Positions 1-64,000 of a stretch of 64,000 nucleotides of DNA are shown piece by piece (position 1 is the first letter of the stretch; each line of letters begins with the position of its first letter). The translations under genes were made by a program, and so were the position numbers. The notes below the pieces were generated by a model. It ran no database searches. It saw nothing but the letters and a program-made list of their open reading frames with translations, and had not been told where the DNA came from. The DNA comes from Obelidium mucronatum. Its lineage: Eukaryota > Chytridiomycota > Chytridiomycetes > Chytridiales > Chytriomycetaceae. The stretch spans positions 124,001 through 188,000 of the forward strand of contig JAIVFH010000059.1 of assembly GCA_025765595.1 (NCBI GenBank). The letters run 5' to 3'.

Positions 1-429
1 GAACCTTGCTTGGAGGAGGTTTCTGGAGCAACGCCACATTTTGGGTCGCTTCCAATCAGTTGCCAGGTTTTTTGGCTGTCCTTTGAAATGTAAACGTTGC
101 ATCCTCCTTGGTGGGCATTCATGATGTTGTAGTCAATGACGGCAGGGCCTCCAACCAAGTCTTGGGTAAAGATTGGGCCAGGTGGCAGGTAGTTGCAGAG
201 CTTGTCAAAGTCTGGGTGTGGGCCCAAAGCAACATTGATGGCTCCCATAGCGTAAGTGTATCCATCCTATTTCAATTTTGGTGAAGGACGTTTTAGACGC
301 TTACATAATTGCATTTTTGATCAAGAGTACCTGCTGGTCTTGGGGCAACGCACGGGTGATTGGCCAAGTGAGGATACCGTGGGCGAGAGCTTGGGATGCA
401 AGAGCGGCGAGGGTTACAAGAGCAAGCAT
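1..429 (-). CDS. Secreted LPMO-like copper enzyme, copy 1 (3' end outside window)
   Basis: N-terminal part of a secreted polysaccharide monooxygenase-like protein. The ATG at 429 opens a 16-residue signal peptide (MLALVTLAALASQALA) followed directly by HG, so the mature protein would start with the histidine of a copper histidine brace. The exon 331-429 is followed by a 64-nt intron (267-330), then exon 266 down to the window edge. A second conserved histidine lies in NAHQGGCNVY. The product is nearly identical to the neighbouring copy upstream in transcription (907-1794), so the two are a tandem duplication. LPMOs cleave crystalline chitin or cellulose outside the cell. The CAZy AA family cannot be assigned by eye. 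The C-terminal domain is not visible. Confidence 0.85.
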
Positions 430-906
430 TTTTGTTAAGGATCTTTTTTTTTCTTGGTCTGACAGATAATGAGGGGCTGGTTCTTATGTTAATGGAATTT
501 TTTGGTTGGCTTGATTCAATTGACAGAAATTCAATCCAATTTACCTGTCGCTTCCTTTTTTGCTCTCTGGAAGTATCCCGCAAATAAGAATTGGGTTCGA
601 CATTCATGCACGCCAAGGCGGCCCTTGATCCCATTCCAATCCTCCAGTAAGGCGAGAGTCAGAGGTGGCAGCATCATATGGTGGATTCATTTTCGTGCCA
701 GGTCATGTGGGAGGTCACGTGTCACACATCCTCTTTTCAGACACCGCAAAGCGGGGAAGAAGTACTCATCCTGTGAACAGTTTGCAGTCTGTATACAATG
801 TCTATTAAAGTTTCGGCAGTTTGATTTGATCATTCAAAATTTGGGTGTTATTTCGAGTGGGACTTCCAAAAACTCATAGACGGCAATTTTAAAAACGTGT
901 CAAAAT
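430..906 (-). promoter_or_regulatory. Upstream region of LPMO copy 1, with CACGTG
   Basis: 477 bp between the two tandem LPMO genes with no supported gene. It must hold the terminator of copy 2 and the promoter of copy 1. A palindromic CACGTG lies at 716-721. On the coding strand it reads GACACGTGACC, sharing CACGTGAC with the promoter of the third LPMO gene (10299-10306). A shared bHLH- or bZIP-type site is an inference. Confidence 0.35.
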
Positions 907-1794
907 TTACTGGCAAGCCGCCGACGCTCCCGCCGTCTTGCAGACAGTGCCTTGAGGACACTAAGAGGGATATAGGATAAGCAATTGATTTTGACAACCT
1001 CTCTAAAAAAAAATTAAATACCTGGTACTGATACCACCCAGAAGCGCCTCCAAAACCACCCGACGCCGCCAAAGAAACACACTGGCTGATAAAGTTCTTG
1101 TTGTCACCGCATTGGAAGGATCCCGCTTTACATGACGAATCCCAGTAATTTGCAGAGTCTCTTGGCACTTGACTCGCTTCCGTTTGAGACAACAACAAGT
1201 ACTTGTTGTGACTGTTTTTACCCTTGGCAGAGACAATGACATCCGAGCAGGACCCGAAAGCTTCTTCTTGCGGTTGGCCACCGTTCTTGGAAACGTAGGA
1301 CCATCGAATGACAGCCTTGTATTCACCGGGTGGAATGGTAACGTTGATGGAGCCTTGCTTGGAGGATGATTCAGGAGCAACTCCACATTTTGGGTCGCTT
1401 CCAATCAGTTGCCAGGTTTTTTGGCTGTCCTTGGAAATGTAAACGTTGCATCCTCCTTGATGGGCATTCATGATGTTGTAGTCAACAGTTGCGGCACCAG
1501 GAGCGATGGTTTGAGTAAAGACAGGTCCTGCTGGGAGGAAGTTGCACAGTGAGTCTCCGACTGGATGGGGGCCGAGGTTCACGTTGATTGCACCCATTGT
1601 GTAAGTGTAACCATTTTGTTGATCCTGAGGACTATGTACATGCAAAGAAAAACAAAACTTAGTGATTGAAGAGGATGGGGGAGGATATTGGGTTGTTCTT
1701 ACAGAACCCGAGCAATGGGCCAGGCCAGGATTCCGTGGGCGGAAACTTGAGAACCGAGAGTTGCGATGGCAGCGAGCAAAAGAGCGGTTTGCAT
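907..1794 (-). CDS. Secreted LPMO-like copper enzyme, copy 2
   Basis: Complete 251-residue secreted protein encoded by exons 1703-1794, 1022-1631 and 907-960 (introns of 71 and 61 nt; phases agree). The signal peptide MQTALLLAAIATLGSQVSA is followed by HGILAWPIARVL, so the N-terminal His20 can form the histidine brace. The second His is in NAHQGGCNVY and a plausible axial Phe sits in EEAFGSCSDV, a motif like the AFYxCxDV end of AA10/AA11 LPMOs. After this core comes a short Cys-containing tail (SSCKAGSFQCGDN to CPQGTVCKTAG). There is no linker or binding domain, unlike the copy at 10374. Likely acts on chitin or cellulose; substrate and AA family are not determined. Confidence 0.88.
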
Positions 1795-3343
<1,549 letters not shown>

Positions 3344-3601
3344 TCGCTAGTGGGCAATCCCAACTTCTTTTTGGACTAATTGTATCGCTTGCTCTTTACT
3401 GCGTGTTGGTCGCGTTTCGTCGAAGGGGTTGATTGCAGTTTTTGTAAAAAACAAAATTCACAAATTGAATTTCTTCGCTGTTTCCAATTTGCACCAAAAA
3501 TTATGTTGGGAGTCGCTCACCCTCTGCCAGAGGCATCTGGCGATCCATACTATGGCAAGATTCCGAGAATATAATTGCCATCTTCGTATCACCCAGCTGA
3601 C

Positions 3602-5661
3602 ATGGCAAATTTATTCATAGACCGTCCAATGAGCTGGCAGAATGGCGACGATCAATACCTGGAAGACAGCGATGACTACGACAGCGAATACGATGACGAT
3701 GACTATGAAGTAATGACACCGATTGCGTTTGAGTTTGTGGCAGATTCAGTGGACGATCCAAAAAACTGTTTCGTCTCAAATGGGTGTCGGTCTCTGGGAC
3801 CCGTCAACCTGGCGTTCATGACGTATGTAGTGCTTTCCGCTGGGTGCTGTCGCTGAATGTGTTGATTTCTGACAGAACGTACAAGCTGAACGAAGAGCAG
3901 AAGAGGAAGGACTTCAATGTGTTGCGGCTGGTTCTCTTGTCCAACTCGCTGCGGGCAGTGTACCAGGAGATACGGCCCGAGCTCGAAGAGGAAGGGGAAG
4001 AAGCGGAGGCCGCTGGCCACGAAGAAGCTGCTGGCACCGACGACGGCGACGATGGCGACGAAGACAACATCTTCCGCATGTATTCCAACCAGCCAGAGGC
4101 CGCTGCCGATCCCGACTCGGCCGAGCTCGCTTCGCTGATCGAAAGCCGGGACGGGGCGCCCGACAGCGGCAGCGGCGAGAAACCAGCGGATGCGCCGGCG
4201 GCGTTGGGCAGGGCAAAGTCGCTCAACAGCCTCGAGGTAGACACAAAGGCAACACCTGACGTGTACGAGCTGGAAGAGCGAGGCTATTCTTCAGACAGCG
4301 ACTCAGATTGCGATTCGATGTCAACTGGCAAGAAGGCCAGCAAGAAGCTTGTCAAGATTCGGAATCGGACTGAGGTCGTTTTGGTTGACACGCAAGAACA
4401 AGAAACAAAACCGAATGCGACAGAAACAATCGATGCGCCTGCAGTCTCAACCGTTTCAATACCTCCTCCAAGTGGATCTGCTTTACCTCCGCTCAGGATT
4501 CCTGCGCGCACCTCATCTTCAGTCCACGCCCCGTCAACTCTTGAACGAAGCGACTCTTTGACTGCTCTGCAAGACTCATCATTATCTGCAAAACCACCAG
4601 CACAGCTCGCATCCCCTCCACAAGAACCGGAATCAATGTTTGGATCCGTTCGAAGAAAACTGAGCTCCCTGATCCCCTCTATCCGTTCCGTTTCCGCTAA
4701 GAAGTCAGTCGAGCCTCTCAATGAGCAATCCCCTCCATCCTCGCCACCGTCGACTCCGTCTATGTTCAGTCTTCCTGCCACTTCTTTCAGTCTCCCTGTA
4801 AACTCATTCATATCACGGAGATCGAAAGTGGGACCCAAAGATTCAATTTCAACCACAACCACCTCGGACCAATCTAGGATTACAAGTCCCACGTCACCAA
4901 CCGGTGGACCTTCCTCTCCCAACAGGAAAAATTCAGTCACTGAATTGAGCATTACCCCTGTGTTTGACTTTGATCCTTCATCGGTCGAATCTGAAATTCC
5001 AGTCATCAACGAAATGAAACGGAAGTCAACAGAGACCAGAAAACGAAAGTCGTCACGATTGTCTACAATTTCGGCGTCGCTTGTTGGAGAAGGTATTACT
5101 GGTGGTGACGGACAACAGCAACAACAGCAACAGAAAGCAGAGACTTTAAGGAATAGAAAGAGTAAGCTTGGGCTGTCGAGAACGCGTATTGATCCCTCCG
5201 AGTTGGTGGATGACAATGAACAACAACAACAACAACAACAACAACAGCAAATTCAACAGCAGAACGATAAAGATGAACCAAGTTTACTGCCGCAAAAGTC
5301 TCCTACATCTCCAGAAATACCAACTCGCAGGACATCTAGACCAGACTTCCAACTGAAATTGACGCCTGATAATTTGTCCCTGCTGGAAACAAATTCTAGA
5401 CCATTGAGCTCGAATGTATCTGGAAGTGTCACTCAGCCACCACCACCACCTTCGAGGAAACCGTCGGATGGCACACCACCCCTCGTTCCACCTCGTCGAG
5501 ACTCTATTATTCGGTCTACAAAGTCACCCCCTCCGCTTCAACCCCACGGAAGCTGGAAATACGCACCAATTGTGTCGACAATTGATATACCAAAACGGTC
5601 GAGCAGTAGATTTTTGAGGACAGAAGACGGAAAGTTTGATTATGACGACGAGGATGATTAA
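3602..5661 (+). CDS. Large disordered Ser/Pro/Gln-rich protein, unknown function
   Basis: Two exons, 3602-3822 and 3876-5661 (53-nt intron), give 668 residues. The N-terminal 110 residues are the only folded-looking part: an acidic stretch (EDSDDYDSEYDDDDYE), then FEFVADSVDDPKNCF and an EEQKRKDFNVLRLVLLSNSLRAV segment. The rest is low complexity: acidic patches, many Ser/Pro clusters, proline runs (PPPPPPSRKPS), and two polyQ tracts (CAACAG/CAA repeats at about 5112-5131 and 5218-5251). It ends FDYDDEDD. The basic KRKSTETRKRKSSR segment could be a nuclear localisation signal. I do not recognise the family. It is convergent with the Prp43 gene, 55 bp away. Confidence 0.75.
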
Positions 5662-5716
5662 AAAAAAACATGTTTTGTATTTATTCTGGTTTCCAAAATA
5701 TGAATCAACAGTGACA

Positions 5717-8221
<2,505 letters not shown>

Positions 8222-8428
8222 TTTTGTTTTTTTCTTTTTGTTTTTTTCGTTCCTGTCTTACTTTATTAATTATTCACCACGAAAGTGAAACCAAATAATC
8301 ATAAAAGTAATCTAAGTCTGCATTATTCCTTCCGACCGTATTTCTAGCATTTACAATTTCTGCTTCTTATTTATCCGTATTTGCCCTCTGACGTAAAAAA
8401 AAAACAGAAAACAAATCTGTCCAGAAAA
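8222..8428. promoter_or_regulatory. Divergent promoter, PRP43 / PUS3
   Basis: 207 bp between the start of the helicase (8221, -) and the pseudouridine synthase (8429, +). T-rich and A-rich tracts flank both starts. No ORF of its own. A shared bidirectional promoter for two RNA-processing genes is an inference from the spacing. Confidence 0.5.
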
Positions 8429-10081
8429 ATGGATTACACGAGTCTCTCCAAAGATGAACTGATCACACGCCTCACAGCGCTGGAACAACAGCAACCCCAG
8501 AAACAGCAAACCCCTTCAAGAAAGGATAAGAAGAAGGACAAGCAAATGAGACCTTTTGACTTTAGTAAGCACTCGTGTCGTCCTGTGGCGTTCAAAGTAG
8601 CATACCTTGGTAAGATCGGAAAATCGAGCAAATCGACTGTCATTTACGATACTCATATTCGCGCCTTCAGGCTGGAAATATCATGGACTAGCTACTCAGG
8701 AGGGCGGATCAAATGTTCCAACGATCGAAAGCGAACTATTTAAGGCCCTTCATACAGCTCGCCTCATCCCGGAGCCAAGCGGAAAAGGATGCGGATGGTC
8801 GCGGTGTGGAAGGTTTGGCTGCTCAGCACACAAGTTGATAGAAGTGGTTAACTGGATGCTTGCAGAACAGATAAAGGTGTCTCTTCTTTTGGCCAAGTTG
8901 TTGCGTGTGTTATTAGAAGCAATCTCCCGATTGGCGCGAAAGGAACGTGCGAATGGCCCAAAGAGGAAAACACTTCAACAAACACCAAACGAAAACGTGA
9001 AGACGACGATGAGGACGACGATGCTGTTTTGAACCCCAACAACATGGGCGAAGTTGTACGTGAAAAGAGTACTGGGGAGGACGGAGATTATACACCCATT
9101 CCTGAAGGATTTCAAGAGATTCCATTTGTGTCCCGTCTCAACCACCTACTACCCCCTGATATACGCATTCTTGCATGGTCCCCTACAAGTCCGAATTTTA
9201 ACTCCAGATTTGACTGTACTTACCGCCGGTACCGCTACTTTTTCCCTTCGGAAGGGCTTGATTTGGCTCGAATGCAAGAAGCAGCGAAAAAGTACATTGG
9301 TGCAAAAGACTACCGCCACTTTTGCAAAGTTGATCCCTCGAAAAACGTGAAATCCTATGTCCGGACGGTCTTGAATGCCAGTGTGGAACCCTTGGTGTTG
9401 ACAGGAGATGGAATTCCTTCATATACGAACTCTGGTGAACATGGGGGCACTCTTGTGAATCCAGATTCTTTTCTCGTTTTTGAAGTGAAAGGGCATGCCT
9501 TCTTGTGGCATCAAGTTCGTTGTATGACTGCCATCCTCCACTTGATTGGTAGAGGTCTTGAACCTGTCACTCTGATTGATGATATGACTGATTTGTCCAA
9601 ACATCCTGAAAACTCGGGGCGTCCGATTTACGGAATGGCGAGCGAAATACCACTTGTCCTTGTTGAGTGTGGTTTCGCTGATGGAGTGTTGGATTGGAAA
9701 GTGGACGGTGACTCCGCCGTTTCCCGGGTTGGAGTTTCGGAGCTTTCTACCGCTTTCCGATCATCTGATGCCTTCACCCAGCTGATTACAGGGCTTTGGG
9801 AGCAATGGCGGGAGCACTCTATCAAAGCGGCCCAGGTTCAAAGTTTGCTGCAAATGGTGTCAATGGATTCGTTTGACCATAACCCGGATATCGATTTCAG
9901 AAATATATTTGAAGTATATGGAAAGGAGTCGGTGTTGGGTAATGCCTCAATGGAATCTGGTGGATTTGGTGGTAAAAGTAACAAGGCCTACATCCCAATT
10001 ATGAAGCGAAAGAGGTGTGATTCCATTCAAGAAAGAACTGTGAAGTATAACGCTTCCAAAAAGGGCAAAGGTGTCAGATAA
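8429..10081 (+). CDS. DEG1: tRNA pseudouridine(38/39) synthase Deg1/Pus3
   Basis: TruA-family enzyme that converts U38/U39 in the tRNA anticodon stem to pseudouridine. Exons 8429-8609, 8671-8812 and 8866-10081 give 512 residues. The coiled N-terminus MDYTSLSKDELITRLTALEQ precedes the catalytic domain: VAFKVAYLGWKYHGLATQE, TIESELFKALHTARLI and CGRTDKGVSSFGQVV with catalytic Asp110. The codons for this motif are completed across intron 2. Later come RYRYFFP, DYRHFCKVDPSKNV and GHAFLWHQVRCM. A Pus3-type acidic, charged insert (KRKREDDDEDDDAV) lies near residue 150. The C-terminal 100 residues are basic (MKRKRCDSIQER). Length and motifs favour Deg1/Pus3 over Pus1. Confidence 0.95.
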
Positions 10082-10373
10082 GGCATGGGAATTAATTGAA
10101 TGAAATGGCTTTCAAAATTGAATTTTTTTTTTGAGTGATGACAAAGCCTGAAGACTGCCGGCCCTTTCCTTTCATACCCTCAACGAGCGGAGCTTGTTCA
10201 TTTGATAATAACCCTTTCCGTTGTCTTCGGAAAGAAGCCCGTCACTTCATTGTGTCATTTTGAATTTAGGCTGTCATGTGCTGAGGCACATGTTGTGGCA
10301 CGTGACAGAGCCACCCTTTACAAAAGCAGGCTGCGCTGTATGATGCCCATGCAAAAAAAAGCTCACAACTGAT
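10082..10373 (+). promoter_or_regulatory. Promoter region of LPMO copy 3 with CACGTGAC
   Basis: 292 bp between the Pus3 stop and the LPMO start. CACGTGAC occurs at 10299-10306, about 70 bp upstream of the ATG, preceded by imperfect CACATG copies (10274-10292). A TTTACAAAA sequence at 10317-10325 could be a TATA-like element. The same CACGTGAC core lies upstream of LPMO copy 1. Co-regulation is an inference. Confidence 0.35.
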
Positions 10374-11678
10374 ATGATTGCCATCACAACCCTTGCTGTC
10401 CTTGTCTCCTATGTTTCTGCCCACGGAATGATGGTTTGGCCAATCGTCCGCGCAATGTAAGCCAATGCTGTCACTCTTCTATTGGCTTGTTGGTGTTGCT
10501 TAACATAGTCTTAATTATGTAGGCCACAGGATCAGCAGAATGGTTATTCGTACGCAAAGGGTGCGATCAATGTGAATCTCCCCCCACACCCAGACTTCGA
10601 CAAGCTCTGTAACTTCTTGCCTCCTGGTCCTGTTTTCACTCAGACGCTAGCACCCGGCCCAGCAATCATTGACTGGACCATCACTGCTTTCCACAGAGGA
10701 GGTTGCAATGTTCACATTTCGAAGGACAACCAAGCTACTTGGACCCTTATTGGTAGTGACCCTGAATGCGGAATAACCACTGGGGCCACAACTACAAAGC
10801 GAAGTGGTCACATTCCAGTAACCATTCCTTCTGATCCGGCTGGCGACTACAGTGCCGTTCTCAAGTGGAGCTACGTTGCAGACAATGGAGGTCAACCTGA
10901 AAACGAGGCATTTGGCTCGTGCGCTGACGTGAGAGTTTCATCAAAGGGAAACAACACTCACAAGTTCTGGGACATTTTGCCAACAAACCCTGGCTCCGGA
11001 GACGGTCAGTTGCCAAAGACTCCATGGCAATATTACGCGACATCTTGCACTGCCGGAACATTTGTGTGCAGTGACAACACTGCCTTTATCAATCAATGTG
11101 TTTCCTTGGGTCCATCTGGAAATTACAATGGTGGTTCTGGATTTTACCAGTACCAGTGTCCTGAAGGAAGCGTTTGCAAAAGCGTGAACGGTGTTGACGC
11201 CTGTGTTGGTGGAAGTATCGTCCAACCAGACAAAACAAGCGCTACTACAGCAGCTTCTACTACTACTACTACTACAACTACGACGACTGTTCCAACAAAG
11301 TCCACGACCACGACGACAACTACAACTGTTGCCCCAACTACTACCACCACGACAACAACCACCTCCAAAACTACCACCACGACAACAACCACCTCCAAAA
11401 CTACCACCACCACAACTACTACCAATGTCCCAACCACCACTACGACTACAACTACTACTCCAACTACAACTACTCAACCAACCACTACAACCACCACCAC
11501 TACCACTACCACTACAGCTGTTGCTGCTACCACCAGCGTAGGTACCACTGTTAAAGTTGCAAACGGTTTGGCTTGCACAAAGTACGGTGCCAGAGAATGC
11601 AGCAACGCTTGTATCTGTAACTACGCTGCCGGAAACGTATTGGAATGGCAGTGCACACCAGCAGAGGCCACTTGTTAG
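10374..11678 (+). CDS. Secreted LPMO-like enzyme with Thr-rich linker and C-terminal Cys domain
   Basis: Exons 10374-10456 and 10523-11678 (66-nt intron) give 412 residues. Signal peptide MIAITTLAVLVSYVSA is followed by HGMMVWPIVRAMPQDQQ, placing the brace His at mature position 1. The second His is in TAFHRGGCNVHISK and the axial Phe in NEAFGSCADVRV. The core (about residues 17-235) is homologous to the two genes at the window start. A linker of roughly 120 residues is almost pure Thr with Pro, Ala, Ser and Lys, probably O-glycosylated. It ends in a small Cys-rich module (GLACTKYGARECSNACICNY...EWQC) that may bind polysaccharide or the wall. It is in the opposite orientation to copies 1 and 2. 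Family number and substrate unknown. Confidence 0.9.
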
Positions 11679-11841
11679 GAAAGATATTTTTGCCATCTCC
11701 TCTAAAATCTTCTTTTTAAATTTTTTCGTAATTTGGTGAGATATATGATAAAGCTTACATAATGATAAGACTTTATATTGACAAAAAGTTTTTTCATCCT
11801 GAACCCCGCTGATACCTGAGGTCGTTTCCAGACGCTGTCGT

Positions 11842-14189
11842 TCATCCACCCCCACCCCCACAGCCACCCCCACCCCCACAGCCACCACCACCCCCACAAC
11901 CACCACCACTACCTCCACCGGAACTACTTGCGCAACCACTTGAAGTTGCACATGTGAAACAACCACCGCTTGCAGCATTATCTTTTGCCTTTTTGACATT
12001 GGCCGGTTTTGACCCAAACACTGCTTTGGCAGTCGTTGCTTTCACAGCAGTTGTTTTTGCGGCTGTCGACAAAGTTGGTCCTATTGATCAGTCAAGGCGA
12101 GAAAAACAAACAATGGACAAACCTCCTGTTCCGCATCCTCCACAACTACCAGCGCCAAAACGACTACCATTTACCGAGCCGCATCCTGCCAACGCCCCAC
12201 AGGCTAACAAATGGGAAGAGACGTAAGAAACTTTTCAGATAATTCTACTGTAGTAACTTACTGTGGGCTCCACAATCTCCTCCACCCCAGAATAACGGTC
12301 CCTGAATGTAAGACGCATGTCCCCAAGGATGAAAGTCATTTCCGTACTGCATCCAGGAACATGTACTGGCACATGAAAAGCATCCACCAACAAGGACTCT
12401 GGCACGCTCGAAAACCCCAGACCGTCCTCGAATCATTGCGTCAACTGCTTGTACGGGCGCTCCAACTGGATGCTTTGCTTGACTGCGTCTTCCCCTCGCA
12501 GGAAGTGGAGTTGGGTCATTGATGCCACAATTGCCATCACCTTTCGCAGGTTTTGTAATTGTTACAGCGTTTGATGCAGCGTGAATAACGTATGGAGGAA
12601 AAATTAGTTCCATATGCGTTCTGGCGACGGTTGATGCGTTTCCTGCATGGGGACTGTAAATTTCGTTGAAGTAATGTTTCCAAAGACTGGATGTGCTTTC
12701 AAACGATGTAGATAGAACTTTGGATTCGACTGAATCGTCGTGGTTAATAATGCGCTTCATTTCACGCAGACCGTAGTTTTGGTAACGTTGGGGATAGCAT
12801 TGATGAGTGTGCCACATGAGATCAACATCTTTACAATGATTGCCCGTTATGATCAAACAAAGACAAAAATATGGTTACGTAAAGCCTCACCTAATGTTGG
12901 AACCAAAAAGCTATTGGGCTCCTTTTTCGTCAAGTCCAGGAACATTTGGTATCGAATCGTGGCTCTGGCCAATGTGTCTCGCTCAGTCCAATTTACAAAA
13001 CCACCAACCATTTTTCCAGTAAACCCACGTTGCCGAATCACTGCGGCAACTAAATCCAAAGTCAAATGCGTTGTGATATTCTTGTAAGCACGGAAAATCT
13101 TGGGCATGGTGGACTTTCTAACATTTTTCAATAGGTTTGTTGCCCGAAGTAGTTCGAATTGTGTGCGCATAGCGTCTTCGACGTGTGCCCAGTTGATCGT
13201 GGTACTCCCTGAAAATTTGGCACTCATGCTGGAAAACATGGCGCTCAGGTCTTTTTTCGCCTTCGCGACATTGATGGCCCCCGTCACTTCATCAAGTGCA
13301 GTACCTCTGAATATGTTTTTTTTTTTAAAAAAACGTTGAAAAAGAATACGGATTGTTTTTACTCACTTCAAAATTTGACCAGAAGACCCATACAAACTAA
13401 CGTCAGATAAGAACCTTTTGGCACTGATATTGTCCGCAGAAATTGGCCTTTTGCAATTTCCACATTTGATGGAATCGTTTTTCATTCGTAACTTAACGAA
13501 AGAGTCACGATGCAATGAAAGTTTTGCAGAGCACCAGATGCACGTTAGATTGAAAAGATGTCCGTCGCTCAGAGACACGGTGAAAGGTGTGTTTGTAAAA
13601 GCCACCCACGCCTCTTTTGACCCATCGTCTGGATTGTATTCAACTCCTGGAAGTGCATGCATACGAAGAAACGGAATCGCGTAACGACATGGACCACCAA
13701 AAATAAAGTAACAATCTTCAAGGTATCGTAATGGATTCAACATATGGGCATGCCACATCATTGCGACATCTGAAACAAATGCCCTTCTGAATCAGTACTT
13801 AAAAACCAATAAATAAATAGCCCCTCACCTAAAGGCGGCAGTGGCATACGGTCGGGATCCGGTCGTTGCTTTTTCAACAGGTCAAGCCATAACAAGTAAC
13901 GCTCTTCGGCACGACACAAAAATGCCCAGTCCGCAAACTGATCGTCTTTGTCCTCAAGAACAGAAAACCGGTGCAATAAACCCAAGTGAGCAACGGCAGA
14001 ATCGACAGTCACAACAACATCAACTTCAATAGGTGGAACTGGACCGTCGGTGGCGTTGCCCGACTTTTCATGTGTGGATGTCTTTTTGATTGCCTTGAGT
14101 TTTGCAACGAATCCAGAAACACCCAGCAGTTTTGGTATTCCAAAGCTCCTTCTACTGGTTGGTGGACTTGGAGGCCTTCTGTTTTCCAT
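11842..14189 (-). CDS. Glycine-rich domain-containing protein (DUF1399/GRDP)
   Basis: Six exons: 13829-14189, 13367-13769, 12891-13306, 12262-12828, 12123-12203 and 11842-12080, 688 residues with all phases agreeing. Two DUF1399 repeats are recognisable by DVAMMWHAHMLNPLRYLED and DVDLMWHTHQCYPQRYQNY. A Cys4-like pair (CIWCSAKL, CGNCKRPI) lies between them. The last 75 residues are Cys/Gly-rich (GGGCGGGGGCGGGG), with AKTTAVKATTAK before. Related plant and fungal proteins are linked to stress and development but have no known reaction. The start ATG is the first in frame; a GTG 51 nt upstream has no support. A tandem set of C-rich/A-rich poly(CCCCCA) repeats at 11847-11915 encodes the tail. Confidence 0.9.
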
Positions 14190-14392
14190 AATAGCTCCGG
14201 TTGGAGTCTCACAAAGTTGCAATAATGTCTTCAGTGCCACTGGTAGGTATCTTTAACAGCTCTCCGGTCAAATGTGCTCAACAGCCTTGAATCGTCCTCG
14301 GTGGTTTTCGTTGATTGTTTTGGCCAAGTGCGTGGATAAGTCCTCCTTTGCAAGGGAAAAATCTATGATGTTCAGTGAACCAAAATTTTTAC
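14190..14392 (-). other. Short coding-like stretch without a gene
   Basis: About 200 bp between the DUF1399 start and the oligopeptidase fragment. On the - strand one frame reads NIIDFSLAKEDLSTHLAKTI and on to a TGA at about 14272, with no ATG or clean splice that joins it to the DUF1399 gene in phase. It may be promoter or a relic exon. Confidence 0.25.
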
Positions 14393-14699
14393 TATTTCCC
14401 TTGGAGTGACTTAGTAGGAGGAATGGGGATTCCGCATGATGTCGTATTCCCCATACGATAACATCAAGCCAAACACAAAGTATCCAAACTTGTTTGTCAA
14501 GGCTGGAATCAATAATCCACGTGTTCAGTACTGGGAACCTGCAAAGTGGGTGGCTAAAATGCGTGCTTCCAACACAAATGTGGATTCAAACAGAAGCACT
14601 TTGATCTTTGACTGCAAGATGGGCTCCGGGCACATTGGAGCATCGGGGAGATACGGACACTTGAAGGATAAGGCGATCGAGTATGCCTTTATCGCATGA
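14393..14699 (+). pseudogene. Broken 3' fragment of the oligopeptidase gene
   Basis: This stretch matches the last exon of the intact oligopeptidase (16910-17250) almost base for base from the codons for MMSYSPYDNIKP to the end. It has the Asp region (as NNPRV instead of NDPRV) and the His region (GSGHIGASGRYG). Upstream of MMSY, homology continues weakly (EEWG) but a piece equivalent to about ten residues is deleted and in-frame TAG/TGA codons appear. The catalytic Ser region is absent. It is a 5'-truncated tandem duplicate about 100 bp before the parent gene. It cannot encode an active enzyme; the catalytic Asp is also changed to Asn. Confidence 0.85.
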
Positions 14700-14797
14700 A
14701 GCGTCGATTACTACCACTACTTCTACGAAAACTGTTTACAACGCGGTGGCGGAGGAATAGAATTAAAAAATTCGTTTTGAGTTTGGGGCAATAATTG

Positions 14798-17288
14798 ATG
14801 CAGAGCATCTTAATCAGGCAGGCAGCGTTCCAACCAGTGGTTCGATATGCCAGGCTTCAATCTCAGAGGCTGTTAAATTTGCCAGTTATGTTTAACCGAA
14901 ATCTGAACTCAAACTCGAAACGACGAATGACACTTGCACCACCTGTTGCGCGAAAGCAGCCAACTGTGCACAGCCACGGCCCCAGCGACAACTATCACTG
15001 GATGAAAGACCAAACCAAGGGACCCAAGAAACAGGAAATCATCGACTACTTGGAAGCCGAAAATGCTTATGCGAAGGCCATCCACTTGACACCAAATGCC
15101 GCTCTCTCGGAGACGCTGTACAACGAGTTCCTGTCAAAAATTCAAGAAACCGATAAGGACGTTCCTTTCTTTAGAAATCCGTACTGGTACGCGGCCCACA
15201 TGCATTTTTGCCTTTCTCACCAAAGTGTTTAAGGTATTACACTAAAACAATCGAGGGGCAGCAGTATTCAATTTACTGTAGAAAGCGCGAGTCGCTAGAC
15301 GCCGCAGAAGAGGAGTATTTGAACATCAACCTCATCAAGGACCAGGAGTACTTGGACATTGGCGCCACTGCTGTGTCTCCATCACACACTTTGCTCGCTT
15401 ATTCTCTGGACGTTGCGGGTGATGAAGAATACAAAATTCACTTCAAAAACTTGGAAACGGGTGAAGAATATCCAGGCGATGTCCTTGAGAACACGTGTGG
15501 GTCCGTCGTGTGGAACAAGGAAAATACCGGTGTCTACTACGTGACACTGGATGAGATCCATAGGCCTTGCAAGCTATATCACCATATTCTTGGAACGAAT
15601 CCGAAAGATGACGTGATGTGCGTTTTCGACTTGCTTCTTTTTTCAGTTCTAACTTCATTGCATTTCAGGTTGTACCACAACACTGATGAGCAGTTCTGGA
15701 CCACCATCGGACGTACTACTTCAGGTCGATTTCTCATTCTCAGCTTGGGATCGAACCAAACTTCGGAAATTCATTACATTGACTTGGATAATCCCTCGGC
15801 TGGCCTCAAGTGCTTTTGTCCTCGTGAATTCCGCCACAGATACGAAGTAGAGCATCAAGGAGACTTTTTCCTTATCCTTACTGATGGAGGCGGGAAGTTT
15901 TTGAATAAGAAACTGCAACGCGTTAGCATTCAAAACACTGTCCGTGAAGTTTGGGAAGACGTTATCCCGTACGATCCATTCCGCGAGCTTGTAGACGTGA
16001 CACCTTTTGAAAGTTTCACGGTCATTGAAGAGCGCGCTGAAGGGATCTTGAGAATGAGAGTACTGGAAGCAGCAAATCCAAACAGCTCATATTTGATCCC
16101 ATTTGAAGAAGAAATCTTTGAAGCGACAACAGCTTCATCACGGGTGCAAAACTACTCCTCAGATGTTGTCAGATTTGTTTATACAAGTCAGTTGACTCCA
16201 ACCAAAACAATGGAGTACAATTTCAAGAGTAAAACGTCACTGTTGCTGAAACAGAAGCCTGGTAAGAAAAATAGTACACACACGTTTATTCAATTCTAAT
16301 TGAGGTACATATGTATTTGTCAGTTCCTGGAGGCTTTAACCCTGAACCGTATACATTGAAGCGTGTTTATGTTCCCATTCCAGAATCCACCCGCGTCAAA
16401 GCGCCATTTGACACACCCGTGGCCGATAAAATCCCCGTGACTCTCCTGTACAAGACTGATCTCCTCAGAAAAGACAACAAAAATAAGTGTTATCTGTATG
16501 GATATGGATCTTATGGAATCTGCTTGGAGCCCAACTTCTCTTCAGACATATTTAGTTATGTGGATCGTGGGATTGTTGTAGCCTACGCACAGTGAGTACC
16601 TGCAGTCTTACGTGATTTGTCAGGTTTTTTTTTTTTGATGTTCTTATTTAGCATTCGTGGAGGGGGGGATCTTGGTCGCGGTTGGTATGAAACTGGAAAG
16701 TTCCTGCACAAAAAGAACACATTCACAGACTTTGTGGCATGTGCTGAGTACTTGGTTGCCCAAGGTATCACACGCCATGAACTCATGGCGATCGAAGGTC
16801 GGAGTGCCGGCGGCCTTCTGATGGGAGCAGTTTTGAACATCAAGCCCGATATTGCCATTTGTGCAACTTTGGGAGTCCCCTTTGTTGATGTTGTCTCGAC
16901 AATGATGGATCCAACCATTCCCTTGACGGTGAATGAATACGAAGAATGGGGAAACCCGAACGAAAAGGAATACTTTGATTACATGATGTCGTATTCCCCA
17001 TACGATAACATTAAGCCAAACACAAAGTATCCAAACTTGTTCGTCAAGGCTGGAATCAATGATCCACGTGTTCAATACTGGGAACCTGCAAAGTGGGTGG
17101 CTAAAATGCGAGCTTCCAACACGGATGGTGGAGAAGCGGATCCAAACAGAAGCACTTTGATCTTTGACTGCAAGATGGGCTCCGGGCACTTTGGAGCATC
17201 GGGAAGATACGGGTACTTGAAGGAAAAGGCATCGGAATACGCATTTGTTGTAACTCAGCTGGAGGCAGCTGCTGCAGCCGCTGTCTAA
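14798..17288 (+). CDS. Oligopeptidase B-like serine peptidase (S9A)
   Basis: Prolyl-oligopeptidase family enzyme that cuts short peptides, typically after basic residues. Exons 14798-15186, 15234-15617, 15669-16261, 16324-16591 and 16652-17288 give 756 residues. A basic, hydroxylated N-terminus (MQSILIRQAAFQPVVRYARL) could target mitochondria; a second ATG (MFNRNL) and a third (MTLAPP) could start a cytosolic form. The propeller has VHSHGPSDNYHWMKD and YSIYCRKR. The catalytic domain has GYGSYG, HIRGGGDLGRGWY and nucleophile Ser596 in EGRSAGG, Asp682 in GINDPRV and His724 in GSGHFGASGR. It ends in an alanine run. A 3' fragment of itself lies just upstream (14393-14699). Confidence 0.95.
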
Positions 17289-17334
17289 TCCTTTTCTTTG
17301 TTGTGTGTTGTTTGATGTGGATTTTGTGTAAACA

Positions 17335-19633
17335 ATGAAAACACTGTTGTCGATCACAATCCTTTTTCTACTGTCTCTATGGACCCACGCGGCACCCGTC
17401 GATCGAAATATTACGACTACAACAGGCACAGTGTCTGCGCCGGTTCCATCGAGTTCTGGGGCAGTCAATGCCACTTTGCTTGCCCTCGAAGTCAAGGCAA
17501 AAGCAGACGAGGCTGACAAATCAATCAACCATCTGAAGAAGGAACAGTTTGTTAACCAAACTGTAGTCAGTGGCGGCGATTGGCTGTTGTTTTTTGGATC
17601 CGTCAAGTGTCCCCACTGCCAGAAGTAAGGAAACCCACACACGATTGCCTCCCAATTATTAAGACATCCCACAGACTAACGCCAGAGTTCCTGAAATACC
17701 AGCAGCGGAAGGAAAAAGATTTTGAAAAAAAGAACCTGAGGATGGCAAAGGTTGAATGCACAGAACTCAAAGGTGGGCATATTCACACATTGTGTAAGCA
17801 ACGCTGAATACGTAAACCAAAACTCTCTTCCATATCGTGACATAGAGATTTGTCTGACTGTTATTCCGGAGCTCAAGTTCTATCCAACAATTAGAATGTA
17901 ATGTGCTTGTGAATGGAGTGTTTGGATACAGTTTGACTCACTCAAGGAAAAATAATAACCTACCCAGTTATAAAGGCGGTAAATACTATCAAGAGTTCGA
18001 CGGTGACGACGAAATTGAATTGATTGAAGCCTGGGTCGACAAGTATCTTGAATCTCAGCACGGGGATGGCGCCAAAGCTGTGAAGAAAGCCCAACAAATT
18101 GCAGAGGCGGGTCTAAACAACGGAAAAGGTGGGGTTTCGTCTGTAAACCCTTCTGGAAAGTCTGTTGAAATTACGTCAAAAAACATCGAGTCGCTTCTGG
18201 ATCAGTCGGCATGGTTCATCAAGTTCTATTCCCCTTATTGTGGGCATTGTAAAATGTTTGCCCCCATGTGGATTGAAGTCGCCACAGAGCTGAAGGGGGT
18301 TGTAAATGTAGGGGAGGTCGATTGCACGGTTGAGATGGATTTATGCAAGAAGTATGACATTCAAATGTACCCAACAGTTATGCATGTTGGGGCGAGTTTG
18401 GGCGATCAGTTCAAGGGCGATAGAACAAAACCCCGATTACTCCAATTCGCAAAACAATATTTGAAGTATGCTTTTTTTATACTTTCAAAGTGGTGTTGGT
18501 TGGTCATTTACGTTTTTAACTCTATTAGACCATCCTTTAATGCTGTCAGTGCAGACGAAGTAAACACGATTCTCCTTACGAATAGCGGGTTGTCAATGTT
18601 CTATCTCTATGACGAAACGACCCCACTTGCATACGTTGAATCATTTGCAAAAGTTGCTTCCAGTGTGAACCATATCATTGAAATCAACGTGTGCCCTGAA
18701 GCGGAAGCGAAAAAGCACTTTGCTGCAAGTATTCTACCAAACCATAAGCCACCCTATTTGCTTGTCTCTCAAGGCGAAAGTGATCATAAAGATACGAGGG
18801 TATTCCAAGCCTCTTTGCAACTGAATACGGATGGTACAAGGTCGAATTTGCGGAGCTGGATCATTAAGCATTCGAAGCCTGTTTTACAAAAGTTGGATGA
18901 AACTACAAGTAAAGGGATTATGAATGGAAAGAATGCTGTCGCTTTAGGGATTGTGAAGGGAAGTTCCGAGGCTTCGAAAAAAGCAATGATTGAAGTTTTG
19001 AGAGCAGCAGGCAAAAAGTGGGAAGGGCATTCTGAAGTGGGCACAAGTGTAGATGACGAAATGAGTCTTGTTGAGGGAGATGAAGATAAGAAGAGAAGTG
19101 TCGTCTTTGCTTGGATTGATGTTCTTGAAAAGGGGGATTATATTCAAAGGGCATTTGGGGTTGATGTCAAGACAGCAAGATTCCCACAATTGGTGGTTGT
19201 TGACACAACGGAAGACTTGTTCTATGACGCTCAAGTTGATGGCATCAAACCGCTGGATTTTTCTTCAGCACAAACTATTTTGGATCATCTGAATGAAGTA
19301 TTTGCTGGGAAGTTGAGGGTTAGTGGCTTTTTGTGTCCAATTGGAATGTATGGTACTAATATGTCGGCATACAGGGAAAGAATGCTAACGGCTCTGTGTA
19401 CACTGCTAAAGTGTTTCATCGCTTGACAAAGCCGTTTGCAGTTGAGTACTAGCCTGCACTTGATTATATTTTCGATTGCTAACTGAGTTAATCAATAGGA
19501 TATGTTATATGGACACCCTCTTCTTTCTGGTCTCATAATTTTTGGGGTCTTGGTGATGTTGATTCGATGTGCAACCTTGGGTGATACTTCATCCCAATAT
19601 TCTGCAGTTTTGAAGGAGCCAAAATCGGATTAA
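17335..19633 (+). CDS. Membrane-anchored PDI-like thioredoxin protein
   Basis: Seven exons: 17335-17624, 17675-17772, 17846-17897, 17968-18465, 18529-19318, 19375-19440 and 19499-19633, giving 642 residues. Signal peptide MKTLLSITILFLLSLWTHAA, then a thioredoxin fold with CPHC (92-95) and a second with FYSPYCGHCKMFAP (CGHC about 238-241) and the cis-Pro motif MYPTV. Two further non-catalytic thioredoxin-like segments follow. The last exon encodes a transmembrane helix (GLIIFGVLVMLI) and short cytosolic tail ending KEPKSD. Reading straight on from exon 6 would hit a TAG; a GTTGAG donor at 19441 and a CTAAC branch site near 19480 support the intron that restores the membrane segment. Likely an ER oxidoreductase or chaperone. 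Confidence 0.9.
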
Positions 19634-19673
19634 CAGTGTATGAAAGAAATGTATTCCAATAAAACTCATGATA

Positions 19674-20614
19674 TCATCGTCGGTAGTTATCACGTCTGTC
19701 ATCCCTGCGGGGGCTGCGTGAACGTTCCTGTCTCCGGCCATAGTCACCATTACGGCGATTATCATAACTTCCACGAGAGCTGTAGTCGTCTCTTCGTCTG
19801 TCGCGGGAGTCATGGTCGTTGCGTCTGAAGCGGTCGCGAGAATCCACATCCTCGCGCCTCCGGTAATCCGTATTATCCCGTCTGCGATCATAATCGCTTC
19901 TTTCTCCATTTCTATCATCATCTCTTCTTTTTGGGGAATTGCCCCTGGGTTCACTCTCCCGGCCTTCCCGGGAACCCCTTCCAGCCAGATCATCCTTCTT
20001 TCCTGGCGCATCATCATCCTTCTTTCCAGGCGCATCATCTCCGAGAATATCGTTCCACGCATCCCACTTGCCGTCGTCTTCTCCATCGTCTTCTTCATCC
20101 TCATTGTCGTCAGCCTTTGGTTTTTCCACTTTTGCTGTTTCGATTTTTTTGCCCTTCTTCTTTTTGCGACCAAAGTCATCGTATTCATCGTCCGATTCGA
20201 AACGCGTGTTTTTATATTCTACAACATCATCTGGAACGTATATAATTTAAATAAAGACGGCTTTTTTTGACATGTATAATTGCACAGAGCAATTTAAAAA
20301 AAAAATAGTACACCTCTCTCTTTGAACCCGCCACCACGACCCTCCCGTTCCTGGTCTGGTCCAGTTCCTGGTTTAGGTGCATTGCATTGGTTGCATGTGG
20401 CTCTCTTGGCCCAGTTGATATTGAAACAGGCTGGGCAGTCCCAGTCCTAACCAATTTTGTCCTTTAGCAGCAGCAGCAGCAGCAGCAGGCACGCAGTACG
20501 CAACAGGTTGAAGCGAAGCAAAAGCGGGAGGAGGGAAGGGAGGACATTATTTCATTCATATTGTACCTTATCAGAAAAGAGAGGAGGTCGAGATTCTCTG
20601 TCTCTACGACTCAT
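19674..20614 (-). CDS. RanBP2-type zinc-finger SR-like protein, ZRANB2-like
   Basis: Exons 20567-20614, 20314-20446 and 19674-20230 give 245 residues. One RanBP2 zinc finger, [20 protein letters not shown] to CNAP, is preceded by PPLFSDK and followed by GRGGGFKER and [17 protein letters not shown], the order and wording of human ZRANB2 around its second finger. Then an acidic stretch and a long Arg/Asp/Ser-rich tail ([17 protein letters not shown]...[12 protein letters not shown]). The family binds GGU-type single-stranded RNA and affects 5' splice-site choice. Only one of the two human fingers is present. Intron 1 (20447-20566, 120 nt) carries a CAG/CTG triplet run. The gene converges on the PDI-like gene with 40 bp between stops. 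Confidence 0.92.
20465..20489. repeat. (GCA)n triplet run in an intron
   Basis: About eight uninterrupted GCA/CAG units at 20465-20489 lie inside intron 1 of the ZRANB2-like gene; on the coding strand it is a CTG run. Non-coding, unlike the many CAG/CAA runs in neighbouring exons. Confidence 0.85.
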
Positions 20615-20919
20615 TTTTTAAATATAAAAATAAAAAAATTAAAAGAAAGTATTGTAGAGAAACACTCGTTTGATTGTTGCCTCAGTCTGAGGGTTTTCTC
20701 CCACCGTCACCCTTAGCTTTTCTTCCACCATCAACTTTTTTATTTTATTTTATTTTATTTTATTTTTTTATTTTTTGGCAAGTACAATCAACTTCAAACA
20801 ATCGCCCAAACAAAGGCAAAAAACGAACAAAAAAAAAAGAAATTAGCTTACACCACACAAAAAACAAAGAAGTAACTTCATTGGGAACAGTTTTTTTTCC
20901 CCCCCGCCCGCCCCTTTTC
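20615..20919. promoter_or_regulatory. Divergent promoter region, ZRANB2-like / polyQ protein
   Basis: 305 bp between two divergent starts (20614 - and 20920 +). It holds pyrimidine-rich and TTTTA repeats (about 20738-20776) and a C-rich run just before the + start. No coding or RNA gene seen. Confidence 0.45.
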
Positions 20920-22217
20920 ATGACATCTTACTCTACTGCCGTGTCGCGCCGCGACTCTCTCAGCAAACTCCATTTAAAGCAACGCCATAGCTCTAACCGG
21001 GCTGCAGCCGAACAAGACTTTTCACAGCCACCAACTAGTTTCAATCCGTCTCTGGAATACGCGTCCGTACTGGACAACTTGAAACCAAGCACCCTCGCGT
21101 CGTCCGCCTCTTCAGTAAGGGATAGTCAAGCGACCATTGTTGAATTGGATGAGGGAGAAAAGGAAGGATCAGGGGACAACAGGAGCACGCGTGATTCCAT
21201 TAGAAAAAGCTCAACAGCAAGTCAAGGGGGGGTGGTTTCGTCGGCGGTGGCTCCTATTCCTGTTCCTTCATCATCGTCACCCAAAGATCAGGCTGGGCCA
21301 AAGAAAGTCAACTTGTAAGCCCTTTTTTTTTATTTTCTTTTATCTTTTAACGTTTCCCATTTTTTATTTTTATTTTATTTATTTATTTTTTTTCCTTTAG
21401 TTGGGGTTGGGTGGATGTTGGATTCTCTCACTCGATAGATGATTACGACCGCAAACCTATAAACGTCGACCCTTTGACCAAAGAAGACGCGATTGAAGTG
21501 ATGGAAATGCGGATGGCAATGAAAATGGAAGTTCAAGAAATGTACAGGTGGCGCAATGAGATTGAAAGCAGTTTTGCGTTAAAACACTTGGCTCCATCCT
21601 CCCAGCAGCAGCAACCACAGCAACAGCAACAGCAGCAGCTGCAACAAAACTTTGGAAAAGCGAGCAGCGGATCGTCGCGGACGACGCAATTAAACACTGT
21701 TGGAGAGGAGAAAGCATCCTTGTCGTTATCATCGTCATCATCACCACCTCCAACGCCTGGCACCACAAACGCCGCAAGTCTCAATGCCCCTCTTTCGATT
21801 CAAGTCAAGAAACCAGAGGGTTTTATTACGAAGCGGGATTCGATTGCGACGCGATTCCAACAACTGGGCATAACGCGGTCAAGACCTGTGGCGACCCAGC
21901 AGCAACAACAACAACAACAACAACAACAACAGCAGCAGCAGCAACAGCAGCATTCTCGACTATCCAATAACCCACCTCCGGGGCTTAACGTCAATCAAAA
22001 GCATTCAAGTGCCCCACACTATATAGTTGCTTCTGGTGGCGGTACTGGGCCAACAACGGCAACACCAGCGAGCACCAGAAGTGGGAAATCTAATGCAGAT
22101 ACTAGAGCTAAATCGGTGGCAGGACCACCTCGGAAATGGGCATGGTCCCCAAAAGCGACTGCAGTACAAGACACAGGGAAAATCCACACCGCGTCTAAAA
22201 AGAAGGACCCAAACTAG
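20920..22217 (+). CDS. PolyQ-rich low-complexity protein, unknown
   Basis: Exons 20920-21314 and 21401-22217 (86-nt T-rich intron) give 403 residues. Exon 1 is Ser/Thr-rich and disordered (MTSYSTAVSRRDSLSKLHLK). The start of exon 2 is the only conserved-looking part: FWGWVDVGFSHSIDDYDRK, then a charged helical segment with EDAIEVMEMRMAMKMEVQEM. Two polyQ tracts follow (about 21601-21647 and 21898-21951) in a Ser/Pro/Gly-rich tail with RKWAWSPKA near the end. I do not recognise the family. It could be a regulatory or scaffold protein; nothing in the sequence fixes this. Confidence 0.75.
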
Positions 22218-22393
22218 AGGTTCTCTTTTTTTTTTTTTCTTTTCCTTCTGTCCCCCTTTTTTTTTGTTTTAATACATAAGTTTCTAAAAAATAAACGTAA
22301 CCTAATAATTATTATCTTCACTTCTTGTTTTTATCTTTATTTTTTTCCATAATTTTTACTTCTTATTCAGCCCTGTAGAAAAAATATTCGCGC

Positions 22394-22724
22394 TCACATC
22401 TTCAATGTGCTTGTAAAAGACACTTTGTGCTTGTACTTTCTCCTCACGTCTTTGCCATTTAGAATCAGCTTGAGTGCAACGAAAACACCGAAAGTGAGAG
22501 CGGCTCCAATCATGAGCATGATGGGATATCTTCAATGTGCTTGTAAAAGACACTTTGTGCTTGTACTTTCTCCTCACGTCTTTGCCATTTAGAATCAGCT
22601 TGAGTGCAACGAAAACACCGAAAGTGAGAGCGGCTCCAATCATGAGCATGATGGGATAGACTTTGTAGGGAACACTGATTTAAGAGAGGGGAGCTTCTAG
22701 GCCCGTGTTTTTAAGGTGAGCCAT
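22394..22724 (-). pseudogene. Small single-span membrane protein gene, broken by TAA and a 130-bp duplication
   Basis: From ATG 22724 the frame reads MAHLKNTGLEAPLS, then TAA (22680-22682), then in the same frame ISVPYKVYPIMLMIGAALTF, a transmembrane helix and a basic end (GKDVRRKYKHKVSF), with LKM and TGA at 22394 in the undisrupted layout. A perfect 130-bp tandem copy (22398-22527 and 22528-22657) shifts the frame because 130 is not a multiple of three. The composition is like small mitochondrial inner-membrane subunits, but I cannot assign it. No intron removes the TAA with good signals. Either a pseudogene or a sequence error. Confidence 0.5.
22398..22657. repeat. Perfect 130-bp tandem duplication
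   Basis: Two adjacent copies, 22398-22527 and 22528-22657, identical by eye over all 130 bases. They cover the transmembrane-coding part of the small gene on the - strand. Confidence 0.95.
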
Positions 22725-23058
22725 CGTTTTATCCTTTTTTGTTGATTACTCTTTTTTCAAGTTTTAAGTGCAAGTTGAGTTCAGGAAGTGTGTGTGGGGA
22801 AGGCAAGTGTTCCTTTTCAAGGCATTTTTTCAGGCAAATAAATTTTGGCTTATTATTATATGTAGAGAAAGTTTGAGTCGCTTCGGCATGGCGACGGTTA
22901 GTACAAAATCGAGCAAAATCTACAAATATGTTTATTCAAGCAATCAAGTTGTTTTTATCTATATTTCCTTTTTTCTTTTTTTTTTGTTTGATATTTTATC
23001 GCATTTTTTCTGCCAAGATTTCTCAAGTCTTTTTTATTTTTTTTTTGATTAAAAGCAA
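22725..23058. other. Intergenic region without a supported gene
   Basis: 334 bp, T-rich toward the next gene (runs at 22970-23047). A short ATG-led frame (ATGGCGACG at 22889) ends quickly. Likely holds the promoter of the downstream membrane-anchored protein. Confidence 0.4.
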
Positions 23059-24522
23059 ATGGATGTGTTTTCGACAGCGCAGCTGGCAGCGCTGTGCGGC
23101 GGAGTTGCGGCGTTGGTGCTTGGCGTTGCAGTGTTTTGCGGGTTTCTTGCGGCGCGCCGACGGCGGCAGCGGCGGCTTGTGCGGACGGCGAGTGCGAGTG
23201 CGAGTGCGGGCGCGGGCGCGGGCGCGGGCGCGGCGACCGAGTCGCGCACGCGGCTGACTGCGGCGGCGGCGGCGGCGGGCGACGCGGACGCGCCGGTGGC
23301 TGTGGCGCCGGCGCCGCCGCTCGAAGAGTTCGACTCGCTGCGCATCGAGTACGTCGGCCACATGCCGAAGCCGCCCGTGTCGCCGCCGCTGTCGCCCGCC
23401 GCCGCCGCTGCCGCCGCGCACCGCCGCCTGGCCTACGCCGCGCCGGAGTCCGAGTCCGACGATCCCGGCTTCTTCGCGCGACCCTCGAACCACCATCGCC
23501 GATCAATCTCCGACCCAAAGTCAAACGCAACAACCCTGATCAGCCCGTCAGCTACGGCCGCTGCCACTGCCGCTGCCGCTGCTGCTGCTGTGCATCATCA
23601 CCTGACTATTGACACGGCAGAGAAGGGAGCTTACAACAATACCCCCCACCAACTGTCGGCGTCATCATCGTTTTTGTCCAGGAATAATAGTCGCAGTGCT
23701 GGCGGTAGTGGCAGTTTTGTGAATGCGTCAATACTGGCTAGTCAATCGCCAATTTCGAACCATCAACATCAACAACAACTACAACAACAACAACAACCGA
23801 TATCACCCACATCATTTCGATCCGCAAATACTTTACTATTACACCATATCCAAAACGAACGGCCTTCTTCAGTGGAAGAGTCGATTCTATTGCACGATTC
23901 GTTTGCGTTGCCGATATATCGATTAGATGAGTACGACGAAGATGAAGAGGACATGTCCTCTTTGGATGATCATGAAGAGTTGATAAGCAAGACGCCTGCG
24001 ATTCTGCAAGATTCTAGATTTCAGCAACAGCAACAGCAGCAGCAACATTACCCCAATCACCACACTCAACAGCAACAGCAACAACATCAACAACAGCAGC
24101 AACAGCAACAGCAACAACAACAACAACGACAACAACCACGACGTCCACCATCTGTAGCATTTGGATCTTCATTTGCTTCGTTGTTGCATGATCTGTCTCG
24201 GACACCACCTCCAACTCCACCATCACACCAACACCAACATCAACAACAATCACGAGGAGGCGTTGTAATATCGAGACAATCTCAAACGGAATCAGTTTTA
24301 TCTACTGCTAGCAGTGAAAGTCTTGGCGGGTACCTGACAAACCTGAATATTCCAGAGTTGGGCGGAGGGAAGGGGGGCGCCAACAATGGTGAAGACAAGT
24401 CACATTATTTGGTTCCATCTGCCACCCAATCAACTCGACCTCTAGCTACGACATTTGTGGCATCACCACTTTCATCTTCAGTCATACCTCAGCTTCAAAA
24501 GCGTACAAAACACTCTCTGTGA
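23059..24522 (+). CDS. N-terminally membrane-anchored, Ala/Gln-rich protein, unknown
   Basis: Single-exon, 487 residues. The ATG follows a T-run. The first 40 residues form a transmembrane helix (LCGGVAALVLGVAVFCGFLA) followed by a basic stop-transfer cluster (RRRRQRRLVR), so the bulk should be cytosolic. The remainder is low complexity: alanine/glycine runs coded by GC-rich triplets (23160-23290), polyQ (about 23769-23798 and 24025-24138), an acidic patch (YDEDEEDMSSLDDHEE) and Ser/Thr-Pro sites (SRTPPPTPPSH). GC content falls sharply from the 5' to the 3' end. No family recognised. Resembles fungal type-I wall-sensor tails only in composition. Confidence 0.7.
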   Translation: MDVFSTAQLAALCGGVAALVLGVAVFCGFLAARRRRQRRLVRTASASASAGAGAGAGAATESRTRLTAAAAAAGDADAPVAVAPAPPLEEFDSLRIEYVGHMPKPPVSPPLSPAAAAAAAHRRLAYAAPESESDDPGFFARPSNHHRRSISDPKSNATTLISPSATAAATAAAAAAAVHHHLTIDTAEKGAYNNTPHQLSASSSFLSRNNSRSAGGSGSFVNASILASQSPISNHQHQQQLQQQQQPISPTSFRSANTLLLHHIQNERPSSVEESILLHDSFALPIYRLDEYDEDEEDMSSLDDHEELISKTPAILQDSRFQQQQQQQQHYPNHHTQQQQQQHQQQQQQQQQQQQQRQQPRRPPSVAFGSSFASLLHDLSRTPPPTPPSHQHQHQQQSRGGVVISRQSQTESVLSTASSESLGGYLTNLNIPELGGGKGGANNGEDKSHYLVPSATQSTRPLATTFVASPLSSSVIPQLQKRTKHSL

Positions 24523-24734
24523 TAATCCCTCCCCCCCTCCCCTTTTCCCTTTTCCCTTTTTCTTTTACGAAGAGTTTTTTTTTTCCTCAATTAAATAGAA
24601 TTTTTTTTTACGTAAAAAATAAAAATAAAAATAAAAAGAGTTCATTTTGCTGGTTCTATTGTTCACTGGAAAAGTCCATTGTTTTAACCATATTACAAAC
24701 AAAAAGCCCCCCTCTTTTTTTTTTTTTTTTTATC

Positions 24735-25187
24735 ATGAAAATGAACTGGAGTTCGGCAGCGACAGTCTTGGATGAAGATGACGACGATTCACGTACCCCA
24801 TCTCCCCAGACTCGATCATCAAGAAATACTACTACTTGTAATAATAATACTTTCAGCCCTACTACTTCAGAATCACAACAACGAAGCCGGAGCAGGAGTC
24901 GAATCCCTATTTCAACGGCCCGAAAAACAAGGAATACTGGCAATTACAATCAGCACCACCACCATGAGCATGTGAAATCCCATGGAGAGAGAGTGTTGCA
25001 ACAGATGGAGTCGTTTACAATGTTATTTGAGGACTTGAGTCAACAACCACCACCACGACAGAGTCCGGGTTTGGATGGGAGTAAAGATTATGCGGGTCTT
25101 TGGCGGGGTTTGTTGGAACCTGTTCCGAGGCTGCCTGAACGGAGAGCTGGTTCAAGTTGGTGTAGCAGTGGTAGTAGAGAAACGAGG

Positions 25188-25233
<46 letters not shown>

Positions 25234-25532
25234 GGTGGCAGCGACAGGAGAACACCGAGGAGGAAGTGGATTGTCGAAGTAGTAGTAATAGCAGTAGGAA
25301 TAACCGTGCAAGTAACTGTAGCAGTATTCTTGATTCCTATGGAATGACAGATAAAAAGGGAGCGGCAACTTCAACTATAACAACGACGTCACTAAACCAC
25401 CGGATTGAGGATAGAGTGAATAGGTTAGAATACATTGAGGTGCAGCTTGACGCGCTTGGACACCGTATGGCGGCGACTCAGCGACGTCTGGATAATCTCA
25501 ACAATGATACTGTGTTTGTTGCATTTTACTAA
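24735..25532 (+). CDS. PolyQ protein with C-terminal coiled coil, unknown
   Basis: Single-exon frame of 265 residues from ATG 24735, which follows an 18-base T run. It begins MKMNWSSAATVLDEDDDD, continues Ser/Arg-rich (SRSRSRIPISTARKTR), and has a segment ERVLQQMESFTMLFEDLSQQ that may be helical. A pure CAG tract at about 25190-25231 codes 14 Gln. The end (NHRIEDRVNRLEYIEVQLDALGHRMAATQRRLDNL) has heptad spacing typical of a coiled coil. No family recognised. Confidence 0.68.
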
Positions 25533-25892
25533 AAATAGTTAGTGAGGACCTGGTGATTTGGATTATAACAGCAATCCTAATGTTCGAGAGGGTCCATTAA
25601 GTATGTATGGGAAAGGACTCATTACAATTACAAATTGTTGAATAAAGCTTGGCCGTTTGTATTTGTTGCATTAAACGTGAAATCTTCTGGATAGGTTGTA
25701 GTAATATTGGAAGCCTCTATATTCCTTTTTGCACTTGATTTTTTTGCTGAAAAGATTTGGTCTATTATCAAAACCCCTTTGTTTTTCTCTTGTGCGGGAG
25801 GGGAGATATGGGTGGCGTTGTTTTTTTTTTTGGACCAGAAAAAAGACAAGGCCAAGCCTAAATTGGTGGATTTTTTTTTCTGGCAAGAAAAA
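25533..25892. other. Intergenic region, promoter of zinc-finger gene A
   Basis: 360 bp with A/T runs (25825-25840, 25870-25880). An open frame continues upstream of the chosen ATG but has no nearer ATG-led protein of convincing composition. No other feature seen. Confidence 0.4.
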
Positions 25893-27112
25893 ATGGACCT
25901 CGCCTCGCTGCTACTGGACGAGTTTACAGTGTTTCCAGGCTTACTCAATGTCAACGTGGCCAATGAACTGCTTCTAATGGATCCGAGAGTAGTCTCTGTG
26001 CCTGTTGCAGCAGAATATCTTCAGCAGAAGCACCAGCATCTTCATCATCATCATCAAAGCCACCCATCAACATCATTAGTAGAACCAATTACACCGTCTC
26101 CTAGCTCTACGAGCAGTGACCTTGCGCCTATTCCGCTGCTAGTGCCGCCGCCGGCTCCGCTGGCGCCGCCGCAGTCTTCGACTCGGAGGAAAGGGATGTT
26201 GTTTGAATGTTTGACATGTGGAATGCTGTTCAAAACCAAAAAGGTAAACCAGCCCGCCTACCACAAACTGAAACTAAAAAACGACAACAAACAAACAAAA
26301 AAAAGGAACTCGTGCATCATGAACCGAAACATTCAGATGACAGACCATTTGTTGAGTATTTTTTTTTTTTTATAAAGGAGGAAAATTTTTTTTCTTTTTG
26401 ACAAGGGTGGCACTTTTTTTTTATACTGATTCCTTTTTTTTATGTTTTTTGAAATATATAGCCATGCCCGACGTGTGGGAAGTCGTTTAAAAGAAAAATG
26501 GTAGGTTGTGGATTTCTAATTTTTTTGCACAAGTTTTGATGATTTTTTTTTTTTGGGTAGGAACTCAAACAACATAGTATAATCCACACGAACGAGAAAC
26601 CGTTTGAATGTCTTGCGTGTGGGAAAACTTTTAAACGCGCAATGGTGAGTTTTATTTTTATTTTTTTTAATAATATTCTCTATTGAAATAATATCAATAA
26701 ATTTACAATACTCCCCCATATTAGGAATTACGAAGCCATAGTCTAGTACATTCAGATGAGAAACCGTTTACATGCGAACAATGTCCAGCAGCGTACAAAC
26801 GAGCAACTGATTTAAAAATCCACATGATGGATCATTCGAATATGAGGGATTATGCATGCAATGTGTGTGAAAAACAGTTCAAGACGAAAGCAGTTGAGTT
26901 GTGTTTTTTTATTTCTCGTTATTGTATTATTTCCCCCAACTCACATAGACACACACACACACACATACATGCAGGACTTGACGAAACACTCATATGTACA
27001 TTCTCGGGACCTCAGTTTTTCGTGTGAAACGTGCGATAAAAAGTTCAAAACACGCAAGGTTTACTTTTTGTTTTTATTCTTGTGTGTTTCAAAAGAGAAA
27101 AGTGAGTACTGA
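25893..27112 (+). CDS. C2H2 zinc-finger protein A, ending in a half finger
   Basis: Exons 25893-26243, 26306-26350, 26462-26500, 26561-26644, 26725-26892 and 26975-27112 give 274 residues. The N-terminal 100 residues are His/Pro/Ser-rich. Five complete C2H2 fingers follow: ECLTCGMLFKTKK|ELVHHEPKH, then CPTCGKSF, CLACGKTF, CEQCPAAYKRATDLKIH and CNVCEKQF. A sixth begins CETCDKKFKTRK and runs through a potential GTTTAC donor into a stop at 27112 without its two His. Four of the five introns split a finger, all in phase 0 just before the (E/D)L helix start. Probably a DNA-binding nuclear protein. The last exon may be lost, or the donor at 27059 may join elsewhere. Confidence 0.78.
26948..26968. 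repeat. (AC)n microsatellite in intron
   Basis: A CA dinucleotide run of about nine units within intron 5 of zinc-finger gene A, directly before the acceptor. Confidence 0.8.
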
Positions 27113-27293
27113 AATGAACGGCTGAAACTGAACGACAATAGATACTAAACACGCACCGCACGAAGCGGTGTGGGCGGGGCGGGGTGGCAGAGGCGTTTTT
27201 GTGATTTTGGGGGGGAAATCAATAATAAAGCGAAAAAAAGCAAAAAAGCGAAAAACATTTTTCAATAAAAACAAAGGAACTCAAAGCAGCAAC

Positions 27294-28975
27294 ATGGCGT
27301 CCGACCCCGACGAAGACTCGCTCGCGGCGTGGCTCGACGGCGACGGCGACAGCATCGAGTTTGCGTCGGCCGAGGCGGCGGCGGCGGCGCAGGCGCAGGT
27401 GGCGGCGGCGGCGGCAGCGGCAGCGGCAACGGAGCTCGTGCTGGGCGGCGCGCTGGACAGCCTGGACAGTCTGGACAACATGGACAACATGGACGGGCTC
27501 GGCGGCATCGGCGGCATCGACGCCATCGGGATGGACATCGCGATGGACCTCGACGCCGGCCTGGACATGGACAAAAACAACAACAGCAACAACAACAACA
27601 ACAACGCCCCGCCGCCGCCGAAGCTGCTCGCGTGCGGCCAGTGTCCCGCCACATTCACAAACACTCACCAGCTGAACGCACACTCGCTGGTGCACTCGGA
27701 CGTGAAGCCGTACAAGTGCGACCTGTGCTCGGCCACCTTCAAGCGCCCCGCAGAACTGCCGCAGCACATGCTCTATAACCACATGGGAAACCGCGAGTTT
27801 GCATGCAAGACGTGCGAGGAGAAGTTTTCAAGCCAAAAGGTGCGGCGATCGCTATTGTTGTTGTTGTTTTTTTATGGGTTTATTTCTCTCCATTTCTTCG
27901 ATATTTATTTACTTATTTATTTATTTTATTGCACGACTACCCAGGAGTTACGCGATCACAATCTCACCCACATGTCCAAACAATACATGTGTCCAATCTG
28001 CTCAAAGCTCTTTGCTTCCGCCAACCTCCTTCAAAGTCATGGTCTTGTACACACGTCCGAAAAACCATACCAGTGTCTTCAATGTCCTGCTACTTTTAAA
28101 CGTTCAGAATACCTTCGTCAACATGCTCTTGTTCATTCAGATGCAAAACCTTTTGTTTGTAGTGAATGCCAAGAAGGGTTCAAGAGAGCTCAACAGTTGA
28201 AGTTGCATCAATTGAAGCATGTTAAAGCCGCTGGTGCTTTCAAGTGTAAACAGTGTCAGGCTCCGTTTGATTCTAGAGAGGTGAATGATTATATACCGCC
28301 AAAGGCGGTGATTTTATACCGCCTTCATACCGCCGTAGGCGGTGGTTTCATACCGCCTTCATACCGCTGTAGGCGGTGATTGCTGTTTTTTTTTTTTTTT
28401 TTTTTTTTTTTGATTTCTTTTCTCCTTTCTCTTCCTTTCTCCTTCGGCAATGTCATTCCTCCTTTTCTCTTTTTATCTCACACATGCCAATCCAGGAACT
28501 TCAAACGCACAGCAAGGAAGCACATTCTCTTGCTTGTCCAACATGCAACGTAGTCTTCAAGAGACCACACTTGTATGAAAAACATGTTGCCTCACACAAT
28601 GGCGGCGGGAAGGCAGCGTCAGATCTTGTTGAAGCAGATGCTGACAGTGATACAAGTAGTGTTGTCGCCACGCCGAAAACAAACTCCAAGCTGTCGTGTA
28701 AACAATGCAAGGGAAAAGAGTTTCCATCAAAAGAGGTTTTGTTGATGTTTATTTGTTTGTTTGTTTGTTTTATCCAACTGACTGAACCTTTTTTTTTTTT
28801 ATTTATTTAAAAGGCCCTTTTGGCACATAAGCGGTTGCACAAAACGGAAACGTGCGATATTTGCCAACGAAAGTTTTCTAGCTCTAGTAACTTGAAGGTG
28901 CACATTCGTACAAAGCATGGGAATGGGGGAGAAGCGAGCGGCAGCAACACGGGTGCAAGTCAATTGGTTGAATAA
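27294..28975 (+). CDS. C2H2 zinc-finger protein B
   Basis: Exons 27294-27839, 27945-28280, 28496-28735 and 28814-28975 give 427 residues. The GC-rich first exon codes an acidic, Ala-rich N-terminus (DPDEDSLAAWLDGDGDSIEF), repeated LDSLDNMDNMDG segments and a poly-Asn tract. About ten fingers follow, including CGQCPATF, CDLCSATFKRPAELPQH, CKTCEEKFSSQK|ELRDH, CPICSKLF, CLQCPATF, CSECQEGF, CKQCQAPFDSRE|ELQTH, CPTCNVVF, CKQCKGKEFPSKE|ALLAH and CDICQRKF. As in gene A, all three introns are phase 0 at the same place in a finger. Intron 2 (215 nt) carries palindromic repeats. The linker pattern (T/S)(D/E)KPY/F is TFIIIA-like. TFIIIA identity is possible but unproven. Confidence 0.88.
28290..28380. 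repeat. Palindromic ACCGCC/GGCGGT repeat in intron
   Basis: Inside intron 2 of zinc-finger gene B, several TACCGCC and GGCGGT blocks alternate (for example 28302-28317 and 28326-28346), so the RNA could form short GC hairpins. A 20+ base T run follows at 28387-28411. Confidence 0.8.
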
Positions 28976-29065
28976 ACTTTTACTACTAAATAGGTTTATT
29001 CATTGGTTGAATGGCGTACTCGTGAATGTGCAACATGGAGATTTAACGCAAAGTACAAGTTTTTA

Positions 29066-30552
29066 TCATAACCATGATGCCTTTTGAGACTGAGGGGCTT
29101 GTTGTTGTTGAGGTGGTGGTGGTGCCCCTGCCACTTGAGGTTGACCAACAAGCCACGGCGCCAATTGGCTTTGATTAGAACTTGACGCCACAGCCGGTGG
29201 CGGCTGCTCCACCCTTTGATTTACACTTGGCGGCAAATTCTGTTGCACCCCCCCTCTCCCACAGTTAAGTCCTGCGTGCAATGCAGCCGTCAAACTACGT
29301 GGGTGTGAAATAGGAAAGTCGGCACTACTCTCCCAAACAATGATTCCGGCCAACCCCTTCTCATGAACATAGGCGCATTTCGCTTGCACGCTCTGGACAG
29401 AGTCATACGAGTTCAAGACACGTTTCACTGGATCATAAGAGTAAGTAGCCTTTGCCTGATCATCCCAATATTCAGTCGCCCCTGCCACAGGAAGCTGCTT
29501 ATAATCCACAACGCCGTCTTCCCAAGACTTGTCTGGACAAGCACCCGACGCCTGCTGCGCCAGCCCGCCAGTATTCGCGAAACCCCTGGAATACAACGCG
29601 ACGCCAATAATGAGCTTTGACGCGGGCACACCTTTGCCGATCAGAAAGTCGACTGCGCGCTCAATGGACAAGGGGCAGTACGGCGTGGTCCTGAGGTTTG
29701 CGTGGTGACCGGCCAGACACGGGCCCCAGGCGGACGACGCAAAGTCGTAGGTCATGATGTTGAGCGTCGCCAGGGTTTGGCTCATTGCGGCGAGCGGCAG
29801 CGCCGACATTTTCGCGGGGTCGCCGACGACGCAGGCCGAGAGTTCGACGCGCGCCAGGTTGGCGGTCGCGTCAAGGGTGCGGCGCAGGTCGCTGAGGAAT
29901 GCGGCGAAATTGGCGGCGTCGTCGGGCCGCGTTTCGTTTCCGGCGGCGCCGTAGTTGCAGCCGGCCGGCGAAATGTGTTCCCAGTCGCTACGTTTGCGGG
30001 GGAAAAAAGTCAAACGATCAACAAGGGGGGAAAAAGGAAAAAAAAAGCACTCAACAAGTCAATGCGGTCGAATAGTCCGGGATACTTTTGGAGAATCGCA
30101 ACGATTTCGCAAATGAAGGCATGGCGCGCTGCTGGTGTCGATACGGCAGACGAGAACCGCTTGGAATACGACCATCCGCCAATCGAGAGACCAAGGCGGA
30201 ATTGTTTTCCCTGACTGGATTACATATTTGATTGTTGTGAAGATGAGTTTCAGACACTTCACGATGCAAAAACATCATACCGCTTAAGCTTCAAGAACTG
30301 GCCAAATTGGCCGAAATACGCATCAGCGTCTGAGTCGGAAGGTGATACGCCTTCGCCTGGTCCGTATCGCTTGTCCGTGTCAGCCCACGGATCGCTACTT
30401 GTTGGAACCAGAAAGCCATTCTTCTCTCTCAGATCAAAGAATGAATAATTGATGTCGCTGATACAATCGATTGGAATATCCTTGACTTGGAAGTTGCGGC
30501 CATAGCACGCCCAATTCGTGTGGTAATAAATGAGACGTTTTGTGGATGCCAT
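29066..30552 (-). CDS. GH18 chitinase-like protein
   Basis: Exons 30281-30552, 30056-30214 and 29066-29987 give 450 residues from the ATG at 30552. The start of the TIM barrel is clear (KRLIYYHTNWACYGRNFQVKDIP, INYSFFDL). SIGGWSYS and the catalytic motif DRIDFDWE follow; the DWE codons are completed across intron 2, which has a GTTGAG donor. MTYDF and WDDQAKATY fit bacterial-type GH18 chitinases. The C-terminus is a Pro/Gln-rich tail. No signal peptide is present on this model, although the family is usually secreted. The coding-like segment just upstream (30586-31132) may be its missing N-terminus, but the phases do not join. Likely hydrolyses chitin in wall growth or feeding. Confidence 0.85.
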
Positions 30553-30585
30553 CCTGTTTTTTGCAAGTTTTTATTTTCGGTGCTC

Positions 30586-31132
30586 AACACAAACCTACAC
30601 CTCCTTTTTTCCAAGCAGGCTTACCAAGCGTTGCCATAATCAAATCCGCTGACTGCTTATTGTAATAATCTGATGGGTTCCGAACCGTGATGTCCCCCAA
30701 CGTAACTGGAAACAATCCAACTTGATCAATCGAGGGACATTTCGTCAAGGGATGGAAAGCTTTGAGCGTAATCGGGCCAATCTTATTGATCAAGTAAATA
30801 TCCAATCCTTCCTCTGAATCAAAATCCGCTGACTTGAAACTGCTTGTCATCAGAATTTCAGAAACACCACTATCAACCAAGTTCGACCAGGCGTACGTTT
30901 GGTGGATTCAAAACTTGTAATCCAGATAGGGAAGACTGCCTTCCATTACCACTTCATCATCCTCTCCCAACACTTCCCTGCGAGAGCAATACTCGACTTG
31001 ATGTCCTTTTTTTTTGGTCGACTGTGCTCGAGCTTTTCCCCTTCTTTCCAACCTTGCGTCAATGTCAGGATCAGAGAGAATCTTTGGCAAGAGACTTGAC
31101 CCTGTGTCTTTTTTCAAATATTCGGTTTAGTT
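30586..31132 (-). pseudogene. Coding-like segment upstream of the chitinase, interrupted by TGA
   Basis: One frame stays open from 31132 down to 30586 except for a single TGA at 30908-30910. It reads KKDTGSSLLPKILSDPDID to SLPYLDYKF, TGA, then IHQTYAWSNLVDSGVSEILM and onward to DLIMATLG. A strong GTAAGC donor follows at 30624 and an AACAG acceptor lies one base before the chitinase ATG, but splicing them puts the chitinase out of frame. A 44-nt intron over the TGA is possible but weak. I do not recognise the family. It may be the decayed 5' part of the chitinase or a separate broken gene. Confidence 0.4.
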
Positions 31133-33880
31133 GTTTTTTCTTACAATTGTTGGCCAGTGAAACTGTTGAAAACACTTCAATAAAATTTACACAATTGAAA
31201 CAGCAGAGGAACATTCCTCACCCAGAAAAGAAACATGAAAAATATATCATCATGTTGTAGTGACACAGCACTAGACAATCACAGCCACAATGTGTTTAGG
31301 GGCAAAAAAAAAAAAAAAAGCAACCTATGACTCGCAATGTAGAATACAATAAACACAACAGCTTTATTGAATTAATGCCACGCAAACTCTAATATACCAC
31401 GAATTCTAAAGTGGGTACGTGGCTGTCAGCCCTCCTTTATAGCACACTGACCACTCACCATGATCTTTGACACCCAATTTAGTGGAAATGTGGTTGTCCT
31501 TGTCAAGATAAGTAAGACATAGGGTTGGTTGTTTGTTGATTTTGTTGGTGATTCTGAGAGGCAAACATCAGGAGTGAACTGCAGGTGAAGATTGAAATGA
31601 TGAGTCAATTGATACTAAGAGTGGACATAGACATTGAGATTGAGGCTATAGCATTCAGGAACATACAGCATGGCATTGACAAATTCTGGTTTGCCCTTGA
31701 TACCACCAAGAAGGGATACACCTATAGTCCTATTTAACAGAGAGTTTAGGGGAGAGACATGCTATTTTTCAAATTTATTATTGAAGGTTGCCTTTTTCTA
31801 TTGGTTAATGGGCTGTTGTTTTGGCACGGACCGGGGGCTGCCAGTTCAAACTGAGCCATTTTGCTTATTGAATAAACCATGGGTTTAATTCTGTCCTGTT
31901 TGGCTTGTAGCCATAAAGCTATCAGAAGATTTTGTCTGTCTCACACTTTCGAGTCACAATGACTCATTTTCACAATTTTTTCTGGTTCTGGTGGCTCTTG
32001 GCACTAAACTAGTGCATGAGGACGCCGCATGCCAGCACTTGTTGTCAAATTGACCATAGGGATGTAGTAAAGTACCAATGTAGGTAATTGTGAAACACAG
32101 AGTACTTCTGATAGGATGGCATTGGAGAATAAGGACAGGATGGGGTGGCCTCCAATGCCAGAAGTGCTCTGAAAGCATTCTCATGTCAGATCTTGAGACA
32201 AAGAACTGCCACTAATACTGTTGGCATAAAAGTTACTGTTGATTAACATATCATAAGGAGAAGCCTTGGCTTGGATACAAAATGGAATTGCAGTACGGCA
32301 AAAGATGGTTAAGTTTATCCAAGCTGGCATAGAAAGAATTTTAAACAAAGAAGAAGAAATAGAAAGATTTTGCTGATCTGCTGGTGAGAGAGTAGAAGCA
32401 TGTGGTTTGGACTTGGGAGTGGCAGGATTAGACTTTCTTGCAGACATAAAAGTGAAAGGAGGTTGGAACATCAGATTGAGTCCCATCAAGTTCAAATTTA
32501 TCATCAAACCTTAGCTGCAAGAGTTGTGTGGTTCTTTAGCACATCTGAATTTTTCATCATCTGATTCCAGTGTCCTGCACAATTTATCTGAAATATCTTC
32601 TTCCAAAGTCTGCTCCCAGGTTTTTTCAATTAACTAGTATAATGTTTTCATGGTCTTCTTCAAATCCTTCATGTTCAAAGACTGGAATACTTGGATCCAG
32701 TGTTTCCTTGTTAATTTTAGTTGCAATTATACCCTCAATTTCTTGCTCTTGGCAGCCCTAAGGTATCTGCTCCATTGGTCCCCAAAGAATCCTCAATTGC
32801 ATTGGTGGCTGCAATTTCTTCCCTCCATTTTTTTTAGAATCTTGCCATTTTTTGATTGCGCAATTCTCTTACAATTCAAAAATATGAGTTTTGAAACTCT
32901 TGTGAAAACACTTGACATTCATGTCATATTTTGGGGGGTGAGTTGGCATTTTCTTTCATTTTATATGTACTAACATTGAGTCCAGTCAATCCTCAAGCCA
33001 GTGGCACAACAGCCGTCATCAGCAATATCAGCAGTATTACCACCAAATGCCACCACCTGTAGATCCAGGTCTCTCAAAAAATTGTGTCACTCTCTTGAAT
33101 AGCATACACGCCTTCATGCGGAGAATATCCAGAGTTTGAAAGACTCTGTTGCTGCAAACACCGCCCAATCACTCGTATTGGGCAAACTGTTGATGGTGTT
33201 GCAAAGCAAGCAAACACAGTGGATACAGTTCAATCATGTATATTCAAAGGGTTCTTTACAGCACAACAATCAAAAAGTATCCATCCACAATTGCAAAGTC
33301 TCAAATTAAGGAACTGCTAATTGTTTTTTGATCAGCAGTGTAGGAGTTGATGAGAAGGCCATCTTGGTCCATTAGGTGCCTCTGAAATTATAGTTTAGAA
33401 TCTAATAGCTTTATTGGTTACAACTGCAGAGATTGATTTGTGAAAACGGTATGTTTCTTTCCTCCTGACTATTTTGCAATTAGAAGGACTCTAGGTCAAC
33501 AGGAAATACGGCAAGAAAAACAATTATTAAAATATCTGTTTTCTAATCTGATCTTCTTTCACTATACTACAGGTGGGGAATACTGTCAACCTGCCTCAGA
33601 GTTCCGGTGTTCTGAATGAGATTACACATTATTAAATATTACTATTTATCTCTGATGCCACCATCACCTGCAACGCCATTGTCTCCACACTCTGGCGCAG
33701 ACAATGTTAATTTTATTTTGTTCATTATGCTGATGACCTTTTTTTATTTTAAAATCCCAAGGTTTGGCATGTTGTGCCAGCTTCACATTCTTGGCTAAAC
33801 TACACGGCCAATTGAAGCAGGTTTCTTTATTGCTCTTTATTGACAGACAGCAACAATGAACCAAGGTACAGGGGTGTTTG
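31133..33880. other. Gene-poor repeat-derived region
   Basis: No supported gene in about 2.7 kb. A 16-base poly(A) at 31304-31319 may be a retroposon tail. On the - strand near 31440-31740 there are coding-like stretches (VSLLGGIKGKPEFVNAMLYV) broken by stops. Composition is more AT-rich and less ordered than in the flanking genes. Probably old mobile-element debris. Confidence 0.5.
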
Positions 33881-34991
33881 AATGAGTGATCTTGATCAGA
33901 TCACACCTTTGACACTTCCTTGTTTACAAACAGGATCATCCTCATCTTCCACCTCGAAAGTGTCAGCCAATTCATTGACTTCGGCAAATGATGTTGATGA
34001 ACAGCATTTGTATCTTCCTTTTGTTTTTTTGGCTAAACTATACATCTACACCAACACCCAAAATATAGGTTTGTATTTTGTTGAAAATGTACTCAGTAGC
34101 ATGACAAATGTCCAAACCCCCGACGGTGGAATTTCGGATTTCATGGTTGATTTTTGGAAAAAATTTGATAATAGCATTGGGAAGTTGACGGAACACACAA
34201 ACACATTGATGTTGATCATCCTCATGTTTGGACACATGACAAAGGTTCTTGATTTTCTGGAACCATCAAATGTACTACAAACAGATCTGGAGCCATTGTC
34301 ACATTTCAGGCCTGTGAAAATGTGTACCAAATGTTAACCAAAGAAACATGGGCAAGCAAAGCAACTAGCCAATAAGGCAAGTGGAAACGATCATATGTAT
34401 AAACACATTTTACCTTCTGAATAGATTGCTGTTATGTTGCAACTTCTGATCAACAACAAGATTGAACCATTCACCGCCTTGGATCTCTGTATAAGACGGG
34501 ATAAGTTGGTAATTGATTCCCTCAGCCCAAGGGATGTTGCAACGCGATTAGCCAAAGATTCAAGGGCTATTCTTCCGGCCTTTGAGAAAATGTTGCTGTA
34601 AGCTGAAGGGAGTGTTATCAACAGCAAGACAGTTGATAAGTTGTATTTAGTCCTTGTTGAATTAGGATGATTGGGAGGTTGCAGATTTTGAGGCGTTGGT
34701 CAGTGCAAAATTGAGTTCTATACAACCACGGGTACAAAGACAACAGGTAAGATATCATTTTAATCATTAAAATATCTTCTCCACTTTCTCTTTGCTCAAT
34801 TTTATTTAAAAATTTTATTTGAAAACAAAAACCCGGCTCCTAAATCCTACCACATTGTTGGGGGTGATGGGGAAGGAAGAAAAAGGCCCAAGAGAAAGGC
34901 AGCTTCCTCCAGTTCTCCATCACAAGGAAAACCCCCAACCAAACGAGTAATAGAGGACACTGCAAGTGATTTGGAAGGCGGTGGTGAAAGT

Positions 34992-35022
<31 letters not shown>

Positions 35023-36480
35023 TCCTTAGGGGAAACTGACAGGTCCCCCAAAGGGGAAGGGGAAGGGGAGAGGGAAAGCTGCTCCCAAGGAGAAAAATGA
35101 AATTGAAGAGGATGAAGACTTTTATTATGGGGGAAACAGTCCGTATAACTCAGAAGCAAGGGGGCAAGACTCGCACCAAAAGGAAAAGGAGTATTCAATA
35201 GAGGACATAGAGCTATTCAAGGAATGGCTACAGAAAAAGGAGTCTTTCAGTGAGAGTACTTAAGCAGATATTGTGTTTTGTGACTATTTGCATTTTTCAA
35301 TGCATTTAGATTGGGAATCAGAATTAAATCTGGAATCAGACTCTGCGAAACCTGAGGACCCCACCCAGTCTTCCATGAATAATCCTGAACCAAATACCTC
35401 TACAAACCTCACCACCTCTATTTATCTCTCAAAACCTCAAATCAGTACATGGCCGCTTCCAACAATTTATACTGAGGAGAAAAACATGCCAATCTCAGAA
35501 ATCCTCCCAACATTAGCCAGCTCATAAACTAATACCAGGATAAAACTGGCATTGTTAAAACCCTGTTGGCTGATAATGTCACTTTTGTACCATCCAGCAT
35601 GGATTGGTGAAGGCAATTATTAACGTGTTTTTGGGTGGTTGGAGTATGTTTTGAAGCTTTCAATTTATATTTGTTGGTGAGAGTTGGAGTCACCTGGGTA
35701 AGAACGTGTTGTGTTTCCTAAAAGCTTCAGAGCACCTACTTTACTTAAGAACTATTTTTTTTATTTATATAGAATATGCTTCAGACTCAAGGACTCGATA
35801 TGCTGATTATGATGATTGTATCAAGCAAATAACAACAAATACTTTGCTACTGGGCTATATTACGCTTGCTTCTATTGTGTTCATTACATCCAAGATTATT
35901 CATCATTTGGACTGGGACATCACAGGCTGGATGAATTCTTCTGTTCTTCCTGCAAGGTTACCCGCAGCAACACCAATCAATTTTCACCAGAATATCAGAG
36001 GGTTTCTAGTAATCTGGCCGGCTGTTTTTTGGTCTAGTGGTGTGGACAACTGGAAGCGGTGGGATTGGTCTTCTGGCAATCGCCACAGTATTGCTGGTCA
36101 AAATCTGATCACAAGCCTGACGCCTGCCAGTTCCAAATATTGAGGTGTATGTTGGCCAGGCTTTGTTTTTACAACAAACAATGCCATCATGTTCCACAAA
36201 AATAGGGCATCTCATAGAAAGAAAGCATCTGCTGTGGCTGAAAAAAGAACTACTTCACCCGAGGAGCACCGGCAGCAACTGTCATGCAATCATTGATTTC
36301 AGATATTTTTTTGAGCACTTTGATGCCCATCACAAGATGATGCTGACCTTGATTCTAGCCACCTCAGAAACTTCTGTCCCCAATTTGACCATTTGCATCC
36401 AGCTTCTGACAAGCCGGACACCCCAGTTTCGGAACCAGCCACAAAATCTTGAACAAAAACAGTTTTAATTATTCAACACA
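33880..36480 (+). pseudogene. Decayed multi-fragment coding-like region
   Basis: Several coding-like pieces occur on + in different frames with stops between: one at 34433-34600 (KIEPFTALDLCIRRDKLVID), a basic one at 34868-34980 (KRPKRKAASSSSPSQGKPPT) that runs into a poly(G) tract, an acidic one at about 35090-35255 (NEIEEDEDFYYGGNSPYNSE) and one at 35310-35527. No family recognised and no join restores a long frame. Best read as the remains of a mobile element or lost gene. Confidence 0.4.
34992..35021 (+). repeat. 30-base poly(G) tract
   Basis: An uninterrupted run of 30 G, inside a coding-like acidic/Gly segment. It could fold as a G-quadruplex and is also a common place for sequencing length errors. 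Confidence 0.9.
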
Positions 36481-39400
36481 GCACTAGGATTTTGGCCTGC
36501 TGATGGTGCAGTCCCTTGACTCTTTACATTCCATTCCCTCTGTTCACCCATATGCCAACATTTTGTACTATGACTTCATGCACCTTATTCAGCAACATCC
36601 ATCAGCCTCTAACAGATTAATGAATGAGGTTTTTCTATTCACGGCCTGCTTATTTCAAACCCTCTGATCTGCCAAATACAGTGCAAGCTAGTATTAAACT
36701 ACTTGATTCACATGAAAAATTTCATTCATGGGGTGGGGCAGTATAGTACATGTGAGCTTGGGTTAGAATATGCCAAGTAAGCAGCACCAATTGCAGTCTT
36801 ACGATGACAATTTGTTTGACATCTTCTGTTCACTGTTCATCAAGATTTTATTTAAATAGCTCACCAGAGTTTCTTTGGAAAGCAAGAGGTAGCCTCTTTA
36901 AATTTTCTGACAATCAAAATAAAACACCCCCTAGAAAGAAATGTTTGCCCCCAGGTATTAAATCCTATAAAGACAAAATGAATTTGTAACCTGCACTGCG
37001 AAGAAGCAGAGTGACTGAGCGTATGTCTCTAGTTTGAATGCCGCAACACCATTGATGCTACAATTGAGCTGATTTGCTAGAAACTGTTCAGGCCTCCAGT
37101 CAGTAACATGAGTCGCATAGCCTATTTGGTAATGTCGGGGCCTAGTAACCTAGAGGCACTAGGAAACCCCAAGAATTGCTGGGTGTCGTGACTCTCCCAA
37201 CAAGATTCATGAATTTAGAAAGGAAATGTTCTTTCAGAGATGGGTGAAAGCATTTATGGGAAAATAAATATGGGTAACTGGTAGAAGCAGCATGATGAAG
37301 AAGTATGCTGATGCAACTCAACTGAATGACAAGACTAGTGAGCATCAAATGTATCTGATTTCACCAAATCTTCCATTAGCTATTAAACACAATTGGAAAA
37401 CAAAACTACTTGTTGGATTTGTTCCAAAAGCCTTTGTCAAGTGGTGTAAAGCTGAAATCGGTACAGAAAAATCAAAGAAAACTAAACGCAATTTCTATCA
37501 TGCAGCTCTGAAGATTCTATTGGAGCAAATCAAGCAATACCAAAATTTGGTTGGGAATGGAGTTGGTGCATTTTGTTCCAAGGATCTCATGCTTTCCTGT
37601 CAACATGCGTGAACATTATATGATGTCACTGTTAAGATCATGCTGGCGCGTCTCCATGCATTCATTATATGGTTCCCCAAAGGTATTTCCACTGGACAGA
37701 ATTCCCAGAACTTGATGTCATGGATTCTGACAGTGGGGACCATGATTACAACCACATGTTGGATCATAGCTACATGTTAAGACCAAGAATGGAAGCTGGG
37801 ATGAATAGAATTGCTAGCTGTGGTGACAGCAAAAAAAATTGGGCGCATTCCTTGAACACTGGAACAGAAAACGCCTTCGCCGGATTTATGTGTGTGAACT
37901 TGCATGAAATTTTCTCCTATCAAACTAAATTGAGAATTAGATCATGTTGTAGATAAGCTCGTCATTATAACTTCTAGGTCAAATATCATATGAGCAAATC
38001 AACATTGTGTGGTCCATGACAATCTGAAACTTGAAAGCTGGAAAGAAATGGTGGCAATATCACCCTTCAAAGTTGTGAGGTCTCTCAATTGGAAACAATG
38101 ATCAATCAATGGCAAGGTATGTGTTTGGAAATCCAGAAAACTCCTCAAAGCTTTCCTTGATTTGCCAAACAGATCAAGAGGCAGTTGACTTGCTCATGGC
38201 AAACAAAGAAGCTGACTCATCCAAAGTGCCAGGATGAGTTAAGTAATGAAGAGGAGCTGCAGGCCATTAAGCATTTCTGCAATCCTGATAACAAAGGCTT
38301 ATTTACTCTGAGCTTCTGTTTGAACCACATCTTGTCATACTTTGTATCCAACACCAATCTGTACGGTGGTCAGTACGCCCCTACAAAACTTCACAAAACA
38401 CAAAAAAGTAACTGACCAATCAGAAACTCACCAATCAAAATATGGTAAAGAAAACAGGAAAGGCCAAACCAACTTTATTTTCGCCGTCTATCATAGACAT
38501 TTAACACTTTTAAAAACAGCCATGGTGTTTAATTTTGTCCCATAGCTCTCTTTGCCATCAAAGTTTCCAAAGAACCTTCTGCTCCCACTACATCTCTGTT
38601 TAGAGACATGACAGTGGCAGTTAAACCACCCATCCCCGATTGGGGACAATTTGGACTCCTCTATAACCAAATTAGTTATCATTGATTACAGCAACATCTG
38701 ACGCGGCGTGCCAACCCCAAGATACAAGAATCTGGATCTCATATCTAATCCCCCTCTCAAACGTTGTATTACAACACATAATTTTCACTGCCACACTGTA
38801 CAGCCGGCATGTTATGAGGCCAATCCATCACTTTGAGAAGCTTTTGACGCCTTGGTTTGCTACAGTGTTCAAGAACCCTTCTGGCAGTGTGCTTTAGATT
38901 CCCGAGTCTTGTGCTGTCCATGCTGTCAACACTGTTGCGGTAAGCCGCTCTTGACAAGATAACACCATGAAGTGCTGATCCTGTTACGAGCACAGAGGTG
39001 GGAATTTATGCTCTTGTTAAACTGGAAGAAGATGGCAATGCATATGCGGGCGTCCGCGCTGGAGTGTCATTATCTTAAATCGGGTACTGGTTGTGTTCTG
39101 GCTCAAGAATATGTATTATTAATAAATATTTGCTTCAAAAAACTGTGATAGAATCCTTTTTCAGCCAGTCCAGAGTATAGCAGAAAGTGTCTTGCGATAG
39201 CTGTAAACTATCAGAATTTTATTGCTGTCAACAAAAAAGCAATGAAACATATGTTGAACACAAACACAATTCTGAAACATCAGTCATTTATTTCGGGTTT
39301 CACATACTCAACCACTCCCCAAATGTATTACTATATATTGGTTCATTTTCCCCTTCTTGTGTTTCTTTACTTCTTGCTCTGATTCTCTTGTGCTGTGTTC

Positions 39401-39524
39401 CCTATTGCTCACACACACACTGTTCTTCAACATGCTCAAGTTAAACTGGCGTTTCTATGTAGTTACATATGGTGAGTATACATACTTGGACACTATTTCT
39501 CTAAATAGTTAATTTGTTTCAATT
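36481..39524. other. Gene-poor region with short coding-like relics
   Basis: About 3 kb with no intact gene. A + frame at 37292-37612 (106 residues, LAIKHNWKTKLLVGFVPKAF, then QIKQYQNLVGNGVGAFCSKD) is followed in another frame by YDVTVKIMLARLHAF; this looks like broken protein-coding sequence of an unrecognised element. The rest shows nothing I can support. Confidence 0.4.
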
Positions 39525-40939
39525 AGTTTGGTTACTCCAGATGAATACATGTGGAACACGATCACAACAACATACTCAAAATACGTAGCATACCGGGCTA
39601 TGTGTAAAAAAACATTTCAGTTCACGGGAATGCCAGCTACGGAAGACGCTGAAGGCAAATTCCGCCAGGTTGTTACAGCTGGAATTGCAGTTGTCGAAAT
39701 GGTTCATGCAAGCACATTTAGACAGGTTGGATCCAAGAAATATCGAACCAAATGATTTCATCATGAAATTATTCAACGCTTTCACGGAGATAATGCTGTC
39801 CATTGCTATATACACAGTTGCTGTCGCATCTAAATCAATAAAAGACAAGTGTGACAGTAATCAGGTGGATGGTATTGTTTTGTGCAGAATGCTTGAACAC
39901 AAACAAGGTGTTAATAAGTTAAGATATTTTAAGAAATCTTTTAATGAGTTAAGGCCTCTAGGAAAAACCCTGCTGATACTTCACAAGGAAGATACACCAA
40001 TGGATCTTGAAGAGGAGACATGAACACCAGCAAGCCTGCCAATGGTAGTGAACCAGAATGTGATGCTGGCCCTTGTCTGAATGCAAGCAATCCACCTGCT
40101 CACCCTTCAAATGCCCAACCTGAAACTCTTGGATTCATACCTGGTGACAATGATTCCACATCTGGTGCAACTCCCCAACCTCCCGCTCCGACTACAGACC
40201 AACAACACAAGCCAGCACCCAAGGCCCGAGTTCCAACACCTCAACAAACAACTCCAGCATCCCCTCCACCTCCTCATGCCCCGCTGCCCATACTGATTGC
40301 CCCCAGAAAATCAGATAGACAGCAAGCTTCTGGTGCACCTGAAGGTCCCTCGACGCCAACCTGCCCCAAGAGAAGAAAGTCTCAGATTTCTGCCCCTGCT
40401 TCCAGCAACAGTGAGCCATGTCAATCCTCCAAAAAAGGAAAGATCCAAGCCCCTCCAAACTAATTGCCACTAACCAGCAATTCTTCACTGAAGCTTTCAA
40501 AGGAACATTTAAAAATGAAGCTGGGGATGACTTTATTGAAATCAAGACCGAAAAAAACCAGGTTTGTGAAGACTGGACACTGTGAAGCTGCTGAGTATTT
40601 TCTCTGTTATGGTCACCTCACTATGAACGAATTCAGAAAGTAGGCAGCAGCAACCCAATTGGGCCAGCTATATGCAGACATTTTCAAAAGAGGTAGAATC
40701 ATCTTTTTGCAACATGATTGTAGTTTATCTATAATGTGATTTGTGTATTTTTTTAATTATCAGCTGTTCTGTCAAACAAATTTATTTCGGACTCGTCTGA
40801 AGATGAAGTTAAAGTAAATGTAGTCGAGCAAGCTGGGTTGAGTACAATGTGCTCATCAATAGTCAAAGAAGTATCAACAGTTAGGAATGCAAATGTTGCT
40901 GGAGATGATCTGATGGTGTTGGACACATTAGTGGGCTGA
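39525..40939 (+). pseudogene. Degenerate gene with frameshifts, unknown product
   Basis: Coding-like blocks follow one another on +: TPDEYMWNTITTTYSKYVAY (39528-39755), a shifted block LDRLDPRNIEPNDFIMKLFN to MDLEEET and TGA (to 40023), a Pro/Thr-rich block (40020-40463), TNQQFFTEAFKGTFKNEAGD (40470-40560), and after a possible intron AVLSNKFISDSSEDEVKVNV to a stop at 40939. At least two frame changes and a TAG lie between. Charged, basic (CPKRRKS) and proline-rich parts suggest a nuclear protein or an element-coded protein. No family recognised. Confidence 0.4.
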
Positions 40940-41055
40940 CCCCGTCCGAGGCTAGAGAACACATGGAATACAGTGGAGATTTTCAGAAAGAGGGGAGAGA
41001 TCCCATGGATATGGAGTTTGACAATTGATGGGGTGGCAATATGGACCTTCCTTCA

Positions 41056-41197
41056 TGTTGGAGGCACATGAAACTCATGTTGCAAGCTCCATGTTTGGAA
41101 ATAAAGTTTAAGAATTATCTCCAAAATCTCTCTGGTGTCCACAACAATCAGCTCGCCTGTCTACAGAACCAGCACCGCTTCCAGTCCCTCTACAACA
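41056..41197 (+). repeat. 5' LTR of the copia element
   Basis: 142 bp, TGTTG...CAACA termini, contains AATAAAG (a polyadenylation-like signal). About 94 percent identical by eye to the 3' LTR. Confidence 0.88.
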
Positions 41198-41379
41198 GAT
41201 TAAGAAGTCTTATTACTCAACATCTGTTCAATTTTTCCTGTACCAATTAGTCAGGGAACCCTTAAAAAGCCGGAACTTTCAAGCATTTACTGTTACACAA
41301 GCACCTCAGCCGCTACTACCAAAGCCGCTACAGCTTCTAAATCTACTACAAACAGCTAAAACTACTTATTAAAACCAGT

Positions 41380-43052
41380 AACCCTAACCCAAAAAGAAAT
41401 GCGAAGAAGACATCAGGACCTCTACCCCGATGGATGCTGTAGAGTATGCCTCTCAGATGAGGAAGAAACAAATGAGCACCTATGGAACTGCCCAGTAATG
41501 CAAGAAACCAGAGGAGAAATTATGACCAACTTCATCGAAAATCTTAGTAAAAAGATTGAAGAAGAGTGCCAAAAGGAAAGCAAGGAGAAACCACAACGAC
41601 CCAGTAACCCTGAGGGGGGCATCCAACCAACTCTAATACCAACGGGAAGCAACCCGAAAGGAGAAATTGAGAAAGAAAGTAATCTGACACTATAGGAAAT
41701 TAAGACCAAACTGGAGAAGTGGTTCAGAAACTGGATGGGACAACCAACAAACCAATACATGGAGGAAAACATGAACCCAATAAACTCCAAAACAGACAGA
41801 TTCTCATTTGAACAGGTTGCAGGATATGGACTTATACCAGAGATAACCCATGAATGCATCAAAAAATGTGGAGTACAGAAGGCGGAAAGTACCAGAAGAA
41901 TTATTGTACAATCATGGAAAGACCTGAGATACGAAGTAAAAGAGAAAATCTGGAAATACCGCAACGAAAAGACAATTGAATTTGAACTTGCCTGCGGAAT
42001 CACTGAGAAAGACAAAACCAAGAGGAAAGATAAAAACCCCAGAAAAGAGGGACCCAAAAACAAAACTGAAAAGAACAATGAACCAAGAACAACCAAAAAC
42101 ACAAAGATCAAAAGTGAAACCATATGACAACTATGCGAGGGGATAATGGACGCAACAGGAAACCAGGAATGCTCAGGAAGAATGGGGAGAATTAAAAAAG
42201 CAATCAAAACGCTAATGGAAGACAGAAAAGGAATCAAGAAAATACAGCCTGGATGGACAACAACATCTAGCAGATACATGAACGCATAGGTCAAGAATGA
42301 TGAATTCAAATACAAACCAAAAAAACACCAAGTGCCAGGAAAGAAATCGAAAACTGACAAGAGCAGACAGAAAAACAAAAAGAAGGAAATGCATGGAGAG
42401 GAAAAGGAAATTGAAAAGAAACAACTGAAAAGGAAACTGGAAGAACTACAAGAATATGAAGACAGAGCATTCAAAGAGCTAAGAAAAGGGAAAACGACAT
42501 TGGAAGAAATCAGCCATGACATAGCAAGGGAAAGACAAAGACTAGAAATTCCTGACAGAGATGTGGACATGGAACTGGTATCCCTACAAATACTCAAGGG
42601 ACGGCAACAAGAGTGGACCTATCCAGAGGGGATTCCACCAACACAAGGATCAAGCAAGCAGCAAGGGGACCGGAACCCCACAAGCAAGAGACATATGGTG
42701 GAAGGGAGGCCAGATGGGGGCTCTCTTTTTTCCCCACAGGGGTTTTTGATACCGAGGCCCCCGATAAACGTGGAAGCTCAAGAGGACCTGAGGGATGGGA
42801 GTGGAGAAAGCGGGATTGTTGCAGATTAGGGGTACACAACATAGGTGGAAACTCAAGACGAGTTGGAGGATGGGAGCGGGGAAGTGATTGTGATAGTAGA
42901 CGGGGGGTCTACAAGGGGGATTAGGTGGAAATCACTCGTAATCCGGAGTATGAGGCCGGGCCTTACTTATCAATCCGAGCAATTGGGGGGAAAATAGTAG
43001 TTCCACAAGTGTTTATTACAAAATACAATTCATACCAAAAAAAAAAAAAAAA
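41380..43052 (+). mobile_element. Non-LTR (LINE-type) retrotransposon fragment, nested
   Basis: 1673 bp inserted in the copia leader. The 26 bases 41354-41379 are repeated at 43053-43078, a target-site duplication, and the insert ends in a 17-base poly(A). Its first bases are AACCCTAACCC, which with the preceding T reads as two telomere-type TAACCC units. Open frames (41399-41695, 41735-42127, 42332-42829) show a zinc-finger-like CCRVCLSDEEETNEHLWNCP of the kind found at LINE reverse-transcriptase C-termini, then highly charged Lys/Glu-rich sequence. Endonuclease and reverse transcriptase cores are absent, so it is 5'-truncated. Product function is inference. Confidence 0.85.
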
Positions 43053-43181
43053 AGCTAAAACTACTTATTAAAACCAGTTTATTCTACTACAACAACTACA
43101 ACTTTCTACTACTTGAAACACTTGAAACTCAACCAACCCCCAACTACTACGCCTCAAAAATTTTTCTGACTTCAACAAAAA

Positions 43182-44809
43182 ATGACAACCAACAACAACT
43201 TGAAAACAACTTTTACACTTGACCATGACAACATCAGTGACTTCCACCAGTGGGTTGACGATATTGAAGGTGTTGCAGCCCAACACAATGTTCTCCACAC
43301 CATCTGTCTTGACCAAGAGTCCCACAATGACAACATCAACAACTACTTGGTTCCTTATGGTCCAAATGGTGCAATCACGGCTGATCCGCAGCTTCTTAAA
43401 CTTGCAGTCTGGGATAATCCTGAAGACCCGAACGATCCATGGGTTCTTCAACTGACTGATGTCCCAAATACTTGTCCAGGGTCTTACGCAAACAACAAGA
43501 TGATGCAACGTATCATCAAATGGAACATCTCCGCTGCCCTATTGAATATTTGTCAGCAAAACACCAAATGTGCACGTACCTGGATTCGAAACCTCCAGAC
43601 ATACTACAATGCACAGACTAGGACAGATACGAAGGAGACTATCAAAGAATGGATCACACTTCAACATCTGTCACATGAGTCGATTAGCGAATACTATAAC
43701 CGATTCTCAAATATTCTCACCAAGATGCGCGCTGATCCAACTAATGCCACATTCCGTCCATTCGTCAATCTCCCTGAAGTCATTAATCATGTCATTGACG
43801 CACTCTATAAACAATCTTTTGGTCATCAAATTCAAAGAATCAAAAGTCTTGAAATTACAAACCTCAGTGATCTCTTGAAAGAACTCCTGGAGACTGAGAA
43901 GAACATCGGCTTCAAACCAAAAAAGACTGCAAATGATTTTGCCTTGCTCCTTGGAAGTGGACAACCCAACGGAAGCAGCAACTTCAACTCCAATGGGACT
44001 GGGCGAGGAGGTTTCCGTGGACGTGGTAGAGGCCGTGGTCGCGGAAGCTTCAACAATGCGAACGGCCGTCCCGGACCTTATCCAGCTCAGAACACCCAGT
44101 GGAATCGTGGAGGCGGGAACTCTAATAGGGGAGGATACGTTAACCAGGGAAGACAATTTCCTGTTAATAGTAACCAACCCACTCACCGCTTACATGCCTT
44201 AGAGTTTACAACTCAACAACCTCCAAGTCCTTGCCAAACTTGCAGGGGCAACCACTTTCACGTTCAATGCTTCAAGTTGCAAGACTACCCATTCAACGCG
44301 CTACTTCCATTCCCTCAGGGGAAGCCGCTGCTGCCACCAAACAAGATCCGCAACGACATAGTCAAACTGTTGTAGAGGGACTGGAAGCGGTGCTGGTTCT
44401 GTAGACAGGTGAGCTGATCGTTGTGGGCACTAGAGAGATTTTGGAGAGAATTCTTTTTATCTTTATTCCCAAACATGGAGCTTGCAACATGAGTTTCATG
44501 TGCCTCCAACACAAACATCCGCTGATCCAGCAACTACTTTCGAAACCGCAAAACGCATTGTTCAATGCTCCTTTCGACAACTACCAATGGCAACAACCCG
44601 TTTACTACCAACAGCAATCACTGATGGTTCCGCAACAACAACTTCCACCACCGCCTGCTGCTCAACTACAACCTACAGTTACATTCCAGCAGCATCCTAC
44701 AGTTATAAATGATCAGCAAACCATAAATACTATAAATACCCAGGCAAATAACTTAGCTTCTGGGTTGGGTACTATGGTTCCTGCAGGTTTTTACCAGGGC
44801 CAGCAATAA
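43182..44809 (+). pseudogene. Copia gag, interrupted by a solo LTR
   Basis: The gag frame opens at ATG 43182 and runs to 44367. It includes a capsid-like part (a UBN2/Retrotran_gag-like helical region), an Arg/Gly-rich stretch (RGGFRGRGRGRGRG) and a zinc-knuckle variant CQTCRGNHFHVQC (C-x2-C-x3-H-x4-C). A 144-bp solo LTR then interrupts it and introduces a stop at 44373-44375. The same frame resumes in phase after the LTR and duplicated pentamer and reaches its own TAA at 44807-44809 through a Gln/Pro-rich end. Apart from that insertion, gag is open. Confidence 0.85.
44368..44511 (-). repeat. Solo LTR with 5-bp target duplication, inside gag
   Basis: 144 bp, reverse-complement relative of the two copia LTRs. 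It is flanked by the direct repeat CAAAC at 44363-44367 and 44512-44516, the mark of integrase-mediated insertion. No internal region, so it arose by LTR-LTR recombination or is a mini-element. Confidence 0.93.
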
Positions 44810-44883
44810 GTTGGCCGAAAGATGGACTTGAAGTTGACGCGCCATCTATAACTCAAGTCATCAATACATCAGCGTCACATCAA

Positions 44884-47800
44884 ATGGAAGAAGATGAAAA
44901 TCAAATACCTTCAAGTACTACTGCTACCACTAAGAAGAAGCGACGGAAAGATAAAGCCGTTTCAGATTCTATCATTCATCAGAACATTCAACCGCAACTC
45001 CGCAAAGCCGAACGTACCCTACAATGGAAACAATCAGCAAAATCAACAAATACAACAACATCAAAAACAAAGTTCAGTTTACCTTCAAAGATTGACCCAG
45101 CTCCCGAAGATATTCTGGATTCAAATAATTACAATCAACTCTATGACGAACTTAAAAGGGCGTTCCGCACCGGGGGGGTGATGAGAACATGGTTTTGTCA
45201 CAGCCAGACGCAGTCCCCCCTGCGAATGATAAGTCATTAGAAGAATTCATTACATTATACAACAACACTGAAACACTTACCAGTATCAAGGAAACACCAA
45301 AACTCTTGTACCAGTTTCAGCCAACAAACACTAAATTTGTCTTCGTCATTGATGGAGGTTGCCGAAAGACTTGCTTGAAGACAACAGATTATTTCGTCTC
45401 CTTTACTCCATGTAGCCGAACCTCCGGTACCGCTGACGAAGATGGAACTCCGCTTCAGATTACTGGAACTGGAGACGCAGTCATAATTCTAGAAAATGGA
45501 TACGCGTTATTAATCAAAGACGCGTGCCTCACCCCAAAGATTGTAACTCACCTAATTGGGACAAATGATCTTGAAGACGCTGGACTCCATTTCCAATCTT
45601 CAAGAGGACTTCCCGGTTACATCTTCAAGTCCCATCCATCATCAGACTTGGGACCGCATCAACCTCTATTCCAATGCATCAAACGAAATGGACTCCACTT
45701 TCTTCCAGTACGCAACCATCCCATTTCATCCAATCAGTCACGTCAGTTCCATTCCCTACTCTCAGCCAAACTTCAGAATATGCGTCTAAGCGAATTAAGC
45801 AAAGGACAATTAGAAAGAGCTTCGCGTCAAATGTTAAATGACTTACTGGATTATGAGCTTCGACACCGAATCTTTGGACATGCAAGTGACGCGAGACTCA
45901 GATACATGCAGCGTCATCATACTTCAAGCAACTTGCATCCAATTCAGTTTCCGCCGAAGCCAATGCCATGTGATTCCTGCGAAAGTTGTAAAACAAATAA
46001 GCAACCGTTTAAGTCAGATCCAAAGAAACATCTACCTGGGGAACAACTTGGATTTGACGTTGTCGAAATCAAACCGCCACATCTTGGAAAATATCCATAC
46101 GCACTTGTGATGAACAATTATGGTTCGAAAAGATCTGACGTCGCGCTACTTGAACACAAAGATGAAGCTTTAGTTTGGGCCATCCGACTTCATCAAAAGA
46201 CAATAACAAAATATCAACTTACAACAAAACGGATGCAAATGGATCCAGGAGAACTAGGAAGATCTCCCGCATTCATGAAATATTGCGAACTCAACAATAT
46301 CTCATTCGAGCCAGGAATACCGGAACAGCACCAGATGGATGGAGGGCCCGAACGGACAATTCAAACCTTGAGCAAGATGGCTAGGACTTTCCTATATCAA
46401 TGCAAAGCACCGTTAGAATATTGGGGATATGCATTTGAACACGCATCAGAAATCAACAATGTCTTACCTGTTATATCCCGCGATATTGATAGTCCCGAAT
46501 ATGCCAGCTCCGGAATTCGTCCTCGAACGTCTCATTTCCAACCCTTCGGGTGTGCTGTCAAGTATCTTCCTGTATCAACACAAATCTTGAGCAAAATGGA
46601 GCCAACACGGAAAGAAGGGATTTGGATCCAAGACTCCATCCCAAGTTATTGTCCTCGACTTGGAAACTGCTCGCGTCCATCTCGTTCGATTCAAAGATTG
46701 TATCTTCAAGCCCACTATATACCCGTCGTGGCCGCAACCAACATTCGCCACCTCCACGCAACTTGGTCTTGAGTTTACCAGAGTCACTAATCAAGACAAC
46801 GTCGCTGTATACAAATGTTAAAAATTATCTTGACATAATGGAAAAAGTCAAGAACAAACCTCTCGACGCCGAGACACTTCAAGCTCTGCGAACCAACCGC
46901 AAGCAACCAAAACTACACCACACCGTCCTCAAGGCAAACGCCGCGAGACTTGAACTACAAAACACAAATCAACATTTAACAAAAACGTAAGATACAACAA
47001 CAATAACCCCAATCCTTCCTTACCATTCATCTTGTTTGGAACTTGCGGGGGACGCCTTGTAAGACTTAACGGGAACGGATTGAGGGGAAGCTACAATACA
47101 CAAAACAAAAATTAAATTAATAAGGGCCAAGCCCTGATCCCGGGATCCCCAACACACAAACAATAATTACATACCTTGATCACCTCTATCAACGGTAGCC
47201 ACATACAATTGGAAGTACTCTCGAAGAGAGGAAACTCTCCACATACACATCACTACAAAATCAAAAAACAACTTTTAACACACATCATTACAAAAACATA
47301 TACACACTACTCTTACCTTAATCACTCGAATCAACGACGATACACTAATCAAATACGAATGACACTTAGTAAAACTACAAAACCACTCAAAAGTGCGATG
47401 AAACGTACCTTAACAAGCCAAGGTCTTGGCACTTCGGTACGACCACCGCCGCAGCCACCACCAACAGTACCAAAACCAGCAACGGCGCCGCGAGGAATGT
47501 CTCAGAGACTCAGCAAATCACGGACACTGCTTGCGACGACGCTGCTGTGCTCACCAACACTCGACGAAGAGGAAACACATGTTTTTGGTGAAGAATGGTC
47601 ATCAGTGACGATCGAGGATAAACTATATGACGAACCACTCACCTCGACGCCAATCTCGAAGATTCCTGAATCACCAAAGACACGGAACGCAGCCATGAAG
47701 AGCAAATTCCAAGAAGAATGGCTTACAGCCGAGAAAACCGAACTTGACGCGCTTGTGGACAACAAGACCTACAGACTTGTGAAAGCTCCTGACGGCATCA

Positions 47801-49251
47801 ACATTGTCGGCAGCAAATGGGTTTACAAGGTCAAGTTGAACAGCGATGGATCTGTTGAAAGATTTAAGGAGCGTTTAGTCGCTCAAGGATATACTCAACA
47901 ATTCGGATTGGATTATACGGAGACACACTCACCGGTTATGCGCGCAGCAACTTTCAGATGGCTTTTATCGCTCACAGCAATTAACGGGTGGGATACCCGC
48001 ATGTGCGACGTGAGCACCGCGTACTTGTATGGCGATATCGACGAACCCGTCTACATGAAGCAGCTTCCCGGATACGACGATGGAACGGGCAGGGTCTATG
48101 AACTCCTAAAAGGACTTGTTGAGTATTACGCATAAAGATACTCCTAAAAGGACTTTACGGATTAAAACAAGTGGGTCGTATATGGTATAAGAAGTTGACG
48201 ACTCACCTCAAAGAAACAGGATACACTCAGTTGAAAGCAGACCCGTGCGTCTTCTTTAAGACTGTGGATGGCAAGACGGTGTACTTGGCTATCTACATCG
48301 ACGACTTGTATTTCTTTGGTGACCAAGCACTTATCGATGAGGGCGTGATTTCTCTTAGGAAGGAATTCAAAATGCGAGACTTAGGAAAAATTACCTACAC
48401 AATCGGAATACAAGTTGAACATGTGCCCTCCGGAATCTTCATCCACCAATCAAAAGACATCAAGGAAATCTTGGAGCGATTTATGGGGCATTTTTCGCAT
48501 TATCCAATTTCCACTCCCTTGCCAAGCTCATTTTCACCAACTCCAGCATCAGACACCACCCCCCTGTTCAACAACCCATCCCTATACCTTGAAGCCATCG
48601 GATGCCTCAACTACGCAGCTATCAACACTCGCCCGGACATCTCTACAGCAATCTCTTTTCTCTATCTTCTCCAGCAAACCATCACAACAACACTGGGAAG
48701 ACCTCATGCATGTCTTCCGCTACATTCATGACACACAAGACCACGGTATCTTCTACTCCAAACAAGGCAATTCAAGCCCTATTGGCTACAGCGATGCCGC
48801 GTACAACATCCATCATGAAGCGAAGTCACAGCTTGGCTACATGGTTGTTCTCGCGGATGGCGTCATCAGCTGGAAATCCACCAAGACTCCAGTCACTCCA
48901 CTATCATCTACAGAAGCCGAATACATGTCTATCAGTGAACTAGGACGCGAACTTCAATCTTTTATTCAGCTATACGATACACTCAACATACCACTCGACA
49001 AACCAATTCAAGTATTCGAAGATAACCAGTCTACTATTCATCAATGCAACAATGACGTATTCTCCTATCGACACATCAATATTCGATACCACTATATCCG
49101 CGAACTGGTCAATTTAAAGCAAGTCAAGGTCACTTGGATCAAGACCGCTGACCAGCCAGCCGATTTACTCACCAAGTGCCTTGGACGCAATCAATTCAAG
49201 AAACTTCGTGCCCGATTTGGCATGATGTCTCTTACCGCGATTTCAATTTAA
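44884..49251 (+). pseudogene. Copia pol polyprotein, frame-disrupted
   Basis: In order: a charged linker (44884-45175), a frame change at a G run (45172-45178), protease region with IDGGC in place of the usual D(S/T)G, the gag-pre-integrase His/Cys module (HRIFGH, CDSCESCK), integrase with the D...D...E residues, a frame change near 46610, a gap region (46990-47360), reverse transcriptase with YIDD, and RNase H ending in TAA at 49249-49251. A 38-bp duplicated step at 48103-48155 adds a TAA within the reverse transcriptase, and another frame change lies near 48690. The element can no longer make a complete polyprotein. Confidence 0.88.
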
Positions 49252-49857
49252 ACAATTCACGATTCAAGATTGACTTCCGCGATACGCATTGGGGCTAGTC
49301 GTGATTTGCCCCCAATAATGCTAAGTCAATTCTATTCAATTCAATTCGATTTCGATTCTAGAACCTAGAATACTTCAATATTTTAAACATACACCTCATA
49401 TAGAACAATTCAACTATTTATTCAAGTTCAAAAGTACACAAGAAAACCAACCACTTAGCTCAACGGTCAGAGCTCAAGTCTGCTATCAAGACAACCCAGG
49501 TTCAAGACCTGCTCTGCGCACTTGTTCGATTATTACATATCCGCCTATGAAGGTTTCACTTTATCCTTGCTTCGCCACTTTAATGGTTGAGCGAGGGACG
49601 AGTGTTTTAGTCAGTAAGAATCTGACACAGGGTGTAATAACGCAAGACCGCACAGAAAGACACAACTCTCAAGCGATTCACACGATCAAGGGGAAGGCAC
49701 CATCACGTGACAATCACATGACCTTCGCCGAACCCGAATTAATCACCAAGCCTTAATCAATCATTGGCAATTAATCAAGTCACATTCATGTCACATGACG
49801 CAAGTCTGATTGTTGTTCAATTCATTCTTTATTCAATCATGTTCGCTTGAGGGGAAG
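49252..49857 (+). other. Copia 3' untranslated region with a tRNA-like insert
   Basis: About 600 bp between pol and the 3' LTR. It includes a pol III-type sequence at 49448-49520: an A-box-like TTAGCTCAACGGTCAG and a B-box GGTTCAAGACC. The acceptor arms do not pair, so this is a tRNA-derived (SINE-like) sequence and not a tRNA gene. The region ends in the polypurine tract. Confidence 0.55.
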
Positions 49858-49999
49858 TGTTGGAGGCACATGAAACTCATGTTGCAAGCTCCATGTTTGG
49901 GAATAAAGTTTAAGAATTCTCTCCAAAATCTCTCTAGTGTCCACAACGATCAGCTCACCTGTCCACAGAACCAGCACCACTTCCAGTCCCTCCACAACA
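49858..49999 (+). repeat. 3' LTR of the copia element
   Basis: 142 bp with TGTTG...CAACA ends, directly after the purine tract GAGGGGAAG. It is followed at once by the minisatellite. Confidence 0.9.
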
Positions 50000-50002
50000 C
50001 GA

Positions 50003-50640
50003 TTCTCCGAACCAGCCCAATTCCCCAAAGCAGCCCAATTAGGCTGCCTAATATTCCGAACCAGCCTAATATTTCGAACCAGCCCAATTCCCCAAAGCAG
50101 CCCAATTAGGCTGCCTAATATTCCGAACCAGCCCAATTCTCCAAAGCAGCCCAATTAGGCTGCCTAATATTCCGAACCAGCCCAATTCCCCAAAGCAGCC
50201 CAATTCTCCGAACCAGCCCAATTCCCCAAAGCAGCCCAATTAGGCAGCCTAATATTTCGAACCAGCCCAATTCCCCAAAGCAGCCCAATTAGGCAGCCTA
50301 ATATTCCGAACCAGCCCAATTCCCCAAAGCAGCCCAATTAGGCTGCCTAATATTCCGAACCAGCCCAATTCTCCAAACCAGCCCGATTCTCCGAACCAGC
50401 CCAATTCCCCAAAGCAGCCCAATTAGGCTGCCTAATATTCCGAACCAGCCCAATTCTCCAAACCAGCCCAATTAGGCAGCCTAATATTCCGAACCAGCCC
50501 AATTCCCCAAAGCAGCCCAATTAGGCTGCCTAATATTCCGAACCAGCCCAATTCCCCAAAGCAGCCCAATTAGGCTGTCTAATTCCAAAGCAGCCCAATT
50601 CAAAAGCAGCCTAATTCCAAAGCAGCCCAATTTGGCTTGT
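50003..50640. repeat. Minisatellite, about 49-bp unit
   Basis: Roughly a dozen tandem units built from CCGAACCAGCCCAATT, CCCCAAAGCAGCCCAATT and AGGCTGCCTAATATT blocks, with some units partly deleted and AGGCTGCC alternating with AGGCAGCC. It starts at the edge of the 3' LTR. The AGG(C)TGCCT and AGGCAGCCT parts are near-palindromic. Confidence 0.92.
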
Positions 50641-51338
50641 GGTTTTGTATATAATAACACTGCCTTTTCTTGTGAAAATAAAGAAGTTATGGTATATCTG
50701 TTGTGTCATTTGCTTTTGAACCAGTGGGTGGCCAGTTCAATCCCCGTGCCTTCTATCTTGGATTTTCAGGTTTTTCTCTTTGAAACTTAAAGTAGAAACT
50801 GAAATATTTTTTTTTGGTCAAGGTAAGGTTTAAAAAGATTAATTCATAGAAGTTATGTGTATTTGTACAAAAAATATCAGCAAAGTTTGAATTATTGTCT
50901 CAACTTATACCTTGTTTTTACCTGCATAAACACACATCACCATAGCTCAGTAGGTAAGGCACATCCATGAGGTGTGGCCAGGGGTTCAAGTCCCACAGTT
51001 GGCCACTTTTATCATAAAAATTTCCGGAGAAACCCTAACTCTCCCCAACCTCCCCCATGAGTAAAGAACCCTAATCCTAGTCCTACCTTAAAACCTCTCC
51101 TGTGCGCAAGATAAAGAAGATTACTGGCCTGGCCAATCAGATCGCAAGGAATGCCCAGGAACTGTTGCCCTCCTCAGGATTAAGAGTGCAGAGACTCTCC
51201 ATTCAAAAAATGAATGATAAAATAGGCAATAAAATCAGAAAAATATGTTTTGAATAAAGAGCCAATGAAGAGCAAGAACAGGAAATGAAAAAATAAATCA
51301 GAAAGATTAGGAAAATCAATCAAGTTTGACAATGATTC
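50641..51338. other. Intergenic region with SINE-like, tRNA-derived sequences
   Basis: No protein gene. A pol III-type pair, A-box TAGCTCAGTAGGTAAGGC (50944-50961) and B-box GGTTCAAGTCCC (50983-50994), lies in a tRNA-like context whose stems are imperfect. A second B-box-like GGCCAGTTCAATCCCC is at about 50730-50745. Both look like SINE heads. Confidence 0.5.
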
Positions 51339-53323
51339 CTAAATGGAATCTGTACTGCCTAAATCAGCAAGGCTGTCAGTGATATTGGGCGATAACTCTT
51401 TGTCATCAAGCATTTGATGTTGAAACATCCTGTGTAGCCATTGTTTTGCCTTTTCTGAACTTTTTTCTACTCCTTCCCCATACTGATACATGAGCGAGAT
51501 AGTGTGTTGCGCTGTTTCTGAACCATTCTCAGCTGCAGCAAGATACCATCTGAATGCTTCCACAGCACTTTTCTGGATTCCATACCCATTCTTGTATATT
51601 TCACCTAGTGAAAGCTGAGCCTCAATAATTCCTTCATAACCTGCACCTGCTTTGACAAGCCACGCAATTCCCTTGATCACATCTTGGTTCATCCGATCCC
51701 CTACGTATAGCATCAATCCGATGTGCCACTGAGATGTTTTGCAGCCTTTTTTGGATGCCCTCACATAGAATTGTTTGGCCAGCTTTGAGTTTTGTCCAGT
51801 TCCCAGACCTTGTTGGTACATCCAACCAACCATTCGGAGTCCGTCTCAATCATTTAATTCAGCAGATGCGAGGTAATACCTAAATGCACGTGTGGTGTCT
51901 TTTGTTGTCCCACGTCCATTTAGGTAAATGTCGCCCAACAATTGCAATGCACCTGAGCATTTTTGAGATGCCGCCAATTCGGCAAAGTGAATTGCCTTTT
52001 CGAAATCCAATTTGATGCCATCTCCGTCATGATACATTTCGGCAAGCTCTAGTTGCGCTCGAAAGTCGCCTTCCTTTGCTAAGTCTTCAAGCCACTTAAT
52101 GGCCTTGACTGCATCTTTTTCGACTCCTTCTGTTTCGCTGCCTTCTCGGTAAAGTTTTCCAAGTATGTACTTTGCGTCCATATGACCAAGATCAGCCGCA
52201 TATTCTAGCTTTTCAAGCCCCTCTGTTGCTTGACCACGATCAAGCAGGTTACATCCCTCTAAATAAAGTGCGTTTGAATTTCCGCATCTAGCTTGCTCTT
52301 GGATTGTTTTTGGTTGATCTGCTCTCATTGCGGCAGGTGTCTCAGCAGGGGTTTCTGTCACAATATGTAACTTTGACTCAACACACTCTTTGATGTTCAA
52401 ATACTTTCCAGAGGAGAATCCAACTTTATCCTGTGTTGTATCAATCCACTACAACCTTTTTTTAGTATCTAAGACAATCGCGAAATTCTCACATAATGAT
52501 TCCCAACCAAGTTTTTGTGCTTGTCGTCGAAGTGAAAGCCGCCCTTGGCGCCGACAACAATAATTTGATAGTTGGGAGAGTAATTAGGCCCGTTTCTTGT
52601 AATCAGTTCGAATTCAAGCCAGCAATTAGGTGATTTCATATATTCCTCTGAAATACAAATGAGTCCCAGTTTCGCTGGAAAAAAGAGTTTCAGATACCAT
52701 ACATTTTAATACCTGGCATTTTATACCTGATTTAATATTTCTCTTCATTTCCTCGTCCAAATCTTGGCCCTCTCGAAAGCGATTTACATCAAGAAACGAA
52801 ATGATGCCATCTGCTGTTAGTCTGCCCGCAAGATCGCGAGGATCACACCCCTATGATTCATACGTCATTTTAAATTGCAGTTGGAAAAAGTGAGAGTTCA
52901 TACCCCAATATTACACGTTTCAGGATTGACTTGACCTAATTCCAAGGCTGATCTCGAGTTCAACCAACAGTAACTAACAAATACAGAGTGCTCCAATTTT
53001 GAGGAAACACCAGCGAGGTCTATAGGTGCTATTGTGACAGCCTTCTTTGGTTTGGCTGGAAGAATCGGAGGGAGTGCGGTGTAACTCTGTTTTGTTGTTG
53101 ATGCTGATCGGCTCCGCGATTTCAGTGCAAAAAGGGAAGTGGAAGCGCGAACGCTTTCATTGATGCTTGTTGCGGAAACGGAATCTTGACGCGACTTTGG
53201 TGGTGATGCTGAAGGGCTTGGCCAATTACTGGACAAAACGCTCTCGGCTTCTTTCGCCAGTGGAATTGATGCCAACTTATCAGCTACATAGCCTATATTG
53301 CCTTCTATGTTGTTATCTTTCAT
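51339..53323 (-). CDS. TIR-domain Sel1-repeat protein with an in-frame TGA
   Basis: Exons 52904-53323, 52727-52850, 52493-52674 and 51339-52448. Residues 1-110 are Ser-rich and disordered. A TIR domain covers about 112-260: HSVFVSYCWLNS, CDPRDLAGRLTADGIISFLD, FREGQDLDEEMKRNIKSAKL and SPNCWLEFEL, where Glu202 (SxxCxxE) matches the NAD-cleaving Glu of catalytic TIRs. From about residue 300 come Sel1-like repeats (AKYILGKLYREG, AQLELAEMYHDGDGI, ALQLLGDIYLNGRGT). At codon 443 a TGA (51846-51848) stops the frame; the same frame then continues with more repeats (MVGWMYQQGLGT, AQLSLGEIYKNGYGI, AQHTISLMYQYGEGV) to TAG at 51339, 611 codons in all. Truncation, readthrough or sequence error are all possible. 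Divergent from the GTPase-lipase gene. Confidence 0.85.
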
Positions 53324-53916
53324 TTTATGAAAGGGATTGTTTGAGATTATCGCCCCGATACACAACGCGTTCCCTTTTTGGGGATTGCCATACAACTGCA
53401 AATCTCATAGAAACGCATCTCTTTTGCGCCGCTACTCTATTCATAGAATTACAATGATGACTTTTGTGTGATCGCCATACAGCTGCAAATCTCAACAGAA
53501 ACGCATCTTTTTCGCACCGTGACGCCATTCATTGAATTAGAATGATGTCTGGGGGATTTATGGCTCACTTTTAAGCGCTGATGCAGATGCCAGGAGTGAC
53601 AAATGGCTGCCGCGTGTACCGATTCCTGGCACCCAACGGTTCAACTGTCAGTTGTATATTTTCACACTGTTTTCAGTTCATAAATTTGTGTATCATTTAT
53701 TAAGCTCTCACGTGTAAAAAGAGCATGCAGTACTTCTGGAGGCTTGTCGGAGTTGTTCTGAGCTCCTCGCCCTTTCCTTTACCAGCGTTATAGATTTTTT
53801 GGAGCTTTTTCGATAAGTGAATAACACTCTACACGATTCCCGAACTTTCCCCCTACTTCGCGAAGTTGCTTCTTCGCTCCAAGCGCCAGCCTGTGCCGCC
53901 AAAAGACAGCAAGCAA
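53324..53916. promoter_or_regulatory. Divergent intergenic region, TIR-Sel1 / GTPase-lipase
   Basis: 593 bp separating two divergent starts. It contains an imperfect tandem repeat of about 80 bp (53385-53461 and 53464-53545; shared GCCATACA.CTGCAAATCTCA and AGAAACGCATCT blocks). The rest is unassigned. A common control region for both genes is an inference from the layout. Confidence 0.45.
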
Positions 53917-56900
53917 ATGAACGTGTTTGGCAGCATCACCAGCGCCACGTCCACAGCCTCGACTGCCGCGGGGTCTGGGTGTCTTGTCTGCAACGAAGCG
54001 GCGTGGCGCGGCCTGGCGCCCGTCTTTCCGGGCGACGCAGCGGCGCTCGAGCAGCTCGGGCGCGCGGACGAGTTCCTGCGGCGCATTGCGGGGTTCGAGG
54101 CCAGCTGCGGCCAGTGCGCGGCGCTGCCGCTCGTTGCGCTGGTTGGGCTGACGGGCGCCGGCAAGAGCACGCTGCTGAACGTCCTGGCGCGCCGCAGCGC
54201 CTCGGCGCGGCTGCAGCCGAGCGGCGCCGTTGCGCTGGCGTTTGCCGACGAGGCTTCGCCCGTGTCCGCCGGAAACACGTCCGCGACCGCCTTTCCGGTC
54301 TTCAGCCGCACGCCCGCCGCCGTCCTGGCCGACTTCCCCGGCTTCCTCGACAACCGCGAGGGCGCCCTCGAATTCGTGCAGAGTCTGCTGATGGCGAAAC
54401 TGCTGACCCGACGCGATACTGTAGTGGTTCTAGTCAAGTCGCTGACCGCTGACCGCGACTCGAGTTTTCTGTCGTTTTTGGATTCAGGCTTAATGGTTCC
54501 GGGCTCGTGCATGGTCGTTTTTACAAAGGCGAAACCAAAGTCGTCCACAAACTGGCTGGATTATATTGACGAAGCAACAGATTCTGAGCTGAGAAACCGT
54601 TTGGTTTCGAAATTCAAAGCTCCAAACTCTCTCCCGTGTGTCAAGATGCTCCAACCGGACTACTACAATTCTCTGCGCGATTTGAATACTGTGTTTCTTC
54701 CTTCAATACTGCAGCCATTATCGAGGCTTTATTCACGCGCAAAGCCACTATCATCTCTTGTTCAGCCATCTCCTACAATACAGAAGTTTGCCCACGAAGC
54801 ATTAAAGAATCTGCGAGTATTGATTGAAGATGAACTGAGCAGCCAGTTGGAGGTTGCGTTTCTTTCATACCAGTTCCAGCCCTATAATATAAGTGCCATA
54901 AAGACGCTTTTGTGTGGCAGCTTTGAAACCCCTGAACCCATTGTGACATCATTGAAAATGCTCGGCATGATAAAAGACACAGTGTCCCATTCTGGCGAAG
55001 ATTCGCTCACGAAATACTGTCGCTACTGGGCGCTCTTTCACACAACGCATCTTTGCCATCAAGAGTCGCTGACATGTGGAAACTTTATCCGTCCCAACCT
55101 CACGGAGAAACTGTCTCAAATCACGAGCAACCCACCTTCCCTGAGCGTCGATATTCCACTTTCCATGCCACTCCATGCGAAATTAGCACAATGGACGGAA
55201 ACCCGCGAAACCTTCCATCTAGAATACGTCAGCTATAAAGGCCAGCTTCAAGTGTTGCTTGGAAATGCGAGAAGAACAGGGGATCCGTACGGAGTGTCGA
55301 TTGGCGAATGTAAACGCCTCGTTTTATATCGTTTGGAAAAGTGTGGTTACATGGAAGAGGCGTGGTGTTTGGTGGCTCGCGCTTTGCAACAGGTTATGGA
55401 TAAACCGCGGCATAGTCCAGAACGTGCTATTGGGGATGCCGAAGCGATAGAAATGGATATTTTGTCAAGTAACGGGATGAAAGAAAAGGATTGGGACTTT
55501 GAGTTTTTAGGCAAATTGATGAATGAGGATGCTGTAAGTGCCATGTTTCGTTTTCTTTCTCCTTTTTTGTGTATTGGGTTGACTAAATTTTATGAAATTA
55601 TACATAGTTGCGGGAACTATTAAAGCTTGGCTTAGAAAATCGTGGAAGTATTGGAAATGTCATCATGATGCTTGGTGGAGTGGGTATGACTGGCGCTGCA
55701 GCGGCGTTTGAAGGGATGACTGGTATAGTTGCTGGAAGTGCTCGCACCGGAATCGCTCTCGAAATAGGATCCACCGCAATGGTCGCCGGCACTTTGGTTA
55801 CAGTCGTGGCTGTGGCGGCAATCGCCAACTATGTATATGTGCGAAACCAGCGAGGAAAGCAATTGGCAGAGGGAGGTGTCATTGGACTGGATTTTAGTGA
55901 GTTCGGGTTGGAAAAGGATGTCTGGAAAGCCGTTTTGAATCATTTAGATGTTTCAAGCCCTGAACAAGGTTTGCACTGACGGTTTTTGGGAACATCCTAA
56001 CTTCATTGCGCTTCCAAAATAGTTGCAACCGCGACAGCAAGGATAGAAAGCCTCTTTAAAGTCTACGAAGAAAAGTTTTCTTGGGATCTGATTGAGAAAC
56101 GGCGCTTGATTGATGTTCGTTTTTTGGAAATGCGAGACATCAAAGAAGACTCCAACGACAAAGAGAGTATTGTGAAAAGCTGGGTGAACGTGGTAGCGTC
56201 CAACCAAAAGCTGATGCACACGATTGTCAGTAAACTCAAAGGCCGTGCCAAAAACGTGTCCGGGTGCAGTTTCATGGAGCATTCTCTTGTAGATGAGTAC
56301 AGGTTCTTTCCTGTCACTGCCTCTTGCTGCCGATACCTGTCCCCATCGGGAGCAAAACGGTGTATCCACTGCAATAACTACTTCCATGACTCTCAATCAA
56401 ACAAGCAATGCTTGATTGATGCTCGGGCTGTTCTATGCAAAGACCGAATGGAGAATCCAGAACAACTTTCTGCTGCGGCCGCTTCGAAAGTAGAAGTTTT
56501 CTTTTACGACGACAAGAGCTTTCCGGTGGTAGATTGGCGCCGCCTTCCCAATTCATACAAACGTGAATCGATCCGTCTTTCTGCTGCCGCCTACGCCCCC
56601 AAAGATATGAGCACGGTTGTTGATGTGAACGACAAGGAAAACAACATCCGTTACATGATCACAGTCATTGATGGCGTTGCATACGTGGTATTCCGTGGAA
56701 CCGAGCCTTCTTCCTCCCAAAATTGGCTCCAAAACGTAACCTTCAGTCTCACTGATTTCGAAGATTGCACTTTTCATTCGGGATACTTTCGACTCTGCCA
56801 ACAGATCCTTGACACGGTCTGGCGGCGAGTTCTGGATTTGGAGTGTTCCCAGGTTATCTTCACGGGTCACAGTTTGGGGGGCGGTTTGGCGCATACGTTG

Positions 56901-57458
56901 CACTTGCTTTGCCTTTTGACGAAATTTGAGACCACGACACTACCGATTTTATCGATTGGGTTCGGGTCTCCGCCACCGTTTGGGAAAAAGACAATCAAGT
57001 TCTTTGATGCCCATAATTTGCATGGGCGGTTTATCACTTTTGCGAATCAAGGAGGTAAAAATTCGTATGCATACTTTTTCAAAAAAGCATTTTTTTAATC
57101 TGTCTTTTCAGACCCGGTGCCAATGGCGTTTAAAGCCGTAGAATATATCGAGCAGCAGCTCCAACAGTCCACAACAACAGCCGCAACTTCATTTCTCTCC
57201 CAGGAATTCCGAACAGCTCTCAACGTGGCCATGTTTGTCCCCAAAGTAATGAGTTCCGCGTACGGCTACCCAGGGACATTTATTTTTTTTGATGGCAGTG
57301 TTCGAAATATGATGGGGAATGGAGAGCAAGCGATATTATGGAATCATGAAGCCGTTTCCAAGTGGTTGAGTTTGACAAGGGTTGAAGATTGCGCTGTGGA
57401 GAAGCATCATGTTACAAGGTATCAACGGTTTATTGACTTCCAGTACCCGTTGGCTTGA
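53917..57458 (+). CDS. P-loop GTPase fused to a class 3 lipase
   Basis: Exons 53917-55533, 55608-55968, 56023-57054 and 57112-57458 give 1118 residues. Residues 70-300 form a G domain: Walker A GLTGAGKST (77-85), switch/G3 DFPGF (139-143), VVLVKSL and a G4-like VFTKAKP, closest in style to dynamin/IRG/septin-like large GTPases. A helical middle part follows. Residues about 545-625 are Gly/Ala-rich and hydrophobic (GNVIMMLGGVGMTGAAAAFE, then TAMVAGTLVTVVAVAAIANY), likely membrane-inserting. The C-terminal third is a class 3 (fungal) lipase: YVVFRGTE, nucleophile Ser943 in TGHSLGGG, Asp1004 in NQGDPVP and His1102/1103 in EKHHVTRY. A Cys-rich patch (CCRYL, CIHCNNYFHD) lies before it. Intron 2 has a CCTAAC branch. 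I know no standard family with this order. Confidence 0.9.
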
Positions 57459-57776
57459 AGGATTTTTTTTGTTGTTGTATTTGTTGTATTCATTCATTAA
57501 AACAAGTTATATATTGTGAAACTTACTTATAAATTGATTCGTTTGTTATTTACGCGCGTAGTCTCATATGCCATCAAACCAGAAACCAGTTCTTTTCCAG
57601 GCCTTCTGGTACGTGTTCTTCTTTCCAAGAGGGTTTTCCTTTTTGAGGATTTCACTCTTACTTATTTTACAAGAACCTTGCTTTGAGGTTTATCTTAGTT
57701 CTCCTTCGTCATCCCTCGTATTAAGTTATTTGAAACGCTGCCAGTCCACTTGTGTTTTTTGAATTTTCAAGCAAAA
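57459..57776. other. Intergenic region, no gene seen
   Basis: 318 bp, T-rich. A short open frame at 57568-57762 has a hydrophobic, low-confidence translation and no support. It likely holds the promoter of the CCDC43-like gene. Confidence 0.45.
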
Positions 57777-58511
57777 ATGGACTCTGATGATCTGGCCGCT
57801 GTCGCATCTACGCTCTTGGAGTCTCTACACCTTAGCGACGATGCATACTCTGAATACATTGCGCAGCTGGCAGACGATTCGTCCATGAGCACCGATGAGA
57901 AGCAAGAGATTATTGTAGAGTTCCTCAGCGACGCCATTGAAGACTCGGCGACGAAACAAGGAATAGAAAGCGTTGTCGCTGAGCTTTTATCCAAACTCGA
58001 GAATGCAAAGGAAGCTCGGGAGCAAGCTGCTGCGGCCGCCAAAGCGGCAAATGCAGCTGAAGCTCAATCCCAGCCTCCAAGTTCGTCAACGGTGGAACTC
58101 CAAGTGGCACAACAGCCAGCAAAGAAAGTGTTATCAAAGGAAGAAAAGAAGGCTCGGGAGCGGCTGCTGCGGGAGTATGGATACGAGGTTGATGAAGTTG
58201 TTGAAAACGAACATGGTGAAACGGAATTCCTCTATTCGGGTGGCGGTTCTAGCAAGGCTTCTCTGCCTGAAACGATGCAAAATACCAACGCCCAAAGAGT
58301 TAAGGAAGCTGAGCAGCAGAGGCGCCAGAAGCTGGCAGCAGGTCATGCTGCAGAGGTATTCCCAGAAAACCCACGACACACCAACCGTTTAACCCGTCCT
58401 TCGTTAATCAATTTCTAGGTCGAACGTAATAAAGCTGCACGTCAGAAGCAGCTGGATGATGCAGAAAAGAAAAAGAAGAAGACTGTAAAACAAGAAAAGC
58501 GACGCATGTGA
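57777..58511 (+). CDS. CCDC43-like coiled-coil protein
   Basis: Exons 57777-58355 and 58419-58511 (63-nt intron) give 223 residues. The N-terminal helical domain (DDLAAVASTLLESLHLSDDA, YSEYIAQL, EIIVEFLSDAIE) matches the layout of CCDC43: a short helical domain, an Ala-rich linker, SKEEKKARERLLREYGYEVDE, and a Lys/Arg/Glu coiled coil ending KKKKKTVKQEKRRM. The family has no known enzymatic role. Assignment rests on architecture and the EEEK-x-R-x-x-LL-x-x-Y motif. Confidence 0.75.
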
Positions 58512-58618
58512 ATGTTTCTATTCAGATTCAATTTAATTATAAGAGCAGATAAAGCTTAACCCTCTCAAACTCAATCCATCCCCTTTCTGTGCCCAATTCA
58601 TTCTTTTACATTCTGATT

Positions 58619-59221
58619 TCAATCAAGTTCTTCAAGTTTAGCACGTGCCGCCTCCACATGGGATATATTAAGCTCAGTAGAAGCCCATTGTGCTCGCTTA
58701 GAGGGTGTTGAAGGCATTGTTGTGGTTGTTTGATACAGGTTGTCATCATTCGATAGAAACTGAACTCCTTGAATCGGAGAGTCCCAGCTCGTTTTCGGAA
58801 GCGGTTTATGGGTCGGCTTTGTGTTGGGTATTTTGCTGGTAGCCGGAGCCGGTTGATTGTTGTGGGGCAGGTCAGAGGGAGCACCTCCCTTTGTTAAAAC
58901 TTCTTTGATGATAGTCTCTCGATCCAGCGCTTCTCTCAGCAGTTGCTTGACTGGAGCATCATCCCAATTTGACGGAACCGAAGCTGGTTGTTGTTGCGAA
59001 TGCGATTGTTCCTGAGTCACTCCGTCGCCCGTGCTTGGCCATCCAGCAGGAATCACTTTTTGAACCCAAGTGGGATCGTCCACCCACACACGCGAAGCCT
59101 GGGGTGGTGGTCGCGGTTGTTGCTGCTGCTGCTGCTGTTCCCCGTCCTGGGTCTTGTTTGCTTTGCTGCGCCGCCGACTCTTTTTCTTTGGTTCATCTGC
59201 GGTTGGTTCTTGTTGGTTCAT
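58619..59221 (-). CDS. Gln/Pro-rich protein, unknown
   Basis: Single exon, 200 residues. Basic start (PKKKSRRRSKANKTQDGE), a polyQ tract, then DDPTWVQKVIPAGWPSTGDG and a helical segment VKQLLREALDRETIIKEVLT. The C-terminus has KRAQWASTELNISHVEAARA ending LEELD, and a repeated theme of Trp-containing short motifs. It converges with the CCDC43-like gene (107 bp) and starts 42 bp from the Sel1 gene on the other strand. Family not recognised. Confidence 0.7.
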   Translation of the reverse strand: MNQQEPTADEPKKKSRRRSKANKTQDGEQQQQQQQPRPPPQASRVWVDDPTWVQKVIPAGWPSTGDGVTQEQSHSQQQPASVPSNWDDAPVKQLLREALDRETIIKEVLTKGGAPSDLPHNNQPAPATSKIPNTKPTHKPLPKTSWDSPIQGVQFLSNDDNLYQTTTTMPSTPSKRAQWASTELNISHVEAARAKLEELD

Positions 59222-59263
59222 CGATTGAAATAAATCCCAGGAAATAAATAAAGAATTCGAAAA

Positions 59264-60289
59264 ATGACAAGCTGGTTCTCGCGAGACAAGCCGCCGCCGC
59301 CGCCGCCGCCATCGCTCGCGCGGTCGCAGTCGCAGTCGCAGTCGCAGTCGCAGTCGCAGGCGCGCAGCGAGTCGCAGGCGTCGAACGCAAACGCAGCCGC
59401 AGCCGCAGACACCGCCGCCGCCGACGGGCAGCGCGGCCGCCGCTCGCAGTCGCAGGCGTCGCTGCGCAGCGGCGGCTCGCGCTCGACACGTTCGCGCTCA
59501 AAGGGCGGCGGCGGCGGCGGCTGGTTCGGCAGCGGCAGCGGCGGCATCTCCGCCGACTCCGCAGAGACTTTCACGCTGGCGCGGCCGCCGCCGGGCCCGA
59601 GAACCCTGCGCCACGCGGCGGCGCCTGCTCCCACCAACAACATGTCAAGCCCAATCACCCCGCTGCCCCCGCCGCCCTCGCTTCTCACGGCCCAGCAGCC
59701 CCTGCACATTGCCCCCAAAGACTACATTGCCCTGTCCATCTACTTCCACGAACAAACCCCACACATGGACATCGCCACTTACTACGCCAGTCTCAGTGCC
59801 GCCTCAGGAAACAGCGTCGGCCTCTTTCTCTACGGAATTGCTCTACGCCATGGCCAGGGTGTACCCCAGGACTCGAAACTGGGAGTCGAAATATTATCAA
59901 AGAGTGCCGATGCTGCAATGGGAATGTATTCTACGTCTGCAAATGGTGGATCAATAGGATTCACAGATACCCTATCTAGATTGCCTGGTACGGGTGCTGT
60001 ACGGGCCCTCGCCAAAAAAGAACTCGGTGCTGCGTTGTTTGAACTGGGAAACTGCTATCAAAATGGGTGGGGAGTGAACGTCAGCCTACATACGGCCTTG
60101 TACTACTTTATCGTTGCCAGTGGTCTTGGGGAAGTGGATGCACACGTTACTTTGGCGGATGCTTACATGCGGGGTGAGTTGGGTGTCAAAGTTGACAAGA
60201 AGGAAGCTGCAAAATACTATCGGTTAGCTGTTGAAGCGGGTTATAAAGAACCTGGATTGCATTGGATATATAAAGAAAAGTGGAAGTAA
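59264..60289 (+). CDS. Sel1-repeat protein with disordered SQ-rich N-terminus
   Basis: Single exon, 341 residues. The first 130 residues are low complexity: polyPro (PPPPPPPSLA), an SQ dipeptide run, Ala and Gly runs and RSKGGGGGGW, in GC-rich codons. Sel1-like repeats follow: MDIATYYASLSAASGNSVGL, LYGIALRHGQGVPQDSKLGV, ALFELGNCYQNGWGVNVSLH, and AHVTLADAYMRGELGVKVDK with AKYYRLAVEAGYKEPG. Such proteins are adaptors, e.g. of the fungal Chs4/Skt5 or Dsf2 type. It carries no TIR domain, unlike the Sel1 gene at 51339. Stop codon is 22 bp from that of the convergent DUF255 gene. Confidence 0.83.
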   Translation: MTSWFSRDKPPPPPPPSLARSQSQSQSQSQSQARSESQASNANAAAAADTAAADGQRGRRSQSQASLRSGGSRSTRSRSKGGGGGGWFGSGSGGISADSAETFTLARPPPGPRTLRHAAAPAPTNNMSSPITPLPPPPSLLTAQQPLHIAPKDYIALSIYFHEQTPHMDIATYYASLSAASGNSVGLFLYGIALRHGQGVPQDSKLGVEILSKSADAAMGMYSTSANGGSIGFTDTLSRLPGTGAVRALAKKELGAALFELGNCYQNGWGVNVSLHTALYYFIVASGLGEVDAHVTLADAYMRGELGVKVDKKEAAKYYRLAVEAGYKEPGLHWIYKEKWK

Positions 60290-60311
60290 AGTAATAGTAA
60301 ACAAATCATCA

Positions 60312-63217
60312 TCAAGCAAGCAATTGCTGAATTCCTTCGACACTATCAGCAGGCTTGAAACAAGTACCTCGGTCGCAAATGAAAACTTGAAACTTTCCAG
60401 CCTGTTCTTGAGTATCGGTGCTCATTAGCTTGAGCTTATAGCTCTTATTCATTAACCATGATCCATTCGTGCTCTTGATGAATATCATGAATGGATCAAA
60501 GGTTTGCATCACGGCTTGCAATGACATGCCGTCAATATCTCCTTGAATGACAACCTTCCAAACAAAAGTAAAATTATGAACACAGCAATTCCCCAGTAAG
60601 TTCCTTATATCTTACTTACCTCCTTGAACCCACGATCAAGAGCGATGACTCCAATCATCATGACAGGCAATGACCGAGGCAACTGCGACAGCTTGACAAA
60701 ACTAGACAAAAGAACTCGCTTTGCCCGATCTCTGAAGCTAAGACATCGCGTTTGACGATCAGAGAGAGTGTCCAAAGTACAGTGCATAGAATCAGTTGAT
60801 TCGGCTGTCCCAAATATTGCGTCGAGTCTCAAAAGATTGAGTACTGCAATAGAGCCAGCGGCTGGCTCGGCTTTATCGTTGTCTAATTTGCAGGGAATTA
60901 ACACTTTTAGATCCACACACATACACATACCTTCTTTCATTCGCAAAAGAACCCTTTCGTCCTTCATACCACTGAAATATCCTGCAACCGCATCATCCCA
61001 AAACAGCGTGTCCATCGAATGCTGTAATTCCACTGCCCATTTTAACCAACTGTCATCAAACGTACTGGCATACAGCTCAAGCAGAGCGTCAATCAAGAAG
61101 GCAAAATCAGTGGCATATCCAACAGCATCAGATCCCAGCTGATGTAATACAACTTGATTTTCTTGTCTGTACATGTTGCAGCGGATGAATGTCGCCGCCG
61201 CTATCGCCAAATCAGTGAACTGTTTGTCATTAAACACTCGGCCTGCTCGTGCCAAACTCGATATCATTATCCCTGGTGCCAACTTTAAGTTACCCAAGAA
61301 CTAAATGATAAAATCAAAATTCTTGAAAATGGGCTTCACCGTTAGATGATGTTGCAACTCTTTCTTCACGAATTGGCTGTGGTCTTGATTTGCGATAACG
61401 GAGGAGGCTTGCAAGACAGTTGCCAATAGATTCGGATACATGTTTTTCTTCTTTGGCGAATTTTTTGGCTGTCTCTGTGATGGAATGCGCTTGTGCCAGA
61501 ACATTCTACATTCAAGCGTAAACGTCGTTTCAAACAAAAGTCAACAAACCTTTCCAATCAACTCTCCAGATTCATCATCCGAGGATTCAATGTTTCCATC
61601 TTTTTTAATTCCATAATAGAACTTGAACATTGAGGAATCCTCACCAAAGCCCAAAACCGTATTAATATCTGCTTCGTCCCATAAATAATAACACCCCTCT
61701 ATAATATCAATCAATAAGAATCCAGTCCAGAATTTTGGCAACTGAAGCATACCTTGCTTTGTTTGGCCGTGTTGTGGCTTGGAATCGGCGTCTTGGCCTC
61801 CACAAAACGCACCGCCTTCACATTTCAATTCTCGATCGACATATTGTACAATTTGCCTGGCCACGGTTTCGTAAAGTGGGTCTTTGGTAATCGAAAACAA
61901 ATCGGTGTAGATAACTAACAGCTGGCCTTGATCATACAACATCTTTTCAAAACTGTTTTGAAATAGTTACTATCGTCAACAAATAATTTTTCCCTTAAGG
62001 AGGGGACTTAACTGTGGAACCTTCCATGCCTTGTCCACTGTGTACCGATGGAACCCTCCTCCAACATGATCGCGAATTCCGGATTCAGACATTTTCGTAA
62101 ACGCTAATTCCACCATCTCCAACGCACTTTGCGCCTCTTGAGAACTCTTGCGCAGAGATTCAAGAAGCAACCCATGCATGTACTTTGGATTCAACTGGCC
62201 GACATCAATCTGATACTTTTCCGCAATCTTCATCATGACAGGAACAGAGCCTTCAGGAGTATCCCCCAGTTCCTCAATCACTTTGGCTGGAACAAGACGA
62301 GCTTTATAATACGCCAACAAAAACCGAAACACGGAAGCCCTCGGGAACTTGCTACTACACCCCCCAGCATCACACGTTGATTCCAAAATCCCTCCATACC
62401 GGAAATCAAAAACTTGTCGGATCGCGTGAAAAGTCTTGCTTGCCAACTTCAAGTTCTCAAACGCTCCTCGAGGAACCAAGGCAATATTGCTTTCGCCTAG
62501 TTTTATCTGGTCTTTTAGGGTCTGGAAGTCGTCGATGCTGTTTTGGAGAATGTTGTAGTAGTTGTTGGATTTCCAGTTTTTCGCAATCCTTGTCAAGATT
62601 GTGGGGAATCCCGCTATTCCGCCGGGTTTTGAGAGTGGAGGGAAGTAGGTTCCGCCAAAGAATGGCTTTAAATGAGGGGTGCAGAATATTGTCAGTGGCC
62701 AACCGCCTTCACCTTGGAATGTCTCAATATATGCCTGTACAATGAATGATAGTATTACGTAATAGAGATCAGGAAGAAGAAATACGCGCTTCGCGCTGAT
62801 TGCTAGCAACTACCTGGTATAGCTGGTCAACTGTGGGTAATTCCTCTCTATTTTTATTGCGGTTTTTGATGAACTGTTAGGTATAGATTATGATTCGACA
62901 GCTGTACCTGTCCACCTTGACATTGATAAAGTGCTCGTTCATTATGGCTGCAGTTGCTTCGCTTTCAAAACTTTCGTGCATCATTACATGACACCAATGG
63001 CAGGTGGAATATCCAATCGAGAGTAATATTGGCTATAACGTGGTTGAAAAAAAAACACAAAAAGATAGAAATAAAAACCTAAGACCTTATCATCATTTCG
63101 CGATCGATCAAAGGCTTCTTGACCCCATGGAAACCAATCAACAGGGTTGTGGGCGTGTTGTCTGAGATATGAGGACGATGAGTTAACGAGACGATTGGTG
63201 AACTTTGGCTCGTTCAT
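60312..63217 (-). CDS. SPATA20/YyaL-like protein (DUF255 thioredoxin domain)
   Basis: Ten exons: 63086-63217, 62908-63032, 62814-62847, 62013-62734, 61753-61952, 61550-61698, 61340-61505, 60931-61272, 60620-60882 and 60312-60554, giving 791 residues with all phases agreeing. The thioredoxin-like start has [20 protein letters not shown] and [13 protein letters not shown], then [11 protein letters not shown] with CxxC at 55-58. The six-hairpin barrel part has [14 protein letters not shown] [41 protein letters not shown] and [19 protein letters not shown] is placed by choosing a CCAG acceptor at 61273. A 34-nt exon codes [11 protein letters not shown]. Biochemical role of the family is poorly defined; possibly carbohydrate or redox related. 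Confidence 0.94.
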
Positions 63218-63251
63218 TATTTTATTCTGTTTTTAAATATTGAATGCCAAC
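63218..63251. promoter_or_regulatory. 34-bp bidirectional promoter spacer
   Basis: Only 34 bp (AT-rich) separate the ATG of the DUF255 gene (-) from the ATG of the TRIM37-like gene (+). The transcription start sites must overlap the neighbouring coding sequence or lie within these bases. Confidence 0.6.
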
Positions 63252-64000
63252 ATGTCCACCATCGCACCACAACCCAACGCGTCCTCAACATCCTCTCTAC
63301 CGCCTGAGTTCGAAGATATGTAAGGCTTCCTCTTGGCCAAGGAAGCGCTGTCTTAAAACACGAGAATCTGACAGGTTTAAATGCTACATCTGCTTTGAGC
63401 AACTCGACCGCCCCGTCATGTGCCCAACATGCTCAAAGATTGGCTGTGAAGACTGCGTATCAGTTAAGTTTCATCCGCTGCTATTTTATTCCCTGCGGTG
63501 GTTTAACATGCAAACGCTTGGAAAGTAGAAGTGGCTCGAGACAAACAACCACCACTGTCCGCACTGTCGCTCCCACTTGACCAGCGATACTCTTGTTGTT
63601 TGCCGTTTCATGAATGACTTGGCAAAAGTTTGTTATGCCTTGTTTTTTTTTATGCTTTGATTGTCTCAGTCTCGGACTGAGCCTAACAAATAACCCTTTC
63701 GCCCTTTTCAACCAGCAAGTACGCGAAGTTGTCAGTGCAAATCTTCGAAGTGGAAGTACAGGAAATATTGCCAACTCAGCCGCGGAACAATGCAAAGAAC
63801 ACGGTGCTCCCCTATATTACTTTTGCCATTCATGTCAAGACGCCATATGCAGCGATTGCGCCGTCCTCGCAAACAAAGTATCTGAACGCTCTCATATATA
63901 TTCTCCAATCACCACCAAAAAAAAAAAAAGAACTAACATACTTCAATTTTCCAAAATAGCACAAGGACCACGCTTTGGAACACCTCCAAACAGTATATTC
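63252..64000 (+). CDS. TRIM37-like RING/B-box E3 ubiquitin ligase (3' end outside window)
   Basis: Exons 63252-63319, 63375-63462, 63532-63627, 63716-63877 and 63960 to the window edge. A RING: FKCYICFEQLDRPVMCPTCS, GCEDCVSWLETNNHHCPHCR, SDTLVVCRFMNDLAK, the spacing and wording of TRIM37. A B-box follows: CKEHGAPLYYFCHSCQDAIC, SDCAVLANKHKDHALEHLQT. The introns at 63628-63715 and 63878-63959 carry CTAAC branch-like sites. The MATH domain expected next is beyond the edge. Its start is 34 bp from that of the divergent DUF255 gene, so they must share a promoter. Role: ubiquitin transfer; TRIM37 acts on peroxisomal and centrosomal targets in animals. Confidence 0.9.

What the first reader, a model, noticed from the sequence alone, without database searches (positions are those of the whole stretch)
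51339..57458. Divergent TIR-Sel1 and GTPase-lipase gene pair: candidate immune-like module
Seen: a TIR domain with an intact SxxCxxE glutamate joined to Sel1 repeats, head-to-head with a P-loop GTPase fused to a class 3 lipase with an intact Ser-Asp-His triad and a hydrophobic segment between. Known: catalytic TIRs cleave NAD or make signalling nucleotides; Sel1 repeats are adaptors; dynamin-like GTPases and phospholipases act on membranes in defence and cell-death systems of bacteria, animals and fungi. Inference: a TIR sensor/enzyme and a membrane-attacking GTPase-lipase effector under one control region could be a fungal non-self or virus response. Location beside a transposon island fits a fast-evolving locus.
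Basis: partly seen in the sequence, partly recalled or inferred. Interest (0 to 1): 0.82.

Follow-up and report, generated by a model that had tools for sequence, protein, structure and literature searches.

The report
Chytrid TIR-Sel1 gene beside GTPase-lipase

Summary
The window is from the chytrid Obelidium mucronatum. Gene A (minus, 53323-51339) encodes TIR plus Sel1 repeats with the SxxCxxE glutamate. Gene B (plus, 53917-57458) encodes a P-loop domain, a long middle part with a hydrophobic stretch, and a class 3 lipase with Ser-Asp-His. Two points were missed: A has an in-frame TGA (51846-51848) inside its Sel1 repeats, and B's G4 motif lacks the guanine-binding Asp in 5 of 5 sequences. 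The pairing is not supported. B is single copy, with relatives in five other genera of the same family. In the Entophlyctis gene models the 5' neighbour of B is the gene that lies 3' of B here. A-type proteins were found only in Rhizoclosmatium, where the neighbourhood could not be read. Among 28 TIR and 25 class 3 lipase matches in this genome, no other pair lies within 40 kb. The stronger finding is outside the pair: TIR-Sel1 is a chytrid family with swappable partners: TIR-Sel1-GTPase on contig C36, kinase-TIR-Sel1 in Siphonaria and Physocladia, TIR-Sel1-metacaspase in Rhizophlyctis. An immune or cell-death-like role is plausible, not shown.

The parts
51339..53323 (-). Gene A, TIR-Sel1; exons 53323-52904, 52850-52727, 52674-52493, 52448-51339 (introns of 53, 52 and 44 nt)
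   Evidence: public model P0008 (BDR26DRAFT_920967) agrees except around the stop
52613..52615 (-). Codon of the putative catalytic glutamate of the TIR domain (E202 in SPNCWLE)
   Evidence: Sequence, model, motif
51846..51848 (-). In-frame TGA inside the Sel1 repeats; frame and similarity to P0010 go on behind it (54.8% of 157 before, 57.9% of 164 after, no gaps)
51339..52448 (-). Last exon of gene A, which holds the end of the TIR and the Sel1 repeats
   Evidence: Pfam Sel1 77.6 and 80.5 bits on the pieces before and after the stop; Sel1 proteins are the best PDB sequence matches of P0008
53324..53916 (.). Stretch between the two start codons, 593 bp; two copies of an 88-bp repeat at 53376-53547
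53917..57458 (+). Gene B, P-loop/lipase protein, 1118 aa; exons 53917-55533, 55608-55968, 56023-57054, 57112-57458
   Evidence: P0001 is identical to the last 960 residues; Siphonaria P0002 matches at 76% over 100% of the query
54145..54168 (+). P-loop (G1, GLTGAGKS) of gene B
55650..55838 (+). Gly/Ala-rich hydrophobic stretch (residues 554-616)
   Evidence: Read by eye in the translation; same place in the relatives
56682..57131 (+). Class 3 lipase domain (residues 880-1010, across the last intron); Ser943 codon 56871-56873
57777..58418 (+). First open stretch of the gene 3' of B; its Entophlyctis relative is joined, in the gene model, to the 5' end of the GTPase-lipase
   Evidence: 46% identity over 198 columns; no Pfam family

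Best explanation
Two genes with separate histories happen to lie head to head. Gene A is a member of a chytrid TIR-Sel1 family: a TIR domain with the glutamate used by NAD-cleaving TIRs, held by a Sel1 solenoid that would bring TIRs or clients together. In fused relatives the same pair is wired to a GTPase, a kinase or a metacaspase, so the family probably works as a signalling enzyme in a stress, non-self or cell-death response. In this assembly A carries a stop in its Sel1 repeats, so it is decaying, truncated or mis-sequenced. Gene B is a conserved single-copy protein of the Chytriomycetaceae in which a P-loop nucleotide-binding domain and a long, partly hydrophobic middle part would control a class 3 lipase at a membrane; a general lipid or membrane function is more likely than an immune one. 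Shown: domains, motifs, the stop, copy number, distribution in the searched databases. Inferred: all activities and roles.
For: Domains and gene models. B single copy in the own genome; the A-B stretch has no second copy. B: 7 proteins at E <= 0.001 among 7994 candidates scored (own 1; Siphonaria 76%, Podochytrium 61%, Rhizoclosmatium hyalinum 59% of a partial model, Physocladia 52%, Entophlyctis 43% and 44%), all in one family (R. hyalinum by its genus). A: 3 proteins among 4982 candidates, own plus two Rhizoclosmatium (that search admits lengths of about 243-774 only, so long fusions cannot appear). Entophlyctis P0005 and P0007 join a relative of the window gene at 57777 to the 5' end of the GTPase-lipase. 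Of 25 Lipase_3 matches only this one and C37:91340 share a contig with a TIR place (28 TIR_2 matches, plus the spliced TIR of A), the latter about 44 kb from it. TIR-Sel1 with other partners: P0011 GTPase, P0012 Peptidase_C14, P0013 and P0014 kinase. SxxCxxE kept in 5 of 7 aligned TIR-Sel1 proteins.
Against: A TIR-GTPase link does exist in this genome: three of four TIR-Sel1 units on C36 are followed on the same strand by a P-loop GTPase, and at least one is a single fused protein by the public model. B's P-loop domain shows profile similarity to that GTPase over the P-loop to DxPG part (hhalign probability 95.8%, 72 columns, 28% identity). Adjacency in Rhizoclosmatium could not be read, and only Entophlyctis shows the 5' neighbour of B. 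B was found only in one family, so it is not shown to be an old housekeeping gene of fungi at large.
Confidence: 0.75

Rival explanations
1. A and B are one two-gene immune-like module: a TIR product or Sel1 contact switches on the GTPase-lipase, which attacks membranes.
For: Head-to-head genes 593 bp apart with TIR and lipase motifs intact; TIR-Sel1 joined to a GTPase elsewhere in the genome; weak lipase match to plant PAD4 (20.7 bits) and EDS1 rows in Foldseek (E 0.43 and 0.48).
Against: B present in genera where no A-type protein was found; other 5' neighbour in Entophlyctis models; different contigs in Siphonaria and Physocladia for the kinase-type TIR-Sel1 proteins; stop in A; fungal lipases score higher than PAD4 (25.3 bits).
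Confidence: 0.08
2. A is a pseudogene in this isolate (compatible with the best explanation).
For: In-frame TGA; both Rhizoclosmatium gene models lack the stretch with SxxCxxE.
Against: No other stop or frameshift in the four exons; similarity after the TGA is as high as before it, so the stop is recent or an error.
Confidence: 0.3
3. The TGA is removed by splicing, as in the public model, and A is a full protein with one shortened repeat (also compatible).
For: P0008 has this intron, GTGCAT...GAG, 45 nt, in frame.
Against: It drops a stretch that both Rhizoclosmatium proteins keep; by eye its ends are weaker than those of the other introns; it may be the gene caller's way round the stop.
Confidence: 0.15

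Closest known systems
Chytrid TIR-Sel1-GTPase P0011, TIR-Sel1-metacaspase P0012, kinase-TIR-Sel1 P0013 and P0014
   Same: Same TIR subtype (SYCWxNS, CDPRxLA, LDVxR) and Sel1 repeats
   Different: A lacks the extra output domain, as do its two Rhizoclosmatium relatives
Catalytic TIR domains (SARM1, plant TNL, bacterial TIR NADases; recalled)
   Same: TIR_2 profile over cut-off and the SxxCxxE glutamate
   Different: Joined to Sel1 repeats; activity untested
Prokaryotic vWA-MoxR conflict systems, iSTAND type (PMC7159879; passages seen)
   Same: Use TIR, caspase-like peptidases, AIG-type GTPases and Sel1 repeats among their parts
   Different: Multi-gene prokaryotic systems; the chytrid proteins are single-gene fusions, and AIG1 is under its Pfam cut-off in the one C36 GTPase frame where it is listed (21.9 vs 27)
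Fungal NLR/HET proteins (PMC9815663, PMC4986451; passages seen)
   Same: TIR or TIR-like heads in fungi; TIR in NLRs of Chytridiomycota is mentioned in print
   Different: A has no NACHT or NB-ARC part; another TIR gene of this genome has (L044)
Class 3 fungal lipases (Thermomyces-type and Rhizomucor-type PDB entries; organism names recalled)
   Same: Lipase core and triad
   Different: Here the lipase follows about 880 residues with a P-loop domain
Dynamin-like proteins (5oxf, MxB, dynamin-1)
   Same: Among the first Foldseek rows on a low-confidence model (mean pLDDT 46.4)
   Different: Dynamin_N under cut-off, G4 Asp missing, rmsd of these rows 27-41 A

Membership tests
Catalytic TIR enzyme | TIR profile match over the curated cut-off | tested here: met
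   TIR_2 45.8 bits vs 28
Catalytic TIR enzyme | Glutamate of SxxCxxE | tested here: met
   SPNCWLE in A; both Rhizoclosmatium models lack this stretch
Catalytic TIR enzyme | NAD cleavage or nucleotide signal product | not testable with these tools
   Needs an enzyme assay
Chytrid TIR-Sel1 family (defined here) | Shared TIR subtype and Sel1 repeats | tested here: met
Chytrid TIR-Sel1 family (defined here) | Uninterrupted reading frame | tested here: not met
   In-frame TGA 51846-51848
Class 3 lipase | Lipase_3 profile and Ser-Asp-His | tested here: met
   50.3 bits vs 22; triad candidates invariant in 5 of 5
Dynamin superfamily | Dynamin_N profile over cut-off | tested here: not met
   14.2 bits (window) and 19.1 (P0002) vs 27
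Dynamin superfamily | G4 motif (T/N)KxD | tested here: not met
   TKAK, TKAK, TKAK, TKAT, TKAN
Dynamin superfamily | Stalk and membrane-binding fold | tested here: inconclusive
   Model too weak
EDS1/PAD4 family | EP domain behind a lipase-like domain | tested here: inconclusive
   PAD4 matched in the lipase part only and below fungal lipases; EP domain not sought by itself
Fungal NLR | NACHT or NB-ARC domain | tested here: not met
   None listed for A or B
Conserved two-gene defence module | Adjacency kept in relatives | tested here: not met
   Entophlyctis models have another gene 5' of B; Rhizoclosmatium not readable

The most novel reading that the evidence does not exclude
Chytrids own an enzymatic-TIR signalling system in which one core, TIR plus Sel1 solenoid, is fused to exchangeable outputs (P-loop GTPase, metacaspase, kinase), a eukaryotic single-gene counterpart of prokaryotic conflict systems; gene A is its free-standing form, possibly working in trans.
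Probability: 0.35. Interest if true: 0.78.

Novelty: new variant of a known kind. Interest (0 to 1): 0.5.

Why it matters
In the papers seen here fungal immunity is described mainly through NLR and HET proteins. A chytrid family that couples a TIR with an intact glutamate directly to a GTPase, a kinase or a caspase-like protease, seen in two orders (Chytridiales and Rhizophlyctidales), would give a simple, testable link between TIR signalling and cell-death proteases in an early fungal branch. The pair given, by itself, is ordinary: two neighbours.

Tried and rejected
Literature: ten searches. By title none of the papers listed is about TIR-Sel1 fusions in fungi; one search listed 20 of 1,730 papers, (TIR domain + Sel1 repeat) two papers that I did not open. 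Six papers were opened for passages only. The library is open-access only, so this does not show absence in print.

Prokaryote genomes: a scan with the chytrid TIR alignment matched 23 stretches by pattern, none confirmed by tblastn. Structure: both models were weak (A mean pLDDT 51.8 with residues 1-298 under 50; B 46.4), so Foldseek rows are hints only; the A model gave mostly Sel1-type and other helical repeat proteins and no TIR in the 50 rows shown, the B model one match at E <= 0.001 of 416 at E <= 10. PADLOC gave matches of 12.5-28.4 bits to the P-loop, TIR and Sel1 parts, not taken as membership. Rfam at gathering scores and ARAGORN found nothing in the window. NCBIfam gave no row over its cut-off among those shown (25 of 26 for P0002).

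Rejected or not upheld: B as a proven dynamin; B as an EDS1 relative; the public 45-nt intron as the likely answer to the TGA.

Full report
What the window is. Both genes match Obelidium mucronatum proteins at 100% on a contig of 221,468 bp, the length of the window's contig C59; it is a chytrid of the family Chytriomycetaceae.

Gene A. Four exons on the minus strand give TIR plus Sel1 repeats. The TIR has SPNCWLE. A TGA at 51846-51848 interrupts the Sel1 part; the 168 residues behind it keep frame, and similarity to the Rhizoclosmatium protein P0010 is as high after it (95 of 164) as before it (86 of 157), so the change is recent or an error. The public model avoids it with an intron that drops the TGA and 14 residues before it, a stretch which both relatives keep. 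The two relatives, P0009 and P0010, end like A and have no further domain. Both lack the stretch with SxxCxxE, and neither lists a TIR family in Pfam at E 0.01; whether this is a real loss or a fault of the gene models cannot be told.

Gene B. Four exons give 1118 residues. The public model lacks the first 158, with the P-loop; the Siphonaria relative supports my start. G1, G3 and the lipase triad are invariant in 5 of 5 aligned sequences, the Asp of G4 is absent in 5 of 5, and two Cys/His clusters, before the P-loop (CxxC, CxxC) and before the lipase, are invariant. The GTPase profile passes its cut-off only just in the window protein and not in P0002 and P0005. B is single copy here. Six related proteins from five other genera were found, all of one family; P0006 is partial and lacks the P-loop and the GHSLGG motif, P0005 and P0007 are fused gene models.

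Are they a pair? Two Entophlyctis gene models fuse a relative of the window's next gene (57777) to the 5' end of the GTPase-lipase, so there another gene on the same strand takes that side; the link between B and that gene is kept, in another order. The R. hyalinum model runs on into IP3-receptor-type domains at its 3' end. In Siphonaria and Physocladia the TIR-Sel1 proteins found, of the kinase type, lie on contigs of other length than B. Within this genome 28 TIR_2 and 25 Lipase_3 matches share only the contigs C59 (here, by the spliced TIR of A) and C37, about 44 kb apart there. The window's own TIR is not among the 28, being split by introns. Both lists are lower bounds.

The TIR-Sel1 family. 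On C36 four TIR places with Sel1 frames lie in tandem on one strand; three are followed by a GTPase frame. For the first, my spliced model agrees with the public protein P0011 over its first 987 of 996 residues, one TIR-Sel1-GTPase protein. An automatic model of the second also joins them, with a doubtful junction at the P-loop; the third was not modelled; the fourth has no GTPase match and its model was poor. Further places of this GTPase subfamily, four matches on C77, were not read. A search with the TIR of the first unit gave 4 proteins among 271 candidates: P0011; a Rhizophlyctis TIR-Sel1-Peptidase_C14 protein with YSGHG and DCCHSG; and kinase-TIR-Sel1 proteins of Physocladia and Siphonaria with HRD and DFG. 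The TIR_2 score of the Siphonaria one, 26.3, is under the cut-off of 28. C37 here has kinase, TIR and Sel1 frames, and C282 near-identical TIR and Sel1 frames.

Catalytic glutamate in the genome. Of 28 TIR_2 matches 27 were held. By my motif reading 19 keep the glutamate (four with His where Cys stands, some read past a stop that may be an intron), 2 have Asn, and 6 could not be read. Several contig pairs (C37/C282, C74/C278, C60/C636, C84/C319) look like duplicate or allelic copies, so the number of genes is lower.

Reading. The pair is best seen as neighbours; the TIR-Sel1 family is the part worth following. Its domain mix resembles prokaryotic conflict systems that use TIR, caspase-like, AIG GTPase and Sel1 parts (PMC7159879, passages). 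TIR in NLRs of Chytridiomycota is already mentioned in print (PMC9815663, passages), and an earlier survey found no NLRs in chytrids (PMC4986451, passages). All functions remain inferred.

Noticed in passing
G000 contig C36:112000-127000 (L032, L033): Tandem array of four TIR-Sel1 units, three followed by a GTPase frame; one is a single TIR-Sel1-GTPase protein (P0011)
   Followed up: yes
P0012 (Rhizophlyctis rosea): TIR-Sel1-metacaspase fusion with YSGHG and DCCHSG motifs
   Followed up: partly
L034 (C37), L035 (C282): Kinase, TIR and Sel1 frames on C37; near-identical TIR and Sel1 frames on C282
   Followed up: partly
L044 (C74), L045 (C74), L041 (C84): TIR_2 and NPHP3_N/NACHT in one frame (L044); NPHP3_N/NACHT frames at or near TIR matches (L045, L041): TIR-NLR-like genes in a chytrid
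   Followed up: partly
G000 contigs C26 and C398: Clusters of Peptidase_C14 (metacaspase-like) matches; 18 in the genome, none on a contig with one of the 28 TIR matches
   Followed up: no
window 50780-51200: Dispersed repeat 3' of gene A: 44 matches in the genome, own place included
   Followed up: no
window 50002-50632: Dense tandem repeat array
   Followed up: no
window 53376-53547: Two copies of an 88-bp repeat between the two start codons
   Followed up: no
window 59264-60286: Another Sel1-repeat gene close by, without TIR
   Followed up: no
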